Shown piece after piece: positions 1 through 64,000 of a stretch of 64,000 bases of DNA; within the stretch, counting starts at the first letter, position 1; each line of letters begins with the position of its first letter. This DNA comes from Lacunisphaera sp. (lineage in GTDB: Bacteria > Verrucomicrobiota > Verrucomicrobiia > Opitutales > Opitutaceae), in NCBI GenBank assembly GCA_029945445.1, contig JAQSCO010000015.1, forward strand, positions 6,154 through 70,153. Reading direction: 5' to 3'. The translations under genes and the position numbers were made by a program. The notes beneath the pieces were generated by a model. The model was given only the letters and a program-made list of their open reading frames with translations, did not search any database and had not been told where the DNA came from.

Positions 1-56
1 ACCCAATTGGTCTTGCGCACGGCCTGTTCCTGCGGGGGCGGCGGAACGTAGCTCAT
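1..56 (-). CDS. N-terminus of unidentified protein (partial, cut by window edge)
   Basis: Only the first 18 codons are present. An ATG at 56 reads leftwards through a proline-rich start (MSYVPPPPQEQAVRKTNW) and leaves the window. It begins 19 bases after the stop of the small cytochrome c gene on the same strand, so it is probably the next gene of that operon and may belong to the same electron-transfer complex. No Shine-Dalgarno sequence is visible, which is common among its neighbours. Nothing more about function can be said from so little sequence. Confidence 0.5.
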   Translation of the reverse strand, partial: MSYVPPPPQEQAVRKTNW

Positions 57-75
57 GGCGTGGGAAGCGGCGGGC

Positions 76-405
76 TTACTTCTTCAGCGTGCGCACATGG
101 GCGATCAATGCCGTGATCTCCTCGTCGGTCAGACCCTCGATGGCCTTCATCGTGGTCTTGCCGTTGGCGTCCTTGACGCCCTGCTTGATCGCCTTGACGG
201 CGTCCTCGTCCTTGAACGCGGCCTGCACGGTGGCGTCCGTCAGATCCTTGATCTTGAGTTTCTTTCCCATCTTGGTGTCCCCCTTGCCGTCGGCGCCGTG
301 GCAGCTGATGCAGTTGTTTTCCCAGTTGTCGGCAACGTTGGCGGCGAAGGCGCCCGAGGCGAGGAGCAGGCCGGCAACAGCCAGCGTGGCGTGGATATTC
401 TTCAT
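76..405 (-). CDS. Small exported monohaem c-type cytochrome
   Basis: A 109-residue class I cytochrome c expected to carry electrons in the periplasm. Residues 1-21 form a signal peptide (MKNIHATLAVAG... ending FA|AN). One CISCH haem-attachment site lies at residues 32-36, and a methionine in GKTTMKAIEG is the likely sixth iron ligand, followed by the usual C-terminal helix (LTDEEITALIAHVRTL). The frame is open further upstream, but the ATG at 405 is chosen because the signal peptide starts there. It diverges from the multihaem gene at 622 across about 216 bases. Its downstream partner is the partial gene at 1-56. Haem attachment would depend on the CcsA/Ccs1 system at 6.5-9.6 kb. Confidence 0.88.
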   Translation of the reverse strand: MKNIHATLAVAGLLLASGAFAANVADNWENNCISCHGADGKGDTKMGKKLKIKDLTDATVQAAFKDEDAVKAIKQGVKDANGKTTMKAIEGLTDEEITALIAHVRTLKK

Positions 406-621
406 GGGATAGGAGGGGAGTTGGGGGTTCGGCCAGAGCATAGTCCTTTCCGCCCGGGCCAACTAACCGGCGCTTGTGAAAGGCTGCGCATATCTTGTGC
501 CGGCCGGGCCCGCCCAACCGCTGACTGCGCATCGATTGTGGTGCAAACCATGCCCCTCGAAAACCAAGCCCTGCGGAGCCGCAGGTCCGGAATAGGCGCA
601 AGATGCGAAGTGAGGAAAAGT

Positions 622-2784
622 ATGACCGCCAGTCTCCTTCGCCATCGCCAGCCGGTTCGCACCGCGCTGCTCCTTTGCATCATCGGGGTGATTCCGCTGC
701 GCGCGGCGGACGCGGCCCCGGCCAGATCCGTCACGGACCGCGAATGCCTGGACTGCCATGAATCCTTCACCTCGCCGGTGCACAAGAGCCTCGGCTGCCT
801 CGACTGCCACGACAGCATCACGGAGTCCCCGCACGCCTCGAAGCTGCCCAAGGTGGACTGCGCCTCCTGCCACGAGCGGGTCGCCGCGCAGCACGCCTTT
901 CACCCGCGGCTGGCCCAGTCGCCGCTGCCGGCCGGCGCCGATACCTCCTGCGCGGAATGCCACGGCAAAAAGCACGACACGGTCGGCCTCAAGTCCCCGG
1001 ATTCGCCCTGGACCGGCCCCCGCCAGGCCGAATCCTGCGGCCGCTGCCACGAGGTGGCGCGCAAGGACTACCTTGCCTCGGCGCACGCCCAAAAGCCCGG
1101 CGTCGAGCGCACCGCACCCGACTGCCTGTCGTGCCACCAGGAACCGATCGTGCATCCCGGCGCGAAGGGTTCGCTCGTCGCGCTCAAGCTCGCGCAGGCC
1201 AGGCTTTGCGAATCCTGCCACGTCGGCAACGCCGTGGTCGCCGGCTCGTCCAACCTCGGGGCGAAATTCGTCGCGTCGTTCGATCATTCCGTGCACGGCG
1301 CGGCGCTGCAGGCCGGCAACGCCCAGGCCGCCACGTGCGTCGACTGCCACGGCGCGCATGCCATGAACCGCGCCGCGGTCGCCGGCGCGAAAGTCAACCG
1401 CCTCCACATCACCGAGACCTGCGCCAAGTGCCACGCGGATCAGGCGAAGGAATACAACACCAGCGTCCATGCCGTCGCGCTGCGGCGGGGCAACGTCGAC
1501 TCCGCCGGCTGCACCAGTTGCCACGGCGAGCACGACATCAAGCTCCACACCGACGCCGCGTCGCCGGTGCACAAGGCCAACCTCGCGCAACAGGTCTGCG
1601 CCGAGTGCCACGCGTCCGTGCGGCTGACGAAAAAATACGGGCTCGCGAGCGACACCTTCAAGACCTTCTCCGACAGCTACCACGGCCTCGGCGTGCGCGG
1701 CGGGGCGATCGAGGTGGTCAACTGCGCGAGCTGTCACGGGGTCCACGCCATCAAGTCGCAGAGCGATCCGGCCTCCACGATCAACAAGGCGAACCTCGCG
1801 CTGACCTGCGGCCAGTGCCATCCGGGCGCCAACACCCGGTTCGCCGTCGGCGCCGTGCATGCGAGCGAGGAGAAGCGTGAGGCTTCGCCGTGGCTCTACT
1901 GGATTTCCAACTTCTACGTCTGCCTGATCGTCGCCGTCGTCGGGGGCATGGTGCTGCACAACCTCCTCGATTTCCTGAAAAAGGCGCGGCACAAGCTCGC
2001 CATCCAGAAGGGCGAGGCGCTGGAACTGCACGTCGCGCACCGCCTCTACCTGCGGATGAGCACCAACGAGCGGCTGCAGCACGCCGTGCTCGTGCTCAGT
2101 TTCACGGCGCTGGTCGTCACCGGATTCATGCTGCGCTATCCCGAGGCGTGGTGGGTGGTCGGCATCCGGCACCTGAGCTCGCGCGCCTTCGAGCTGCGTG
2201 GCCTCGCGCACCGCCTCGCCAGCGTCATCCTGCTGGCCAGCGGCATCTGGCACGTCTGCTACCTCGCGTTCACGGCGGCGGGCCGCGGGCTCTTCCGCGA
2301 GATGCTGCCCAACCGGCGCGACCTCACCGACCCGTGGGGCGTGCTCAAATACAACCTCGGGCTGGCGCCGGAGAAGCCCGCGTTCGGTCGCTTCTGCTAC
2401 ATCGAAAAGGCGGAATACTGGGCCATGGCCTGGGGCACCGCGCTGATGACCGTCACGGGCGCGATCCTGTGGTTTGAGAACGCCTCGATGGGTTACTTCA
2501 CCAAGCTCGGCTTCGACATCTCGCGCACCGTGCATTTCTACGAGGCGGTCCTCGCCACGCTGGCGATCATCGTGTGGCATTTCTACTTCGTGGTGTTCAA
2601 CCCCGACGTCTACCCGATGAACCTGGCCTGGCTGACCGGCCGGATGTCCGAGGGCGAGATGATGGAGGAGCACCCGCTGCAGCTGGAGGCGATGAAGGCC
2701 GCCGAGCGCGCCGCGGACGAGACGCCCCCGGAGGAGCCGCCGACTCCGCCCGATGAGCCGGAGCCGCCGGCCGGCGGAATCTGA
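622..2784 (+). CDS. 13-haem cytochrome c fused to a b-type membrane domain
   Basis: A 720-residue exported electron-transfer protein. After a signal sequence (about residues 1-36) come 13 CxxCH motifs within roughly residues 40-410. A transmembrane helix follows near residue 422, then a cytochrome b561-like four-helix domain (about 478-690). Its histidines (ERLQHAV, LAHRLAS, GIWHVCY, TVHFYEA, IVWHFYF) could bind two b haems. The tail is proline/glutamate-rich. The layout suggests a quinone-linked membrane module passing electrons to a periplasmic haem wire; direction and partner are unknown. The frame is open from 55, but ATG 622 is chosen for the Shine-Dalgarno-like GAGGAAAAG before it and the signal peptide after it. 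It is followed by a paralogue at 2917. Confidence 0.85.
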   Translation: MTASLLRHRQPVRTALLLCIIGVIPLRAADAAPARSVTDRECLDCHESFTSPVHKSLGCLDCHDSITESPHASKLPKVDCASCHERVAAQHAFHPRLAQSPLPAGADTSCAECHGKKHDTVGLKSPDSPWTGPRQAESCGRCHEVARKDYLASAHAQKPGVERTAPDCLSCHQEPIVHPGAKGSLVALKLAQARLCESCHVGNAVVAGSSNLGAKFVASFDHSVHGAALQAGNAQAATCVDCHGAHAMNRAAVAGAKVNRLHITETCAKCHADQAKEYNTSVHAVALRRGNVDSAGCTSCHGEHDIKLHTDAASPVHKANLAQQVCAECHASVRLTKKYGLASDTFKTFSDSYHGLGVRGGAIEVVNCASCHGVHAIKSQSDPASTINKANLALTCGQCHPGANTRFAVGAVHASEEKREASPWLYWISNFYVCLIVAVVGGMVLHNLLDFLKKARHKLAIQKGEALELHVAHRLYLRMSTNERLQHAVLVLSFTALVVTGFMLRYPEAWWVVGIRHLSSRAFELRGLAHRLASVILLASGIWHVCYLAFTAAGRGLFREMLPNRRDLTDPWGVLKYNLGLAPEKPAFGRFCYIEKAEYWAMAWGTALMTVTGAILWFENASMGYFTKLGFDISRTVHFYEAVLATLAIIVWHFYFVVFNPDVYPMNLAWLTGRMSEGEMMEEHPLQLEAMKAAERAADETPPEEPPTPPDEPEPPAGGI

Positions 2785-2789
2785 AGTGC

Positions 2790-2808
2790 CACCGGCTGCC
2801 AGCCGGTG
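2790..2808. repeat. Perfect 9-bp-arm palindrome between the two multihaem genes
   Basis: CACCGGCTG and CAGCCGGTG flank a single C, six bases after the first cytochrome's stop codon. There is no T-tract, so it could be an mRNA-stabilising or attenuating hairpin rather than a terminator. It lacks the GTAG tag of the other palindromes in the window. Confidence 0.6.
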
Positions 2809-2916
2809 AAGCCCTGCGGCTGGAAGCCACGCCGCTCACTCCGGGCAAGATACGCTTATACCCCCGCAAGGACTGCACAGCCGCGCGGTCGCAAATGTCG
2901 TATGGTGAATGGTAAC

Positions 2917-5067
2917 ATGAAGCAGTCTTCGTTTTCATCTCTGCGGCTGGCACGCGGCGTGGCGGTCTTGCTCATTCTTTCCACCGGCCTGATTCAGGCG
3001 GCCGAGGCGCCGGCCAAGCCGGTCCCCGCCGTGCCCAACAGCGAGTGCATGGACTGCCACGAGGCGGAGTTCAAGGCGCGCAAGAAGGACCAGCCGAAGG
3101 AATGGGTCGGCGTGCGACCCGAGGTTTTCGCCAAATCCGTCCACGGGAAACTCAACTGCGTCGACTGCCACAACACCCTCAAGGAGACGCCGCACGAGTC
3201 GAAGCTGCCGCCGGCCCAGTGTGCCACCTGCCACGCGCAGCCTGCCGCGCAATTCGCCGCCAGCATCCACGGCATGAGCCAGAAGTTGGGCAACAAGCAG
3301 GCCGCCTCGTGCACCAGTTGCCACGGCGCCCATGACATCGCGCCGGTGAAGCAGGGCGACTCGCCCGTGTTCAAGCTGAACCTGCCGAAAACCTGCGGCA
3401 CCTGTCATGACGACCCGAAGCTCGCGCAGGATTTCCGCATGGGCAAGTCCGCCGCCGCCGAGCATTACCTCGACAGCATCCATGGCCGGGCGCTCGTCAA
3501 GATGGGCCTCATCGTCGCCCCGTCCTGCAACGACTGCCATGGCGTCCACGACATCAAGCGCAGCATCGACCAGGACTCGCACTCCAGCCACGCCAATATC
3601 GCCAAGTCCTGCGGGAAATGCCATGTCGGCATCGAGGAGACCTACAACGAGAGCGTGCACGGCCAACTCCTGCTCAAGGGCGACAAGCAGGGCCCGGTCT
3701 GCATCGACTGCCACAGCGCCCACGACATCGAGAAGCCCGCGACGGCGCACTTCAAGGGGGCGAGCGACGCCAGCTGCGGCAAGTGCCACCAGGACCGGCT
3801 CAAGCATTATAAGGACACTTATCACGGCAAGGCGATGGCCCTCGGCCAGCCCAACGTCGCTTCCGACGTCGCCGCCTGCTACGATTGTCACGGGCATCAC
3901 GATGTGTTTCCGGTGAGCGACCCGCGCTCGCGGCTGTCCAAGGAGAAGATCCAGCAGACCTGTGCACAGTGCCATCCGGGCATCGGCCCGAATTTCACCA
4001 ATTTCCAGCCGCACGCCAACCCGCTGGACAGCGTCAACTACCCGGTCCTGAACAAGGTCTTCCTCTTCATGACGGCGCTGCTGATCGGCACGTTTGGCTT
4101 CTTCGGCCTGCACACCGCCTTCTGGCTCTTCCGCTCGATCTACCTCTACCTGACCGACTCGAAGACCTTCCGCGAGGCCGTCATCAAGTCGAACACGGAC
4201 GACATCCAATACACGCGCTTCACGCCCTTCGAGCGTTTCCTGCACCTGCTGGTCGTGACGAGCTTCCTGCTGCTCGTGATCACGGGCATGCCGCTCAAGT
4301 TTTACTACACGGAGTGGGCGCGGGTGATGTTCAGCGTCATGGGCGGCGCGGGCGTGGCGCGCTCGCTGCACCATTTCGGGGCGATCGTGACCTTCGTTTA
4401 TTTCGCGCTCCACCTCGGCGACCGCGGGATCGCCCTCTGGCAGCAGCGCAAGGCCATCCGCAACCCGGCGACGGGCCGCATTTCGCTCCGCCTTATCTGG
4501 GGCGCGATCTTCGGGCCTGACTCGATGGCCCCTTCGTTCCAGGACTGGCGCGATTTCGTGGCGCACAACCGCTGGTTCTTCGGCAAGGGCCCGCGCCCGC
4601 AGTTCGACCGCTGGACCTACTGGGAGCGCTTCGACTACCTCGCGGTGTTCTGGGGCGTGACCATGATCGGCGTCTCGGGCCTGATCATGTGGTTCCCGAA
4701 GTTCTTCACGACGTTCCTCCCGGGGTGGGCCATCAACATCGCCCTCGTGGTGCACTCGGACGAGGCCCTGCTCGCCGCGGGCTTCATCTTCACCTTCCAT
4801 TTCTTCAACACGCATTTCCGCATCGAGAAGTTCCCGATGGACACCGTCATCTTCTCCGGCCGCGTCTCGCAGACCGAGATGATCCATGAGCGGAAACGCT
4901 GGTATGACCGCCTGGTGGCGTCCGGCAAGCTCGCGGACTTCCGCGTGAAGGACGAGTGGGAAGGGCGCAAGAAATACGCCAAGGCCGTCGGCTTCCTGTT
5001 CTTCGGCACCGGCCTGCTGCTGCTCGTCCTGATCGTCTACGCAATGATCTCGCGGCTGGGCCACTAA
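2917..5067 (+). CDS. 11-haem cytochrome c fused to a b-type membrane domain
   Basis: A 716-residue paralogue of the gene at 622 with the same architecture: signal peptide (MKQSSFSS... ending IQAAEA), 11 CxxCH motifs up to about residue 360, a membrane helix at about 377-403, and a b561-like domain from about 438. Matching histidines are ERFLHLLV, SLHHFGA, FALHLGD, VVHSDEA and FTFHFFN. It differs by an extra C-terminal helix (about 691-712) and no proline-rich tail. The start is the ATG at 2917, just before the signal peptide; an in-frame ATG at 2902 is possible. It is 132 bases downstream of its paralogue and 3 bases upstream of the radical SAM gene, so the three are probably co-transcribed. 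Confidence 0.85.
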   Translation: MKQSSFSSLRLARGVAVLLILSTGLIQAAEAPAKPVPAVPNSECMDCHEAEFKARKKDQPKEWVGVRPEVFAKSVHGKLNCVDCHNTLKETPHESKLPPAQCATCHAQPAAQFAASIHGMSQKLGNKQAASCTSCHGAHDIAPVKQGDSPVFKLNLPKTCGTCHDDPKLAQDFRMGKSAAAEHYLDSIHGRALVKMGLIVAPSCNDCHGVHDIKRSIDQDSHSSHANIAKSCGKCHVGIEETYNESVHGQLLLKGDKQGPVCIDCHSAHDIEKPATAHFKGASDASCGKCHQDRLKHYKDTYHGKAMALGQPNVASDVAACYDCHGHHDVFPVSDPRSRLSKEKIQQTCAQCHPGIGPNFTNFQPHANPLDSVNYPVLNKVFLFMTALLIGTFGFFGLHTAFWLFRSIYLYLTDSKTFREAVIKSNTDDIQYTRFTPFERFLHLLVVTSFLLLVITGMPLKFYYTEWARVMFSVMGGAGVARSLHHFGAIVTFVYFALHLGDRGIALWQQRKAIRNPATGRISLRLIWGAIFGPDSMAPSFQDWRDFVAHNRWFFGKGPRPQFDRWTYWERFDYLAVFWGVTMIGVSGLIMWFPKFFTTFLPGWAINIALVVHSDEALLAAGFIFTFHFFNTHFRIEKFPMDTVIFSGRVSQTEMIHERKRWYDRLVASGKLADFRVKDEWEGRKKYAKAVGFLFFGTGLLLLVLIVYAMISRLGH

Positions 5068-5070
5068 AGC

Positions 5071-6396
5071 ATGTTCGCCACGCCGTTCATCGATTCCGCC
5101 CTCCTCCGGATCTTCCGCTTCCGGACGAGAAAGTTCCTGCACATGGAGGACTCGGACGGGCGCGTGCCGCCGGTGCCCCGCGAGGGCGGGTGCTACCTCT
5201 ACGTGCACGTGCCGTTCTGCGAGGTGCTGTGCCCGTTCTGCTCGTTCCACCGCGTGCAGCACTGCCACGAGCAGGCGCTGCGCTACTTCGGGGCGCTCCG
5301 CGCCGAGATCTGGCAATATCATCTCGCGGGGCACCAGTTCGAGGGCGCCTACTTCGGCGGCGGCACGCCCACCACCGAGCCCGACGAACTGATCGAGACC
5401 ATCGGGCTGGTGCGCCGGCTGTTTGGCGTGAAGGAGGTCTCGGTCGAAACCAACCCGAAGGATCTCGAGCCGGTGCTATTGGGCCGGCTCCGCGCCGCGG
5501 GGGTCACGCGGCTGTCGGTCGGCGTGCAGAGCTTCGACGACGACCTGCTGCAGGAGATGGAGCGCTACGGCAAATACGGCAGCGGCGAGGAGACGGCCGC
5601 GCGCATCAAGGCCGCGGCGGGGATGTTCCCCACGCTGAATGTCGATCTCATCTTCAACCAGGCGCACCAGACGCAGGCCTCGCTGGAGCGCGACCTCGAC
5701 ATCTTCCTCGGGCTCGGGGCCAACCAGGTCTCGTGTTACCCACTGATGACGGCGCCCAGCGTGAAACGACGCATGGAAACCGCGATGGGCGTGCCCGACC
5801 ACCACCGGCTGCGGCGCTTCTACGAGACGATCCAGCGGAAACTGACGCCCGCCTTCACCGCGACCTCCGGCTGGTGCTTTACGCGGAACGGGCAGGGGAC
5901 GGACGAATACATCGTGGCCGCGGAGAACTACGTCGGCGTCGGCAGCGGCGCGTTCAGCTACCTCGAGGGCACGCTCCACTCGACGAGCTTTTCGCTGGCC
6001 GCCTACGAGCAACGAATTGCGCAGGGCCTGACCGGCATCGTGGCGCACCACCGGCTGAGCACGGGCGACGCGCTGCGGTATACTTTGCTCGTGCGGATGT
6101 TCGGCCTCGGGCTCGACCGCGCGTGGGCCCGGCGCCGGCACGGCCGGAAATTCTTCTGGCGGCTGTGGGGCGAGTTGCGGACCCTCGAGGTGCTCGGCGC
6201 GGCGAAGCGCAGTGCTTGGGGTTGGAAGCTGACGCCGAACGGCTCCTATTGGCTGATGCTGATGATGTCGGAATTTTTCGAGGCCGTGAACACCTACCGC
6301 GACGCCATGCGCGCGCACGTGCAGCAGGAGCTGGATGCCGTGGGGAAACCCGCGCCGAATTCAGCTTCGGCCCGCCCGGTGCCCATGGGCGGGTGA
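5071..6396 (+). CDS. HemN/HemW-like radical SAM protein
   Basis: A 441-residue member of the coproporphyrinogen III oxidase-like radical SAM family. The [4Fe-4S]/SAM motif CEVLCPFC is at about residues 50-57 (CX3CX2C), followed by GGGTP near residue 97 and a TNPKDLEP strand typical of the family. Members act as oxygen-independent coproporphyrinogen oxidases (HemN), haem chaperones (HemW) or haem-degrading enzymes; the sequence alone does not separate these. Its start is 3 bases after the 11-haem cytochrome's stop, so it is translationally linked to the cytochromes. That favours a role in haem supply or handling for them. The last codons run through a small inverted repeat (6371-6393). Confidence 0.75.
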   Translation: MFATPFIDSALLRIFRFRTRKFLHMEDSDGRVPPVPREGGCYLYVHVPFCEVLCPFCSFHRVQHCHEQALRYFGALRAEIWQYHLAGHQFEGAYFGGGTPTTEPDELIETIGLVRRLFGVKEVSVETNPKDLEPVLLGRLRAAGVTRLSVGVQSFDDDLLQEMERYGKYGSGEETAARIKAAAGMFPTLNVDLIFNQAHQTQASLERDLDIFLGLGANQVSCYPLMTAPSVKRRMETAMGVPDHHRLRRFYETIQRKLTPAFTATSGWCFTRNGQGTDEYIVAAENYVGVGSGAFSYLEGTLHSTSFSLAAYEQRIAQGLTGIVAHHRLSTGDALRYTLLVRMFGLGLDRAWARRRHGRKFFWRLWGELRTLEVLGAAKRSAWGWKLTPNGSYWLMLMMSEFFEAVNTYRDAMRAHVQQELDAVGKPAPNSASARPVPMGG

Positions 6397-6409
6397 GCTT
6401 CCCATTCCA

Positions 6410-6477
6410 GTAGGTCCGGTCTCTGACCGGACTTCTGCGGCGCAGTCCCCGAAAGTCCGGTCACAGACCGGACCTAC
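6410..6477. repeat. GTAG-tagged REP pair (inverted), possible bidirectional terminator
   Basis: Two hairpins face each other between convergent genes. Each starts with the tetranucleotide GTAG (second copy read on the minus strand) followed by GTCCGGTC, a 3-base loop (TCT or TGT) and GACCGGAC. The two 25-base arms differ at one loop base and are separated by 18 bases. This is the layout of REP/BIME elements mobilised by RAYT (Y1-type) transposases, but no such gene is in the window. Confidence 0.75.
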
Positions 6478-6490
6478 GCCAAGCCATTCC

Positions 6491-8350
6491 TCACGCCGCC
6501 GCCGGCGCGGTGCGGAAACTTTGCCACTTTTCCAGCGGCACGAGCGCGATGACCATGATCAGCAGCTGCGAGGCGACGAAGGCGATCAGCGCGTAGAACG
6601 CCGAGTCCATGAAGCCGTAGCTGTGCAGGCCGACGCCCAGCATGTTCGTGCCGAACCAGCTCCAGCTCGTGACGATGTTGCCGAAGACCGCCATCGTCAT
6701 GAGCCCGCGGGCCTTGACGATGCCGCCCCAGCGCGCGTGGAGGATGACGGCGTTCCAGATGACGATGATGAGCGCGCCGTTCTCCTTCGGGTCCCAGCCC
6801 CAGAAGCGGCCCCAGGACTGGTCGGCCCAGATGCCGCCCAGCACGGTGCCGATGAGGCTGAACAGCGTCGCGAAGCACACGATGCCGTAGACCATGCGGG
6901 AAAGGGCGTCGGCCGTGGCCTGGTCCAGCGTGCGCGTGAACACGCCGCGGAAGATGTAGATGATGGCGAGGAAGCCGGCGAGGTAGGTCGCGGAGTAGCC
7001 AATCGTCACGGTGACGACGTGCGTGCCCAGCCAGAAGTTGGAGTCGAGCACGGCGCGCATCATCTCGAGCGTGTCGCCGCTGAGCGAGAGGTGGTGGGCG
7101 ATGAGCAGCGTGGCGAAGCCGACCGCGCCGCCGGCGGTGCTGCCGATGCCGTTGCGGTAGATTTTCTCCAGGATCAGGCACAGCCCGACCGCGGCCCAGC
7201 CGATGAAGAGCGATGAGGAATAAAGGTTGGTAACGGGCGGGCGGCCCTCGAGCCACATGCGGGTGAGGATGCCGACCGTGGTGGCGATCCAGGCGAGCAG
7301 CAGCAACCAGAAGGCGCCGCGGCCGAGTTCCTGCGGCCACTTGAGCCAGGAGAACACGGCGAGGAGGAACACCAGCACGTAGAGCGACATGCTGCTGTAG
7401 AACGGCTGCGCGGCGTTGAAGCGGGCCTCGACGTCGCTCTTCCGCATCTGCGGGGCGAAGCGCACCGCCAGCTGGTCGTGCAGGCGGAGCGTCAGGCGGT
7501 TGAACTCCGTCGCATCGCCGCCGCGCCAGGCGTGACCGAGCTTGGCGTAGTCCATGATAGTGGCATTGACGCGGCCCGTGCCGAAGGTGTCGAGCAGCAC
7601 CGTGCCGACATTGCGCCAGTGCGTGACGTCGGTGTCGTCGTCGGCCGGCGGGACCATGTGCAGGTAGTTGAGCTGCTCCATGTAGCTGAAGCGGTCGGCC
7701 ATCTCCTTCATGACCTTCACGGCGTCGGCGCTGTGCGCCTCGCCCTTCTGCTTGGCGAGGATGGCGACGACGCCCGCGGGCAGGGCCTTCTCGAACTGCG
7801 CGAGCTCGGTCAGGAAGTCCACCGAGTCAGGCATCTGCACGCTGGCCTTGAGCTGCAGGTAGAGCATGACGCGGTCGCGCACCGTGATGACCTGCTTCTG
7901 GAACGGCGTGCGCAGCGCCTGTTCGACGCCGTCGGCGAGGCGCGCCTGTTTTTCGATCTCCGGGAGCTTTTCCTTGAGCTGGACGTAGGAGAAGCGCTTG
8001 CCGCCGTCGCCGTCCTCGGGCTTCACGCTGAGCATGTCGAGCACCTCGTGGTTCTCGATGAGGAGCGTGCGGTAGGTGTCCGCCTTGGCGGGGGCGAAGA
8101 GCATGTCGGCCAGCCACTCGGCCGGGAGGAGGCTGCGGCCATCGGGCGTGATGACGCGCTGGCGGCCCTGGATGGTCAGCAACGAGGTGCGGGCGACGGT
8201 GTCGAGCGGCTTGATGCGGCCGTTGACCAGCACGGGCACGCGGCTGAAGTCGTTCAGCTTGAACTCGGTCTGGTCACGCTGCGGCGCGAGGGTCGAGCCG
8301 AGGTAGGCGGCGCCGAGCAGCAGGAGGAGGAGGGGAAGGAAGCGTTTCAT
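6491..8350 (-). CDS. ccsA: Cytochrome c biogenesis protein CcsA (system II) with long N-terminal domain
   Basis: A 619-residue membrane protein of the CcsA/ResC family, which handles haem and, with Ccs1/ResB, attaches it to apocytochromes at the periplasmic face. The tryptophan-rich WWD-type haem signature is near the C-terminus (GGIWADQSWGRFWGWDPKE, then NGALIIVIW), among about eight helices from residue ~325 on. The first ~320 residues are unusual: a membrane anchor plus a mostly soluble region (SRVPVLVNGRIKPLDTVART...), whereas minimal CcsA proteins are roughly 300 residues. It is the last gene of lipoprotein-ccs1-ccsA, 69 bases after ccs1, across a heptamer-repeat spacer. Its substrates almost certainly include the multihaem cytochromes next door. 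Confidence 0.88.
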   Translation of the reverse strand: MKRFLPLLLLLLGAAYLGSTLAPQRDQTEFKLNDFSRVPVLVNGRIKPLDTVARTSLLTIQGRQRVITPDGRSLLPAEWLADMLFAPAKADTYRTLLIENHEVLDMLSVKPEDGDGGKRFSYVQLKEKLPEIEKQARLADGVEQALRTPFQKQVITVRDRVMLYLQLKASVQMPDSVDFLTELAQFEKALPAGVVAILAKQKGEAHSADAVKVMKEMADRFSYMEQLNYLHMVPPADDDTDVTHWRNVGTVLLDTFGTGRVNATIMDYAKLGHAWRGGDATEFNRLTLRLHDQLAVRFAPQMRKSDVEARFNAAQPFYSSMSLYVLVFLLAVFSWLKWPQELGRGAFWLLLLAWIATTVGILTRMWLEGRPPVTNLYSSSLFIGWAAVGLCLILEKIYRNGIGSTAGGAVGFATLLIAHHLSLSGDTLEMMRAVLDSNFWLGTHVVTVTIGYSATYLAGFLAIIYIFRGVFTRTLDQATADALSRMVYGIVCFATLFSLIGTVLGGIWADQSWGRFWGWDPKENGALIIVIWNAVILHARWGGIVKARGLMTMAVFGNIVTSWSWFGTNMLGVGLHSYGFMDSAFYALIAFVASQLLIMVIALVPLEKWQSFRTAPAAA

Positions 8351-8358
8351 TGCAGAAA

Positions 8359-8393
8359 GTAGTGAGTAGCGGGTAGCGAGTAGAGAGTAGATG
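8359..8393. repeat. Heptameric tandem repeat (GTAGNNN x5), with an inverted counterpart at 8420-8440
   Basis: Five consecutive 7-bp units fill the ccs1-ccsA spacer: GTAGTGA, GTAGCGG, GTAGCGA, GTAGAGA, GTAGATG. The reverse complement of the same words (CTACTCA, CTGCCCG, CTACTGC) continues at 8420-8440 and overlaps the ccs1 stop codon. The 7-bp period resembles heptameric STRR repeats of cyanobacteria. Confidence 0.7.
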
Positions 8394-8419
8394 GCGGGCG
8401 GGCGTAGTTCAGATGCTCG

Positions 8420-9601
8420 CTACTCACTGCCCGCTACTGCGGCGGCGGCCGCCGCGCGCTTGCGGATGAAGCCGGCGAGGGTGAGGCCGAACTGGATGAC
8501 GAGGCCGACGCCCATCATGATGCAGGCGATGTAAGGGAGCAGCCAGCCGGGGTTGCGCACGACCTGGAGGATCGTGACGTGGTCGTTGTTCTCAAAGCCC
8601 GCCTGATAGAACGTCTGGCCGCCGTAGCGCAGCGGGTTGTTCATGAAGATGAGGACCTCGCGGTCGTCCTTGCCGTCGTCGCTTTTCACGCGCACGCGGC
8701 TGGAGAAGTTCTTGGGAATCTCGGTGCCGGGATACTTGTCATGGCTGAACTTGATCAGCGTCAGCGCGAACGGGTGGTAGTAGCGCCTGAAGCGCAGCGC
8801 GAGCTCCCAGGTGCGGCCGTCGAACGCGAAGGTCTGCGGCATGCCGATCTGCGGCGAGACAATCCAGGTGCCGAGCGGGCCGGTCGGGCCGACGACCTCG
8901 AGGAACGCCCCGGGCATGTTGCGCTCGTCCTGCTTGTAGGTCATCGGGGCGGGCAGCATCATCACGCGGGTGCCGAGGCCGGAGGTGGCCACAGGGCCGC
9001 CGGCGCCGGCGGCCGGGTCGCGCATGCCGAGGCTGGCGTTCGGGTAATATTCCTTCACGCGGATCGTGAACGGGAGCTTGGGGTGGGCGATGACGCCCTT
9101 GTCGGCGAGCACGCCCTCGGGGACGGCGACGACCTCGTCGTAGGCGGGGTTGGTCCGGTCGAGGATCGCGAGCTCGTTGTCGCGGAAGCTCTCCGAGTAG
9201 TTGCGTGTCTCGCCGGTATCGAGGCGCATGTTGCTGTCCCGCTGCATGAGGCCGCTGACGAGCTCGCCGATGAGCAGGAGGATGAGGCCGGAGTGCGCCA
9301 GCTGGATGCCGGTCTTCCGCCAGGTCAGCTGGAAACGGTAGATGTGCGCGGCGAGCAGGTTGGCGAGCAGGAAGCCGCCGATGAGGTAACCGCCGGGGAA
9401 GACCGGCAGCGCGAACTCGGTGTTGGGCACCTGCCACAGCACGAAGAAGCTGTGGAAATATTTCGCCTGCACGGCCCAGATGCCGAGGTTCACCTGGTCC
9501 AGCGTCGCGGCGAAAACGAGGATCAGCGACAGGATCAGCAGGGCGACGGTGAGCTGCAGCGAGACGAAGAAATCGCGGAAGTGGCGGGTGAGTTCGTTCA
9601 T
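8420..9601 (-). CDS. ccs1: Cytochrome c biogenesis protein Ccs1/ResB
   Basis: A 393-residue ResB-family protein, the partner of CcsA in system II cytochrome c maturation; it binds and reduces apocytochromes. N-terminal helices (FFVSLQLTVALLILSLILVF, then a pair near residues 70 and 105) precede a periplasmic domain (about 125-345) and a final helix (NPGWLLPYIACIMMGVGLVI). The region ending in YGGQTFYQAGFE is typical of the family. ATG 9601 is 3 bases beyond the lipoprotein stop, so the genes are coupled. The last few codons (VAGSE) are encoded within a heptamer-repeat remnant, so the C-terminus has probably drifted. Confidence 0.85.
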   Translation of the reverse strand: MNELTRHFRDFFVSLQLTVALLILSLILVFAATLDQVNLGIWAVQAKYFHSFFVLWQVPNTEFALPVFPGGYLIGGFLLANLLAAHIYRFQLTWRKTGIQLAHSGLILLLIGELVSGLMQRDSNMRLDTGETRNYSESFRDNELAILDRTNPAYDEVVAVPEGVLADKGVIAHPKLPFTIRVKEYYPNASLGMRDPAAGAGGPVATSGLGTRVMMLPAPMTYKQDERNMPGAFLEVVGPTGPLGTWIVSPQIGMPQTFAFDGRTWELALRFRRYYHPFALTLIKFSHDKYPGTEIPKNFSSRVRVKSDDGKDDREVLIFMNNPLRYGGQTFYQAGFENNDHVTILQVVRNPGWLLPYIACIMMGVGLVIQFGLTLAGFIRKRAAAAAAVAGSE

Positions 9602-9604
9602 GGC

Positions 9605-10273
9605 TCAGGGCGTCTTGACGGTGTGCAGGAACTCGAGGAACACGGTCTTCTGGCCGGCGACGACGGCGTCGGGGCCCATCAATTTGAAGAACCAGCTGTT
9701 GCCATTGTAGGGCACGATCGCGCCGACCAGCCGGGTGCCGTTGGCGGCGTAGTCGACCACAAGGAACTGCAGGCCGTTGGACTCGAACTTCTCCGTCGCC
9801 GCCACCACCTCGGCGGGCGGCAGGGCGGGGAGCCCGACCTGGCCGCGCCAGCGGTTGAGGTTGGCCTCGAGGCCGCCGGTGGCGCCGGGGAAGGCCGTGA
9901 TGCCCAGGTCGGCCTCGCCCCCGTCGCCCTTCACGGCGAAGCTGCCTTTCCGCATGGAAGAGCCGGTCTTGACCGCCCAAGCGGCCGGGGCGGTCCAGCG
10001 GAGATCAGAACCGCTGGCGGTTGGCACCGCGGTGGCGGCCATCGCGGCCATGCCGTCGGCCCCGGCGGCGGGGGCCGCGGATTGGGCGCCGGCGCCGATC
10101 GGCGGGTGGCCGGGCGGGAGATTGTTGGTGTCCGTGGAGGCGGCGGCGGCGGGCGGCGCGGCGACCGGGGCGTCCTTGGGGGCGCGATAGGAGGAGATGG
10201 CGCGGTCTTTGCAGCCGGTGAACAGGATCACCAGTGACACGACCATCGTTTGCGTGGAACGGCGGAGCGACAT
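9605..10273 (-). CDS. Lipoprotein of the cytochrome c maturation operon
   Basis: A 222-residue protein of unknown function. Its N-terminus (MSLRRSTQTMVVSLVILFTGC) is a lipoprotein signal with the lipidated cysteine at residue 21. A low-complexity Ala/Pro linker (about 30-85) follows, then a compact domain (about 88-222) with no motif I recognise. The start is chosen at the ATG giving the lipobox; the frame is open far upstream only as an artefact of high GC. It is first in the operon with ccs1 and ccsA, so a role in presenting cytochromes or haem outside the inner membrane is plausible but unproven. Confidence 0.7.
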   Translation of the reverse strand: MSLRRSTQTMVVSLVILFTGCKDRAISSYRAPKDAPVAAPPAAAASTDTNNLPPGHPPIGAGAQSAAPAAGADGMAAMAATAVPTASGSDLRWTAPAAWAVKTGSSMRKGSFAVKGDGGEADLGITAFPGATGGLEANLNRWRGQVGLPALPPAEVVAATEKFESNGLQFLVVDYAANGTRLVGAIVPYNGNSWFFKLMGPDAVVAGQKTVFLEFLHTVKTP

Positions 10274-10282
10274 GCGGGTTTT

Positions 10283-10294
10283 TTTGAATTCAAA
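10283..10294. promoter_or_regulatory. Perfect 12-bp palindrome in a divergent promoter region
   Basis: TTTGAATTCAAA lies in the 138-base AT-richer gap between the lipoprotein gene (minus) and pxpB (plus). A symmetric site between divergent starts is a candidate operator. No regulator gene is adjacent and no clear -35/-10 pair was found. Confidence 0.3.
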
Positions 10295-10411
10295 CCACCC
10301 CCAAGTGCAACCTCCAACCCGCGGAAGGCAAATATCCGCCCAAAGTTGGGCAAGAAATGCACGGTGCGGATTTTTGCTGCGAAGCGGGATGAACGACTTA
10401 GGAATTTCGTC

Positions 10412-11116
10412 ATGCGCTTCACACCGCTGGGCGACAACGCCTTGATGCTGGAAGTGGGTGACGTCATCGACGAGCCCACGCACCGGCGCGTGCAGGAGGC
10501 CTGGCGGGCCCTCGCGGCCGCGCCGCTGCCCGGCGTGACCGAGCTCGTGCCGGCCTACACGACGGTGACCTTGTTCTATGATCCGTTGCTCGCCGTGCAG
10601 GCGGGGGCGCCGGCGACGGACATCGCCGACTGGCTGACCGTGCAGGTGGAGGAGCGGCTCAAGCATCCGCCGAAGATGGAAAAGGTGAAGATCCGCACGG
10701 TGGAGATCCCCGTGTGTTATGGCGGCGAGTTCGGCCCGGACCTCGCGCTCGTCGCGAAACAGGCGAAGCTTTCGCCGGAAGAGGTCATCAAGCGCCACAG
10801 CAAGCCGGAGTATCTCGTCTATCTCGTGGGCTTCGCGCCGGGCTTTCCCTACCTTGGCGGCCTGCCGAAGGAGCTGGAGACGCCGCGCCATGCCAGGCCG
10901 CGCATGACCGTGCCGCCGGGCTCGGTCGGCATCGGCGGCGCGCAGACCGGCATCTATCCGCTGGCGACGCCCGGCGGCTGGAATCTCATCGGTCGCACGC
11001 CGGAGAAGATTTTCCGCCCGGCGGAGAACCCGCCGGTGCTGCTGCGGGCGGGCGACCGGGTGAAGTTCAAGGCGATCACGCCCGCGGAATTCGACCAACG
11101 GGAGGCGCCGCCGTGA
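10412..11116 (+). CDS. pxpB: 5-oxoprolinase subunit PxpB
   Basis: A 234-residue allophanate hydrolase subunit 1-like protein (KipI family). PxpB, with PxpC and PxpA, hydrolyses 5-oxo-L-proline to glutamate using ATP in the cytoplasm. Family hallmarks are the N-terminal GDNALMLEVGD segment and the C-terminal VGFAPGFPYLGGLP and TPGGWNLIGRTP stretches. The start is ATG 10412, preceded by AGGA 9-12 bases upstream. It opens a six-gene run and overlaps pxpC by 4 bases (GTGA), implying translational coupling. Confidence 0.92.
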   Translation: MRFTPLGDNALMLEVGDVIDEPTHRRVQEAWRALAAAPLPGVTELVPAYTTVTLFYDPLLAVQAGAPATDIADWLTVQVEERLKHPPKMEKVKIRTVEIPVCYGGEFGPDLALVAKQAKLSPEEVIKRHSKPEYLVYLVGFAPGFPYLGGLPKELETPRHARPRMTVPPGSVGIGGAQTGIYPLATPGGWNLIGRTPEKIFRPAENPPVLLRAGDRVKFKAITPAEFDQREAPP

Positions 11117-12102
11117 TCCATGTGCTCAAGCCCGGCCTCCTCACCACGGTGCAGGACCTCGGCCGCCTCGGCTACCAGCAATACGGCGTCGTGGTCGGCG
11201 GCGCCCTCGACGGCTTCGCGGCGCGGGTGGCGAACCTGATCGTGGGCAACGACGACAACGCCGCGCTGCTCGAGCTCGCGCAGACCGGCCCCGACCTGCG
11301 CTTCGACCGCGAGACGCTCGTGGCGTGGGGCGGCGCGGACTTCGGCGCGATGATCGGCAACGAGCCGCTGCCCTGCGACCGGGCCGTGCGGGTCGCCGCC
11401 GGCGAGACGATCCGGTTCGGCCTGGCGAAAAGCGGCCTGCGCGCCTGGCTCGCGGTGGCCGGCGGCATCGACGTGCCGCTGGTCATGGGCAGCCGCAGCA
11501 CCTACCGCCGCGCCGGTCTTGGCGGGCACGAGGGCCGGGCGCTCAAGGCGGGCGATGACCTGCACGCTTTTGCCCCGTCGGACTGGGCAACGCAGATTCT
11601 CACCGCCTTGCGCACCGGGCAAAAACGCGCGACGACCTGGACCGTGCGGCCCGGCACGATGGGCCGGCCGGCCGCGGCCGGCGTGGTGCGCGCGCTGCGC
11701 GGGCCCGAGTGCTCCTGGTTCACGCTGGAGGCGCAGAAGGCTTTTTTCTCGGCGGAGTGGACGGCGACCAAGGAGGCCGACCGCATGGGGGTGCGCCTCG
11801 CCGGTCCCGTGCTCGCGCGCCGACAGGAGGGCGAGATGGTTTCCTCGGCGGTCAACGCCGGCGTCGTGCAGGTGCCGGCGGCCGGCCAGCCCATCGTGCT
11901 GCTGCCGAGCCGGCAGTCGGTCGGCGGTTACCCGCGGCTGGCGGCGGTGGCCGCGGTGGACTTGCGGCGCTTCACGCAGTTGCGGCCGGGCGACAAGGTG
12001 CGGTTCGAGGAAATCACCCTGGCGGTCGCCCACGACCTTTACCTGGCGCGGGAACGCGACCTGAGCCGCGTCCGCACCGGTCTGGCCCGGCTCACCGGCT
12101 GA
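11113..12102 (+). CDS. pxpC: 5-oxoprolinase subunit PxpC
   Basis: A 329-residue allophanate hydrolase subunit 2-like protein (KipA family), second part of the 5-oxoprolinase. It begins VIHVLKPGLLTTVQDLGRLG, the characteristic family N-terminus, and carries QSVGGYPRLAAV near the C-terminus. The start is a GTG at 11113 that overlaps the pxpB stop; an open frame continues upstream but is out of register with pxpB. pxpA begins 3 bases after its stop. Confidence 0.92.
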   Translation: MIHVLKPGLLTTVQDLGRLGYQQYGVVVGGALDGFAARVANLIVGNDDNAALLELAQTGPDLRFDRETLVAWGGADFGAMIGNEPLPCDRAVRVAAGETIRFGLAKSGLRAWLAVAGGIDVPLVMGSRSTYRRAGLGGHEGRALKAGDDLHAFAPSDWATQILTALRTGQKRATTWTVRPGTMGRPAAAGVVRALRGPECSWFTLEAQKAFFSAEWTATKEADRMGVRLAGPVLARRQEGEMVSSAVNAGVVQVPAAGQPIVLLPSRQSVGGYPRLAAVAAVDLRRFTQLRPGDKVRFEEITLAVAHDLYLARERDLSRVRTGLARLTG

Positions 12103-12105
12103 CCC

Positions 12106-12852
12106 ATGCGCTGCATCGACCTGAACTGCGATCTCGGCGAAGGCGCCGGCCACGACGCCGAGCTGATGCCGCTTATCACGTCGGCCAACATCGCGTGCGG
12201 CCTCCACGCGGGCGACGCCGCGACGATGCGCCGGGCGGTCGAGCAGGCGCTCAGGCACCGCGTCGCCCTCGGGGCGCACCCGAGCCTGAACGACCGGGAG
12301 CATTTCGGCCGGCGCGAGTTGAAGGTCTTGCCGGACGAGGCGCACGAGCTCGTGCTCACCCAGACGCGGCTGCTGCAGGTCATCGCGCGGCAGTGCGGCG
12401 GGCGCGTCGCCCACGTGAAGCCGCATGGCGGACTCTACAACCTGGCGGCGCGCGACGCCGCCTTGGCGGCGGCCGTGGCGGACGCGGTGCACGAGGCCGA
12501 CCCCAGGCTGATTTTGTTCGGCCTGGCCGGCAGCGAATTGATCAGGGCGGGCCAGGCCCGCGGGCTGCGCGTGGCCCGCGAGGCGTTTGCCGATCGCACC
12601 TACCAGGCCGACGGCTCGCTCACGCCGCGCCCGCAACCGAACGCGCTGATCACGGACGAAGACGCGGCGGTGGCGCAGGTGTTGCGGATGGTGCGCGCCG
12701 GGAAAGTGCGCGCGACGGACGGCACCGAGGCGTCCATCCAGGCCGACACAATCTGCCTGCACGGCGACAGCGCGCACCCGGTGGAGTTTGCCCGGCGGCT
12801 GCATGAGGAACTGCGGAAAGCCTCGATCGAAATCAAGGCGCCGAGCCAATGA
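12106..12852 (+). CDS. pxpA: 5-oxoprolinase subunit PxpA (LamB/YcsF family)
   Basis: A 248-residue LamB/YcsF-family protein, the third component of bacterial 5-oxoprolinase. The family signature begins at the first residues (DLNCDLGEGAGHDAELMPLI, then SANIACGLHAGD). HVKPHGGLYN and the conserved FADRTYQADGSL motif follow. The ATG at 12106 is 3 bases after pxpC and the stop overlaps the next start (ATGA). Adjacent subunits B, C and A make the assignment firm. Confidence 0.95.
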   Translation: MRCIDLNCDLGEGAGHDAELMPLITSANIACGLHAGDAATMRRAVEQALRHRVALGAHPSLNDREHFGRRELKVLPDEAHELVLTQTRLLQVIARQCGGRVAHVKPHGGLYNLAARDAALAAAVADAVHEADPRLILFGLAGSELIRAGQARGLRVAREAFADRTYQADGSLTPRPQPNALITDEDAAVAQVLRMVRAGKVRATDGTEASIQADTICLHGDSAHPVEFARRLHEELRKASIEIKAPSQ

Positions 12853-13541
12853 TCAAGCTCATCGGCATCCTCGTCGTCGCCGCGGGCTTCGCGTTCCGCT
12901 TCAACACGCTGCTGGTTGTCATGGCCGCGGGCATCACCACCGGCCTGGTCGCGGGGATGCCGTTCAACGGGATCATGGCGCTGTTCGGGAAATACTTCAT
13001 CGAGAACCGCTACATCACGCTGACCGTCCTGCTCATGCTGCCGGTCGTCGGCCTGCTCGAGCGCTACGGCCTGCGCGAGCAGGCGGAAACGTTGATCAAA
13101 CGCGCCAAGTCCGCGACGGCGGGACGCGTGCTGATTTTCTATACGGCGGTGCGGCAGGTTTCAATTGCGTTCGGCATCAACATCGGCGGCCATGCCGCCA
13201 TGGTGCGGCCGCTGGTGTCCCCCATGGCCGAGGGCGCGGCGCACGCGCGGCATGGCGCGCTGCCGGAGAAAACCAGCGAGGCCATCCGCGCGCATGCCGC
13301 GGCGGCGGAAAACATCGGCAACTTTTTCGGCGAGGACACGGTTTTCGCCGTCGGCGCGGTCCTGCTCATCCAGGGGACGCTGGAGGCCCAGGGGCATCCG
13401 GTCAGCCTGTGGACACTTTCATTCTGGGGCATTCCGACGGCGTTCGTGGCCTTCGGCCTGCTGGTGTGGCGGGCGCGGGCGCTGGACCGGCGCGTGGCCC
13501 GCGATGTCGCGGCGGCGTCGAAACCGGAGAAGCCGCAATGA
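12849..13541 (+). CDS. DUF969 membrane protein, probable pyroglutamate transporter half
   Basis: A 230-residue integral membrane protein of the DUF969 family with about five to six hydrophobic helices ([21 protein letters not shown]..., [16 protein letters not shown], and two near the C-terminus). Family members are found with a DUF979 partner next to pyroglutamate genes. The 4-base ATGA overlaps with both pxpA and the DUF979 gene argue for a matched pair supplying substrate to the oxoprolinase. Transport has not been shown and the direction is an inference. Confidence 0.75.
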
Positions 13542-14500
13542 AACTGCTGAACCTCGATGTCTTTTACGTGATCGCGGGCGTATTCCTGCTGCTGGTGGCG
13601 GGCCGTCTCGCGCTGGACGCCACGCAGCCAAAGCGCGGGGGCTCGGCGTTGTTCTGGGGACTGCTGGCGCTGACCTTTCTTGCGGGCAAATTGCTGCCCC
13701 CCGTCGTGGTTGGCTACATGGTGCTCGCCTTGGTCGTGCTGGCGGCGACGAAGCAGCTTGGCGCGCCGCGCGCCGGGAGTGCCACGGCCGCGGAGCGGAT
13801 CGCCTCGGCGGCCCGGCTGCAGAACTGGCTTTTCCTGCCGGCGCTGCTGATCCCGGCGACCGCCGTGCTGGGCACGCTGGTGCTGGGCAAACTCCACTGG
13901 GGCGATTGCTGGCTGCTCGACTCGGCCAATGTCACGGTCACCTCCGTCTGCCTCGGCGCGGTGGTGGCGGCCGGCGTCGGATTGCGGCTGACCCGCGCGC
14001 CGGCGATGACGCCGGTGGAGGAGGGCAGCCGGCTGGTGCAGACGATCGGCTGGGCGATCATCCTGCCGCAGTTCCTCGCGGCGCTGGGCGGCATCTTCGC
14101 CAAGGCGGGCGTCGGCCCGGAGATCGCGGACCTCGTGGCGCACGCCTTGCCGACGCAGTTTCCGTTCGTGGCCGTGCTGGCGTATTGCGCGGGCATGGCG
14201 GTGTTCACGCTGTGCATGGGCAACGCCTTTGCCGCCTTCCCGGTCATCACGCTCGGCGTCGGGCTGCCGTTCATCGTGACGCTGCACCACGGCAATCCGG
14301 CGATCATGGCGGCGATTGGCATGCTGTCGGGCTACTGCGGCACGCTGCTCACGCCGATGGCGGCGAATTTCAACGTCGTGCCCGCGATGCTGCTCGAGCT
14401 GAAGGACAAGAACGCGGTCATCAAGGCGCAGGCGCCGATGGCGCTCGGCATCCTTGCGGCGAACATCGTGCTGATGTATTTCTGCGTCTACCGTTTCTGA
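13538..14500 (+). CDS. DUF979 membrane protein, probable pyroglutamate transporter half
   Basis: A 320-residue DUF979-family permease-like protein with about nine to ten helices spread over its length (for example [57 protein letters not shown]). The small-residue-rich loop [20 protein letters not shown] resembles the re-entrant regions of ion-coupled carriers. The ATG at 13538 overlaps the DUF969 stop, and its own stop overlaps the pcp start by one base. It is most simply the second half of a two-subunit carrier with DUF969. Confidence 0.75.
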
Positions 14501-15138
14501 TGAAAACCATTCTGCTCACCGGGTTCGAGCCGTTCGGCGGCGAGAAGATCAATCCCTCGCAGGAGATCGCGCGGCAGCTGCACGGGCGCGTGATGGGCGG
14601 GCATCGCGTGGTGGGCGCCCTGCTGCCGTGCGTGTTCGGCGCGGCGGTTACCGAACTCAAGAAGCAGATCCGCGCGGTGCAGCCGGTGCTCGTCATCGGC
14701 GTAGGCCAGGCCGGCGGCCGGGCGGACATCACGCCCGAGCGCGTGGCGATCAATGTGGACGACGCCCGCATCGCGGACAACGCGGGCCGGCAGCCCGTGG
14801 ACAAACCCATCGTCCAGGGTGGTCCGGCGGCCTACTGGTCCACGCTGCCGATCAAGGCGATCGTGGCGGCGCTCCGGCAACGCGAAATCCCCGCGAGCGT
14901 ATCGCAGACGGCGGGCACTTTCGTCTGCAATCACGTTTTCTACGGGCTCATGCACGAGCTGCGCAACCAGCGCGGCGTGCGCGGCGGGTTCATCCATGTG
15001 CCGTTCCTGCCCGAGCAAGCGAAGCAGGGTCAGCCCAGCCTGCCCCTGGAGACAATGATCGCGGCGATTGGCGTCGCGATCGCGACGGCCGTGGCCAACC
15101 GGCGCGATGTGCGCGCCATTGGCGGCGCGACCGAATAA
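14500..15138 (+). CDS. pcp: Pyrrolidone-carboxylate peptidase
   Basis: A 212-residue cytoplasmic cysteine peptidase (family C15) that removes N-terminal pyroglutamate from peptides. It starts [20 protein letters not shown], as in the family. The catalytic residues are visible: Glu in ITPERVAIN, Cys in [13 protein letters not shown] and His in [11 protein letters not shown]. Its ATG shares a base with the DUF979 stop (TGATG). The pyroglutamate it frees is the substrate of PxpABC, so the operon can take up, release and hydrolyse pyroglutamate. It converges with the phosphatase gene, with stops 4 bases apart. Confidence 0.93.
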
Positions 15139-15141
15139 AGC

Positions 15142-16803
15142 TCAGATCTGGTAGGTGGCCGCGGGCCGGACGGTGCAGGAATTGCCGGTGGACTCGACGG
15201 CGAGCGCGCACAGGTCGTCGTCGAAATTGCTCTGGCCGGTGAAGGCAATGACCTCGCGGATGAGCCGGTCGATGAGTTCCGCGCCCGACTGGCCGGACTT
15301 CTGTGCGAGCAGATCACGCAGGCGCGTTTCGCCGAACATGGCGCCGGCGGCATTGCTGGCCTCGAAGAAGCCGTCGGTGTAGGCCAGCAGTGTGTCGCCC
15401 GGTTGGAACGGCACGGACCGGCTCGAGTAAAGGAACTCTTCCATGAGCCCGGCGGCCGGCTCGGGGTTGGCGAAGGCCAGCGAGTCGACGCGGCGGGTGT
15501 CGCCGCGGAGGAGCAGCGGTGCCGGATGCCCGCCATTGGCGAAGGAGAGGGTGGCCGCCACGGTGTCGATGACCCCGTAGAAGGCCGTGGCAAACACCGG
15601 CTGGCCCGTCTGCCGGATGATGGGCATGAGGCCGCGGTTGATCTCGGCGAGCACAAGGGCGGGGTGCGCGGCGTGCGGGGCGAATTCCTCGACCACCCCG
15701 CGGATGAGCGCCGTCAGCAGGCCGGCGCGGACGCCATGGCCCATGACGTCGCAGATGAGCACACCGCATTGCGTGTCGGACAACGGGAGGATATCGAAGA
15801 AATCGCCGCCGAGCGTGGCGGCGGGGAGGTAGCGGTGCGCGAAACGCAGTTCGCTCGCCTCGGCCGGCACGCCGGCCGGGAACACGGGATACTCGCGCGG
15901 GAAAAAGGCTTCCTGAATCTGCCGCGCCATGCTCAGGTCGGCCTCCATCTCGCCGGTGCGGCGCTGGAGTTCCTGCTCGGTCCGCTTGCGGGCGGTGATG
16001 TCGTGGGAGATGCCGACGAGGCCGGTGATTTTGCCCTGCTGGTCACGGAGCGGAACTTTGGTCGTGAGCGACCAGTGCACCTGCCCCTCGGTACCGAAGT
16101 CGGATTTTTCCTGGCTGAGCACCGGGTTGCCGGTGGCGAGCACCTGCTGGTCGTCGGCGAGGGCCTGCCGGCCGCGTTCGGTGGGAAAGAAGTCGCTGGT
16201 GGTCTTGCCGAGGGCTTCGGCCTGGCCCACCACGCCCAGCAGGTCGAGGTGCGCCTGGTTGTTGAGCAGGTAGCGCGAGGCCGCGTCCTTGACGAAGATG
16301 CGGGCCGGCAGATGGTCGATGATGGTGCGGAGCAGATTGCGCTCCGCGGTGACCTTTTCCTCGGCCTGCTTGATGGCGGTGGCGTCGCGGGTGATGCCGA
16401 AGGTGCCGATGATGGCGCCGGCGGCGTCGCGCCAGGCGAGTTTGGTGGCCGAACCCCAGCCGACCGTGCCGTCGCGGCGGGTGAGGCGTTCCATCTTGGC
16501 GATGAGCGGCCGGCCGGAGCGGATGATCTCCTGCTCCTCGGCGAGGGCGACCTTGGCGTGCACGTCGGCGAACAGGTCGAAGTCGGTCTTGCCGATCACC
16601 TCATCGGGCGAGACGAGGCCATGCCAGTCGGTGAAGGCACGGTTGACGCGGACGAAGCGGCTCTGGAGGTCCTTGAAATAGATCCGGTCCGGGATCGCCT
16701 CCATGAGCATGCGCAGGATCTCGGAGTCGAGATGGGCGTCCGCGGGAAACTGCGGGGTGGCGACAGGGGATGGACCGCTCATGCGAACCAGCACCGTGAC
16801 CAT
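15142..16803 (-). CDS. PAS-PAS-PP2C (SpoIIE/RsbU-type) sensor phosphatase
   Basis: A cytoplasmic signalling protein of about 553 residues. Two PAS domains (about 25-145 and 160-280; both contain an xRIYFKD/RIFVKD-type core and end in GITRDAT/GISHDIT) are followed by a short coiled coil and a SpoIIE-type PP2C phosphatase (about 330-540). Metal-binding acidic residues are seen in GGDFFDIL, LICDVMGHG, AYTDGFFEA and FDDDLCAL. Such proteins dephosphorylate anti-sigma-factor antagonists in partner-switching pathways; no antagonist or anti-sigma gene is nearby. The start is uncertain: TTG 16821, ATG 16803 or ATG 16782, none with a good ribosome site. No transmembrane segment is seen. Confidence 0.85.
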   Translation of the reverse strand: MVTVLVRMSGPSPVATPQFPADAHLDSEILRMLMEAIPDRIYFKDLQSRFVRVNRAFTDWHGLVSPDEVIGKTDFDLFADVHAKVALAEEQEIIRSGRPLIAKMERLTRRDGTVGWGSATKLAWRDAAGAIIGTFGITRDATAIKQAEEKVTAERNLLRTIIDHLPARIFVKDAASRYLLNNQAHLDLLGVVGQAEALGKTTSDFFPTERGRQALADDQQVLATGNPVLSQEKSDFGTEGQVHWSLTTKVPLRDQQGKITGLVGISHDITARKRTEQELQRRTGEMEADLSMARQIQEAFFPREYPVFPAGVPAEASELRFAHRYLPAATLGGDFFDILPLSDTQCGVLICDVMGHGVRAGLLTALIRGVVEEFAPHAAHPALVLAEINRGLMPIIRQTGQPVFATAFYGVIDTVAATLSFANGGHPAPLLLRGDTRRVDSLAFANPEPAAGLMEEFLYSSRSVPFQPGDTLLAYTDGFFEASNAAGAMFGETRLRDLLAQKSGQSGAELIDRLIREVIAFTGQSNFDDDLCALAVESTGNSCTVRPAATYQI

Positions 16804-16813
16804 CCGGGCGCGT

Positions 16814-17842
16814 TCAGGCAATCACCCTTCGGCGGTGCCAGGCAAGGAAAGCGGTGAGCGTGCCGAGGAGCAGCGCGCCGTAGGCGGCCGGCTCGGGGAC
16901 GTTGGGCCGGATCTCGTTGTTGTAGGAGTCCCAGCCGCTATCCGTGGCCGCGAAGCCATTAAAGACGACCTGATTCATGGGGGCCGCATTCAGGTTATTG
17001 CTCAGGTCCGGCGTCGCCCCCGTCCAATTGGTCGCATAGAAATAGTCAACGGCGCCGGCCCAGTTCTGGATCGTCAGGGTGACGCCGGTGCTGATGTTGA
17101 AGGTGGTCACGTTGAGCGTGGTTGAGCCGGCGAAATCGATCGTGCTGTTGCCGGTGATATTCAGGGTGCCGAAGGTGTAACTGCTGCCACTGAGCTGCAG
17201 GGTGCCGCCGGCGAGGTTGACGGTGCCGCTGAGGGTGGTGTTGGCGGAAAAGACCGTCGTGCCCGTAAACGTGGCGCTGCCGAGGTTGAGACTGTTGCTG
17301 GTGCTGGTCAGGGCGCTGCTGAAAACAAGCGCACTACCTGCCGCCACGAGGATATCGGGCGTGGGATCGCTAAAGTTAATGATGCCGCTGGACAGCGTGG
17401 GGCTGCCATCCGTGACGGTGATGCTGGAGACATCTTGGGTTCCCGTAACCGTGACCGTGTAGGCCCCGGTGGCGTCGGTGCCGGCGCTGAAAACGGCATC
17501 GGCCGCGGCTATCCAATTGCTGGTCGCTTTGAGCGTGCCAGCCGAACTGGTGGTCCATTCCCTGTTGGCACCGCCGCTGGTGGACCAGGTGCCGGCCGGT
17601 GTCGCGCCGCCTGCGCCGGCGGTTTTGCCATTTATGTCCCAATACAGCGTTTGCGACCGCAACAAGGGGGAGGTGAAAAATGCCAGCAGGGCCGACGCAA
17701 TCACTTGCGCAGCAATGCGCGCTGCGACCCGGGAGGTTGGCCGCAGACGACAGGTTGAAAGGTGATATACCGGTGTCACAGGAAGTGCATCCTTGACGCA
17801 GAATACCTTCCCTAACCCGCGGCAGCAATGGGGTATAACCAT
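16814..17842 (-). CDS. PEP-CTERM exported protein with beta-strand repeats
   Basis: A 342-residue cell-surface or exopolysaccharide-associated protein. A hydrophobic export segment (about residues 43-62, VIASALLAFFTSPLLRSQT) precedes Ser/Thr/Gly-rich imperfect repeats of the autotransporter-associated beta-strand kind (for example GTVNLAGGTLQLSGSSYTFG). The C-terminus is a PEP-CTERM sorting signal: VPEP, a hydrophobic helix, then HRRR. Such signals are recognised by exosortase, which is not in this window. The signal peptide begins about 40 residues in, so the true start may lie downstream of ATG 17842. It is 49 bases after ychF on the same strand, which is probably chance order. Confidence 0.75.
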   Translation of the reverse strand: MVIPHCCRGLGKVFCVKDALPVTPVYHLSTCRLRPTSRVAARIAAQVIASALLAFFTSPLLRSQTLYWDINGKTAGAGGATPAGTWSTSGGANREWTTSSAGTLKATSNWIAAADAVFSAGTDATGAYTVTVTGTQDVSSITVTDGSPTLSSGIINFSDPTPDILVAAGSALVFSSALTSTSNSLNLGSATFTGTTVFSANTTLSGTVNLAGGTLQLSGSSYTFGTLNITGNSTIDFAGSTTLNVTTFNISTGVTLTIQNWAGAVDYFYATNWTGATPDLSNNLNAAPMNQVVFNGFAATDSGWDSYNNEIRPNVPEPAAYGALLLGTLTAFLAWHRRRVIA

Positions 17843-17891
17843 GCGCCCGCGACAGTCCCGCCGCTATCCTCCGGTATTACCGGGCGACGTA

Positions 17892-18995
17892 TCAGTTGTT
17901 GAACCGGAACAAGGCCACGTCGCCGTCGGCGAAGACGTATTCCTTGCCCTCGAGGCGGTATTTGCCGGCCTCGCGGGCCGCGGCGACCGAACCAAGGCGA
18001 GTGAGATCCTCATAGGAGACGATCTCCGCCTTGATGAAGCCCTTCTCGAAATCGGTGTGGATGACGCCGGCGGCCTGCGGGGCTTTCCACCCTTTCTTGA
18101 TCGTCCAGCAACGGACCTCCTTCTCACCCGCGGTGAAATAGGTCATCAGGCCGAGCAGGCCGTAGGTGCCCTTGATGAGCGCGGACACACCGGAGTCGTC
18201 GACGCCGAGATCCTTGAGGAAGGCCTTCGCTTCCTCGGGCGGCAGGTCGATGAGCTCGCTCTCGATCTTGGCGCTGATCGGGACGTAGGCGGCGTCGTGG
18301 TGGGTGCGGACGTATTCCGCGACCTTCTGGACAAAAGGATTCTGCTCGGCGGTGGCGAGGTCGCTCTCGGCGACGTTGCACGCGAAGAGCACGGGCTTCG
18401 CGGTGAGCAGCTGGAAGAGCTTCATCATCGCGACCTCCTCCGACGTGGCGGGCAGGGTGTTGGCGGTCTTGCCGGAATTGAGGTGCGGTGTGAGTTTCTC
18501 GAGGAGGGCGAGCTCGATGATCGCCTCCTTGTCGCCGGACTTGGCGCTCTTCTGGGTCTTGGTCATGCGCTTGGCGACGGCCTCAAGGTCGGCGAGCACG
18601 AGCTCGGTGGTGATGACCTCGATGTCGCGCACCGGATCGACGCCGCCCATGGTATGGATGATGTCGTTGTCGACGAAGCAGCGGACGACCTGCACGATGG
18701 CGTCGACCTCGCGGATGGTGGCGAGGAACTGGTTGCCGAGGCCTTCGCCCTTGCTGGCGCCGGCGACGAGGCCGGCGATGTCCACGAATTCGATGGCGGC
18801 GGGCACCACGACGTTGGTCTTGGCGATGGCCTTGAGGACATAGGCGCGTTCATCCGGCACGATCACGACGCCGACGTTCGGATCGATGGTGCAGAAGGGG
18901 TAGTTGGCCGCCTCCGCCTTGCGGGAGCGGGTGAGGGCGTTGAAGAGGGTGGATTTGCCCACGTTGGGCAGTCCGACGATGCCGGCTTTTAACAT
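17892..18995 (-). CDS. ychF: Ribosome-binding ATPase YchF
   Basis: A 367-residue Obg-family ATPase. It begins [20 protein letters not shown] (P-loop) and has [17 protein letters not shown] as switch region. The G4 position is NVAE instead of NKxD (about residue 203), the change that gives YchF its ATP preference. A helical insertion and a C-terminal TGS domain follow ([25 protein letters not shown] is split around residue 280). The start is ATG 18995, matching the family N-terminus. It diverges from the enolase-superfamily gene across 154 bases. Confidence 0.95.
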
Positions 18996-19149
18996 AAATA
19001 GAGGCGCGCACCGTCTCTGGCGCACCGGGCACGGTCAATGGCAAAGCGCGGGTGGCGCCCTGCTGCCCAATAGGCGTGACTTGTCGGGGCGGAATTCGAT
19101 TATCCCTGTCGCAGTTGCCGCTCAATCACTGCGTTTCGCCCCGGCTCCC

Positions 19150-20253
19150 ATGAAAATCACGCGCATCCTCGCCTACCGCGTCGAACTCCCGCTGCACGAG
19201 ACCACGTACAAGTGGAGCGGCGGCAAATCCGTCACCGTCTTCGACAGCACCATCGTGCGCGTCGAGACCGATACCGGGCTCGTCGGCCACGGCGAGGTTT
19301 GCCCGCTCGGGCCGTTCTATCTGCCCGCTTACGCCGAGGGCGTGCGCGCCGGTTTGCGCGAGCTGGGGCCGCATCTCCTCGGCGCCGACCCGCGCCAGCT
19401 CGGCAAACTCAACCGCACCATGGACGCCGCGCTCAAGGGCCACCCGTATGTTAAGAGTGGGATCGACATCGCATGCTGGGACATCCTCGGCCAGGCGAGC
19501 GGCCTGCCCGTGTGCGAACTCCTCGGCGGACGCTACGGCGACGACGTGCATCTTTACCGCGCCATCTCGCAGGAGTCGCCGGAGCAGATGGCCGCGAAGG
19601 TCGCCGGCTACCGCGCGGAGGGCTACCGGCGCTTTCAACTCAAGGTCGGCGGCGATCCCGACACGGACATCGCGCGCATCTTCGCCGTGGCGGCGAAACT
19701 CCAGCCCGGCGATCGCCTCATTGCCGACGCCAATACCGGCTGGGTGCAGCACGAGGCGGTGCGCGTGGCCAAGGCCGTGCGCGACGTCGACGTCTACATC
19801 GAGCAACCGTGCCTCACCTACGAGGAGTGCCTCACCGTGCGCCGACAGATCCCGCACCCGTTCGTGCTCGACGAGAACATCGACGACCTCGGCATCCTGC
19901 TCCGCGCGAAGGCCGACCTCGCGATGGACGTGGTGAACCTGAAGATCAGCAAGCTCGGCGGGCTCACCAAAATCAAGCAGGCGCGCGACCTCTGCGTAAG
20001 CATGGGCATTGCGATGACGCTCGAGGATTCGTGGGGCGGCGACATCGCGACCGCCGCCATCGCGCACCTCGCGCACAGCACGCCGACGGAATTTCTCTTC
20101 ACCACGACCGATTTCAACAGCTACGTCACCGTTAGCACCGCCGTCGGCGCGCCGCAGCGGGTCAACGGCCGCATGGCCGCGTCGCTGGCGCCCGGCCTCG
20201 GCCTCCAGCCGCGCATGGACGTGCTGGGGCAGCCCGTGGTCGAGGTGGCGTGA
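19150..20253 (+). CDS. Enolase-superfamily dehydratase/epimerase (mandelate racemase/MLE group)
   Basis: A 367-residue two-domain enzyme: N-terminal capping domain (1-~125) and TIM-barrel. Barrel residues fit the muconate-lactonizing/mandelate racemase group: a catalytic-type lysine in FQLKVGGD, metal ligands Asp in IADANTGW, Glu in YIEQPC and Asp/Glu in LDENIDD, and an opposing lysine in LKISKLGG. The usual KxK motif reads QxK. Two opposing lysines and TDFNSY near the C-terminus resemble cis-3-hydroxy-L-proline dehydratases and proline-betaine epimerases, so an amino-acid-derived substrate is possible. No linked pathway gene is present and the substrate is unassigned. Confidence 0.8.
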
Positions 20254-20646
20254 GCGACTGGCGGCCGGAATTTCTTGACCGCGGCTGGCGCGGATTTCCC
20301 CGGACGAATCATTTTCTCCGGGAGGCAGCTGAGGAAACAGGGCAACCTGCCGAAGGAGTGTCAGTGCTCTCCGTTTCCTCCGGGAAGAATCGACCGGTTT
20401 AATCCGTGGCGAACCTCTGCGTTCGTCTCCTGCGAGCCGTGCGCCAGGTTCAATGGGAGCGGCTTGGTCGCGACGCACCGGGCTTCCGCGTTTCCGCGAA
20501 GACCGGTTTTTTTTACCGAATTGCACGGCCAAATAGCGCCTCCGGCACCTCTGGCACTGGGGGCTTGACAAGGGCAAATTTGTCCCGTCCATTCTGACCC
20601 TTTTCCAACTCAAGACCGCTTCCTAAAAAGTAACCAGATACATCAA
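20254..20646. other. 393-base gap before rpsP
   Basis: No convincing gene lies here. A short open frame at 20275-20568 has atypical composition and no homology I can recognise. The gap holds a GAGGAAAC...GTTTCCTC inverted pair around 20331-20380 and, near its end, a probable promoter for the ribosomal operon. Confidence 0.5.
20565..20593 (+). promoter_or_regulatory. Probable sigma70-type promoter of rpsP
   Basis: TTGACA (20565-20570) matches the -35 consensus exactly; 17 bases later TCCATT (20588-20593) is a weak -10. It lies 54 bases upstream of the rpsP start and is the best promoter-like sequence in the gap. Confidence 0.45.
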
Positions 20647-20904
20647 ATGGCACTCAAAATTCGTCTCTCCCGCGTCGGCACCAAGAACGAACCGCATTAT
20701 CGCGTTGTCGTGGCTGAGGAGCGCTCCCGCCGCGATGGCGACGCCGTCGAACAGATCGGCTCCTACAATCCGCGCGCCAAGGGCAACCCGATGACCATCA
20801 AGCTCGACCGCGTCGACTACTGGGTCTCCAAGGGCGCCAAGCCCACCTCGACCATGCACGCGATGATCAAGCGCGCCAAGCGCGCCGCGGCCGCCACGGC
20901 CTGA
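20647..20904 (+). CDS. rpsP: 30S ribosomal protein bS16
   Basis: An 85-residue ribosomal protein, full length for bS16, with the characteristic start MALKIRLSRVGTKNEPHYRVVVAEERSRRDG split across residues 1-31 and the EQIGSYNP motif. It helps assemble the 30S 5' domain. A strong hairpin terminator follows it directly, before trmD. In many bacteria rimM sits between rpsP and trmD; here it is absent. Confidence 0.97.
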   Translation: MALKIRLSRVGTKNEPHYRVVVAEERSRRDGDAVEQIGSYNPRAKGNPMTIKLDRVDYWVSKGAKPTSTMHAMIKRAKRAAAATA

Positions 20905-20931
20905 GTCTCGGCCCATCGCCCGCACCCTCCC

Positions 20932-20959
20932 AAGGTTCGGCTCGCGCCGGACCTTTTTT
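20932..20959 (+). terminator. Rho-independent terminator after rpsP
   Basis: AAGGTTCGGC pairs with GCCGGACCTT (one G-U) around a TCGC loop and runs into six Ts. It sits between rpsP and trmD, so trmD-rplS transcription depends on read-through or a separate promoter. Confidence 0.8.
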
Positions 20960-20983
20960 ATTGGCTAACTTTCCGCCCGGCCC

Positions 20984-21652
20984 ATGCGCATCGACGTTCT
21001 GACGCTTTTCCCCCCGATGCTCGACGGATTCTTGTCCGAGAGCATGCTGGGTCGCGCCCAAGCGGCGAAGCTGCTCGAGATCAAGGTCCACAACCTCCGC
21101 GACTGGACCAAGGACAAGCACAACACCACCGACGACCGGCCGTTCGGCGGCGGTGCCGGCATGGTGCTGAAGTGCGAGCCGGTCTTCGCCGCCATCGAGG
21201 AGTTGCAGACCCCGGGCTGCCGGCGCATCTACCTGACGCCCGACGGCACGCCGCTGTCACCCGCGTTGGCCCTCGAACTTTCCCAACAGCAGCACCTCGT
21301 GCTGCTCAGCGGCCACTACGAGGGAATCGATCAGCGGATCCGCGAAAAAGTCATCGATCAGGAGGTCAGTATCGGGGATTATGTGCTTACCAACGGCACA
21401 CTTGCGGCGGCGGTTTTGATCGACGCGCTGGCCCGTTTCATCCCCGGCGTGCTCGGGGAAGAAAAGTCGTTGACGACAGAAAGTTTCACCAGCAAGTTGC
21501 TCGACTTTCCTCAATACACGCGTCCCGCCGTTTATCGCGACATGTCCGTGCCCGAAGTGCTCCTTTCAGGCAACCATGGCGAGATCGAGAAGTGGCGGCA
21601 CGCGAAGCAGGTGGAAAAAACGTCGTCCGTTCGTCCAGATTTACTCAAATAA
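20984..21652 (+). CDS. trmD: tRNA (guanine-N1)-methyltransferase TrmD
   Basis: A 222-residue SPOUT-class enzyme that methylates G37 of tRNAs using SAM. It begins MRIDVLTLFPPMLDGFLSES, contains DDRPFGGGAGMVLK, and has the deep trefoil knot motif LLSGHYEGIDQRI near residue 108 followed by IGDYVLTNG. The C-terminal helix domain is slightly short but complete (RDMSVPEVLLSGNHGEIEKW). rplS starts 6 bases after its stop. Confidence 0.96.
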   Translation: MRIDVLTLFPPMLDGFLSESMLGRAQAAKLLEIKVHNLRDWTKDKHNTTDDRPFGGGAGMVLKCEPVFAAIEELQTPGCRRIYLTPDGTPLSPALALELSQQQHLVLLSGHYEGIDQRIREKVIDQEVSIGDYVLTNGTLAAAVLIDALARFIPGVLGEEKSLTTESFTSKLLDFPQYTRPAVYRDMSVPEVLLSGNHGEIEKWRHAKQVEKTSSVRPDLLK

Positions 21653-21658
21653 CCAGCC

Positions 21659-22039
21659 ATGAATCCCATCATCAAAGAAATCACCGCCCACCAGGTGAAA
21701 CATAACGTTGCGCCGTTCAAAGTCGGTGACGGTGTCCGCGTGCACACCAAGGTCCGCGAGGGGGACAAGGAGCGCGTCCAGGTTTTCGCCGGCGTCGTGA
21801 TCGCCCACAAGGGTTCCGGCATCCACGAGACTTTCACCGTCCGCCGCATCAGCTACGGCGAGGGGGTCGAGCGCGTGTTCCCGCTCAACTCGCCCAACCT
21901 CGAGAAGATCGAGGTCGAGCGCGATTCCGAGCCGGGCCGCGCCCGCCTCTACTACCTCCGCGACCGCACGGGCAAGGCCGCCATGGCCGTCAAGGAGAAG
22001 CGCTACGACGCCGAGGCCGCCGCGGCCGCCAAGGCCTGA
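21659..22039 (+). CDS. rplS: 50S ribosomal protein bL19
   Basis: A 126-residue bL19, at the 30S-50S interface. Hallmarks are FKVGDGVRVHTKVREGDKER within residues 20-42, VFAGVVIAHKGSG, and FTVRRISYGEGVERVFPLNSP. The C-terminal 15 residues are an alanine-rich extension (YDAEAAAAAKA). It is co-transcribed with trmD and ends at a strong terminator. Confidence 0.97.
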   Translation: MNPIIKEITAHQVKHNVAPFKVGDGVRVHTKVREGDKERVQVFAGVVIAHKGSGIHETFTVRRISYGEGVERVFPLNSPNLEKIEVERDSEPGRARLYYLRDRTGKAAMAVKEKRYDAEAAAAAKA

Positions 22040-22059
22040 GTCTTCCCCGACAAATTATC

Positions 22060-22088
22060 AAAGCGAGCCCCGGCGGCTCGCTTTTTTT
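22060..22088 (+). terminator. Rho-independent terminator after rplS
   Basis: AAAGCGAGCC pairs perfectly with GGCTCGCTTT around a 5-base loop and continues into a T-run (seven Ts in all). Confidence 0.88.
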
Positions 22089-22105
22089 ATGCCCGAAATT
22101 GGGCT

Positions 22106-22134
22106 TTGCAGGCCATGCGGACACGGCGTAAATG
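22106..22134 (+). promoter_or_regulatory. Possible promoter of the transketolase gene
   Basis: TTGCAG (22106-22111) and TAAATG (22129-22134) are spaced by 17 bases, between the rplS terminator and the transketolase ATG. Each box matches only three consensus positions. Confidence 0.25.
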
Positions 22135-22168
22135 ATGCCTCACCCTTTCGCCCCCGCCTTTTCTTTCC

Positions 22169-24157
22169 ATGAAACTCCAGACTGAGATCCTCGCCCAAGC
22201 GGCCAACCAGGCCCGCGGCCTCGCCATCGACGCCGTCCACAAGTCCTCCTCCGGCCATCTCGGCCTGCCGCTCGGCTGCGCCGAGATCGGCGCCGTGCTC
22301 TACGGCCACGCGTTGGTGCACAATCCCGACGAGCCGCGCTGGCCGAACCGCGACCGCTTCGTCCTTTCCGCCGGCCACGGCTCGATGTTCCTCTACAGCT
22401 GGCTGCACCTGAGCGGCTACGACCTCTCGATCCAGGAGGTCTCGAATTTTCGCGTCCTCCACAGCAAGACGCCCGGCCATCCCGAGTTTCACGAGACCCC
22501 CGGCGTCGAGGCCACCACCGGCCCGCTCGGCCAGGGCGTCGGCAACTCCGTCGGCATGGCGATGGCCGGCCAGATGGCGGCCGCGCGCTTCAACGCGCCG
22601 GGCCACGAGATCTTCAACTACCACGTGATCTGCCTCGCGGGCGACGGCTGCATGCAGGAAGGCGTGGCGATGGAGGCGTGCGAGTTCGCCGGCCACCAGG
22701 GGCTCGACAACCTCATCCTCATCTACGACTCGAACGACGTCACCCTCGACGCCATGGCGGCCAAGACGCAGAGCGAGAACACCGCGGCGCGCTTCAAGGC
22801 GATGCACTGGGATGTGCAGACCGTGGCCGAGGGCAACGACCTGACCGCGATGCTCAAGGCCATTAACAAGGCCAAGAAGGCGAAGAGCGGGAAACCGCAG
22901 CTCATCGTCGCCCGCACCCTCATTGCGAAGGGCATTCCCGAAGTCGCCGGCACCGCGAAGGGCCACGGCGAGGGTGGGGCGAAGTTCGCCGATTCCGCCC
23001 GCCAGGGCCTCGGTCTGCCCGCCGAGCACTTCTACGTGAGCGAGAACGTCCGCGCCTATTTCGCCGACCACAAGAAGCGCCTGAAGCGCGCCTACGGCAA
23101 ATGGAAGAAGGCCTTCGCCGCGTGGCGCGAGGCCAATCCCGCGCCGGCTGCGCTGTTCGACAGTGCCGCGCACCAACCGAGCGCCGCGCATCTGCTCGGG
23201 AAGATTCCGCTGTTCCCCGCCGACGCCAAGCTGGCGACGCGCGCCGCCGGCCGGGATGTGCTCCAGCCGATCGCCGCCGAGCTGCCGCTGCTCATCTCCG
23301 GCAGCGCCGACCTGCACGGCTCGACGCTCAACTACATCGCCGCCGACAAGGACTTCGACAAGACCAACCGCGCCGGCCGCAACCTGCGCTACGGCATTCG
23401 CGAGCACGCCATGGCTGCGATCTGCAACGGCGTGGCCTACGACGGCCTCTTCCGTCCGTCGTGCGCGACTTTCCTCGTGTTCGCCGATTACTCGCGTCCC
23501 TCGATGCGCCTCGCGGCGCTCTCGAAGCTGCCGGTCGTCTACATCTACACGCACGACTCGGTCGGAGTGGGCGAGGATGGCCCGACCCACCAGCCGGTGG
23601 AGACCGTTTCCGGCCTGCGCGTGATCCCGAATCTCGACGTCATCCGCCCCGCCGATCCCGAGGAAACCGCCGGCGCCTTCGCGGCGGCGATGGAGCGCAC
23701 GGACGGTCCGACGCTGCTTGCGCTCACGCGTCAGGCGGTGCCGATGCTCAATGATTGCCCGCCGCACGAGCGCCGGGCCGGCGTGCTCAAGGGCGCCTAC
23801 ATCATGCTCCAGGAAACCGCGCCGCTCACGCACATCCTGCTCTCAAGCGGCAGCGAGGTGCAACTCGCCGTCGCGGCGGCCAAGATCCTCGGCGGCGGCG
23901 CCCGCGTGGTTTCCGTTCCGTCATTCCTCCGCTTCGATGCCCAGCCGCAGGCTTACCGCGACGCGATCCTGCCCCCGTCGTGCCGGAAGCGCGTGGCCGT
24001 CGAGGCCGGCGTCACGGGTCTCTGGAGCAAATATGTCGGCCTCGACGGCAGGGTGGTTGGGCTCGATCGTTTTGGCCTCAGCGCACCCGCTCCGCTCGCG
24101 TTCAAGGAACTCGGCCTAACCACCGTGGCCGTAGTCAGCGCGGCCAAGTTGCTGTAA
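22169..24157 (+). CDS. tkt: Transketolase
   Basis: A 662-residue thiamine-diphosphate enzyme of the pentose phosphate pathway, exchanging two-carbon units between sugar phosphates. The N-terminal domain has the substrate histidine region [24 protein letters not shown], and the TPP/Mg motif GDGCMQEG...IYDSN (about 158-190). The pyrimidine domain (about 350-520) contains [18 protein letters not shown] and the helix [16 protein letters not shown]; a C-terminal domain completes it. The length is normal. It stands alone between two terminators; zwf, the entry enzyme of the pathway, is at 57 kb. Confidence 0.95.
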
Positions 24158-24179
24158 TCCAGCAGATAGCCATTTATTC

Positions 24180-24207
24180 GAACAGCCGGCCGCAGGGCCG
24201 GCTGTTC
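24180..24207 (+). terminator. Hairpin terminator after transketolase
   Basis: GAACAGCCGGCC pairs perfectly with GGCCGGCTGTTC around GCAG, followed by TGCTTTC. The stem is very strong but the T-tract is poor, so termination may be partial or bidirectional. Confidence 0.65.
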
Positions 24208-24221
24208 TGCTTTCGAGGCAT

Positions 24222-24278
24222 ATTAGCCGTTCGGCTAATGTCACAAAAGTCTCCTTGCTAAATTCATTAGGCGACTAA
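24222..24278. promoter_or_regulatory. Candidate MarR operator cluster upstream of the efflux operon
   Basis: A perfect 8-bp-arm palindrome ATTAGCCG-TT-CGGCTAAT (24222-24239) is followed by two further symmetric sites with the same TTAG/CTAA half-words: CTAA-N5-TTAG (24258-24270) and TTAG-N4-CTAA (24267-24278). They end 18 bases before the MarR start codon. Palindromes next to the regulator gene are the usual autoregulatory sites of this family. Confidence 0.45.
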
Positions 24279-24296
24279 CTGTCAGCCGCCTTATTC

Positions 24297-24881
24297 ATGC
24301 CACTGCTCCTTTTAAAAGACCTGCCCCGCTACGAATGCCTCCTCGAGGCCGCCAAGGAATTTCCCGACCTCGATCCGTCGGCGGCGGAGGCATTTTTGCA
24401 TCTCCTTTATACCGGTGATGAGGCCTTCGACGTTTCCGACCGCAACCTGGCGGACCACAACATCTCGCATGGCCGCTTCGGGGTGTTGATGCTGCTCTGG
24501 CGCAGTGTGCAACCGCGCGCGGCCAAGCTCATGGGCGGCGACGAATGCCTTCCGGGCCCGCGCACGCCGGCCGAGTTAGCCGACGCTTCCGGCGTCACGC
24601 GTGCGACCATGACCGGCCTGATCGACACCCTTGAGCGGGACGGCTTCGTCAAGCGCGAACCTGATCCCGATGACCGGCGGATGATGTCAGTGCGCCTGAC
24701 CCTGGCCGGTGAGAGATTCCTCACCGAATTCCTGCCGGGCCACTTCCAAAGCATCGCCAAGCTGATGAGCCCGCTCTCCGAGGCCGAGCGCAAGACGCTC
24801 GTGCGCCTGCTCGGCAAGATCCAGCAACAGGCCGCGGCGATGAGCCCGCGGAAGAAACCCGCCGCCGTCCCGGTCGGCTGA
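24297..24881 (+). CDS. MarR-family transcriptional regulator of the efflux operon
   Basis: A 194-residue dimeric winged-helix protein. Helices at 40-85 (NISHGRFGVLMLLWRS) precede the DNA-binding motif TPAELADASGVTRATMTGLIDTLERDGF, split over residues ~90-122, and the wing DPDDRRMMSVRLT. The C-terminal helix completes the dimer interface. It is the first gene of a co-directional run MarR-MFP-RND-TolC with gaps of 37, 30 and 6 bases. It most likely represses the operon and itself through the palindromes at 24222-24278, being released by a substrate of the pump. No ribosome site is seen before the ATG. Confidence 0.88.
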   Translation: MPLLLLKDLPRYECLLEAAKEFPDLDPSAAEAFLHLLYTGDEAFDVSDRNLADHNISHGRFGVLMLLWRSVQPRAAKLMGGDECLPGPRTPAELADASGVTRATMTGLIDTLERDGFVKREPDPDDRRMMSVRLTLAGERFLTEFLPGHFQSIAKLMSPLSEAERKTLVRLLGKIQQQAAAMSPRKKPAAVPVG

Positions 24882-24918
24882 TTTTCCATTCACCACTTAA
24901 TCCCAACACCACGCTCCC

Positions 24919-26040
24919 ATGCTTAAGAAGTTCCTCATCGCCCTCGGCGGCTTCGCCGTCGTCGCTCTCACCCTCGGGGCCGTCAAGGTCGCGCAGATCA
25001 AGAAAGCCTCCGGTGTCTCGCACGTGCCGCCACCCAGCGCCGTGACCACGCTGGAGGCCCGGTCCGTCGACTGGCATTCCTATCTCAAGGCCATCGGCAC
25101 CCTCGCCCCCGTGCAGGGCGCCACGCTCAGCGCCGATGCCGACGGCATCATCGCCCGCATCGTCGCCGACAGCGGTGCCGCGGTGAAGGCCGGCGACCTG
25201 CTCGTCGAGCTCGATGCCAGTGTCGAGACCGCCCAGTTGAGCGCCGCTCAGGCCCGCGCCGAGCTGGCCGGCATCAACCTCGACCGCGCCAAGGAGCTCT
25301 GGGCCCGCCAGGCCATGGCCAAGTCCGACTACGATGGGGCGGAGGCCGCCGCCAAGCAGACCGTCGCCGATGTCAACGCGCTGCAGGCCCAGATCGCCAA
25401 GAAGCAGGTCCGCGCGCCGTTCGACGGCCGGGTGGGCATCCGCCTCGTCAACGAGGGCCAGTTCGTGGCCCGCGGCCGTGCGCTGCTCCCGCTCCAGAAG
25501 CTCGACCCGATCTACGTCAACTTCAGCATCCCGCAGCGCCAGCTGAGCGCGCTCTCCGTGGGGCAGAAGGTGGACGTCGTCGTCGATGCCTTCGAGAACC
25601 ATCCCTATCCGGCCACCATCAGCGCCATCAACTCCGAGGTCGACCCGTCGACCCGCAACATCTCGGTCCAGGCCAAGCTCGCCAATCCCGCGGAGCGCCT
25701 CCGTGCCGGCATGTTCGCCCGCGTCGAGGTCGAGCTGCCGCAGGCTGACTCCCTCGTGGCCGTCCCCGCCACCGCCATCGCCTACGCCTCCTACGGCAAT
25801 TCCGTCTTCATCGTCGAGAAAATGAAAGGCCCCGACGGTGCCGAATACCTCGGCGTGCGCCAGCAGTTTGTGAAGCTCGGCGCCGCCCGCGGCGACCTCA
25901 TCGTCGTCACCGAGGGCGTCAAGGTGGGCGAGCAGGTCGTCACCGCCGGCGTGTTCAAGCTCCGCAACGGCGTGCCCGTGCAGGTGAACAACATCGTCCA
26001 GCCGACGAGCAGCTCCACGCCGAAGCCGGCCAACACCTGA
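24919..26040 (+). CDS. RND efflux periplasmic adaptor (membrane fusion protein)
   Basis: A 373-residue AcrA/MexE-type adaptor that links the inner-membrane pump to the outer-membrane channel. Residues 1-28 form a membrane anchor without a lipobox. A lipoyl half-motif (GIIARIVADSGAAVKAGDLLVELD), a short alpha-hairpin (about 95-160), the second lipoyl half (VRAPFDGRVGIRLVNEGQFV) and a beta-barrel with membrane-proximal domain follow in the expected order. It lies between the MarR gene and the RND pump. Confidence 0.92.
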   Translation: MLKKFLIALGGFAVVALTLGAVKVAQIKKASGVSHVPPPSAVTTLEARSVDWHSYLKAIGTLAPVQGATLSADADGIIARIVADSGAAVKAGDLLVELDASVETAQLSAAQARAELAGINLDRAKELWARQAMAKSDYDGAEAAAKQTVADVNALQAQIAKKQVRAPFDGRVGIRLVNEGQFVARGRALLPLQKLDPIYVNFSIPQRQLSALSVGQKVDVVVDAFENHPYPATISAINSEVDPSTRNISVQAKLANPAERLRAGMFARVEVELPQADSLVAVPATAIAYASYGNSVFIVEKMKGPDGAEYLGVRQQFVKLGAARGDLIVVTEGVKVGEQVVTAGVFKLRNGVPVQVNNIVQPTSSSTPKPANT

Positions 26041-26070
26041 GCCGCGGCTCCCTTCCACGAGGACTTCGCC

Positions 26071-29000
26071 ATGTTATCCAAGAGTTTCACCGATCTGTTC
26101 ATCCGCAAGCCGGTCATCGCGCTGGTCGTCAACATTGTGATCCTGGTGGTAGGCGTGCTCGCCTACTTCAAGCTGAACACCCGCCAGTATCCGCGCAGCG
26201 ACAGTGCCGTGGTCAACGTCACCACCGTCTACTTCGGCGCCAGTGCCGACACGGTGCGCGGCTACATCACCACGCAGCTCGAGCGCGTGATCTCCAGCGC
26301 CGACGGCATTGACTACATCGAGTCCACCAGCAGCGCGAGCGTCAGCACCATCAACGTCTACCTCCGGCTCAACTACGACACCAACGCCGCCCTCACGCAG
26401 ATCAGCTCCAAGGTCAACCAGGTCCGCAACGAGCTGCCGCCCGAGGCGGAACTGCCCTCCATCACGGTCCAGTCGAGCGACAACCAGTTCGCCTCGGCCT
26501 ACCTGAGCTTCTATTCCGACAAGCTCGACCAGAACCAGATCACGGACTACCTCAATCGCATGGTGCAGCCGCGCCTCTCGGCGGTGAAGGGGGTGCAGCG
26601 CGCCGACGTGCTCGGCGGCCGCGTGTTCGCCATGCGCGTCTGGCTTAAGCCCGAGGAGCTCGCCGCCCGCAACCTCAGCCCGGCCGAGGTCCGCGCCGCC
26701 CTCGCGGCCAACAATGCCCTCGCCGCCGTCGGCTCCACCAAGGGCTCGATGCTCAGCGTCAGCCTCATCGCCAATACCGACCTGAAGAACGTCGACGAGT
26801 TCAAGCAGCTCGTCGTCGCCGAGCGCAACGGCACCATCATCCGCCTGGCCGACGTCGCCGACGTCGTGCTTGGCGCCGAGAATTACGACACGGAGGTCCG
26901 TTTCGGCGGCAAGGCCGCCACCTTCATGGGCATCTGGGTGCTGCCGACCGAGAGCACCGTCGAGGTCATCAAGCGCGTGCGCGGCGTCATGCCCGAAATC
27001 CAGCGCGGCCTGCCCGCCGGCCTGAACGCGACCATCGCCTACGACGGCACCAAGTATATCGACGACGCGCTCCGCGAGATCGTGACGACCCTTCTCGAGA
27101 CGCTCGCGATCGTCATGGTCGTCATCTTCCTCTTCATGGGTTCGCTCCGCTCCGTGCTCATCCCGGTCGTCGCGATGCCGCTGTCGCTGGTCGGCGCGAT
27201 GTTCCTGATGCTCACGCTCGGGTTCACCATCAACCTGCTCACGCTTCTCGCCATCGTGCTGGCGGTCGGGATCGTGGTCGACGACGCCATCGTCGTCGTC
27301 GAGAACGTCGAGCGCCACATCCGCGAGGGGCTGACGCCGTTCGACGCCGCCATCCGCGGCGCGCGCGAGCTGGTCGGCCCGGTCATCTCGATGACCATCA
27401 CGCTCGCCGCGGTCTACGCGCCCATCGCGTTCCAGGGCGGCCTCACCGGCGCGCTCTTCCGCGAGTTCGCCATGACGCTCGCCGGCGCCGTGATGGTGTC
27501 GGGCTTCGTCGCCCTCACGCTCTCGCCGATGATGAGCGCCTACCTGCTCAACGATCACGACCACGAGGATCAGGGGCTGAGCGGCTGGACCAACCATCTC
27601 TTCGATCGCCTGCGCAGCCGCTACGACCGCCTTGTCGGCTCGATGCTGCAGCTGCGCGAGGGCCGGCAGGCCTCCTGGCCGGTGTTCTACTGGTCCTTCG
27701 TGGCGTGGATTCCCTTCTGGCTGGTCGGTCTCGCGTTCGTCGCGATCGCCGGCGGCAGCGTCTCGGCCATGGCCTTCCCGCTCGTGAAGGGCATCGCCTC
27801 CTTCACCATCCTCGCCGCGCTGGCGCTTGTCCTGCTCGATTACCTGCTGGGCCGCCGCTATGCCATGATCCAGTATGTGCTCATCGGCGCCGGCCTGCTG
27901 ACCTTCCTGCTGGTGCCCTTCCTGATGTTCGCGCAGAGCGAGCTCGCACCGAAGGAGGACCAGGGCGTCGTGTTCAGCATCCTCCAGCCGTCGCCGACCT
28001 CGACCATCGACCAGAATGTCATCTTCTCGAACCAGGTGCAGAAGATGTTCGCGGGCGTGAAGGAATATGAGAATTCCTTCATGCTCACCGGCGCCAACTT
28101 CGGTTTCGCCGGCATCATCCTCAAGCCCTGGTCCGAGCGGAAGCGCAACTCCATCCAGATCCAGGAGTCGCTCCAGGCGCCCGCGGCCGCGATCCCGGGC
28201 ATGAACGTCATCGTCACCACGCCCGAGCCGCTGCCCTCCGGCGGCAATTTCCCGATCGAGTTCGTGATCCGCGCCACCGCGGACCACAGCGAGATCCTGG
28301 AATACGCCAACCAGCTCGTCTATTACGCCAACACCGAGGCCAACGCCGGTGGCGGCGCCCCGACGTTCTTCTTCGCGGACAGTGACCTTAAGTTTGACCT
28401 TCCCCAGGTCGAGATAGAGATCGACAAGGACAAGGTCGCCTCGATGGGCCTCAGCCTCAGCAGCGTGGCCCGCGACCTCGGGTCCATGCTCGGCGGTGGC
28501 TACGTCAACCGCTTTGTCAACGACGGCCGCAGCTACCGCGTCATCCCGCAGGTCGAGCGCGGCCAGCGCCTGAACGCCGAGCAGCTGCTCGACTACCAGG
28601 TGCGCGGCCCCGCCGGCCAGCTCATCTCGCTGTCGACCATCGCCACGCTCAAGCACACCGTGCAGCCGCGCTCGCTCAACCGCTTCCAGCAGCTCAACTC
28701 GGTCAAGATCACCGGCGTCGGCCCGAGCATCGACCTCGCGCTCAAGAAACTTGAGGCCAAGGCCGCCGAGATCCTGCCCGCGGGCTACTCGATCGACTAC
28801 GGTGGCCAGTCCCGCCAGCTCCGCACCGAGGGCAGCGCCCTCTGGAAGGCCTTCGTCCTCGCCGGCGTGCTGATCTTCCTGGTGCTCGCGGCGCAGTTCA
28901 ACAGCTTCCGCGACCCGTTCATCATCCTGCTCGGCTCGGTGCCGCTCGCACTGGTCGGCGCGCTGCTGCCGATCTTCCTCGGGAAGACCTCGCTGAACAT

Positions 29001-29391
29001 CTATTCGCAGATCGGCCTCATCACGCTGGTCGGCCTCATCGCCAAGAACGGCATCCTGATCGTGGAATTTGCCAACTCGCTCCAGGAACAGGGCGTCGCC
29101 AAGCTGGACGCCATCCGCCGCGCCGCCGCCACCCGTTTGCGGCCCGTGCTGATGACTTCCGCCGCGACGGTGTTCGGCCATCTGATGCTCATCTTCGTGA
29201 CCGGCCCCGGCGCCGCCGCGCGTAACTCCATCGGCTGGGTCCTCGTAGTCGGCATGGCCGTCGGCTCGGTCTTCACCCTGTTTGTCGTCCCGGCGTTCTA
29301 CATGCTGATCGCCAGCGACCACTCGGTGAAGCGCGTCCCGGCGGTTGTCACCGAAATGGTTCCCGAGGCCGAACCCGCCCTTGCCAAGTAA
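26071..29391 (+). CDS. RND efflux pump, inner-membrane transporter, with extra helices
   Basis: A 1106-residue HAE1-type proton-driven multidrug transporter. The proton relay is intact: paired aspartates in VGIVVDDAIVVVEN and lysine in GLIAKNGILIVEF. Large periplasmic loops follow helices 1 and 7. Between helix 6 (about residue 490) and the helix before SELAPKEDQG (about 622) is an insertion with additional hydrophobic stretches: WPVFYWSFVAWIPFWLVGL (about 535-565) and GIASFTILAALALVLLDYLL (about 573-593), before the normal helix 7 (596-620). This makes it some 60 residues longer than typical pumps. An even number of added helices would keep the topology. It is 30 bases after the adaptor gene. 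Confidence 0.93.
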   Translation: MLSKSFTDLFIRKPVIALVVNIVILVVGVLAYFKLNTRQYPRSDSAVVNVTTVYFGASADTVRGYITTQLERVISSADGIDYIESTSSASVSTINVYLRLNYDTNAALTQISSKVNQVRNELPPEAELPSITVQSSDNQFASAYLSFYSDKLDQNQITDYLNRMVQPRLSAVKGVQRADVLGGRVFAMRVWLKPEELAARNLSPAEVRAALAANNALAAVGSTKGSMLSVSLIANTDLKNVDEFKQLVVAERNGTIIRLADVADVVLGAENYDTEVRFGGKAATFMGIWVLPTESTVEVIKRVRGVMPEIQRGLPAGLNATIAYDGTKYIDDALREIVTTLLETLAIVMVVIFLFMGSLRSVLIPVVAMPLSLVGAMFLMLTLGFTINLLTLLAIVLAVGIVVDDAIVVVENVERHIREGLTPFDAAIRGARELVGPVISMTITLAAVYAPIAFQGGLTGALFREFAMTLAGAVMVSGFVALTLSPMMSAYLLNDHDHEDQGLSGWTNHLFDRLRSRYDRLVGSMLQLREGRQASWPVFYWSFVAWIPFWLVGLAFVAIAGGSVSAMAFPLVKGIASFTILAALALVLLDYLLGRRYAMIQYVLIGAGLLTFLLVPFLMFAQSELAPKEDQGVVFSILQPSPTSTIDQNVIFSNQVQKMFAGVKEYENSFMLTGANFGFAGIILKPWSERKRNSIQIQESLQAPAAAIPGMNVIVTTPEPLPSGGNFPIEFVIRATADHSEILEYANQLVYYANTEANAGGGAPTFFFADSDLKFDLPQVEIEIDKDKVASMGLSLSSVARDLGSMLGGGYVNRFVNDGRSYRVIPQVERGQRLNAEQLLDYQVRGPAGQLISLSTIATLKHTVQPRSLNRFQQLNSVKITGVGPSIDLALKKLEAKAAEILPAGYSIDYGGQSRQLRTEGSALWKAFVLAGVLIFLVLAAQFNSFRDPFIILLGSVPLALVGALLPIFLGKTSLNIYSQIGLITLVGLIAKNGILIVEFANSLQEQGVAKLDAIRRAAATRLRPVLMTSAATVFGHLMLIFVTGPGAAARNSIGWVLVVGMAVGSVFTLFVVPAFYMLIASDHSVKRVPAVVTEMVPEAEPALAK

Positions 29392-29397
29392 ACTCCC

Positions 29398-30783
29398 ATG
29401 CCTTTCATGAATTCCTTTATGCGTCTGCCCAGCCTCATCCTGATGGGCGCGAGCTTGCTCGCGACCCTGCCCGCCACCGCCCAGCTAAACGACGGCAAGC
29501 CCGATCCGGAGTTCTCGGTGCCGCCGAAGCTCGACCTCGAATACTCGCTCGCCTTCGCGCTCGATAACAACTTTGCCATCCGCCAGGCGAAGGAGCGCAT
29601 CAAGCAGCAGGAGGGCGTCGTCCTCGAGGTCCGCGCGGCGCAGATCCCCAACGTCGCCGGCTCCGGCGGCTATTCGCGCTCGGCCGTCGAGGTCGGGCCG
29701 ACCGGGGAGAACCGCTACTGGTCCTTCAACATCACCGCGCGGCAGAACCTCTACACCGGCGGCGCCGTCTCGGCCAACGTCCGAAGCCAGCAGCTCTCGC
29801 TCGACGCGGCCGTCCTCGCGCTCCAGGCCGTCATCAACGACGCGCTGCTCGACGTCCGCACGCGCTTCTACACCGTCCTGCTCAGCCGCGAGAAGATCAA
29901 GGTGCAGGAGCAGAACGTCGCGCTCCTCCAGCGCCAGCTGCAGGACGTGAAGAACCGCTTCGAGGCCGGCACCGTGTCCAACTTCGAGGTGCTCCGCGCC
30001 GAGGTCGCCCTCGCCAACGCCCAGCCCGCCCTCATCACCGCGCGCAACGACTACCGCCTCGCCATCGAGACGCTCCGCCAGTCGCTCGGCTTCGCCACCG
30101 CCACCGAGGCCAACGTCACCAAGATCCCGGAATTCCTCGGGACGCTCGAGTTCGCGCCCGCCAGCTTCGACCTCGTTTCCGCCCTGTCCACGGCGCGCGC
30201 CCAGCGGCCCGACCTGCAGCGCCTCCAGAAGCTCACGACCGCGGCCGAGGAGGGCGTGGTCGCGCGCCGGGCCGGCTACTACCCGAACCTCGCGCTCTAC
30301 GGCGCCTACGACTGGCGCAAGGCCGCCGGCTCGAGTAATTTCCCGGGCGATCGCGATGGCTGGACCGTCGGCCTGTCGTCCACCTGGAACGTCTTCGACG
30401 GCCGCGCCACCACCGGCCGCGTCGTCCAGGCCCGCTCGTTCCTCGAGCAGGCGAAACTCGCGCTCGCCGAGACCCAGCTGGCCGTCGATGTCGACGTCCG
30501 CCGCGCCATCTCGAACTTCCAGCAGGCCACCGAGCTCGCCGAGGCCTCGAAGAAGGTGGTCGAGCAGGCCGAGGAGGCCGTCCGCCTGGCTAACGCCCGC
30601 TACAATGCCGGCACCGCCACGCAGCTGGATGTGCTGACTTCGCAGGTCGACCTCACCACGGCCCGCCTCAACCAAGTCCAGGCCTACTACACCTACAACG
30701 TCGCCGTCGCCACCACCCGCAAGGCCATGGGCCTCCCGGACCAGATGCGCCCGGTCGGCGAGGTGAAGTATCCCTCGAACTAA
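29398..30783 (+). CDS. TolC-like outer-membrane efflux channel
   Basis: A 461-residue outer-membrane factor. A signal peptide (ending PATAQ, about residue 29) is followed by two repeats of the OEP fold, each with long coiled-coil helices (for example around 150-210 and 350-420) and beta-strand segments (YWSFNITARQNLYTGG and WTVGLSSTWNVFDG). The start is ATG 29398, 6 bases after the pump's stop. It completes the tripartite pump; the operon ends at the terminator at 30834. Confidence 0.92.
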   Translation: MPFMNSFMRLPSLILMGASLLATLPATAQLNDGKPDPEFSVPPKLDLEYSLAFALDNNFAIRQAKERIKQQEGVVLEVRAAQIPNVAGSGGYSRSAVEVGPTGENRYWSFNITARQNLYTGGAVSANVRSQQLSLDAAVLALQAVINDALLDVRTRFYTVLLSREKIKVQEQNVALLQRQLQDVKNRFEAGTVSNFEVLRAEVALANAQPALITARNDYRLAIETLRQSLGFATATEANVTKIPEFLGTLEFAPASFDLVSALSTARAQRPDLQRLQKLTTAAEEGVVARRAGYYPNLALYGAYDWRKAAGSSNFPGDRDGWTVGLSSTWNVFDGRATTGRVVQARSFLEQAKLALAETQLAVDVDVRRAISNFQQATELAEASKKVVEQAEEAVRLANARYNAGTATQLDVLTSQVDLTTARLNQVQAYYTYNVAVATTRKAMGLPDQMRPVGEVKYPSN

Positions 30784-30797
30784 GGCCCGCAGACCGG

Positions 30798-30823
30798 GTA
30801 GGTTGCGCGCTTGCGCGCCACCT
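30798..30823. repeat. Single GTAG-tagged REP element
   Basis: GTAG, then GTT, the stem GCGCGC-TT-GCGCGC and CACC, 15 bases after the channel gene's stop. It has the same architecture as the two hairpins at 41476-41527 but with a different stem sequence. Confidence 0.6.
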
Positions 30824-30833
30824 CCCATGCGAA

Positions 30834-30856
30834 GGCCGCCGCCGGGCGGCCTTTTT
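30834..30856 (+). terminator. Rho-independent terminator of the efflux operon
   Basis: GGCCGCC pairs with GGCGGCC around GCCG and runs into five Ts. It follows the REP element and ends the MarR-MFP-RND-TolC transcription unit. Confidence 0.88.
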
Positions 30857-30910
30857 CATTCGCACCGCGCCCGTCACTCCTGCCAATCTTCGTGGTCTTA
30901 ACCGCATCGC

Positions 30911-33900
30911 ATGAAGTTCGTCCGCCCGCTGCTTATCATTCTCGGTGTCCTCGCCTTGGTGTGCGGGATTGCGGCCGGGCTGGCGCTGACGCCCTCGATT
31001 CAGCGCTGGGCCGTCCTGCGCGCCACCGCCGGCACGCCGGGACTCCAGCTCACGGTGACGGAATTCTCGGCCGGACTCTCCCATCTCAGCGTGCGCGGCG
31101 TGGCCATGCAACGGACCGGCCTGAATGTGACCCTCGACCGGCTCGAGGCCGATTACTCGCTGATCGAGGTGCTGGCCAGCCGCCGGCTGCACCTCCGCCA
31201 GCTCACGGCCGACGGGCTCGTCGTTGACGCCAGCCGGCTCTCGCCGGTCCGGGCCCAGGCCGCGGCCGCCGGCGCCCCCGCCGTCGCGCCGGGACTGCTG
31301 GCGCAGCTGCAATTGCCCGTCGAACTCGTGCTGGACGATGTCCGCCTCGCGGGCCGCGCGCTGCTGCCGGGCGTTCCGGGCCAGACCGCGGTCGCCGCGG
31401 ATTTCAAGGTCACCGGCAGCGGCTTCGCGCCGGGACAGGAGGGGGCGCTGCTCCTCACGGCCACGCTCAAAAATCCCGTCGCCGACGCCCGGGTCGCCGC
31501 ACTGAACGCGCAGGTCAACCTGCGCGCGACCCAGACCACGGCCCGCACCTTCAGCCGCGTGGCGCTCACCGCCGTCGTGGATGCCGAGGGACGCGGCCTG
31601 CCGGAACAGAGCCAGTTGAAGATTTCCGCCGCGCTCGGGCATGATGCGACGGGCGAAAATTATGCCGTCAGCATCGATACCCAGCTGCGCGGCCAGGCGG
31701 AGAACATGCTGACCGTGCACGCCGCGCTCCCGGCGGGGCAGAAGGAATACTCGGGCCAGTGGACGCTCCGCGCGCGCCACGCCCAGCTCGAGCCGTTCTT
31801 CCTCGGCGGCGCGCTGCCGGATTTCGATGCGCATGGCGAAGGCCGTTTCTCCTTTGCGCCGGCTACGGCGGCCCTGGGCCTGCAGGGCCGGCTCGAGGCG
31901 GGCGTGAGCCGCCTGGAAGTGCTGGAACCGGCCTGGCGCGCCATCGGGGCGGTCCGCCTGCAGGCGCAGTTCGATGTCGCGGCGGCCGCTGGCGTGGCCC
32001 GGCTCAACCAACTCGGCCTTTCCCTCGCGGGCGCGGCGCCCGTGCTGGAACTGACGGCGACGGGCGCGGCGGAATTCAATTGGGCGAACCGCCGGCTGCA
32101 AGTCGGCGGTGCCTCGGCGGGCGAGGTCGTGCATCTCAAGCTGCTCGGCCTGCCGCTCGCGTGGGTGCGGCCGTTCGTGGGGGCGGCGGACATTTCCGGG
32201 GGCATGATCACCGGTGAATTCGCCGTGCTGGCCGAGAAGGACCGCCTGGTCGCCCGCGCCGTGGCACCGCTGCGGATTGATTCGCTCAGCGTGGTGCAGC
32301 GCGGGCAGCTGCTCGTGGCCAAAGCCGCGCTCTCCCTCAACGCCGAGGCCGTCCTGACCGAGAAGGAGGTCTCGGCGCGCGTGACCGACTTCACCGTGAA
32401 GACGCCCGCGGGCGATTCGCTCGCGGCCCAGGCGGCGGTGACGATGCCCCTGGCCGCCGGCCCGCCCATCACGGTCACGGCCAGCTACCGCGCGGACCTG
32501 CCGACGCTGCTGACCCCCTGGCTGCCGCTCGGCCGCATCAAGGCCGTCGGCGAGGCCGATTTCACCTTCAGCGCCGCCAAGGTCGCATTGCGCCGGCTGA
32601 GCATGAACGTGACCGACGCCGCCGGCCTGGCACTGTTCAAGGCCGCGGCCCTGCGCCCGTTCGCCCTCGATCTCGCCGCCCGCCGCGCCGTGACCGACGG
32701 CAAGGGTGCGGTCGACCTGCTGAGCATCGCCGTGGGGCGCGTCCCGCTCGACCGCCTGCCGTTGAACCAGCTTGGCGCGAAACTCGGCGGGGTGGTGGAG
32801 CAGGGCGAATTCGTCCTCTCCGCCGAGGGCGATCGCCTGACCTTGCGCGCCGCCGCCCCCGTGAAACTGGCCGATGTCTCACTCGCGCAGGACGGCCGGC
32901 CGGCGCTGACCGGTCTCGCGGTCGAGTTGCAGCCTTCGTTTGAGTTGATGAACCGCGCGTCGGCTAAGGCGCAAACCGGCGACGTAACCCTGCGCACCGC
33001 GGACGGTGCGACCCTGCTCACTTTCAAGGGCGAGGCGACGCGCACGCCCGAGGCCGGGCTGCGTGGCTCGCTCACCTTCAATCTCGAGGTGCCCGCCCTT
33101 TCCTCACAGCCGCTCTTTGCCGGGGCGGAGGCCGTCTCGGCGGGCCGCGCCAGCGGGGAGATCCGGGCCGCCCTCGCCGCCACCGGCAGCCAGCTGGAGG
33201 CGCGGATGACCCTCAACGGCCTCGTCGCCCGGGACGACGGGCAGACCCTGCCCGTCGCCAACCTGAGTTTCCGCGCCGTGGCGGCGGACAACGGCCGGAT
33301 CGCCGTGCAGGCGCCGCTGCTGCTCGACCGCGCCGGCCAGCGCTCGGACCTGAACTTCGCCCTCGAGCTCACGCCCGCCGGGCGCAACTTCGCCGTCGAC
33401 GGCAAGCTGACCGGCGAACACATCGAGCTGGCCGACGCGCTCTCCGTGCTGGGCGTGTTCATGGCCTCGGCCGCCTCCGTTGATGCCCGGCCCGCCGCCG
33501 TGGCGGTAGAGAGCGAGATCATCGCCGACACGGCGCCGGCCTGGGCGCGCTTCAACGGCCAGTTCGTCCTCGACGTGAAGTCCGTCACGCGCGGCGCCGA
33601 CTGGGCCATGACGGGCCTGACTGGGTTGGTGACGATCGATCCGGCGAAGCTCGCACTGCAGAAGCTGGCCGCGACCTTCAGCGAGAAGAGCCAGTTCGCC
33701 GCCAAGGGTGAAGTGCAGTTTACCGGCGGCGCGCAGCCCTATGCGCTCGGCGGTGATTTCTCCCTGACCGACTTCGATGCGGGCAAATTCTTCAAGGCCC
33801 TCGAGCCGGCCAAGCCGGCGACCGTCGAGGGAATCTTCAGCGCGACAGGGAAGTTCACCGGCGAGGGCGAGACGCTGCCGCGCACCCTTGCGCGCGCGCG

Positions 33901-34468
33901 CGGCTCGTTCGAGCTGACGAGCCGGGCGGGCATCTTCCGCGGACTGCAGCGCACGACCAGCAAGTTCTCCATGACCTCCAAGGCCGTCGAACTCGGCGCC
34001 TCGGTGCTCGGCTCCATCCTGGGCTCGGCCAAGGCGACCAAGGCCGCGGAGAAAGTCGCTGGCGCCGCCTACTTTGTGGATCAGCTGGCGCAGGCCCTGG
34101 GCGAATTGAACTATGATCAGCTGAACGTCCGGCTGGTGCGCGCCGCGACGCTCAACATGACGCTGGAGGATTTCAGCCTTGTGTCGCCCGACATCCGCCT
34201 GCTCGGCAAGGGCACGGTGACCTATGTCGCCGACAAGCCGCTGCTCGAGCAACCGCTCAGCGTGTCCCTCACGCTGGCCGGCCGCGGCAAGCTCGAGCAG
34301 TTGCTCGGCAAGCTCCGCCTGACCGACGGCTCGCGCGATGAGCTTGGCTACGCCAGGACGATCCAGCCGGTGACGGTCGGCGGCTCGCTTGCCAAGCCGG
34401 ACCCGTCGGCCTACTTCACGCGGCTCGCGACCTCCAAGCTCAGCGACCTGTTTGCGCCCGAGAATTGA
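30911..34468 (+). CDS. Giant AsmA-like envelope protein
   Basis: An 1185-residue protein with one N-terminal membrane anchor (PLLIILGVLALVCGIAAGLAL) and a very long, repetitive beta-rich body of the AsmA/DUF748 kind. The last 250 residues show the AsmA-type C-terminal region: VEGIFSATGKFTGEGETLPR, then ARGSFELTSRAGIFRGL and a terminal DPSAYFTRLATSKLSDLF. Large AsmA-like proteins form hydrophobic grooves thought to move lipids between the membranes of Gram-negative cells; transfer of that role here is by family only. The terminator at 30834 separates it from the pump operon. The small exported protein downstream starts 23 bases after its stop. Confidence 0.75.
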   Translation: MKFVRPLLIILGVLALVCGIAAGLALTPSIQRWAVLRATAGTPGLQLTVTEFSAGLSHLSVRGVAMQRTGLNVTLDRLEADYSLIEVLASRRLHLRQLTADGLVVDASRLSPVRAQAAAAGAPAVAPGLLAQLQLPVELVLDDVRLAGRALLPGVPGQTAVAADFKVTGSGFAPGQEGALLLTATLKNPVADARVAALNAQVNLRATQTTARTFSRVALTAVVDAEGRGLPEQSQLKISAALGHDATGENYAVSIDTQLRGQAENMLTVHAALPAGQKEYSGQWTLRARHAQLEPFFLGGALPDFDAHGEGRFSFAPATAALGLQGRLEAGVSRLEVLEPAWRAIGAVRLQAQFDVAAAAGVARLNQLGLSLAGAAPVLELTATGAAEFNWANRRLQVGGASAGEVVHLKLLGLPLAWVRPFVGAADISGGMITGEFAVLAEKDRLVARAVAPLRIDSLSVVQRGQLLVAKAALSLNAEAVLTEKEVSARVTDFTVKTPAGDSLAAQAAVTMPLAAGPPITVTASYRADLPTLLTPWLPLGRIKAVGEADFTFSAAKVALRRLSMNVTDAAGLALFKAAALRPFALDLAARRAVTDGKGAVDLLSIAVGRVPLDRLPLNQLGAKLGGVVEQGEFVLSAEGDRLTLRAAAPVKLADVSLAQDGRPALTGLAVELQPSFELMNRASAKAQTGDVTLRTADGATLLTFKGEATRTPEAGLRGSLTFNLEVPALSSQPLFAGAEAVSAGRASGEIRAALAATGSQLEARMTLNGLVARDDGQTLPVANLSFRAVAADNGRIAVQAPLLLDRAGQRSDLNFALELTPAGRNFAVDGKLTGEHIELADALSVLGVFMASAASVDARPAAVAVESEIIADTAPAWARFNGQFVLDVKSVTRGADWAMTGLTGLVTIDPAKLALQKLAATFSEKSQFAAKGEVQFTGGAQPYALGGDFSLTDFDAGKFFKALEPAKPATVEGIFSATGKFTGEGETLPRTLARARGSFELTSRAGIFRGLQRTTSKFSMTSKAVELGASVLGSILGSAKATKAAEKVAGAAYFVDQLAQALGELNYDQLNVRLVRAATLNMTLEDFSLVSPDIRLLGKGTVTYVADKPLLEQPLSVSLTLAGRGKLEQLLGKLRLTDGSRDELGYARTIQPVTVGGSLAKPDPSAYFTRLATSKLSDLFAPEN

Positions 34469-34491
34469 CGGACGAACTCGCCGCGCCCGGC

Positions 34492-35055
34492 ATGAATATT
34501 TTTCCCCGCTTTCCCGCCTGGCTTGGCCTCGGCTCCGTCGCGTTGGCGGCGCTTCTGCTGCTGTGCGGCGCCGGCCAGCCGCCGTCCCGGATGCAATACC
34601 GGACCTTTTTGCGGGGCAACCTGCAGGCCCGCGGCCCGATCCAGCCCAACGGGGAGGCGCGCTTTGTCTCCCTCGTGATCGGCCAGCCCCAGAAACCGCT
34701 GGATGCCACGATGCCGTTCTTTGTCCGGCTCGGCAGCGGGAAGGTGCTTGAATTCGCCGACTTCACCGTCGACCGGATCGCCGGCCTGGCGGGTCCGAGC
34801 AAACTGGTCCTGGAGAAATCAGACTGGGGCCGGGGGACAGTGGTGGAATACAGCCTGGAAGGCATGGTCTTTGTTTTCCGGGCGGAGCAATGCGTGATGT
34901 TCCGGGCCAGTGTGATCCAGCTGCCCAACCGGACCTACGCCCCGGAGATCGGCAGCGCGCAGTCCCTGGCCTTCTACAAGCTGCCCCTGACCCAGGCGCA
35001 GTTGGAGCTGATCTTTGGCCCGCCGGACGAGATCCGGGACAAGTCCAGCCTGTGA
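34492..35055 (+). CDS. Exported protein of unknown function
   Basis: A 187-residue protein not recognised. The first ~30 residues (MNIFPRFPAWLGLGSVALAA then LLLLCGAG) are a signal peptide or anchor; the cysteine context LLLC is a poor lipobox. The rest looks like a compact beta domain (YRTFLRGNLQARGPIQPNG, FVFRAEQCVMF). A TTG at 34465 that overlaps the AsmA gene's stop would add nine residues, but the ATG places the signal at the N-terminus. Close spacing suggests co-transcription with the AsmA-like gene and perhaps an envelope role. Confidence 0.6.
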   Translation: MNIFPRFPAWLGLGSVALAALLLLCGAGQPPSRMQYRTFLRGNLQARGPIQPNGEARFVSLVIGQPQKPLDATMPFFVRLGSGKVLEFADFTVDRIAGLAGPSKLVLEKSDWGRGTVVEYSLEGMVFVFRAEQCVMFRASVIQLPNRTYAPEIGSAQSLAFYKLPLTQAQLELIFGPPDEIRDKSSL

Positions 35056-35105
35056 GCCGCCGGAGTTTCTTGCCGCCATTCCACCAACCGGCAGGCTGAT
35101 CCGCG

Positions 35106-36095
35106 ATGAACACCCGGATTTTTGGCCGGACCGGCCGCGCGGTCAGCGAGGTCGGCCTCGGCACCTGGCAGCTTGGCGGCGGGTGGGGCGACGTGACCGA
35201 CGAGGCGGCGTTGGCCACGCTGCGCGCGGCCTACGACGCGGGCACGACCTTCTTCGACACGGCCGACGTCTACGGTGACGGCCGCAGCGAGACGCTCATC
35301 GGGAAATTTCTAAAGGACGCGAAAGTCCGGGACCGCATCTTCGTCGCGACCAAACTTGGCCGACGCGGCGATCCGGACTGGCCGCCGAACTACACGCGCG
35401 AGCTCATTCGCCGGCACACCGAGGATTCCCTCCGCCGGCTCGGCCTCGACGCGCTCGACCTGACGCAGTTTCACTGCGTGCCGCCGGAGACCTTGATGCG
35501 CGGCGAGCTGTTCGGCTGGCTCGCCGAGTTGCAGCGCGAGGGCAAGATCAAGGCCTACGGCGCGAGCGTCGAGGCGATGGACGAGGCGCGGTGGTGCTGC
35601 ACGCAGCCCGGCTGCGCGGCGCTCCAGATCATTTTCAACATTTTCCGCCAAAAGCCGATCCACGCGCTGTTCGACGCCGCGCGCCGCAATGGCGTGGCGC
35701 TCATCGTCCGTCTGCCGCTGGCGAGCGGCCTGCTCGGCGGCAAGATGACGGCCGCGACCAAGTTTCCGGCCAACGACCACCGCAACTTCAACCGCGACGG
35801 CCAGCAGTTCAATGTCGGCGAGACCTTCGCGGGCCTGCCGTTTGCGCAGGGCGTGGCGCTGGCCGACGGGCTGAAGCCGCTCGTGCCCGCGGGCATGAGC
35901 ATGGCCGAGATGTCCCTGCGCTGGTGCCTCGATTTCGACGCCGTCAGCACGATCATCCCCGGCGCGCGGAATGCCGCGCAGGCCCAGGCCAATGCGCGGG
36001 CGTCGGTGCTGGCGCCGCTCGGCGCCGAGCGGCACGGGAAGCTCGCGTCGTTCTACGAGCGCGAGGTCGCCGCGCACATTCGCGGGCCGTATTGA
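35106..36095 (+). CDS. Aldo/keto reductase family oxidoreductase
   Basis: A 329-residue TIM-barrel NADPH-dependent oxidoreductase. The start MNTRIFGRTGRAVSEVGLGTWQ, split at residue 20, is typical. The catalytic tetrad is visible: Asp and Tyr in DTADVYGDGRSE (about residues 50-60), Lys in VATKLGRRG (about 82) and His in LTQFHCVPPE (about 123). The cofactor loop near the C-terminus reads STIIPGARNAAQAQAN. The substrate cannot be told. It stands 50 bases after the small exported protein and ends just before a REP pair. Confidence 0.88.
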   Translation: MNTRIFGRTGRAVSEVGLGTWQLGGGWGDVTDEAALATLRAAYDAGTTFFDTADVYGDGRSETLIGKFLKDAKVRDRIFVATKLGRRGDPDWPPNYTRELIRRHTEDSLRRLGLDALDLTQFHCVPPETLMRGELFGWLAELQREGKIKAYGASVEAMDEARWCCTQPGCAALQIIFNIFRQKPIHALFDAARRNGVALIVRLPLASGLLGGKMTAATKFPANDHRNFNRDGQQFNVGETFAGLPFAQGVALADGLKPLVPAGMSMAEMSLRWCLDFDAVSTIIPGARNAAQAQANARASVLAPLGAERHGKLASFYEREVAAHIRGPY

Positions 36096-36105
36096 AGTCG
36101 GAAGG

Positions 36106-36158
36106 GTAGGGCGAATCCTCCGGATGAGCCGCGGCTCGTCGGGGACGACTCGCCCTAC
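36106..36158. repeat. GTAG-tagged REP pair (inverted)
   Basis: Two inverted hairpins start 11 bases after the reductase stop. Each has the layout GTAG-GGC-GA-stem-loop-stem-GA-GCC; the inner stem is ATCC/GGAT in the first and GTCG/CGAC in the second (minus-strand reading), a compensatory difference. A 12-bp palindrome GAGCCGCGGCTC (36126-36137) marks the junction. Confidence 0.75.
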
Positions 36159-36211
36159 CGACCCAGCCAATCCACGCGCCGCTTCCGCCAAGAAACGCGG
36201 CAGATGCAGCC

Positions 36212-36239
36212 TTTACCGGGTGGCCCGGACTGTTAGTTT
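36212..36239 (+). promoter_or_regulatory. Possible promoter of the EF-G-like gene
   Basis: TTTACC (36212-36217) and TAGTTT (36234-36239) are 16 bases apart, 65 bases before the start codon. The similarity to consensus is modest. A clear ribosome site AGGAG lies at 36291-36295, 8 bases before the ATG. Confidence 0.25.
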
Positions 36240-36303
36240 GCGGTCCTAGCTTTCGCCGGCGCGGCCACCCGACCGGGCCGGGTTCAACCCAGGAGACCCA
36301 TTT

Positions 36304-38412
36304 ATGAACGGCAACCGTCCGGGAGACATCAGGAACTTCGCGATCGTGGGCCACGCGGCCGCGGGCAAGACCATGCTGGCCGAGGCCATGCTCATGTGCA
36401 GCGGCACCATCCACCGCATGGGCGCCATCGCCCCGGGCACCACGGTGTCCGATTACCACGTGGGCGAGCAGCAGAGGCACATCTCGATCCACGGCACGCC
36501 GCTCAACTGCGAATGGCAGGGGCGGCGTTTCAATTTCATCGACACGCCGGGCTACCTCGACTTCAGCAGCGAGGCGATCAACGCCCTCAACGTCGCCGAC
36601 TTCGCCCTCGTGGTGATCAACGCCAGCCACGGCATCGGCGCGGGCACGGAGTTGATGTGGGAATACGCCACCAACTACGGCATCCCGAAGATCATCGTCG
36701 TGACCGGCCTCGACAAGGAGAAGGTCGACTTCGACGGCCTGCTCGCCGATGTCCGCAGCCGCTTCGGCGCGGCGGTGTTTCCGCTGCAGGTGCCGATGGA
36801 TCCCGGCCCGGGCTTCCACCAGGTGCTCGACGTGCTCCGGAGCGAGGTGGTCAGCTACGCGGCCGACCGCTCCGGCAAATACAAGGAGGAGCTGGCGCAG
36901 GACAGCTGGAAGGAGAAGGTCCACGTGCTGCACCAGGGACTCGTTGAGCACATCGCCGAGAGCGACAACGCACTGCTCGAGAAATTCTTCGCGGAGGGCG
37001 GTCTGCCCGAGGACGTCATGCGCACCGGCATCCACCCCGCCGTGCAGCAGCAGGTGTTCGTGCCGCTGCTCTGCGCCGCCGGCGAGACCAATGTCGGCGT
37101 CGCGCGGCTCATGGACTTCATCGCCAAATACGGCTCGTCCCCCGACGACCGGCAGACGGTCGGCGCCACTGCGGCCGACACCGGCGAGGCGTGCCTGGTC
37201 CGCCTCGCCGGCGCCGAGCCCGTGGCCTACGTGTTCAAGACGCTCACCGACCCGCAGAGCGGCGACCTGTCCTTCTTCCGGGTCTACTCCGGCGCGATCC
37301 GCCCGGGCATGGAGCTCTACAACAGCGAGCGCCGGATCGTCGAGCGCTGCGGCCAGCTCTACCGGCTCAACGGCAAGCTGCGCACGCAGGTCGAGGTGCT
37401 GACCGCCGGCGACATCGGTGCGGCCGTAAAGCTCAAGGACACACACACGGGCAACACGCTCTGCGACGCCCGGCACGCGATCGTGCTGCCGAAGGTCAAT
37501 TACCCGACGCCCTACACGCAGGCGTCGCTCAAGCTCAACGCCCCCGGCGATGAGGAGAAGCTGGCCGCCGGCATCGCGGCGCTGCACGAGGAGGACCCGG
37601 CGTTCACCTACCACACCGATCCGGAGATCCACCAGTTCCTCATCGCCGCGCAGGGCGAACTGCACCTCGAGGTGCTCTTCGAGCGGCTGAAGCGCCGCTA
37701 CAAGGTCGATGTCTCGCTTGAGCAGCCGAAGATCCGCTACCGCGAGACGATCCGCGCCCGGGGCGAGGCGCGTTACCGCCACAAGAAGCAGACCGGCGGC
37801 GCCGGCCAGTTCGCCGAGGTGTGGCTGCGCGTCGAGGCGGGCCCGCGGGACAGCGGGCTCAGCTTCACCCAGACGCTCGCCGGCCAGGACGTCGACCGCA
37901 TCTTCGTGCCCTCGGTCGAGAAGGGCGTGAAGACGCTCAGCCAGGAGGGCATCCACGCGGGCTTCCGCGTGACCGACGTGAAGATCGAGTTCTACGGCGG
38001 CAAGATGCACCCGGTCGACTCGAAGGACATCGCCTTCCAGATCGCGGGCTACTTTGCCTTCCGCGAGGCGTTCCAAGGCGCCCGGCCGTGCCTGCTCGAG
38101 CCGATCCATGAATTGGAGATCAAGGTGCCGGAGGAGTTCGTCGGCCGCGTGGTCGGCGACTTGTCCAGCCGGCGCGGCAAGATTCTCGGCATGGACGTCA
38201 ACGGCCGCCTGCAGGTCGTCCGCGCCCACGTGCCGGCCGCGCAGCTCTACCGCTACGGCTCGGCGCTGCGCTCGCTGACCGGCGCGCGCGGCCTGCACAG
38301 CGAGAAGTTCAGCCACTACGAGGAGCTCGCGCCCGACCAGGAGAAGAAGCTCGTGGCCGATTATCAGGCCGCCCGCGCCGCCGGCACCGCCGGGCACAAC
38401 CATACGCACTGA
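36304..38412 (+). CDS. EF-G-like translational GTPase with altered G4 motif
   Basis: A 702-residue protein with the full EF-G domain order. G1 is GHAAAGKT (about 16-23), the switch I end is EQQRHISI where EF-G has RGITI, and G3 is DTPG (about 80-83). The G4 base-specificity motif NKxD is replaced by TGLD (about 134-137). Domain IV is present (RHKKQTGGAGQFAEVWLRVE), as is a full domain V (PIHELEIKVPEEFVGRVVGDL). Paralogues of this kind (EF-G2-like) have roles in recycling or stress rather than normal elongation, and some are functionally obscure. The complete domain IV argues against decay. It converges with the MBOAT gene, stops 4 bases apart. Confidence 0.82.
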   Translation: MNGNRPGDIRNFAIVGHAAAGKTMLAEAMLMCSGTIHRMGAIAPGTTVSDYHVGEQQRHISIHGTPLNCEWQGRRFNFIDTPGYLDFSSEAINALNVADFALVVINASHGIGAGTELMWEYATNYGIPKIIVVTGLDKEKVDFDGLLADVRSRFGAAVFPLQVPMDPGPGFHQVLDVLRSEVVSYAADRSGKYKEELAQDSWKEKVHVLHQGLVEHIAESDNALLEKFFAEGGLPEDVMRTGIHPAVQQQVFVPLLCAAGETNVGVARLMDFIAKYGSSPDDRQTVGATAADTGEACLVRLAGAEPVAYVFKTLTDPQSGDLSFFRVYSGAIRPGMELYNSERRIVERCGQLYRLNGKLRTQVEVLTAGDIGAAVKLKDTHTGNTLCDARHAIVLPKVNYPTPYTQASLKLNAPGDEEKLAAGIAALHEEDPAFTYHTDPEIHQFLIAAQGELHLEVLFERLKRRYKVDVSLEQPKIRYRETIRARGEARYRHKKQTGGAGQFAEVWLRVEAGPRDSGLSFTQTLAGQDVDRIFVPSVEKGVKTLSQEGIHAGFRVTDVKIEFYGGKMHPVDSKDIAFQIAGYFAFREAFQGARPCLLEPIHELEIKVPEEFVGRVVGDLSSRRGKILGMDVNGRLQVVRAHVPAAQLYRYGSALRSLTGARGLHSEKFSHYEELAPDQEKKLVADYQAARAAGTAGHNHTH

Positions 38413-38415
38413 GCG

Positions 38416-39366
38416 TCAACCGCCCCGCAGCCAGGCCGGCACGCCATGGGAATAGAAGGGAGAAAGGCCGTTTATGCTGACCATAAAAAACACACTGCTG
38501 ACCAGATTGAATCCCAAGGTCGCCGCCGTCCACGGCCAGACTTTCCAGCCAGTGGGTCGGATGCGCATGGTGGCCGCCACGGCCAATCCTTGGAGCAGAA
38601 AGAAAACTGTCTGATAGCCCTCCACGCGACCGAGCGCGATGCCGAACACGTATTCGTGCGCCACGGCTGAGAGCACGAATGTCGCCGCGATGGCCCGAAC
38701 CGGGGAGCGGAGGCCACCGTTCCGCTTGAACACGTCCTCATAGAGAAACTGCTGGGTGGGTTGATTCCAGCGGCGCCAGAATTCCGCGGGGGTTTTTGCC
38801 AGCAAATCAGCGGCGTTCACAAAGTCGAATCCCGTCCCGCCGCGCAACCGAATGAGCACGGCCGGCAAGCCGAGACTGACCACGCCAAACAGGCCAAATC
38901 CCATGGTCAGGGCGCCGTGTTCGACCAGCCAGGGGATGCCGGTCCAATTGAATACCGTCAGCCAGTGATAAAGCGCCACGAGGGCCGCCGCCTGCCCAAT
39001 TCTTACGGCCAAGAGCAGGAGGTCCTGCCGCCGCGTCGGTCGCGGTATGGACGCCTGCTTCCGTTCAACCATCGCAAATATTCTGAAGATAAACAAAAGG
39101 AATTCCCGCCCCTTCGGTCGGAATCCCTGTTCTACCCCGACGTGCAGGTCGTAGAGCTTCGCCAGCTGAAGCAGCGCGATTGCCCCCACACTAAACCGGA
39201 GCATGCGCTCCCCGGCGGGAAGCAGTAACGGGAAAAGCAGGAGGAGCAGACCGAGCCCGATCAGAACCACCCCGCGTTTCCTCCGCTCGAACGCCAGTGC
39301 CGGGTAGAATAAAAGCGCCGTCAGATATCCACCGGCAAGTGACAGGGCGAGCCAAGTCAGCGTCAT
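38416..39366 (-). CDS. MBOAT-family membrane acyltransferase
   Basis: A 316-residue integral membrane protein with about eight helices. It has the MBOAT signature features: TPAEFWRRWNQP near residue 195 and the catalytic-type histidine in LSAVAHEYVFGI near residue 232. The size and FLYEDVFKRNGG fit the wax-synthase-like branch (acyl-CoA:alcohol or sterol-type acyltransferases) rather than alginate acetylases, but acceptor and donor are unknown. Its ATG overlaps the cyclase stop by 4 bases (ATGA), so the two are translationally coupled. Confidence 0.75.
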   Translation of the reverse strand: MTLTWLALSLAGGYLTALLFYPALAFERRKRGVVLIGLGLLLLLFPLLLPAGERMLRFSVGAIALLQLAKLYDLHVGVEQGFRPKGREFLLFIFRIFAMVERKQASIPRPTRRQDLLLLAVRIGQAAALVALYHWLTVFNWTGIPWLVEHGALTMGFGLFGVVSLGLPAVLIRLRGGTGFDFVNAADLLAKTPAEFWRRWNQPTQQFLYEDVFKRNGGLRSPVRAIAATFVLSAVAHEYVFGIALGRVEGYQTVFFLLQGLAVAATMRIRPTGWKVWPWTAATLGFNLVSSVFFMVSINGLSPFYSHGVPAWLRGG

Positions 39367-41375
39367 GGGCGAACCGGCTCGCCAATTTTTTCGCTCTGCA
39401 CGAAATACATGTCGATGTCGCCCTTGCCCTTGGCGGCGAGTTTGCCGCGGTATTCGCAGACGAAGTGGGCCCGCACCAGCTCGTAGGTGTAGGCCGAGAT
39501 GTTCACGCGGTTGACCTCGGAGGCGCTTTCCAGCCGGCTCGCGATGTTCACGGTGTCACCCCACACGTCGTAGGCATACTTGTTCTTCCCGACGACGCCC
39601 GCCACCACGGCGCCGGAATGCACGCCGACGCGCAGGCCCCATTTCATCGCCGCGGTCTGGTTGCGGGTCTCGATGAAGCGGGTCAGCGCCAGGGCGGCAC
39701 GCACGCAGCGGACCGCATGGTCGGCGGCGCTCAGCGGCAAGCCGGCGGCGGCCATGTAGGCATCGCCGATCGTCTTGATTTTCTCCAGACCGTGTTGGGT
39801 GGTCAGGTCGTCAAAGCCGCGGAAGATTTCGTCCAGTTCCTGCACGAGGCGTTTCGGCGGGATGGTCGACACGGCCTGGGTGAAACCGACAAAGTCGGTG
39901 AACAGAATGGACGCATCCTCATGGCGGCGGGGCTCGGTTTCGCCCCGGGCCTTGAGTTCGTCGATGATGGCCCGCGGCAGGATGTTGCCGAGCATGGCGT
40001 CGGATTTTTCCTGGGCCAGCACCAGCTCGCTCGTGCGCTCCTGCACCTTGGCTTCCAAGCCGCGGTTGTGCGCCTCGACCAGCTCGCGATTCTCCCGCTC
40101 GTGCTCGCCTTGCCGCCGCGCCTCCGCGAGCTGCCGGTCGGCAACTTCCGTCTGCAGCCGCCGCAGGCGAAAGCCCAAGCCCATCGACAAAACAATGCCC
40201 GTGATGCTGCTGCCGACCTGGCCGGCGTGCAGCGTGAAGTCGGTGCCCGGTATCAGGCCGAGCATCGCCCCCCCAGCGATCACACTGCCGGTAGCCGAAG
40301 CCAAACATGCCGCGAGAAAGTAGCGGGCCAAGGGGTGACGGCGCTGCATCGCTAGGACCATCACAGCCACCCATACACCAATCTCCGCCACCCCCCAGGC
40401 GCCCATCAGGGCTTCTAATTGATACGCCGCCTTGGCGGGCGCCATGAAGATCACCGGCACCAACGGGACATTGGCGAGGGCGATCCATTTGAGCACCGTG
40501 TCGCTGCGGGGAAAATGCTTCGCCGTGTCCAGATAGTGCCGGATGAACTGGCCGCCGGCCCAGCCCGACAGGCAGATCCAAATCCACAAGGAGGTAAATT
40601 CCCAGGCCGGCCGGTTCGACCACAGAAACTCCGAGGTTAGTCCGACTAGGTCGCTCCAAAACAGCAGGCCACCGCACTCCGAAATCACATAATACAGGTA
40701 GCTGGGCTCTCGAATGGCAAAAAACAGCCCGAGGTTATAGACCACCAGCACGAGGATGATCCCGAGATAAACACCCTGAAAAAGCCGTTCGCGCCTTTCT
40801 CCGGTCAGCACCTGTTCGGTGTCCCACAAATAAAACCGCAGCCGGGTAATTGGCATGAACCTCTGTGCGCTCGCCAATCGCGCGAAGACCGTGATCCGGG
40901 ACTGGGGCGTCAACTCAACCGCGACGAATCCCGCGTGGGCAAACAGAGGCGTCATGCTGATGTGCGTGGAACGGGCGCTCATGGGCACGAGGGTGCCAGC
41001 CAGCTGGCGATCCACGACCTGACCATCCCGGACGAAATAATACTCCACCCTTTCCCATGGGCTGGAATCGAGGAGAATCTGTCGCGACACCGTCACCACC
41101 GGCAGATCGAATCGCGCCCAAAGGTTAATCGGGTCCAGGGTCAGCGGAAAGGGCGTTGCGCTCTGCGCTATCCAGCCCTCGTTGGCCGCCATGGCCTGGG
41201 TGATCGTCGCGTCAGCCGCCAGGTCGCGACGATACTCGACTTCATTTTTCAGAATGAGAAACTGCCCTTCACCCCGCTGGAAGAACGCCGCCTGCACGGC
41301 GAGAGGCAGCGCCAACAGCACGAGGCAAAAATACCGTCGGCTGAGTCGCCCGGAGCTCGGCACAATAAACATCAT
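39363..41375 (-). CDS. Membrane adenylate cyclase with 7TMR-DISM sensor
   Basis: A 670-residue class III nucleotidyl cyclase. A signal peptide (about 1-25, ALPLAVQAAF) leads into an extracytoplasmic DISM-type sensory domain (about 30-190), seven helices (about 195-408), a coiled coil (about 410-465) and the catalytic domain (about 470-650). Metal aspartates are in ILFTDFVGFT and TIGDAYMAA; the adenine-selecting pair is Lys in EKIKTIGD and Asp in VWGDTVN; transition-state Asn/Arg are in VNIASRLES. It should make cyclic AMP on sensing an envelope ligand. The start is placed at the ATG pair 41375/41372, ahead of the signal peptide; the frame is open further upstream. Confidence 0.87.
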   Translation of the reverse strand: MMFIVPSSGRLSRRYFCLVLLALPLAVQAAFFQRGEGQFLILKNEVEYRRDLAADATITQAMAANEGWIAQSATPFPLTLDPINLWARFDLPVVTVSRQILLDSSPWERVEYYFVRDGQVVDRQLAGTLVPMSARSTHISMTPLFAHAGFVAVELTPQSRITVFARLASAQRFMPITRLRFYLWDTEQVLTGERRERLFQGVYLGIILVLVVYNLGLFFAIREPSYLYYVISECGGLLFWSDLVGLTSEFLWSNRPAWEFTSLWIWICLSGWAGGQFIRHYLDTAKHFPRSDTVLKWIALANVPLVPVIFMAPAKAAYQLEALMGAWGVAEIGVWVAVMVLAMQRRHPLARYFLAACLASATGSVIAGGAMLGLIPGTDFTLHAGQVGSSITGIVLSMGLGFRLRRLQTEVADRQLAEARRQGEHERENRELVEAHNRGLEAKVQERTSELVLAQEKSDAMLGNILPRAIIDELKARGETEPRRHEDASILFTDFVGFTQAVSTIPPKRLVQELDEIFRGFDDLTTQHGLEKIKTIGDAYMAAAGLPLSAADHAVRCVRAALALTRFIETRNQTAAMKWGLRVGVHSGAVVAGVVGKNKYAYDVWGDTVNIASRLESASEVNRVNISAYTYELVRAHFVCEYRGKLAAKGKGDIDMYFVQSEKIGEPVRP

Positions 41376-41475
41376 GACCGCTGAAACGGGGGAGGATGCC
41401 TCATGAGGACGGCAGCGTGGGTCGAAAATCCGGTGACGCAATCCTACAAGCGTCAGATAGTAATCTGGGCGTTGG

Positions 41476-41527
41476 GTAGGCGGCCCGCTCGCGGGCGCAC
41501 CTTTGCGCGAGCAAGCTCGCTGCCCAC
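41476..41527. repeat. GTAG/GTGG-tagged REP pair (inverted), left of the ATPase-TOPRIM module
   Basis: The first hairpin is GTAG-GCG-GCCCGC-TC-GCGGGC-GCAC. The second, read on the minus strand, is GTGG-GCA-GCGAGC-TT-GCTCGC-GC. Stems differ with base pairing kept. A small extra hairpin CAGAT-AGTA-ATCTG lies just upstream (41454-41467). The pair ends 52 bases before the ATPase ATG. Confidence 0.65.
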
Positions 41528-41579
41528 CAAAGGCCAAGACGGCTTGTGGTCGGGGGGGTGATGTGCCAGATTGCGGCTG

Positions 41580-42587
41580 ATGATCACCGCCGTGCATTTC
41601 CGGAACTTCAAGGCCCTGCGCTCGGCGGCGGTGAAGTTGGAGCCGTTCAACCTGCTCATCGGGCCGAGCGGCAGCGGCAAGACGAGCCTGATCCAAGCGT
41701 TGCTGCGGCTGCGCACGCTTTCCGGCCTGCCCTCCTTCGCCAAGGCTTCGGAGGGCGCGCCGGTCATTGGCGCCGGCCCGCAGATCGAGTTTCATTTCGG
41801 CGCGCCGTTCCCGGGTGTCCGCGTGACGCTCGGCTGCAACTCTGACCAGCTCGTGTGCAACCTGCTCGTCGTCGACCATCCGCCGGGGATCGCCGGCGAA
41901 GGGCAGTGGGCAGAGTTGCGCACGCAGTTGCAGGGCATCCGCGTATTTTTATTCGACCATTACGCGATGGCCGTTCCAGCGAAGCGCAGCGAGGGCGCGG
42001 AGCTGGCCTCGAATGCCGCCAACCTTGCCGCGGTGCTGGCCATGCGCCAGACGCAGGCGCCGGAGGCGATGAAGCACCTCGAGAAGGATTTCTGCCGCAT
42101 CCTGCCGGAGTTCGGGGCGCTGGATTTTCGCGACGCCGGCGACGGCCGCGTCGAGCTGCTCGCCAAGCTCGCCGACGGCCGCGAGATCATTCCGGCGGAG
42201 AACCTCTCGCAGGGCACGCTCTACCTGCTCGCCATCCTCTGCCTCGCGCACGACCCGCAGCCGCCGTCCCTTATCTGCCTCGAGGAGGCCGATCGCGGCG
42301 TGCATCCGCGCCTGCTGCGCGAGGTGCGCGACGCCTGCTACCGCCTCAGCCATCCGCTGGCAGGCTCGCGCGCGCCGGTGCAGGTGATTGCCACGACGCA
42401 TTCGCCCTACCTACTGGACCTGTTCCGGGATCATCCCGAGGAGATCGTCCTCGCGAACAAGCACGGCAACGCGGCCACCTTCGAGCGATTGTCGGAGCGG
42501 CCCGACCTGCTGGAACTCATGAAGGAGACCAACCTCGGCGACCTCTGGTATAGCGGCATCATCGGCGGCGTGCCGGGCGAGACATGA
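41580..42587 (+). CDS. ABC-type (AAA15/AAA21-like) ATPase of a two-gene module
   Basis: A 335-residue stand-alone ABC-type ATPase related to RecF/OLD-family ATPases. Walker A is GPSGSGKTS (about 28-36), the ABC signature is NLSQGTLYLLA (about 207-217), Walker B is LICLEEADRGVHP (about 230) and the H-loop is ATTHSPYLLD (about 270). The start ATG 41580 gives the usual MITAVHFRNFKAL; a TTG at 41571 is an alternative. The next gene overlaps by 4 bases. Two segments, PSFAKASEGAP and PAKRSEGAE, fall on palindromic or low-complexity DNA and look like in-frame insertions. Pairs of such ATPases with TOPRIM partners occur in phage-defence systems such as PARIS and AbiL. Confidence 0.82.
   Translation: MITAVHFRNFKALRSAAVKLEPFNLLIGPSGSGKTSLIQALLRLRTLSGLPSFAKASEGAPVIGAGPQIEFHFGAPFPGVRVTLGCNSDQLVCNLLVVDHPPGIAGEGQWAELRTQLQGIRVFLFDHYAMAVPAKRSEGAELASNAANLAAVLAMRQTQAPEAMKHLEKDFCRILPEFGALDFRDAGDGRVELLAKLADGREIIPAENLSQGTLYLLAILCLAHDPQPPSLICLEEADRGVHPRLLREVRDACYRLSHPLAGSRAPVQVIATTHSPYLLDLFRDHPEEIVLANKHGNAATFERLSERPDLLELMKETNLGDLWYSGIIGGVPGET
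41729..41756. repeat. Inverted repeat inside the ATPase gene
   Basis: GCCCTCC and GGAGGGC enclose a GCC-AA-GGC core. It is read in frame as LPSFAKASEGAP, a low-complexity peptide between conserved strands. It has no GTAG tag and is distinct from the REP family. Confidence 0.45.
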
Positions 42588-43222
42588 AGCTCGCCCTGCT
42601 CAGCGAATCGCCGGCGGATGAGGCGGCGCTGCGCGTGCTCGTGGAATACGTGCTCGGCGGGCCGTTCACGCAGGTCGCGCCGGCCCTGCGGGCGCGCGGC
42701 TGGCCGTCGGTCGAGCAGGTGCTGCCGCCGATTCTCCGCCACCTGCATTTCAACACCGACGCCGACGGCCTCGTGGTCGTGTGCGATTCCGACGACTCGG
42801 TCGTGCACACCGCGGAGCACGAGGCGCCAGGCTACTATCATCCGGGCTGCCGGATCTGTCGCCTGCGCGGAGTTTTCCGGCGCACGATCAAGAACCTGCC
42901 CCCGGCGCACGGCCGCGACCGCGTGCTGCGGGCCGTCGGCGTGTGCGTGCCGGCCATCGAGGCGTGGTATCTGTGCGGCCGCGATACGTCCGTGACGGAG
43001 GCGGCATGGGTGCACGGGCAGGCGGCGGGCCGGCCGCCTTACTCGCGGCGCGAGCTCAAGTGGCGGGTCTACGGCACGGAGCGGCCGACGCTCCCGCACG
43101 AGCTGAAGCGCGCGGTGCAGGAGGTCTCGCGCCACCACGGTGACCTCCGCCGGCTGGAGAATGATTTTCCGCAGGGTTTCGGCTCGCTCGCGCGGGATTT
43201 GCGGAGCTGGAAAACAGGGTAG
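42584..43222 (+). CDS. TOPRIM/DUF4276-like protein of the ATPase module
   Basis: A 212-residue protein. Its features fit the TOPRIM-like fold of DUF4276 proteins: an early acidic residue in LLSESPADEAAL (Glu8), an Asp-rich strand end VVVCDSDDS (about 64-72), and the VPAIEAWYLCG stretch (about 122-132) matching the EAW motif seen in that family. The ATG overlaps the ATPase stop (ATGA). The domain would be the nuclease effector of an OLD/AbiL/PARIS-like pair. The stop TAG lies inside the GTAG tag of the downstream REP element, so the C-terminus may have been changed by that insertion. Family assignment is by motif only. Confidence 0.6.
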   Translation: MKLALLSESPADEAALRVLVEYVLGGPFTQVAPALRARGWPSVEQVLPPILRHLHFNTDADGLVVVCDSDDSVVHTAEHEAPGYYHPGCRICRLRGVFRRTIKNLPPAHGRDRVLRAVGVCVPAIEAWYLCGRDTSVTEAAWVHGQAAGRPPYSRRELKWRVYGTERPTLPHELKRAVQEVSRHHGDLRRLENDFPQGFGSLARDLRSWKTG

Positions 43223-43276
43223 GGGCCGTTGCCCTCAACGGTCCTGCGAGGGCGCTTGGGGGGCAAGCGCCCCTAC
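43219..43276. repeat. GTAG-tagged REP pair (inverted), right of the ATPase-TOPRIM module
   Basis: Two hairpins with 9-bp stems: GTAG-GGGCCGTTG-CCCT-CAACGGTCC, and on the minus strand GTAG followed by stem GGGCGCTTG/CAAGCGCCC with a CCCCC loop. The inner stems differ (CCGTTG/CAACGG against CGCTTG/CAAGCG) with pairing kept. The first GTAG contains the stop codon of the upstream gene. Confidence 0.8.
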
Positions 43277-43348
43277 CGACTAACCTGCGGCCCAACACGG
43301 TGCTTGCCCGCGCCGGCAAGTCGCGCACAGTTTTCCCGTCTACCCCGC

Positions 43349-46300
43349 ATGAATTCCCCCCGAGTCTCGCTCGCTGCGTTGATGGGCGCGCAAGCCCAGG
43401 TCACTTTCAATGACAACGCGGCCAAACTCATGCTCATCGCGCTCGCGCAGTTTCCGGGCGTGCTGGGGAACACGGACGTGGACCTGGTGCGCACCATCCT
43501 CGCGGGCCTGCTGATCGCGCCCTTCCTGGCCTTTTCGCCGGTGGCGGGCTGGATCAACGACCGCTTCGCGAAAAGCCGCGTGCTCAATTTCGCCCTTGGC
43601 CTGCAATTCGGCGCGATGCTGCTGCTCTTGGTGGCGCTGTGGGCCAAATCGCTCTGGGGTGCCGTCGGCTGCTTCGTCCTGCTGGCGCTGCAGGCCACCG
43701 TCTTCGCCCCGGCCAAGCGCAGCATCCTGCGCGAACTCGTCGGACCGGAGGAGCTGTCCCGCAACGTCGGCTACATGGAAATGCTGTCGGTGGGCATGAT
43801 TCTCGTGGGCGGGTTCGCCGGTGCGCAGATGTTCGACCATTGGGCGAAGCCCGCCGCCGACCCGTGGCACGGCGCGCTGGTCACCACGCTGGTGCTGACG
43901 GTGCTGTCGGCGGCTTCCTGGGCAGTGCTCCAGCTCGTGCACCGGACCAAGGCCCAGTCGCCCGAGCCGTTCCGCGCGGCGCTGCTGTGGCGGCACGGCG
44001 CGCAGCTGGCCGAGCTCTGGCGGGACCGGCCGCTGCTGCGCGCCACCTATGGCATCATGTTTTTCTACGGCATCGGCGCCTACCTTTACCTGCTGTTCAT
44101 CCAGATGGGCGCGGACCTGCATGACGGCGGCGTGGGCTCCGGCACCGCGACGAGTTACCTGCTGCTCTTCGTCGGGGCGGGCACCGTCGTCGGCAATCTC
44201 GCGGCGGGCGCCTTCTCGCGGCGTGGCATCGAGCTCGGGCTGGCCCCGCTGGGCGGCATCCTGCTGCTGATTTCCTTCATCGCGCTGGGCAGCATCGGGC
44301 ACGTGAGCCCGGCGTTCTACGCGTGGCTGGTTGTCGGGGGTTTTGCGAGCGGGCTCTTCCTCGTGCCGCTTTACGCCTATATTCAGGAGAATGCGGGCGG
44401 CCACCGGCGCGGCCGCGTGCTCGCGGCGGTCGGGCTGCTCGACAGCACCGCCGCCCTGTCGGCGAACGGTCTTTTCCTCCTCCTCGCCGGCGGCCAGCTG
44501 CTGGACTGGGATCCCGCGGCGCAGCTCTACGTGCTCGCGGGCGTGACGTTCCTGATGATCCTTTTCAGCTTAAGGCATCTGCCGCACCAGACCGTGTGCG
44601 CGGTGATGCGGCTGATCGGCCCGCTGTTCTACCGGGTGAAGGCGCTCGACACCGCCAACGTGCCGGCGGGCGGCGCGCTTGTCATCTGCAACCACCTTTC
44701 CTACGTCGACGCCGTCGTGCTGCAGATCGCCTCGCCGCGGCCGCTGCGCTTCCTGGCCTTCGCGGGCTTCGTGAAGAGCCCGGTCATGCGGTTCATCTTG
44801 CGCGCCTCGGGCGTCATTCCTGTCTCGCCGAACAAGCCGACCAAGGGCATCCGCCTCGCCGCCGAGGCCATCGCGAAGGGCGAGCTCGTCTGCGTCTTCC
44901 CCGAGGGCGCCATCTCGCGCACCGGCCAGCTGATGGAACTGCGGCGCGGCTTCGGCCTCATCGCCGACCTGGCCAAGGCGCCCGTCGTGCCGGCGTTCAT
45001 CGACGGCCTCTGGGGCTCGATCTATTCCTTCGCGGGCAACCGCTACCTGTGGAAGTCGCCGCGCCTGATGCCGACCGCGGTCTGCGTCATCTTCGGCCCG
45101 GTCATCCCCCCGGGCGAGGCGGACCGCGACCGCGCGCGCAAGGCGCTGCTTGACCTCGGCGAACAGGCCTTCCACGAGCGTCCGATCCTCCAGCGCCATA
45201 TCGCGCGCGAGGTCGTCCGCTCGCTCGCGAAACGCCCGCGGCACATCGAGCTGGTCGACCGCACGGCCGCCCGGCGCGACGTAACCGCCGCGCAGTTGCT
45301 CGCGGTGTCGTGCGCGCTCTCCCGGCATCTCCGGAAAACCGTGCCCGAGCAGCGCATCGGCATCGTGCTGCCACCGGGCGTCGGTGCGCACATCGCCAAC
45401 CTCGCCGTCTCCTGCGCCGGCAAGACGCCGGTGAATCTCAACTTCACCGCCGGTCGCGCCGCCATCGAGACCTCGCTCCAACTCGGCGACATCAAGACCG
45501 TTATCACCGCCGACGCCATGCGGGCGAAGGTCCCGAATTTTCCGTTCCCGGAGAACACGCTCGATCTTACGAAGACCATCGAGGCGGCCGGCGGTAAGGC
45601 GGCCATCGTGCCTTGGTTGCTCGCGGCCTGGGTGCTGCCCAACCAGTGGATCCCGACCCTGCTCGGCCTCCCGCGCCGCGGCGACAACGACGAGGCGGCG
45701 CTGCTCTTTACCAGCGGCAGCTCGGGCGAGCCGAAGGGCGTCGTGCTCACGCACCGCAACATCCTCTCCAATTGTGCGCAGATCTCGTCGCTTTCCATCC
45801 TGCCCGACACCGCCGTGCTCATGGCGTGCCTGCCGGTGTTCCATTCCTTCGGCTTCACGGTCACGCTCTGGTATCCGATGCTCCGCGGCTGCCGGGTCGT
45901 GACCATCCCGAGCCCCCTCGACACCCGCAAGATCGTCGAGGCCATCCAGCAGGAGAAGGCGACCGTGATGCTCGGCGCGCCGACCTTCATCCGGCCGTTC
46001 CTCAAGAAGGCGACGAAGGAGGAACTCGCCTCGCTCAACCTCGTCGTGACCGGCGCCGAGAAGCTGCCGATGGACCTGTATGAGGCCTTCCTGGAAAAGT
46101 TCGGCATCGAGGTGCTGCAGGGCTACGGCCTGACGGAAACGACGCCCGCCTCGAACATCAACCAGCACAACCCGCCCGTCACGACCTCCACCGCCGAGGA
46201 GCAGCACGGCAAGCGCAAGGGCTCCGTCGGCCGCCTGATGCCCGGCATGAGCGCGCGCATCGTCGACCCCGACACGGGCGAGGATCTGCCGCTCACCTCG

Positions 46301-46795
46301 ACGGGCATGCTCTGGCTGAAGGGTCCGAATGTTTTTCCCGGCTACCTGAAGGACGACGAGAAGACCGCCGCCGCGCTCAAGGAGCGGTGGTTTGTCACCG
46401 GCGACCTGGGCCGCATGGACGAGGACGGCTTCCTGTTCATCGAGGGGCGGCTCTCGCGCTTTTCCAAGATCGGCGGCGAGATGGTGCCGCACGGCACGGT
46501 CGAACTCGCCATCAACGAGGCGTTCGCGTGGGACCAGAGCGACGGGCCGAGCGCGGTCATCGTCGGCGTGCCCGACCCGACCAAGGGCGAGGCGCTCGTG
46601 CTGCTCACCACGCAGACGATCACGCCGGCGGAGATCCGCTCCAAGCTCCTTGAGGCCGGCCTGCCCAACCTCTGGGTGCCGAAGCTCGTCTGCAAGGTGG
46701 ACAAGATCCCGATGCTCGGCACCGGCAAGACCGACCTGAAAGCCAGCCGCCTCATCGCGGTCGAGATGACGCAGGAAACAGCCGAGACGCCGTAG
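43349..46795 (+). CDS. aas: MFS transporter-PlsC acyltransferase-acyl-AMP ligase fusion (Aas-like)
   Basis: An 1148-residue triple fusion. Residues 1-~410 are an MFS transporter of the LplT kind with about 12 helices. Residues ~430-620 are a glycerolipid acyltransferase with the HX4D motif NHLSYVD (about 447) and FPEGAISRTG (about 517). Residues ~640-1148 are an adenylate-forming acyl-ACP/CoA synthetase with FTSGSSGEPKG (about 785), GYGLTETTP and a terminal LGTGKTDLK. In other bacteria LplT imports lysophospholipids and Aas re-acylates them; here import, acyl activation and acyl transfer lie on one chain. The start ATG 43349 precedes the transporter; longer in-frame starts fall in the REP element. 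Confidence 0.88.
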   Translation: MNSPRVSLAALMGAQAQVTFNDNAAKLMLIALAQFPGVLGNTDVDLVRTILAGLLIAPFLAFSPVAGWINDRFAKSRVLNFALGLQFGAMLLLLVALWAKSLWGAVGCFVLLALQATVFAPAKRSILRELVGPEELSRNVGYMEMLSVGMILVGGFAGAQMFDHWAKPAADPWHGALVTTLVLTVLSAASWAVLQLVHRTKAQSPEPFRAALLWRHGAQLAELWRDRPLLRATYGIMFFYGIGAYLYLLFIQMGADLHDGGVGSGTATSYLLLFVGAGTVVGNLAAGAFSRRGIELGLAPLGGILLLISFIALGSIGHVSPAFYAWLVVGGFASGLFLVPLYAYIQENAGGHRRGRVLAAVGLLDSTAALSANGLFLLLAGGQLLDWDPAAQLYVLAGVTFLMILFSLRHLPHQTVCAVMRLIGPLFYRVKALDTANVPAGGALVICNHLSYVDAVVLQIASPRPLRFLAFAGFVKSPVMRFILRASGVIPVSPNKPTKGIRLAAEAIAKGELVCVFPEGAISRTGQLMELRRGFGLIADLAKAPVVPAFIDGLWGSIYSFAGNRYLWKSPRLMPTAVCVIFGPVIPPGEADRDRARKALLDLGEQAFHERPILQRHIAREVVRSLAKRPRHIELVDRTAARRDVTAAQLLAVSCALSRHLRKTVPEQRIGIVLPPGVGAHIANLAVSCAGKTPVNLNFTAGRAAIETSLQLGDIKTVITADAMRAKVPNFPFPENTLDLTKTIEAAGGKAAIVPWLLAAWVLPNQWIPTLLGLPRRGDNDEAALLFTSGSSGEPKGVVLTHRNILSNCAQISSLSILPDTAVLMACLPVFHSFGFTVTLWYPMLRGCRVVTIPSPLDTRKIVEAIQQEKATVMLGAPTFIRPFLKKATKEELASLNLVVTGAEKLPMDLYEAFLEKFGIEVLQGYGLTETTPASNINQHNPPVTTSTAEEQHGKRKGSVGRLMPGMSARIVDPDTGEDLPLTSTGMLWLKGPNVFPGYLKDDEKTAAALKERWFVTGDLGRMDEDGFLFIEGRLSRFSKIGGEMVPHGTVELAINEAFAWDQSDGPSAVIVGVPDPTKGEALVLLTTQTITPAEIRSKLLEAGLPNLWVPKLVCKVDKIPMLGTGKTDLKASRLIAVEMTQETAETP

Positions 46796-46954
46796 TTTAT
46801 TATATTACAGGCGGCCGTCGCGCCCCTTGCAGTTTAATAGACTATAGACTACCAAGGCGTGTGGCTGTGCTAGGCGGCCCGTAAAAATTTCCACTCAGCT
46901 GGCAAGGTGCTGCCGAAGTTTCTGGGTTGAGCGTCGCGGCGGAGTGGCGCAGTA

Positions 46955-48403
46955 ATGTCGGTTGTTCACATGCAGGCCTACACTTCCGCCACCCGTAAGC
47001 TCAAACGCCGCCTCGGCCAGGTCGTCGACGCCTCGCGCGCCGGGCGCTGGGCGGCCTCGTTCGACAGCAGCAAGATTTCCTTCCTGCCCGCCGCGGTCAT
47101 CATACCCCGCCAGGAAGCAGACATTGGCGTGGTCCTTGAGCTGGCGAACCGGCACCGCGTGCCCGTGACGGTGCGCGGACGCGGCACGACGCTCATGGGC
47201 TCGGCCGCGCCGGTGAATGGCGGCTGGGTGATCGACATGCTGCGGCTGAACAAAATCTCCATCGACGCGGACGCCGGCATGGTGCACGCGCAGGCCGGAG
47301 CGACCACCGGGGACATCCAGCGCGCGGCCGCGGTCGAGGGCTGGTTCTATCCGCCGGATCCGTCGTCGAAAGAATATTGCACCATCGGCGGCAACATCGC
47401 TTGCAACGCCGGCGGCATGCACGGCGGCAAATACGGCGTGACGCGCGACTTCATCATCGCCCTGCGCGGCTTCCTCCCGACCGGCGGGTTCGTGGAGTGG
47501 GGCACGGCCACCAAGAAATTCGCCGCGGGCTTCAACCTGCGCGACCTGTGGATCGGCAGCGAGGGCATGCTCGGCATCGTCACCGGCGCCGTGCTCAAGC
47601 TCGTGCCGCAGCCCGCCGCGCGCTGGACATTGCTCACTTCATTCAACGACGAGGCCGCGGCGCTCACGGCGGCGAAGGTCCTCTTCCGCGCGCGCGTGCA
47701 GCCGGCGATCTGCGAATTCCTCGACCGCGAGAGCGTGCTCTGCGCCGAGCGGGCGACCGGCAAGACGGTTTTTCCCGGTCAGAGCGGGCGGCCGGTCATC
47801 CTGCTCGAACTCGCCGGTTCCAAGGGCGAGCTCAAGGAAGTGGAGCGCGAAGTGCTCGCCTGGGCGAAGCAGCATACTCTCGCCTTCAAGGTCGCGCGCA
47901 GCCGCGCCCAGGTGGAGGAACTGTGGGCCGTGCGCCGCAAGTGCTCCGGGGCGATGTTCGAGCTCGGCGACGCCAAGCTCAACGAGGACATCGTCGTGCC
48001 GATGCGGAACTACGAGAAGTTCGCGCGCTTCCTCGCGCAGCTGAAGCGCAGCTCAAAATTGCCGATCCCGACCTTCGGCCATCTCGCCGACGGCAACCTG
48101 CACGTGAACATCATGTATCACCGCGCGAATCGGGCCGAGACCAAGGCCGCCGAGCACGCGGTGCAGAAGCTGATGGAGACGGTCGTCTCGCTCGGCGGCG
48201 CGATTTCCGGCGAGCACGGCATCGGCCTGGCGAAAACGCCGTTCCTGCGCATCCAGCACCGGCCGGCCCAGGTGAAGGCGATGCAGGCCGTGAAGCACGC
48301 GCTCGACCCGCGCGGCATCTGCAATCCCGGGAAAATGTTCGGCGTCGTCCGGATCTGGAAATACCCGAAGCTGCAGATCAAGCTGCCGTGGGATCATAAG
48401 TGA
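46955..48403 (+). CDS. FAD-linked oxidase, glycolate/D-lactate dehydrogenase GlcD type
   Basis: A 482-residue flavoprotein of the VAO/PCMH family. The FAD-binding region has PVTVRGRGTTLMGSAAPVNGG, split around residue 75, and PPDPSSKEYCTIGGNIACNAGG (about 130-150, also split), as in GlcD. The C-terminal domain has GHLADGNLHVNI and the ISGEHGIGLAK motif. Such enzymes oxidise glycolate, D-lactate or other 2-hydroxy acids and pass electrons to quinone via an iron-sulphur partner; no GlcE/GlcF homologue is adjacent. The start is ATG 46955 with ATG 46970 as an alternative. The 159-base AT-richer gap upstream has no clear promoter. Confidence 0.87.
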   Translation: MSVVHMQAYTSATRKLKRRLGQVVDASRAGRWAASFDSSKISFLPAAVIIPRQEADIGVVLELANRHRVPVTVRGRGTTLMGSAAPVNGGWVIDMLRLNKISIDADAGMVHAQAGATTGDIQRAAAVEGWFYPPDPSSKEYCTIGGNIACNAGGMHGGKYGVTRDFIIALRGFLPTGGFVEWGTATKKFAAGFNLRDLWIGSEGMLGIVTGAVLKLVPQPAARWTLLTSFNDEAAALTAAKVLFRARVQPAICEFLDRESVLCAERATGKTVFPGQSGRPVILLELAGSKGELKEVEREVLAWAKQHTLAFKVARSRAQVEELWAVRRKCSGAMFELGDAKLNEDIVVPMRNYEKFARFLAQLKRSSKLPIPTFGHLADGNLHVNIMYHRANRAETKAAEHAVQKLMETVVSLGGAISGEHGIGLAKTPFLRIQHRPAQVKAMQAVKHALDPRGICNPGKMFGVVRIWKYPKLQIKLPWDHK

Positions 48404-48429
48404 GTTAAGAGTTGAGTGGCGGGAGTTGA
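48402..48429. repeat. Heptameric tandem repeat after the GlcD-like gene
   Basis: Four 7-bp units follow from the stop codon: GAGTTAA, GAGTTGA, GTGGCGG, GAGTTGA. A small hairpin GCCGC-AA-GCGGC (48436-48447) comes next. It lies between convergent genes. Confidence 0.55.
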
Positions 48430-48512
48430 GGGCGAGCCGCAAGCGGCGACTTGAGGCAGGTGGACCCTCTGAGCCCCCGACTCTGATCTCGCAAATAGCG
48501 CCGAAGGCGCGT

Positions 48513-49955
48513 TCACACCGCCTCGGCGGCCTTCGATACCAGGCGCCGGTTGCTGACGTTGTTGCCGTCGCTGTCGTGGAGGCCCCAGAAGATCGCGGAC
48601 GAAATCATCGTGAGGATGCCCATCGTGATGAAGGCATGATGCAGCGCCGGGATCACCTCGCCGGGGTTGGTCTGGTCCAGCCCTCGCAGGAACCAGCCGG
48701 CCACGAGCGAGGCAAACGCCACGCCGAAGCTCAGCGCGAGCTGCTGGCCGGTGCTGGCGATGCTGCTGGCCTTGCTGGCGTCGGTGTCGGCCACGTCGGC
48801 GTAGGCAAGGGAATTCATGCTCGTGAACTGGAGCGACATGAAGAAACCCTGGCTGAGGCTCAGGGTCAGAATCGCCCACACGGGTGCCCCCGGCCCGATC
48901 AGGGAGAACAGGAGGACGACGACGCCGATGAAGAGGGTGTTCGCGATCAGGATGGTCCGGTGGCCGAACCGGGCCAGCAGGGGCTGGCTCGAGAGTTTCA
49001 TCAACATGGCCGCCGCGGCGGTCGGCATTGTCAGCAGGCCGGCCTGCCAAGGCGCATAGCCCAGACCGAGCTGGTAGAGCAGCGGCAGCAGGAAGGGCAT
49101 GCCACCGACGCCCAGCCGGGTGACGAATCCGCCGATGACCGACAGGCGGAACGTGCGCACGCGGAACAGCCAGAGCGCCATCACGGGTCTCTTCTGCCGG
49201 CGGGAATGCCAGCCATAGAGGGCCAGGAGACCGAGGGCGCCGGCGGTCATGAGGCTCATCGGCCCGGCGGCCAGGGTGTGTTCCCCGAAGACCTCCAGCA
49301 CCCAGGACAGCAGGGCAATGCCGGCACCGAAAAGCAGGAACCCCGTCCGGTCGAGCGCGCCGGCATTCTCCTCGCGGTAGTCGGGCATGTAGCGCTGCAC
49401 CATCCAGAAACCCGCGAGGGCGAGTGGCAGGTTGACAAAGAATATGACCCGCCAATGCAGCCAGTGCACGATTACGCCGCCCGCAAACGGGCCCAGCATC
49501 GGCCCGATGAGCGCGGGGATGATCACAAAGTTCATGGTGCGCAGCAGTTCCGACCGGGGGAAGGTGCGCACCACCGCGATACGGCCGACCGGCGTCATCA
49601 TCGCCCCGCCGATGCCCTGCAGGACACGTGCGGCGACGAGCATGGGGACATTGACCGAGAGGCCGCAGAACAGGGAACCGAGGGCGAAGAGCAGGACGGC
49701 CTGCTGGAAGACCCGACGCGTGCCGAAACGGTCGGCCATCCAGCCGCTGATCGGGATGAAGACGGCCAGACTGAGGGTATAGCTCGTCAGCACCGCCTTC
49801 AGGGCCAGCGGGGCGACCTGCAGACTCCCGGCCATGACCGGCACCGCCGTATTGACGATGGTGGCATCCAGATTCTCCATGAATAGCGCCCCGGCGACCA
49901 GCCAGGGCAGATACCGGCGGACCTGGTCGGGGGTGGCGGGGGAAGCGGGAGGCAT
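48513..49955 (-). CDS. MFS drug:proton antiporter, DHA2 (EmrB/QacA) family
   Basis: A 480-residue membrane protein with about 14 helices, as in the DHA2 family. The early motif NLDATIVNTAVPVMA (helix 1) and MADRFGTRRVF (loop 2-3 motif A) are diagnostic; LQGIGGAMMTPVGRI is the motif B/C region of helices 4-5. It should export hydrophobic drugs or other small molecules in exchange for protons. No EmrA-type adaptor or regulator is adjacent. It diverges from smc across 162 bases. Confidence 0.9.
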   Translation of the reverse strand: MPPASPATPDQVRRYLPWLVAGALFMENLDATIVNTAVPVMAGSLQVAPLALKAVLTSYTLSLAVFIPISGWMADRFGTRRVFQQAVLLFALGSLFCGLSVNVPMLVAARVLQGIGGAMMTPVGRIAVVRTFPRSELLRTMNFVIIPALIGPMLGPFAGGVIVHWLHWRVIFFVNLPLALAGFWMVQRYMPDYREENAGALDRTGFLLFGAGIALLSWVLEVFGEHTLAAGPMSLMTAGALGLLALYGWHSRRQKRPVMALWLFRVRTFRLSVIGGFVTRLGVGGMPFLLPLLYQLGLGYAPWQAGLLTMPTAAAAMLMKLSSQPLLARFGHRTILIANTLFIGVVVLLFSLIGPGAPVWAILTLSLSQGFFMSLQFTSMNSLAYADVADTDASKASSIASTGQQLALSFGVAFASLVAGWFLRGLDQTNPGEVIPALHHAFITMGILTMISSAIFWGLHDSDGNNVSNRRLVSKAAEAV

Positions 49956-50072
49956 GGGTCAGGGATAGCCGGCCGGGGCGGGCTGGCAAGCGGGTCGGAA
50001 ACTCATTAGCCAACGTCAAGCCGGCAGTCGGAAAGTTATCACTTTTCCTTGCGGCTTCGGGCTGTTTTTCCG

Positions 50073-50101
50073 TTGCACCACGGAATCGCGCTGCCTCTAG
50101 T
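50073..50101 (+). promoter_or_regulatory. Possible promoter of smc
   Basis: TTGCAC (50073-50078) and TCTAGT (50096-50101) have the ideal 17-base spacing and lie 16 bases before the smc ATG, giving a very short leader. Each box matches about four consensus positions. Confidence 0.35.
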
Positions 50102-50117
50102 TTGCCCCTCAGACTCA

Positions 50118-53100
50118 ATGCATCTTAAGGCGCTAAAACTACACGGCTTCAAAAGCTTTGCCGACAACACCACCCTGAGTTTCGAGCCCGGCGTCACCGC
50201 CATCGTGGGGCCCAACGGCTGCGGCAAGAGCAACATCGCCGACGCCATCCGCTGGGTGCTGGGCGAGCAGAGCGCGAAGGCCCTCCGCGGCGGCAAGATG
50301 CAGGATGTCATCTTCGAGGGCGCGGACACGCGCAAGGCTGCCCAGTTCTCGGAGGTCGCGCTGCTGCTGACGGAGTGCGAGAAGCAGCTCGGCAGCGACT
50401 TCCACGAGATCGAGATCATGCGCCGCGTCGCCCGCGACGGGCAGGGCGAGTATTTCTTCAACGGCCAGCCGTGCCGCCTGAAGGACATCCACAAGCTTTT
50501 CATGGACACCGGCGTCGGCCGGACCAGCTACTCGATCATGGCGCAGGGCCAGATCGACCAGATCCTGTCGTCCAAGCCCGAGGAGCGCCGCGTGGTGTTC
50601 GAGGAGGCCGCCGGCATCACGAAATACAAGAGCCAGCGCCGCGAGGCGATGAACAAGCTTTCGCTCACCGAGCAGAACCTCGCCCGCGTGTCGGACGTCG
50701 TCACCGAGGTCGCCCGCCAGATCGGCTCGCTGAAGCGCCAGGCCGCGAAGGCCATGCGCTACAAGCGCCTCAGTTTCCGTCTGCGCCACCTCGCGCTGGC
50801 CCGCGACAATTACCAATTTCTCCAGCTCAGCGCGACGCTCGCCGACCTTGACGGCCGCGTGGCCGCCCTGCGTGACGCCGCCAGCACCCGCCGGGGCTCG
50901 CTCGAGGAGCGCACGCGCGCGCTCGACGAGAAGAAGGCCGCCCGCACCTCGCTCAACCAGCGCGTGCAGGACGCCCAGCAGGCCGTCTTCGACCTCCGCT
51001 CACAGAAGGAGCAGGCCGAGAACGCCGCGAACATGGCGCAGGTCAAGCGCACCGGCCTCACCGAGCGCATCGACGCCGGCAAGGACGACCTCAGCGAACT
51101 GGAAATGCAGCTCAAGGAGCTGGCCTCGCAGGTCGACACCGGCGCGCAGGACAAGCAGATGCAGCTTTCGCTCCTCGGCAGCTCCGACGCCGTCTTCCAG
51201 GACCGCAACCGCGAGCTGGCCGTCACCGAGGGTGAGCTGACCAAGGCCGAGCAGCAGCTCAGCCAGGAGAAGTTCCATTTGCTGCAGGTCGAGAGCGCCG
51301 TCGCGCGCCACCGCACCGAAAGCTCCAGCCTCGAGGTGGACGCCCGCACCAGCCAGAACAAGTTCGACCAGCTTTCCACCGAACTCGCCGAGCTCCGCGC
51401 CGCCGTCGAGAGCGCCACCGCCGCCCTCGCGACGGTCCGCACCCGCGTCGAGGAGGCCCGCGCCGACCAGAGCCGCACGACCAACGAGGCGCAGGCCGCC
51501 CAGGCCGCGCTGCAGGACGCGACGCAGAAATTCCGCGAGGCGCAGCGCAAGCTGCAGGACATCGACCGCAACCTCGCCCAGAAGACCGCCCGCCTGAAGC
51601 TGCTCCAGCAATTGCAGGAAAAGTGGGAAGGTTTCGGCGAAGGCGCCAAAGCGCTGCTCTCCGGCCGGCTGGCCTCGAGCATCGGTGAGCAGAAGTTCAC
51701 GCCCATCACGCAGGGGCTCGAGCTGAAGCCGGAATACGCCAAGGCCCTCGAGGCGCTGCTCGGCGCGTCGGTCGAGGCCATCGCCGTGGCCGACGTCACC
51801 ACCGCGCAGAAGATCCTCGCGCAACTCGAGACGGACAAACTCGGCAGCGTGTGCCTCCAGGTGCCCGGCCTGATTGCCGGCGCCAGCGCGGGCGAACTGC
51901 CGGCCGGCCTGCGTCCCGCGACCGAGGCGGTCGCCAATCTCGATGCCTCGCATCCGGCGGCCAGCGTGCTGTCCGCCTGCTACCTGGCGGACGACCTCGG
52001 CGCCTTCCTGGAGTATTGGAAGGCGAATCCCGCTTTCAGCTTCCTCATGGTCGCGACCCAGAAGGGCGAGCTCGTCGACCGGCGCGGCTTGATCTTCGGC
52101 GGCCATCACAAGAAGCCCGCCAACAGCATCGTCCAGCGCGAGGTCGACCTCCGCGAGACAGGCAAGGCCGTGGTGACCGAGTCCAAGGCCCACGACGAGC
52201 AGCGCGCGCTCATCGACCAGCTCAACGCCACGCTCCTGGCGGCCGAGCAGACCCTCGAGCAGAAGCGCAAGGACGTGCTTGCGACCTCGCAGGTCGCCGC
52301 GTCGATCCACACCGAGGAGAAGAACGCGCAGAAGGCCCACGATGACGCGACGAACCGCCTCGTCCGCATGGAGCACGAGCTGAACAACCTCAAGCGCGAG
52401 CACGACGAGGCGCGGTCCCGCCTGGCGAAGGCGCAGGCGCAGCTGACTGAGGCCGAGACCGGCGTGAACGCCCAGAAGCAGAAGATTTCCGCCACCGAAC
52501 TGGCGATCACCGAGAAGCGCGGCGACCGCGACCAGAAGAAGGAAATCCTCGCGTCGGCCCGCCTCGAGCTCGCCGAGCGCCGCCAGAAGGTCGAGGTCCT
52601 CGACCGCGGCCTCGACGAGATGGGCCGCCGCCGCGGCCAGCTCGACGAGCTGCTCGTGCAGCGCCAGATCGAGCTCGAGACCTGGTCCGAGCAGGTGACG
52701 ATTCTGGAGCAGGAGTCCGCCGGCCAGAAGGCCCGCGCCGGGGAGATCGTGACGACCCTCGCGGTTGCGCAGGAGAACGTGGAGAAAATCCGCGGCGAGC
52801 TGACGACCATCGAGCAGGAAATTTCCGCCGTCGAAAACGGCCTGACCTCCATCCGCGACGAGGCCGAGACCTCGCAGGAGGAATTGACCAAGCACGAGGT
52901 CAGGCTGGCCGAGACCCGCGCCCGGACGCAGTTCCTCACCGAGGAAGTGACCCGTGAGTTCGCGGTCGATATCGCCACGCTCGATTGGAAGAACCTGCTC
53001 TGGCACGCCGACGACGAGCCCGCGGGTCTGAAGGAACTGGATCTGGACGAGGAGGAAGAATCTGCAGGGGCGCCGCTGGACGGCGCCCGGGCGTCGTCCA

Positions 53101-53921
53101 GCGACGCCCCTACGGAGAAACGCCGCCGGAAGAAGAAGGAAAACAAGGGCGAGCCGACCGAGGCCGACCTGGCCGCGCTTGACGCGACCAACTGGGACGA
53201 GGTGAAGGCCGAGGTCGACGCGCTGCGCCAGCGCATCGGCGCGATGGGCACCGTGAACCTTGTCGCCATCGAGGAATACTCGGAGCTGAAGCAGCGCTAC
53301 GAATTCCTGAAGACGCAGAGCGACGACCTCATCGGCGCGAAGGCGCAGCTGCTGAAGGCCATCGACGACATCAACCAGACGTCGCTGCAGCAGTTCCAGA
53401 TCACCTTCGACCAGATCCGGAAGAATTTCGCCTACACGTTCAACATCCTGTTCGGCGGCGGCCGGGCCGAGATCGAGCTGGTGACGGCCGAGGACCCGCT
53501 GGAGAGCGGCATCGAGATCGTGGCGCAGCCCCCGGGCACGAAGCTCAAGGGCATCACGCTGCTCTCGGGCGGCCAGAAGACACTGACCGCGGTGGCGCTG
53601 CTGTTCGCGCTCTACATGGTGAAGCCGTCGCCGTTCTGCTTGCTTGACGAGCTGGACGCGCCGCTCGACGAGTCGAACATCCACCGCTTCACGAACCTGC
53701 TGAAGCAGTTCGTGAATGACTCGCAGTTCATCATCATCACCCACAACAAGACGACCATTGCGACCGCGGACGCCATCTACGGCGTGACGATGCAGGAGCG
53801 CGGCGTGTCGAAGATCCTCTCGATGAAGTTCGACCAGGCGAAGGGCGAGGCCGAGGTGCTGCCGACGACGATCGCGGACGCGGTGCGGGCGGCGGCACCG
53901 AGTGCGCCGGTGCAGAGTTGA
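50118..53921 (+). CDS. smc: Chromosome segregation protein SMC
   Basis: A 1267-residue condensin subunit. The head's Walker A is GPNGCGKS (31-38); the signature is [11 protein letters not shown] (about 1148) and Walker B is [14 protein letters not shown] (about 1173). Two long coiled coils flank a hinge at about residues 495-680. It begins [20 protein letters not shown], the standard N-terminus; the frame is open upstream only by chance. At residues ~975-1015, just before the conserved [19 protein letters not shown] helix near the head, an acidic-then-basic linker ([20 protein letters not shown], then [14 protein letters not shown]) interrupts the coiled coil. Its core is encoded by a REP pair (53064-53113). 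The frame stays open, so the protein is likely functional. Confidence 0.95.
53064..53113. repeat. REP pair inserted in frame within smc
   Basis: Two hairpins abut with no spacer. The left one has a GCAG tag with stem GGGCGCCG/CGGCGCCC; the right one, read on the minus strand, has GTAG with stem GGGCGTCG/CGACGCCC. Both have CTGGA loops. The stems differ by a paired T-A to C-G change. It is translated as [18 protein letters not shown]. Confidence 0.8.
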
Positions 53922-53922
53922 G

Positions 53923-54007
53923 GGAGGGCGCGGACTCCGTCCGCGCCGCGGCGGCGAAGGGACTCACCGCCCTGACAATAGGGCAGCCCGCGGGGACGCG
54001 GGCCCCC
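53923..54007. repeat. Hairpin pair after smc, REP-like
   Basis: GGAG followed by GGCGCGGAC-TCC-GTCCGCGCC (53927-53947), and an opposed hairpin GCCCGCG-GGGA-CGCGGGC (53986-54003) followed by CCCC. Between them GCCCT...AGGGC can also pair. GGAG is an alternative REP tag, so this may be a diverged pair. It starts just after the smc stop. Confidence 0.5.
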
Positions 54008-54088
54008 CAGTGAATAGGAACACCGTTGTTTCCTGTTGGAAGCCCGATGTTCGTTCTCAATTCCTGCTGCGCAAATTCGAGGCGAAAA

Positions 54089-54119
54089 AAAGGCGCGACC
54101 CGTGGGGGATCGCGCCTTT
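54089..54119 (-). terminator. Terminator of the GspE-like gene
   Basis: On the minus strand AAAGGCGCGA pairs with TCGCGCCTTT around an 11-base loop and ends in a run of seven Ts (complement of the A-run at 54085-54091). Lying between convergent genes, it may also act weakly on the smc transcript. Confidence 0.85.
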
Positions 54120-54161
54120 CCTTTGCTTGCCGGCCCGCGGGGTAGGGCGGACCGGAAATGG

Positions 54162-56414
54162 CTAGTGGGCTTTCTTGGCGTGGCCGGCTTCGCCGCCGGC
54201 GCCGACGGGCTTGGCCTCGGCAATCATGTCCGCCGGGACGTTCGAGAGGGCGTCCTCCATCGTGGTGAGGCCGAACTTGACCTTGAGCATGGAGTCCTGG
54301 TGCATGGTTTTCATCCCGTTCTTCATGCAGACGCGCTTCAGGTCCGCGACCTCGACCTCCTTGTTGATGGCCTCGACGATCTCCTCGCAGTTGACCATCA
54401 GCTCGTGGATGCCGACGCGGCCCTTGTAGCCGTTGCCGCCGCAGATGTGGCAGCCGCCGACCGCGGCCTTGAAGATCTCGGGCGGCTCCTTGAGGTCGAG
54501 CGCCTTCATGATGATTTCCGCCTCGCGGCCGTCGGGGACATACTTGACCTTGCAGTTCTTGCAGACGCGGCGGAGGAGGCGCTGGGCGCACACGCACACG
54601 AGCGCCGCCGAGATGTTGAAGGGCTCGATGCCCATCTCACCCATGCGGGACACGGTGGAGGGCGCGTCGTTGGTGTGGAGGGTGGAGACGAGCAAGTGGC
54701 CGGTGAGCGCCGCTTCGCAGGCGATCTGGGCGGTTTCCTTGTCGCGGATTTCACCGACGAGGATGATGTCGGGGTCCATGCGGAGGTAGCAGCGGAGCGC
54801 GCGCTCGAAGGTGAGGCCGATCTGCTTGTTCATCTGCATCTGGTTGAGGCCGGGCAGGGTGTATTCGATCGGGTCCTCGGCGGTCTGGATGTTGACGTCG
54901 GGCGTGTTGATCTCCGCCAGCGCGGCGTAGAGGGTCATGGACTTGCCGGAGCCGGTCGGGCCGCAGTGCAGGATCATGCCGTAGGGCTGGCGGACGCACT
55001 CGCGGTATTTGGTGAGGTTCTCCTCGGAAAAGCCGAGTTGCGGGAGCGGCAGGGTGGACTTCGCCTTGTCGAGGATACGCATGACCACCTTCTCGCCGTG
55101 GTTCATCGGGCCGGTGGCGACGCGCAAGTCGATATCGATGTTTTTCTTCGTGAACTTCTTGAAGACGATACGGCCGTCCTGCGGCAAACGGCGCTCGGAG
55201 ATGTCGAGGTTGCACATGATCTTCAGGCGGGCGACCATGGCGAAGCTGACCTGCTTGGGCAGGCGCATCTTTTCGAAGCACATGCCGTCCACGCGATAGC
55301 GGACCTGCAGGTCCTTTTCCATCGGCTCGATGTGGATGTCGGACGCGCCGGAAATGTAGGCGTCCTCGATGATGCGGTTGGTGAGCTGGATGATCGGGGC
55401 GGAGTCCTCGCTCTCGAGGTCGGCGGCCTTGACCTCGCCGGTGCCGCCGCCCTCGGTGTAGGCGCCGGAGATGAGATCCTTGACCTCGTCGATGTCGACC
55501 TCGGTGGCGGCCTCGCCGGTTTTCTTGCCGGCGGCTTCCTTGAAGAATTTCTTGAGGAGCTCGTCGAGCAGGCTGGCGGAGATGACCTTGACGTCATCAA
55601 TCATCATCTCGGTGGCCTGCGAGAACGACTCGCGCTTGGCGTAGTCGAGCGGATTGGTCATCAGCACCGAGCAGGAGTTCGTGCCGGTCTTCTTATAGGG
55701 GAAGATGCACTCGCGGCGGATGATGGCGTCGCCGGTGATCTCGACGAGCTTTTCGTCGATCTCGACCTCGTCGGCCTTGGAGACGAGGGGCAGCTCGGTG
55801 AACTTGGAGATGAACTTGGCCGTGTCCTCGGGCGTGAGCTGGAACTTCGGGTCCAGCATGCGCTGGATGAGGGTGGAAGAGTATTCGGCCACCTCCTTCA
55901 GCATGCTGAGGTCCTTGGTGGTGAACGCGCCGCCGGTGCCGGCGGAGGGCTCCTTGTTGAGCACTTGGATCGCACCGATGATGATGTTGGCCTTGAGCGG
56001 GACGGTGAGCATCGAGGTGACCTCGAAGCCGACTTCCATTTTCTTGAGCGAGGCGGCATCGGGGCCCTTGCCGGTGAAGAAAAGCGGCTCGCCGGTCTGG
56101 ATGACCTTGCCGACGTTGCCGGTGCCCGCGGGGAGCTTGAGGGTCAGGAGCTTTTTCTGCGTCTCGCGGAAGGTGACTTCCTTGCCCTTGTCGGCGCCCC
56201 ACAGGGTGGGCGAGTAATACACCTGCTTGAAGGCGATCTCGCCGCCCTCGACGAGGTAGAGGGTCATCGACTGGGCCTGGAGCGACTCGACGACCTTGCT
56301 GGCCGTGAGCTCGATGACGGTGTTGACGTCCTCCTTGCTCGGCGCGGGCTTGGAGATGACCTTGATGAGCAGGGACCGGCGCAGTGTGCCCGTGAGATTG
56401 CTTACAGATGCCAT
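54162..56414 (-). CDS. GAF-domain GspE/PilB-type secretion ATPase
   Basis: A 750-residue type II secretion/type IV pilus assembly ATPase with an unusual front end. Residues ~27-175 form a GAF domain ([20 protein letters not shown], then [13 protein letters not shown] and IGAIQVLN). An MshEN-like N-terminal domain follows (about 190-310), then the hexameric ATPase: Walker A GPTGSGKS (about 485), Asp box [15 protein letters not shown], His box [16 protein letters not shown], and the zinc tetracysteine CKNC...CHIC (about 618-658). It powers pseudopilus or pilus assembly from the cytoplasmic side; the GAF domain may add ligand control. No other secretion gene is nearby. The start is ATG 56414; the frame is open upstream to 56585. 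Confidence 0.88.
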
Positions 56415-56533
56415 GGGTAAGGGGAGGTGGGTTGGCGCGGAACTTTCGGCGCCGGTGCAGCGAAGAAAGTTAGATTGAAAAACGCGCTTGCTTGTAAGGG
56501 CAAATTTTCGCGTGGTCGAGGGAGAACTTGCAA

Positions 56534-57013
56534 ATGATTGGCTGGCTCCAAGACGTCTGGGATAAACTCGCGCACCGCGCGGCACCGACCGCGAACGCGG
56601 AGGCCGGGGCCCGCGGCGAGCAGGCCGCCGCCGACTACCTGCGGGCGCGCCACGGTTTTGCCATCGTGACCCGCAACTGGCGCAGCCCGCGCGACCAGCG
56701 CGACGAGATCGACCTCGTCTGCCGCGACGGCGACGTGCTGGTGTTCGTCGAGGTCAAGGCCCGCGCCGAGGGCGCGCTGGTCAGCGGCTTCGAGGCGGTC
56801 AACGCGCGCAAGAAGCGCGCCCTGCGCCGCGCCGTCCACGCCTACCTCGGCGCGCTCACGCCGCCGCCGCGCACGTTCCGCTTCGATGTGGCCGAGGTCA
56901 CCCTCAGTGAACGCCTCCCGGTGCAGGTGATGCACTACGAGAACGCCCCGCTTTTCCCCAAGGGCTACTACGTCGCCCGCCAGAGCGGCTCGCTTGACGA
57001 GGTGGCGAAATAG
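56534..57013 (+). CDS. yraN: YraN family (UPF0102) nuclease-like protein
   Basis: A 159-residue protein with the restriction-endonuclease-like fold of the UPF0102 family. Its motif is seen as [20 protein letters not shown], then [22 protein letters not shown], holding the D...EVK catalytic-type residues. The C-terminus [10 protein letters not shown] is also typical. The family is widespread but its role is not settled. ATG 56534 follows GAGGGAG by about nine bases; a TTG two codons earlier is possible. It diverges from the GspE-like gene across 119 bases. Confidence 0.88.
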
Positions 57014-57026
57014 GACGGCGAGATTT

Positions 57027-57042
57027 GTGGGCACCCGCCCAC
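57027..57042. repeat. Small hairpin after yraN
   Basis: GTGGGC-ACCC-GCCCAC lies 14 bases after the yraN stop, without a T-tract. A second GC-rich inverted sequence (GCGGGC-GCCCGC) is found just before zwf at about 57098. Confidence 0.4.
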
Positions 57043-57130
57043 CGGGAAGCCCGCGTTCTCACTGTGTCATCCCGCCCCACGCGGATTAAAAGCCTTGCGG
57101 GCGCCCGCCCGCCCGCCGAAATTCCCGCGC

Positions 57131-58678
57131 ATGGCTGAAGAAATCCGTCACCCGTTCCTCCACGGGCTCAGCAAGCATCGCGGCTCCCCGCCGACCGTCG
57201 TCGTGATCTTTGGCGCCTCGGGCGACCTCACCGCCCGCAAGCTCATCCCCGCGATCTACAACCTCGCCCACGACGGCCTGCTGCCGGCTGACTTCTTCCT
57301 CATCGGCTTCGGCCGCAAGGCGATTCCCGACGCGGAGTTCCAGCAGGTCGCCGCGGACGCCATCAAGGAATTCTCCCGCCGGGAAATGAGCCCCGAGGTC
57401 TGGGCCCGCCTCGCCCCGCGCACGCTCTACGTCAGCGGCGGCTACGACGAGAAGGCGGCCTTCGACCGCCTCGGCGCGCGCATCACCGGCCTCGAGAAGG
57501 AAATCGGCCAGCAGCTCCAGTCGCTGTTCTACATCTCCACCCCGCCGACCGTCTTCGCGCCGATCATCCAGAACCTCGGTGCCAGCGGCCTCGCCGCGCG
57601 CTACCTCCGCCAGGCGCACCAGTCGAAGGTCATCATCGAGAAACCGTTCGGCCGCGACCTCGCCAGCGCGCAGGCGCTCAACCGCGAGCTCACGACCTTC
57701 TTCGTCGAGTCGCAGGTGTTCCGCATCGACCACTACCTCGGCAAGGAGACCGTGCAGGACCTCCTCGTGCAGCGTTTCGCCAACGCCATCTTCGAGCCGA
57801 TCTGGAACCGCAACTTCATTGACCACGTCCAGATCACCGTGGCCGAGCAGGTGGGCGTCGAGGCCCGCGCCGGCTACTACGAGCAGAGCGGCTGCCTGCG
57901 CGACATGATCCAGAACCACACCATGCAGCTGCTCGCGCTCACCGCGATGGAGCCGCCTGTCTCGATGGACGCCGAGTCCGTCCGGGACGAGAAGGTGAAG
58001 GTCCTCAAGGCCATCCACCCGCTGCGCCTGCAAGGCGGCGGGCGCCTGAGCGACGTCGCCCGCGCCCAATACGGCGACGGCGTCATCGGCGGCAAGGCGG
58101 TCAAGGGCTACCGGCAGGAGCCCGGCGTGTCGCCGGTCTCGGCGACCGAGACCTACGCCGCCCTGCGCTTCACCATCAACAACTGGCGCTGGCACGGCGT
58201 GCCGTTCTACCTGCGCTCGGGCAAGCACCTCGCGCGCCGCGTCAGCGAGATCGCCATCCGCTTCAAGCACACCCCGGGCAACCTGTTTGGCGGCGGCGAG
58301 CGCTCGCAGATCGCGCCCAACACGCTGGCCTTCCAGATCCAACCCGACGAGGGGCTCAGCCTCATCCTCAACGCCAAGATCCCCGGCCTCGAGACGCGCA
58401 CCCAGCCCGTGAAGATGAACTTCAAATACGCCACGACCTTCGGCTCCAACACGCCCGAGGCCTACGAGCGCCTCGTGCTCGACGCCATGATCGGGGACGG
58501 CACTCTCTTCATTCGCGGCGACGAAACGGAGCGCTCGTGGCAGCTCATCACGCCGATCCACGAGTTCTGGGCGGAGCAGGGCAGCGCCGGCCTCGACACC
58601 TACGCCTCAGGCTCGTGGGGCCCGGCCTCAGGCGACGCGCTGCTCGCGGCCAACGGCCACGCGTGGCGGGAACCGTGA
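57131..58678 (+). CDS. zwf: Glucose-6-phosphate 1-dehydrogenase
   Basis: A 515-residue NADP-dependent enzyme opening the oxidative pentose phosphate pathway. The nucleotide-binding fingerprint is FGASGDLTARKLIPAIYNLA (about residues 24-43), KPFGRDLASA is the substrate lysine region, and the active-site signature RIDHYLGKETVQDLL is at about residue 198. The length is normal. ATG 57131 (MAEEIRHPF) is chosen; an upstream TTG lies in a GC-rich inverted sequence. It is followed after 125 bases by an OpcA-like gene, a known partner. The perfect palindrome GCGCGCCA-G-TGGCGCGC (58679-58695) starts immediately after the stop. Confidence 0.95.
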   Translation: MAEEIRHPFLHGLSKHRGSPPTVVVIFGASGDLTARKLIPAIYNLAHDGLLPADFFLIGFGRKAIPDAEFQQVAADAIKEFSRREMSPEVWARLAPRTLYVSGGYDEKAAFDRLGARITGLEKEIGQQLQSLFYISTPPTVFAPIIQNLGASGLAARYLRQAHQSKVIIEKPFGRDLASAQALNRELTTFFVESQVFRIDHYLGKETVQDLLVQRFANAIFEPIWNRNFIDHVQITVAEQVGVEARAGYYEQSGCLRDMIQNHTMQLLALTAMEPPVSMDAESVRDEKVKVLKAIHPLRLQGGGRLSDVARAQYGDGVIGGKAVKGYRQEPGVSPVSATETYAALRFTINNWRWHGVPFYLRSGKHLARRVSEIAIRFKHTPGNLFGGGERSQIAPNTLAFQIQPDEGLSLILNAKIPGLETRTQPVKMNFKYATTFGSNTPEAYERLVLDAMIGDGTLFIRGDETERSWQLITPIHEFWAEQGSAGLDTYASGSWGPASGDALLAANGHAWREP

Positions 58679-58708
58679 GCGCGCCAGTGGCGCGCAAGGA
58701 ACGAGGAG

Positions 58709-58799
58709 CAAGTGACAAGTTTCAAGATGATGATCTTCCGGCAATCCGTGATTCTGGGACAAGTTCCTGATACTTGTCCCTTGTCACTTTCCACTTTCC
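58709..58799. repeat. Inverted heptameric repeats between zwf and the OpcA-like gene
   Basis: Left array (58709-58729): CAAGTGA, CAAGTTT, CAAGATG. Right array (58772-58799): ACTTGTC, CCTTGTC, ACTTTCC, ACTTTCC, ending 4 bases before the start codon. The arrays are partly complementary (AAGTGACAAG with CTTGTCACTT), and GGGACAAGT/ACTTGTCCC (58756-58780) forms a smaller hairpin. The 7-bp period matches the arrays at 8359 and 48402. Confidence 0.65.
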
Positions 58800-58803
58800 C
58801 CTG

Positions 58804-59766
58804 ATGCCCGCCGTCTTTGACACCCTGCCCGGCCAGGAGGTGCCCGTCGGCGGCATTAATGCCGGCTTCAACCAGCTCTGGGCGGACACCCCGGCCAAGG
58901 ACAGCCGCGCCGTGCAGCTCAACCTCGTGCTGCACCTCGGCGGCAACACGACGCCGCCCGACGCGCTCGTGCAGTTCGATTACACCCGGCTCTTCGCGCA
59001 GCGCTACCCGTGCCGCGTGGTCGTGCTGTGCCCGGACCATGCGCCGCAGGCGCCGGCCGAGATCCGCGCCAAAATTTACGGCGAGTGCTTCCTCGGCAAG
59101 TCGTCCGGCGACATGCGTTGCGTCGAGTTCGTGCTCCTGCACTACACGCTGGCGGCGCGCCGCCACCTCGAAAACCAGGTGTCGGTCTGCCTCTCCACCG
59201 ACATGCCGCTCTATTACTGGGCGCACCGGTTCGCCGATGTCCAGAAGCTGGCCGACTACCACTACCTGCTGACCCGCTCGACGCGCATCCTCTTCGACAG
59301 CGCGGTGGTGCCCGCGGATGCCTTCACCTATCCCTGGCCCAACCTCGCCGCGGTGCGCGACCTCGCCTACACCCGCACCCTGCCGTTGCGGCAGAACCTC
59401 GGCCAGTTCCTCAGCCGCTACAGCCCGGCCCTGATCAACGCCGGCCTTCAGCAGGTGACCATCCGGCACCGCGCGCAGTTCGCCGCCGAGGCCAGCTGCC
59501 TGCTCGGCTGGGTAAAAAAAGGCCTCGTGCGCAGCGGGGCCGACACCGGCACGATCAAGTTCGAGGTCACGCCGGTCGACTGCCCCGGGTGCTTCTCGAT
59601 GCGGTTCACCTACGCCGACCCGAAAAAGGTTTTCAGCTGGGAAGCCGACTTGAGCCAGGACCACGCCGATTTCACCGGCGACCTGGGCATGGGCCGCACC
59701 ACGCTGGAGGTCGGCGCGCATTTCCTCGCCGCCGAGCAGGCGCTGAGCGAAGCGATGTTCTTCTAG
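58804..59766 (+). CDS. opcA: OpcA-like glucose-6-phosphate dehydrogenase assembly protein
   Basis: A 320-residue protein placed directly after zwf. The sequence layout resembles OpcA, the redox-sensitive activator of glucose-6-phosphate dehydrogenase in cyanobacteria and actinobacteria: YPCRVVVLCPDH, an Ala-rich strand IRAKIYGECF, RCVEFVLLHYT, and DMPLYYWAHRFAD where OpcA has the PVxxWW segment. Cysteines are frequent (for example VDCPGCFSM near residue 260) and could serve redox control. ATG 58804 is taken as start; a TTG ten codons earlier lies within the heptamer repeat. Similarity is partial, so another zwf-linked role is possible. Confidence 0.6.
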   Translation: MPAVFDTLPGQEVPVGGINAGFNQLWADTPAKDSRAVQLNLVLHLGGNTTPPDALVQFDYTRLFAQRYPCRVVVLCPDHAPQAPAEIRAKIYGECFLGKSSGDMRCVEFVLLHYTLAARRHLENQVSVCLSTDMPLYYWAHRFADVQKLADYHYLLTRSTRILFDSAVVPADAFTYPWPNLAAVRDLAYTRTLPLRQNLGQFLSRYSPALINAGLQQVTIRHRAQFAAEASCLLGWVKKGLVRSGADTGTIKFEVTPVDCPGCFSMRFTYADPKKVFSWEADLSQDHADFTGDLGMGRTTLEVGAHFLAAEQALSEAMFF

Positions 59767-59788
59767 CCCCTGCCGACGACTTTTCCGC

Positions 59789-62554
59789 GTGGCCGCTCCC
59801 GAATCATCCGCCCGCACTGTGCAACCGTCCGCCGCGCCCGGGCCGCGGCGCGCCCGGCCGATCTACCGGGTGTTCGTGAGCTCCACCTGGCTCGACCTGC
59901 AGCCGGAACGTCAGGCGCTGATGGAGGCGTTGAACCGCATGGAGGAAATGCGCTTCGTCGGCATGGAATTTTTCGGCAACCGGCCGGACGACACGCATGA
60001 CGCCTCGATCGACCAGGTGGACCGGTGCGAGGTGTTCGTAGGCATCATCGGCTTCCGCTACGGCTCCGGCATCACCGAGGCGGAGTATCGCCGTGCCCGC
60101 GCGTTGGGGCTGCCGTGCTTCGTCTATTTCAAACGCGAGGCCGATTCGCGGCCGGAGCTGACCGATAACGACGCCGGTTTGGCCGCGAAACTAGCGTCGT
60201 TCAAGCAGGAGCTGCTCCGCGGGCACACCGTGAAGGAGGTCTCCAGTCCGCAGGAACTCGCCGCCAGCGCGACGGCGGACCTGCACAACTGGGTCGCGGC
60301 GCGCTGGATTTCGCTGGAGGAGGGATTGGTATCCCGCCCGCAGCCCGCGGCGGTCGCGGATGCCGACCGCACGAACCTGCTGCGCCTGCTGGAGCGCATC
60401 CAGCATGACTGGATTGACGGCGTGCTCGAGGCATCGCTGCACCGCCGGGCGTGGCTGGACCTCGGGCTAGACTGGCAGGACGAGGCGGTCGAGCAGCCGT
60501 GGGACCGCATCCTGGTGGCCCCGGACCGGCCGGTGCAGACCTTGGGCCAGCGGGAGACCATCGCCGACGTGTTTGCCGCGGCCCAAAACACCCTGCTTAT
60601 TCTGGGCGAGCCCGGCGCAGGCAAGACGACCACGCTGCTGGAACTCGTGCGCGATCTCGCCCGCCGGGCGCGGGATTCAGCCGCCGAGCCGCCGCCGGTG
60701 GTGCTGGCACTCTCCACATGGACGGGCCGGCATCGCTCGCTGCAGGACTGGCTGACTGAGGAATTGAACGTGCGCTATCAGGTGCCCAAGCGGCTCGCGC
60801 GCGGCTGGCTCGAGGCCGGGCGGCTGGTGCTGTTGCTCGATGGCTTGGACGAGGTGCGAGAGGCACTCCGGCCCGCATGCGTCGCGGCGATCAACGTCTT
60901 CGCGCAGGAGCACATGCCGGCCGGCCTCGCGGTGACGTGCCGGGTCACCGAATATTCGGCTCTGCCGGAACGGCTGCGGCTGCGTTCGGCGATCTGCCTG
61001 CAGCCGCTGACGCCGGCGCAGATCGACGCCTACTTTGAGCGGGCCGGGGCGGGCTTGGAAAATTTGCGCGCGGCGATGCGCGAGGACGAGGCGCTGCGGA
61101 CGCTCGCCCAGACGCCCCTGATGCTGAGCGTGATGACGATGGCCTGGCGCGATGCGCCCGCCGCGGCCTGGCACAGCGGCGAGGTCATCACCCTCGAACA
61201 GCGTCGCCGACAACTGTTCGATGCCTACGTGCAGACGGCGCTGCGGCGCAAGGGCGCACGGGAGGGTGAGGCATTTGCCCGGCACACGCTGGAGGTCCTG
61301 CCCTGGCTCGCCCGGCAGATGCGGCTGCGCGACCAGACACTTTTCGCGATCGAGCAGATGCAACCGGACTGGCTGGAAGGTTCCCGGCGCCAGCAGGCTT
61401 ACTTTCTGCTGACACGTCTCATCGCCACGCTGGGCCTGGCCCTGCCATTCTGCCTGTTTCCCGTGTCGTTCGGGGCCAAGCTGGCCGTGCTGGTCACGGG
61501 CGTGGTGGCGGGCCTGGCGACGACCGGGTTGGATTTCTGGCTGTTTGGTCGGGATGCCGCCGCCCGGCCCATATCGCCCCGGGACCGCGCGCTGGCCTGC
61601 GCCTTTCTGCTCGGATTAGTTCCGGTTTTCGGGCTGCCGCTGATTTTCCGATTTGCCGGCATCTCCCTTCCGACCGACTCGAGCGCCACGCTGGCGGTCT
61701 ATGGCCTCCTGTTCGCCGCCTCGATGAGCATTCCCATTGATGTGAAGACGCGCGACATCCGGGCGGCGGATGCCGTCGGTTGGTCGTGGTCGCAGGCCGC
61801 CCGCCGCGCGGGACTGACCATCATGACCTGGCAATGGTTCCTGATCAGCGGGGGACTGGAACTAAGTGCGATCGAAGGGTGGGTCCGGGCCTCTAAGGAG
61901 TATGGGATCGGCCAGCCGGGATTCTGGCCCGGACTGGCGGTCGGCCTGCTCGCCGGCGCGGCCGGTTTCTGGCGCTGGCGACAACGGGGCTGGCTGGTGG
62001 TGGCCGGCACGTGCGCCCTCGGGTCCTTGGGCGCCGAGTTGGGACAATTCCTGGTCAGCCGAGGCTCGGGGGGCTTGCTGATTGCAACCTTGTTGCTGGC
62101 GCTGTTGGTCGGGCTTTTCGGTGGACTGTCCCCCGGCCTGGATAAAACCCGCGCCGGGCGGACGGGAGCGTGGTTCTGGCTGAAAGTGCCGGTGCTCACT
62201 GCGCTCATTGTGGGTCTGTGCGTCGGTTCGCTCCTGTTTGTGATCGGGACGGTTTTAGGTGGGAGAAGCAATTACCAGACGGGAGCCCTTATCTCCCTGG
62301 CGGTGGGCGGAACATTGGGCGTCGTGGCATTTTTTCGCTTCGGAGGATTTCAAGGGGCCCAGCATTTCGTCCTGCGCCGGTTGTTGGTGCAGAGTGGCCG
62401 CCTGCCGGCGAAACCCGACGAATTCCTCGATCAGGCCGTGCGCGTGAATCTGCTGCAGAAAGTCGGTTTCGGCTACCGGTTCATCCATGCCCTGTTGCTC
62501 GACCACTTCGCCGGGATGCCCGTCGAGCCTCGGAAGCCGGACAAGTCAGCCTGA
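59789..62554 (+). CDS. DUF4062-NACHT STAND NTPase with large membrane domain
   Basis: A 921-residue signalling NTPase. Residues ~25-120 are a DUF4062 domain (RVFVSSTWLDLQPERQAL; TIR/nucleotide-hydrolase-like fold). A linker leads to a NACHT ATPase: Walker A GEPGAGKTTTLLEL (about 273), Walker B LVLLLDGLDEV (about 347) and the LTPAQIDAYFERAG region. From about 543 to 850 there are roughly ten hydrophobic helices, and the C-terminus has GYRFIHALLLDHFAG, a helix typical of the end of the NACHT module. NACHT proteins include antiphage sensors; DUF4062 would be the effector. The start is a GTG at 59789, 23 bases after the OpcA-like gene. The stop overlaps the convergent gene by 9 bases. Confidence 0.82.
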   Translation: MAAPESSARTVQPSAAPGPRRARPIYRVFVSSTWLDLQPERQALMEALNRMEEMRFVGMEFFGNRPDDTHDASIDQVDRCEVFVGIIGFRYGSGITEAEYRRARALGLPCFVYFKREADSRPELTDNDAGLAAKLASFKQELLRGHTVKEVSSPQELAASATADLHNWVAARWISLEEGLVSRPQPAAVADADRTNLLRLLERIQHDWIDGVLEASLHRRAWLDLGLDWQDEAVEQPWDRILVAPDRPVQTLGQRETIADVFAAAQNTLLILGEPGAGKTTTLLELVRDLARRARDSAAEPPPVVLALSTWTGRHRSLQDWLTEELNVRYQVPKRLARGWLEAGRLVLLLDGLDEVREALRPACVAAINVFAQEHMPAGLAVTCRVTEYSALPERLRLRSAICLQPLTPAQIDAYFERAGAGLENLRAAMREDEALRTLAQTPLMLSVMTMAWRDAPAAAWHSGEVITLEQRRRQLFDAYVQTALRRKGAREGEAFARHTLEVLPWLARQMRLRDQTLFAIEQMQPDWLEGSRRQQAYFLLTRLIATLGLALPFCLFPVSFGAKLAVLVTGVVAGLATTGLDFWLFGRDAAARPISPRDRALACAFLLGLVPVFGLPLIFRFAGISLPTDSSATLAVYGLLFAASMSIPIDVKTRDIRAADAVGWSWSQAARRAGLTIMTWQWFLISGGLELSAIEGWVRASKEYGIGQPGFWPGLAVGLLAGAAGFWRWRQRGWLVVAGTCALGSLGAELGQFLVSRGSGGLLIATLLLALLVGLFGGLSPGLDKTRAGRTGAWFWLKVPVLTALIVGLCVGSLLFVIGTVLGGRSNYQTGALISLAVGGTLGVVAFFRFGGFQGAQHFVLRRLLVQSGRLPAKPDEFLDQAVRVNLLQKVGFGYRFIHALLLDHFAGMPVEPRKPDKSA

Positions 62555-64000
62555 GCCCAGCACGCGCAGGCCGCGCAGGGCTGACTCCATGCCGGGGAAG
62601 ACGGGCAGGCCAGCCGACACGAAGGCTTGCCGAAAATCCGCGTGGCCCGCGCCGGAGTCCACGACGATGGCGATGGGCTTGCGGTGGACATCGCGCAGGC
62701 CGGCGATGACGCGGGCGAGTTTGGCGCCGCCATCGGTCGTGGTGTCGAGGCCGCGGGTGAAGGGCACCAGACCGACGACCATCACAGCGGCCTGCTCAAG
62801 CAGGAGCGCGGTGGCGGCGATGAAGGCGGACGGCCCGGCCATCGGCGTCAGGTCGAGCGGCAGTTGCGGGGCGACGAGGCCGGACAGTTCGTGGCGGTGC
62901 AGCAGCGTGGCCAAGGCCTGTTTCGCCCAATCGTCCAGTTGCGCGGCGGGCAGGCCGTTGCCGAACCGGTCGCTGCCGTTCACGCTCTCGAAGCCGGCGT
63001 TGGTCACCAACGCGACCGGGCCGGCGTGAATTTGCGGGCAGGCGCTGAGCCAGATCAGCGCGGCGTCAAAGTCGGCGATGGTGTCCGCGAACCTGGCGCC
63101 GGCCCGTTCAAGCAGGGCGCGCTCCAAGGTGATGTCACTAGCCATGGCCCCCGTGTGGCTGGCGGCGGCGGCCTGGCCGGCGGCGGTGCGGCCGGCGCGA
63201 TGGATGAGCACATGCCGGCCCTGCGCGCGCAGCCGGGCGATGGCATGCGCCGCGGCGAGCAGCTGGCCCGGCCCAAAGCCCTCGACGTAGCACGCCACCG
63301 GCCCGTGCCCGAGCTCGGCGGCGAGCGCGGTGAGCACGTCGCATAGCGCGACATCCATCTGGTTGCCGAGCGCGACGCCGAGACCGAAACGCACAGCGGG
63401 CTGGCGCGACTGGAGGCAGAGCAGGAAGGCGCCGCTCTGGCTGAGCAGGGTCAGTTCACCGCCGGCGGGCGAAGGGGCAGGCAGCTTTTCGACGGGGATA
63501 AAGGAAGTGTTGAGGCGCATGCCGGGGACCCAGTGGCCGAGAAAGTTCGGCCCCACCACGGCAGGCGTCCAGCGGCCGGCGGCCCGAGTTTCGTTGAGTA
63601 GCGCGGCGAGTCTTGCCCCGATTCCGTCGGAGTCGGCGCCGTCGCCGATGCCGCCGGCCACCAGCCCGACGCAGCGTGCACCGCCGCCCTGCCTGATGAG
63701 TTTTTCCAAAGTATCGGCCGCCGCCCGCGCGGGCAGCGCGAGCAGGAGCAGGTCGACGGGATTGGCGCGCAGCGCCGCCACATCGGGCAGGCACGGGTAG
63801 CCGAACAGAACAGCATGGCCCGGCTTGATCATGACGAGGTCGCCCGCGGGCAGCGGGTAGGAGCTGAGATTTTCCAGGATGGTGCGGCCGACGCCGCCCG
63901 CCTGGGCCGAGATGCCCGCCAGTGCGATGCGCTTGGGTTCGCGCAGCGCCGTCAGGAATCCTGCCGGTGGCGCGCGGCGCGATGCGGGCCGCAGGCCCCG
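62546..64000 (-). CDS. CoA-binding acyl-CoA synthetase (ADP-forming) alpha-type, partial
   Basis: The 3' end of a gene that leaves the window on the right; 484 residues are visible and the start is missing. The frame is open to the edge, and the first part reads as a Rossmann CoA-binding domain (REPKRIALAGIS...GGVGRTILENL). The succinyl-CoA-synthetase-like domains follow, with LLSQSGAFLL and the phospho-histidine-type signature AASHTGAMASD. Such proteins interconvert acyl-CoA and acid with ATP formation, or act as CoA ligase subunits. The ATP-grasp partner is not in view and may be fused upstream or encoded nearby. The C-terminus overlaps the NACHT gene tail by 9 bases. Confidence 0.75.
   Translation of the reverse strand, partial: RGLRPASRRAPPAGFLTALREPKRIALAGISAQAGGVGRTILENLSSYPLPAGDLVMIKPGHAVLFGYPCLPDVAALRANPVDLLLLALPARAAADTLEKLIRQGGGARCVGLVAGGIGDGADSDGIGARLAALLNETRAAGRWTPAVVGPNFLGHWVPGMRLNTSFIPVEKLPAPSPAGGELTLLSQSGAFLLCLQSRQPAVRFGLGVALGNQMDVALCDVLTALAAELGHGPVACYVEGFGPGQLLAAAHAIARLRAQGRHVLIHRAGRTAAGQAAAASHTGAMASDITLERALLERAGARFADTIADFDAALIWLSACPQIHAGPVALVTNAGFESVNGSDRFGNGLPAAQLDDWAKQALATLLHRHELSGLVAPQLPLDLTPMAGPSAFIAATALLLEQAAVMVVGLVPFTRGLDTTTDGGAKLARVIAGLRDVHRKPIAIVVDSGAGHADFRQAFVSAGLPVFPGMESALRGLRVLGSG

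Follow-up and report, generated by a model that had tools for sequence, protein, structure and literature searches.

REP palindromes lie in frame in a variable linker of the SMC protein across six genera of Opitutaceae

The smc gene of a Lacunisphaera genome contains, in frame, a 50-nucleotide (nt) pair of inverted REP palindromes, and REPs of four types are recognised at the corresponding place in 8 of 228 smc linkers, from six genera. The best reading, in which we have high confidence, is that a tolerant stretch of SMC has captured REPs repeatedly and that in-frame copies have survived and are translated. On this reading, a non-autonomous GTAG-type REPIN, the sort of element that RAYT transposases mobilise, would have been copied into the smc gene of an Opitutaceae bacterium. 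It would have landed in DNA coding for a linker that evolves quickly and joins the C-terminal coiled coil to the head-proximal coil, and across the family this linker would have received REPs on several occasions. Hydrophilic filler of varied sequence would be acceptable in the linker, and the element has no stop in the GTA-GGG frame, so that in-frame copies would survive and be translated. We infer that a RAYT moved the smc element, that insertion into smc was close to neutral, that the linker remains flexible in vivo and that full-length SMC is made.

The window (the whole stretch of 64,000 nt that was analysed) encodes SMC, recognised by the profile TIGR02168 SMC_prok_B at 938.8 bits (cut-off 567.35); the open reading frame listing starts smc at an earlier TTG (50049), and a search of the genome with an SMC fragment gave a single match. 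The original prediction, made from the sequence alone, placed a REP pair in frame inside smc, in an acidic and basic linker before the head-proximal coil. Its position within the gene, its coordinates and the character of the linker all hold (Table 1). The pair consists of two 25-nt GTAG-type REPs, inverted and head to head with 0 nt between them, and occupies codons 983–999 (17 residues) of one frame that is open into smc on either side. Each arm has a G[TC]AG tag, a perfect 8-bp stem directly after the tag and a short loop; the tag of arm 2 is the canonical one and that of arm 1 is one substitution away. Stems of GTAG REPs span 5–13 bp in the available sections of a published survey (PMC3733652), and both smc arms have the short stem-loop of this class. 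As in a REPIN, the inverted arms fold into one long hairpin, and the predicted folding of positions 53062–53115 beats 200 of 200 shuffles (z of −5.7 for DNA and −7.0 for RNA). An Rfam scan of the window gave no match at gathering scores, and a plasmid search with the smc region gave none.

Table 1. The smc gene and its REP pair in the window, and the carriers of REPs among the smc linkers compared
Feature	Position	Strand	Description
smc, chromosome segregation protein SMC	50118..53921	+	1267 aa from ATG at 50118; TIGR02168, Pfam SMC_N and SMC_hinge
Linker in SMC	53037..53150	+	38 residues: acidic start, REP-encoded middle, basic end
REP pair (REPIN), 50 nt, no spacer	53064..53113	.	Codes for 16 residues after the Ala codon 53064-53066
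REP arm 1	53064..53088	+	GCAGGGGCGCCGCTGGACGGCGCCC; tag GCAG; 8-bp stem; loop GG where TG is expected; 1 mismatch to the pattern
REP arm 2	53089..53113	-	GTAGGGGCGTCGCTGGACGACGCCC; tag GTAG; 8-bp stem; shares its private loop form with arm 1; no mismatch to the pattern
50-nt pair, genus g1			This genome (L036), G012 (L037), G014 (L038)
50-nt pair, G260 (L080, genus g69)	C29:54693-54742		
50-nt pair, G114 (L134, genus g7)			
REP in G022 (L065, genus g3)			Single short-loop REP
REP in G099 (L083, genus g49)			Single REP, type as at window 43219
REP in G173 (L175, genus g56)			GTAGGAGC-type pair, read in a different frame

The smc pair belongs to a dispersed, multi-copy family. With up to three mismatches, the pattern GTAGGGGCGNSGCTNGACGNCGCCC has 46 matches in the 4.17-Mb genome, forming 36 loci by our count, ten of which are pairs; the reversed pattern has none. 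The membership of this pair in a REP family, as originally proposed, stands genome-wide; the other window pair taken for REPs (43219–43276) consists of two different REP types. The first of these recurs in the smc linker of G099. The genome also encodes a RAYT with flanking REPs, as expected for a REPIN system: the gene at L272:6154–6867 on contig C45 matches Pfam Y1_Tnp and scores 94.8 bits for NF047646 (cut-off 80), and it has REPs of the smc type and of a sister form around it within 250 bp, two of which overlap the 3′ part of its open reading frame. In all, NF047646 has six matches in this genome, three of them above the cut-off. At least one match was found in 11 of 14 genomes tested, and the three without one (G002, G006 and G008) likewise have no match to the REP pattern; in a control set of 14 well-known genomes, six gave a match, one of them above the cut-off. 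Elsewhere in the window, positions 36106–36158 hold a 53-nt palindromic stretch with GTAG and CTAC at its ends and strong predicted folding, and positions 778–4000 show, by eye, repeated segments with CxxCH-type motifs, as in multihaem cytochromes.

Paired changes were originally said to maintain both hairpins in spite of the coding function, a view that the copies do not bear out. The two smc arms differ by an exchange of C-G for T-A; G260 and G114 have the identical exchange in their own smc copies, and an element in dnaE has the same two arm types, so that the element most likely arrived with the exchange. Changes specific to a copy are in the tag or loop in this genome and in G012, and in G014 they produce three wobble pairs in arm 2. 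Both arms of the present element have the loop form CTGGAC, which none of the remaining 44 copies in the list shows; putative causes are correction templated by the hairpin and loss of the source copy.

The linker itself was compared in 228 genomes, comprising the present genome and its relatives. Of 252 family genomes searched, 240 had an SMC match and 227 of these are included, together with one genome of the order; the 13 family genomes outside the sample are seven not entered in a follow-up search, two that gave no match in it and four with partial matches only. An acidic start and a variable stretch precede the conserved head-proximal coil in 226 genomes; rows L090 and L106 anchor poorly in the comparison. 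Linker length ranges from 19 to 123 residues (median of 44), and the text varies, also among REP-free linkers. An AlphaFold2 model, of low reliability except in the long coil (mean pLDDT of 67.2, pTM of 0.24), assigns pLDDT values of less than 50 and no secondary structure to the linker at model residues 248–294, between two long helices, and the linker is predicted to be disordered. Three PDB matches compared residue by residue start beyond the linker. It had been suggested that relatives sharing the linker without a hairpin would mark it as an old protein feature and the palindrome as chance. The first half holds, in that the linker is an old feature of the protein; the second does not, as the absence of a recognised REP from 220 of the 228 linkers points to a later insertion of the palindrome into that old linker, with the proviso that other short-stemmed types could escape recognition. 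The smc gene of the nearest sister, G017 (L039), lacks the pair. An additional scan of genome contigs returned 80 loci, 74 of them with linkers already in the sample, and no REP was seen in the six new linkers.

The carriers fall into several classes (Table 1). The REP pattern of G022 has 53 matches in the genome of G022 (25 of them exact) against 6 in the reversed control, and the smc gene of G136 lacks this REP despite being 99.1% identical around the linker. One rule for GTAG-tagged hairpins, which misses G173, recovers seven carriers in 37,119 bp of linker and none in 265,404 bp of SMC sequence from outside it, to which each genome contributed a median of 663 bp. Hairpins of all tags number 22 in linkers and 15 outside. 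A chance palindrome in low-complexity coding DNA would draw some support from the low complexity of the linker and from codon-shuffled linkers, which yield 0–9 hairpins per round, although this is fewer than the 22 observed. However, the smc pair is an exact member of the dispersed family, with near-identical copies in dnaE and in the smc genes of other genera; copy number rules chance out as a candidate, and we give it a negligible probability. The linkers of L049, L125, L065, L092 and L113 carry other repeat-like texts (NVQLSTSNAQ, GTGFQPV, QKPED and SSELRA). It is as if the smc linker gathered repetitive DNA in general, the repeat status of these texts being putative.

Phylogenies built without the linker bear on how often insertion occurred, although change counts on trees do not separate gain from loss. 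On a quick tree (226 rows), the five REPIN carriers require 5 changes and the eight REP carriers 8; a careful tree (42 rows) gives the same numbers, with starred branches alone forcing 4 for the REPIN, and a longer genus-level tree gives 4 changes for 4 carriers, all forced by starred branches. The position of G014 varies between the two careful trees. Carriers pair with REP-free sisters: the present genome with G017, and G012 with G004. The elements of G260 and G114 are identical at 49 of 50 nt, and the flanking SMC sequence is 71% identical between these two genomes and 63% and 62% identical, respectively, to that of the present genome.

These comparisons were weighed against a single old insertion that preceded the split of genera g1, g69 and g7 and was then lost or overwritten in most lineages. 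Such a history would fit REPINs that occupy the same linker in the same frame, the arm 1 loop change common to the present genome and G012, and the EAAS flank and arm 2 loop change common to G012 and G014. It sits poorly with near-identical G260 and G114 elements in such diverged flanks, with intervening lineages that mostly lack the element and with the other REP types of three further carriers, and we consider it unlikely. Near-identical elements, diverged flanks and different REP types favour separate insertions across genera. Within g1, the loop changes and flanks in common make shared descent plausible for some of the three elements; a single old insertion would fit there, not between genera. 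Six insertion events would result if g1, g69, g7, g3, g49 and g56 had one each. Comparison of five carriers, each with a near REP-free relative, gave no clean empty site because REP-free linkers differ in text too, and therefore neither the length of the insertion nor a target duplication can be read from it. As 50 is not a multiple of 3, insertion of exactly 50 nt would shift the frame, and gain or loss of flanking nucleotides must accompany it.

A REP-type element in smc had been expected to be unusual; the rest of the genome suggests otherwise. We used a heuristic in-frame test, which asks for 50 or more open codons to either side of the REP and, on both sides, for a GC content that peaks at codon position 3 and has its minimum at position 2. 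It was applied to 45 of the 46 matches at their own coordinates, the 46th being the partner arm of a tested locus. As a class, GTAG REPs lie mostly outside genes. Of the 36 loci, 11 passed, and 10 remain after aspS (3 mismatches) is put aside as chance; among the 25 that did not pass, one is at a contig end, and failing the test is no proof of an intergenic place. Five of the genes are identified above a curated cut-off (smc, dnaE, uvrA, purL and lpd), and five by Pfam or by a match below the cut-off (a rhamnulokinase-like kinase, an HsdM-like methylase, a DUF3516 helicase, a UxaE-like protein and a TPR protein). The REP is within the matched stretch in dnaE, uvrA, purL, lpd, the kinase and the helicase, and at its end in the methylase; in the UxaE-like and TPR proteins it is outside, and its place in the gene comes from the heuristic alone. 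By eye, the dnaE, kinase, lpd and TPR sites carry REPs in G014 or G017 too. In all ten genes, at least one arm is in the GTA-GGG frame or its mirror. Of the other two frames, one is stopped by TAG and the other, in CTTGAC copies, by TGA, and these stops would explain the recurrence of the same peptide. This genome suggested a split in which form A of the REP (CG stem) would lie within genes and form B (GG stem) between them, but no such split is claimed: in four relatives, 7 of 30 form A matches (30 fetched of 50) and 4 of 30 form B matches (30 of 35) passed the test.

DnaE offers a parallel. Its loop between NFTPV and IRFGLA (L428–L452, L005) has a short [VI]G[DE][KN] form that is clear in 9 of 21 loci (8 of 20 genomes); in the present genome and in G014 a REPIN fills the loop, whose place is taken by a different REP pair in G011 and by other repeat-like text in G009. 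The dnaE REPIN carriers differ beside the element too, so we claim no insertion length; the G017 locus is incomplete upstream. This loop is a second recurrent site of REP or repeat capture in the genus, and smc is not unique as an in-frame host.

Selection would be a different explanation for recurrence in smc: the element or its peptide, acting as a hairpin, in RAYT binding, as a translational pause or as a longer acidic linker, would be favoured and therefore repeatedly gained or kept. In G260, at 0–1 mismatches, the sole locus of the smc REP form is smc itself, a lone close copy that plain random insertion does not predict, and REPs also occur in dnaE and uvrA, in keeping with remarks on replication and repair genes in the available sections of PMC3733652. 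Against this, most linkers and the sisters of carriers lack a recognised REP, G014 tolerates its wobble pairs, and the kinase, lpd and TPR protein are also struck, which leaves no single functional class. We judge selection of the element improbable. We are equally doubtful that Opitutaceae REPINs prefer the smc linker as a place to land or to take refuge, to the benefit of host or element, with REPs gained and kept beyond what tolerance explains. If they did, the hairpin might tune translation of smc, or linker length might tune the SMC arms, with G260 as the clearest case.

Capture by a tolerant linker, our preferred reading, has precedents. Intragenic, in-frame GTAG REPs were published in 2013 by Di Nocera and, in the parts of that article available to us (PMC3733652), are most numerous in Opitutus terrae, often as dimers within genes, many of them for replication and repair; flexible linkers are suggested there as tolerated sites, and recB of two Xanthomonas species is struck at about the same site. 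The smc element shares with the O. terrae REPs the Opitutaceae host, the GTAG tag, the dimers and the intragenic place, and differs in that REPs occur here in one linker across six genera; smc is absent from the main text of that article, and a literature search on REP with SMC found nothing relevant among the papers listed. Like the REPINs and RAYTs of Pseudomonas, as described in portions of PMC3116915, it is an inverted doublet tied to a RAYT gene; those REPINs are extragenic, whereas the smc arms have no spacer and lie in frame in coding sequence. With Rickettsia palindromic elements, invoked in the original prediction and described in excerpts of PMC10969869 and PMC3733652, it shares in-frame palindromes in unrelated genes. 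Those are about 150 bp long, or of CGTC type, and occur in other bacteria, and the GTAG tag and 50-nt length of the smc pair speak against that label; the pair behaves like such an element but probably belongs to a different family. Translated REPs are thus already known in Opitutaceae. A mobile palindrome of this kind is a natural insertion map, marking stretches of SMC and DnaE, essential proteins of the chromosome and of its replication, and of the repair protein UvrA that accept 16–20 foreign residues, and with REPs in one linker across six genera, tolerance of translated REPs versus selection for them becomes testable.
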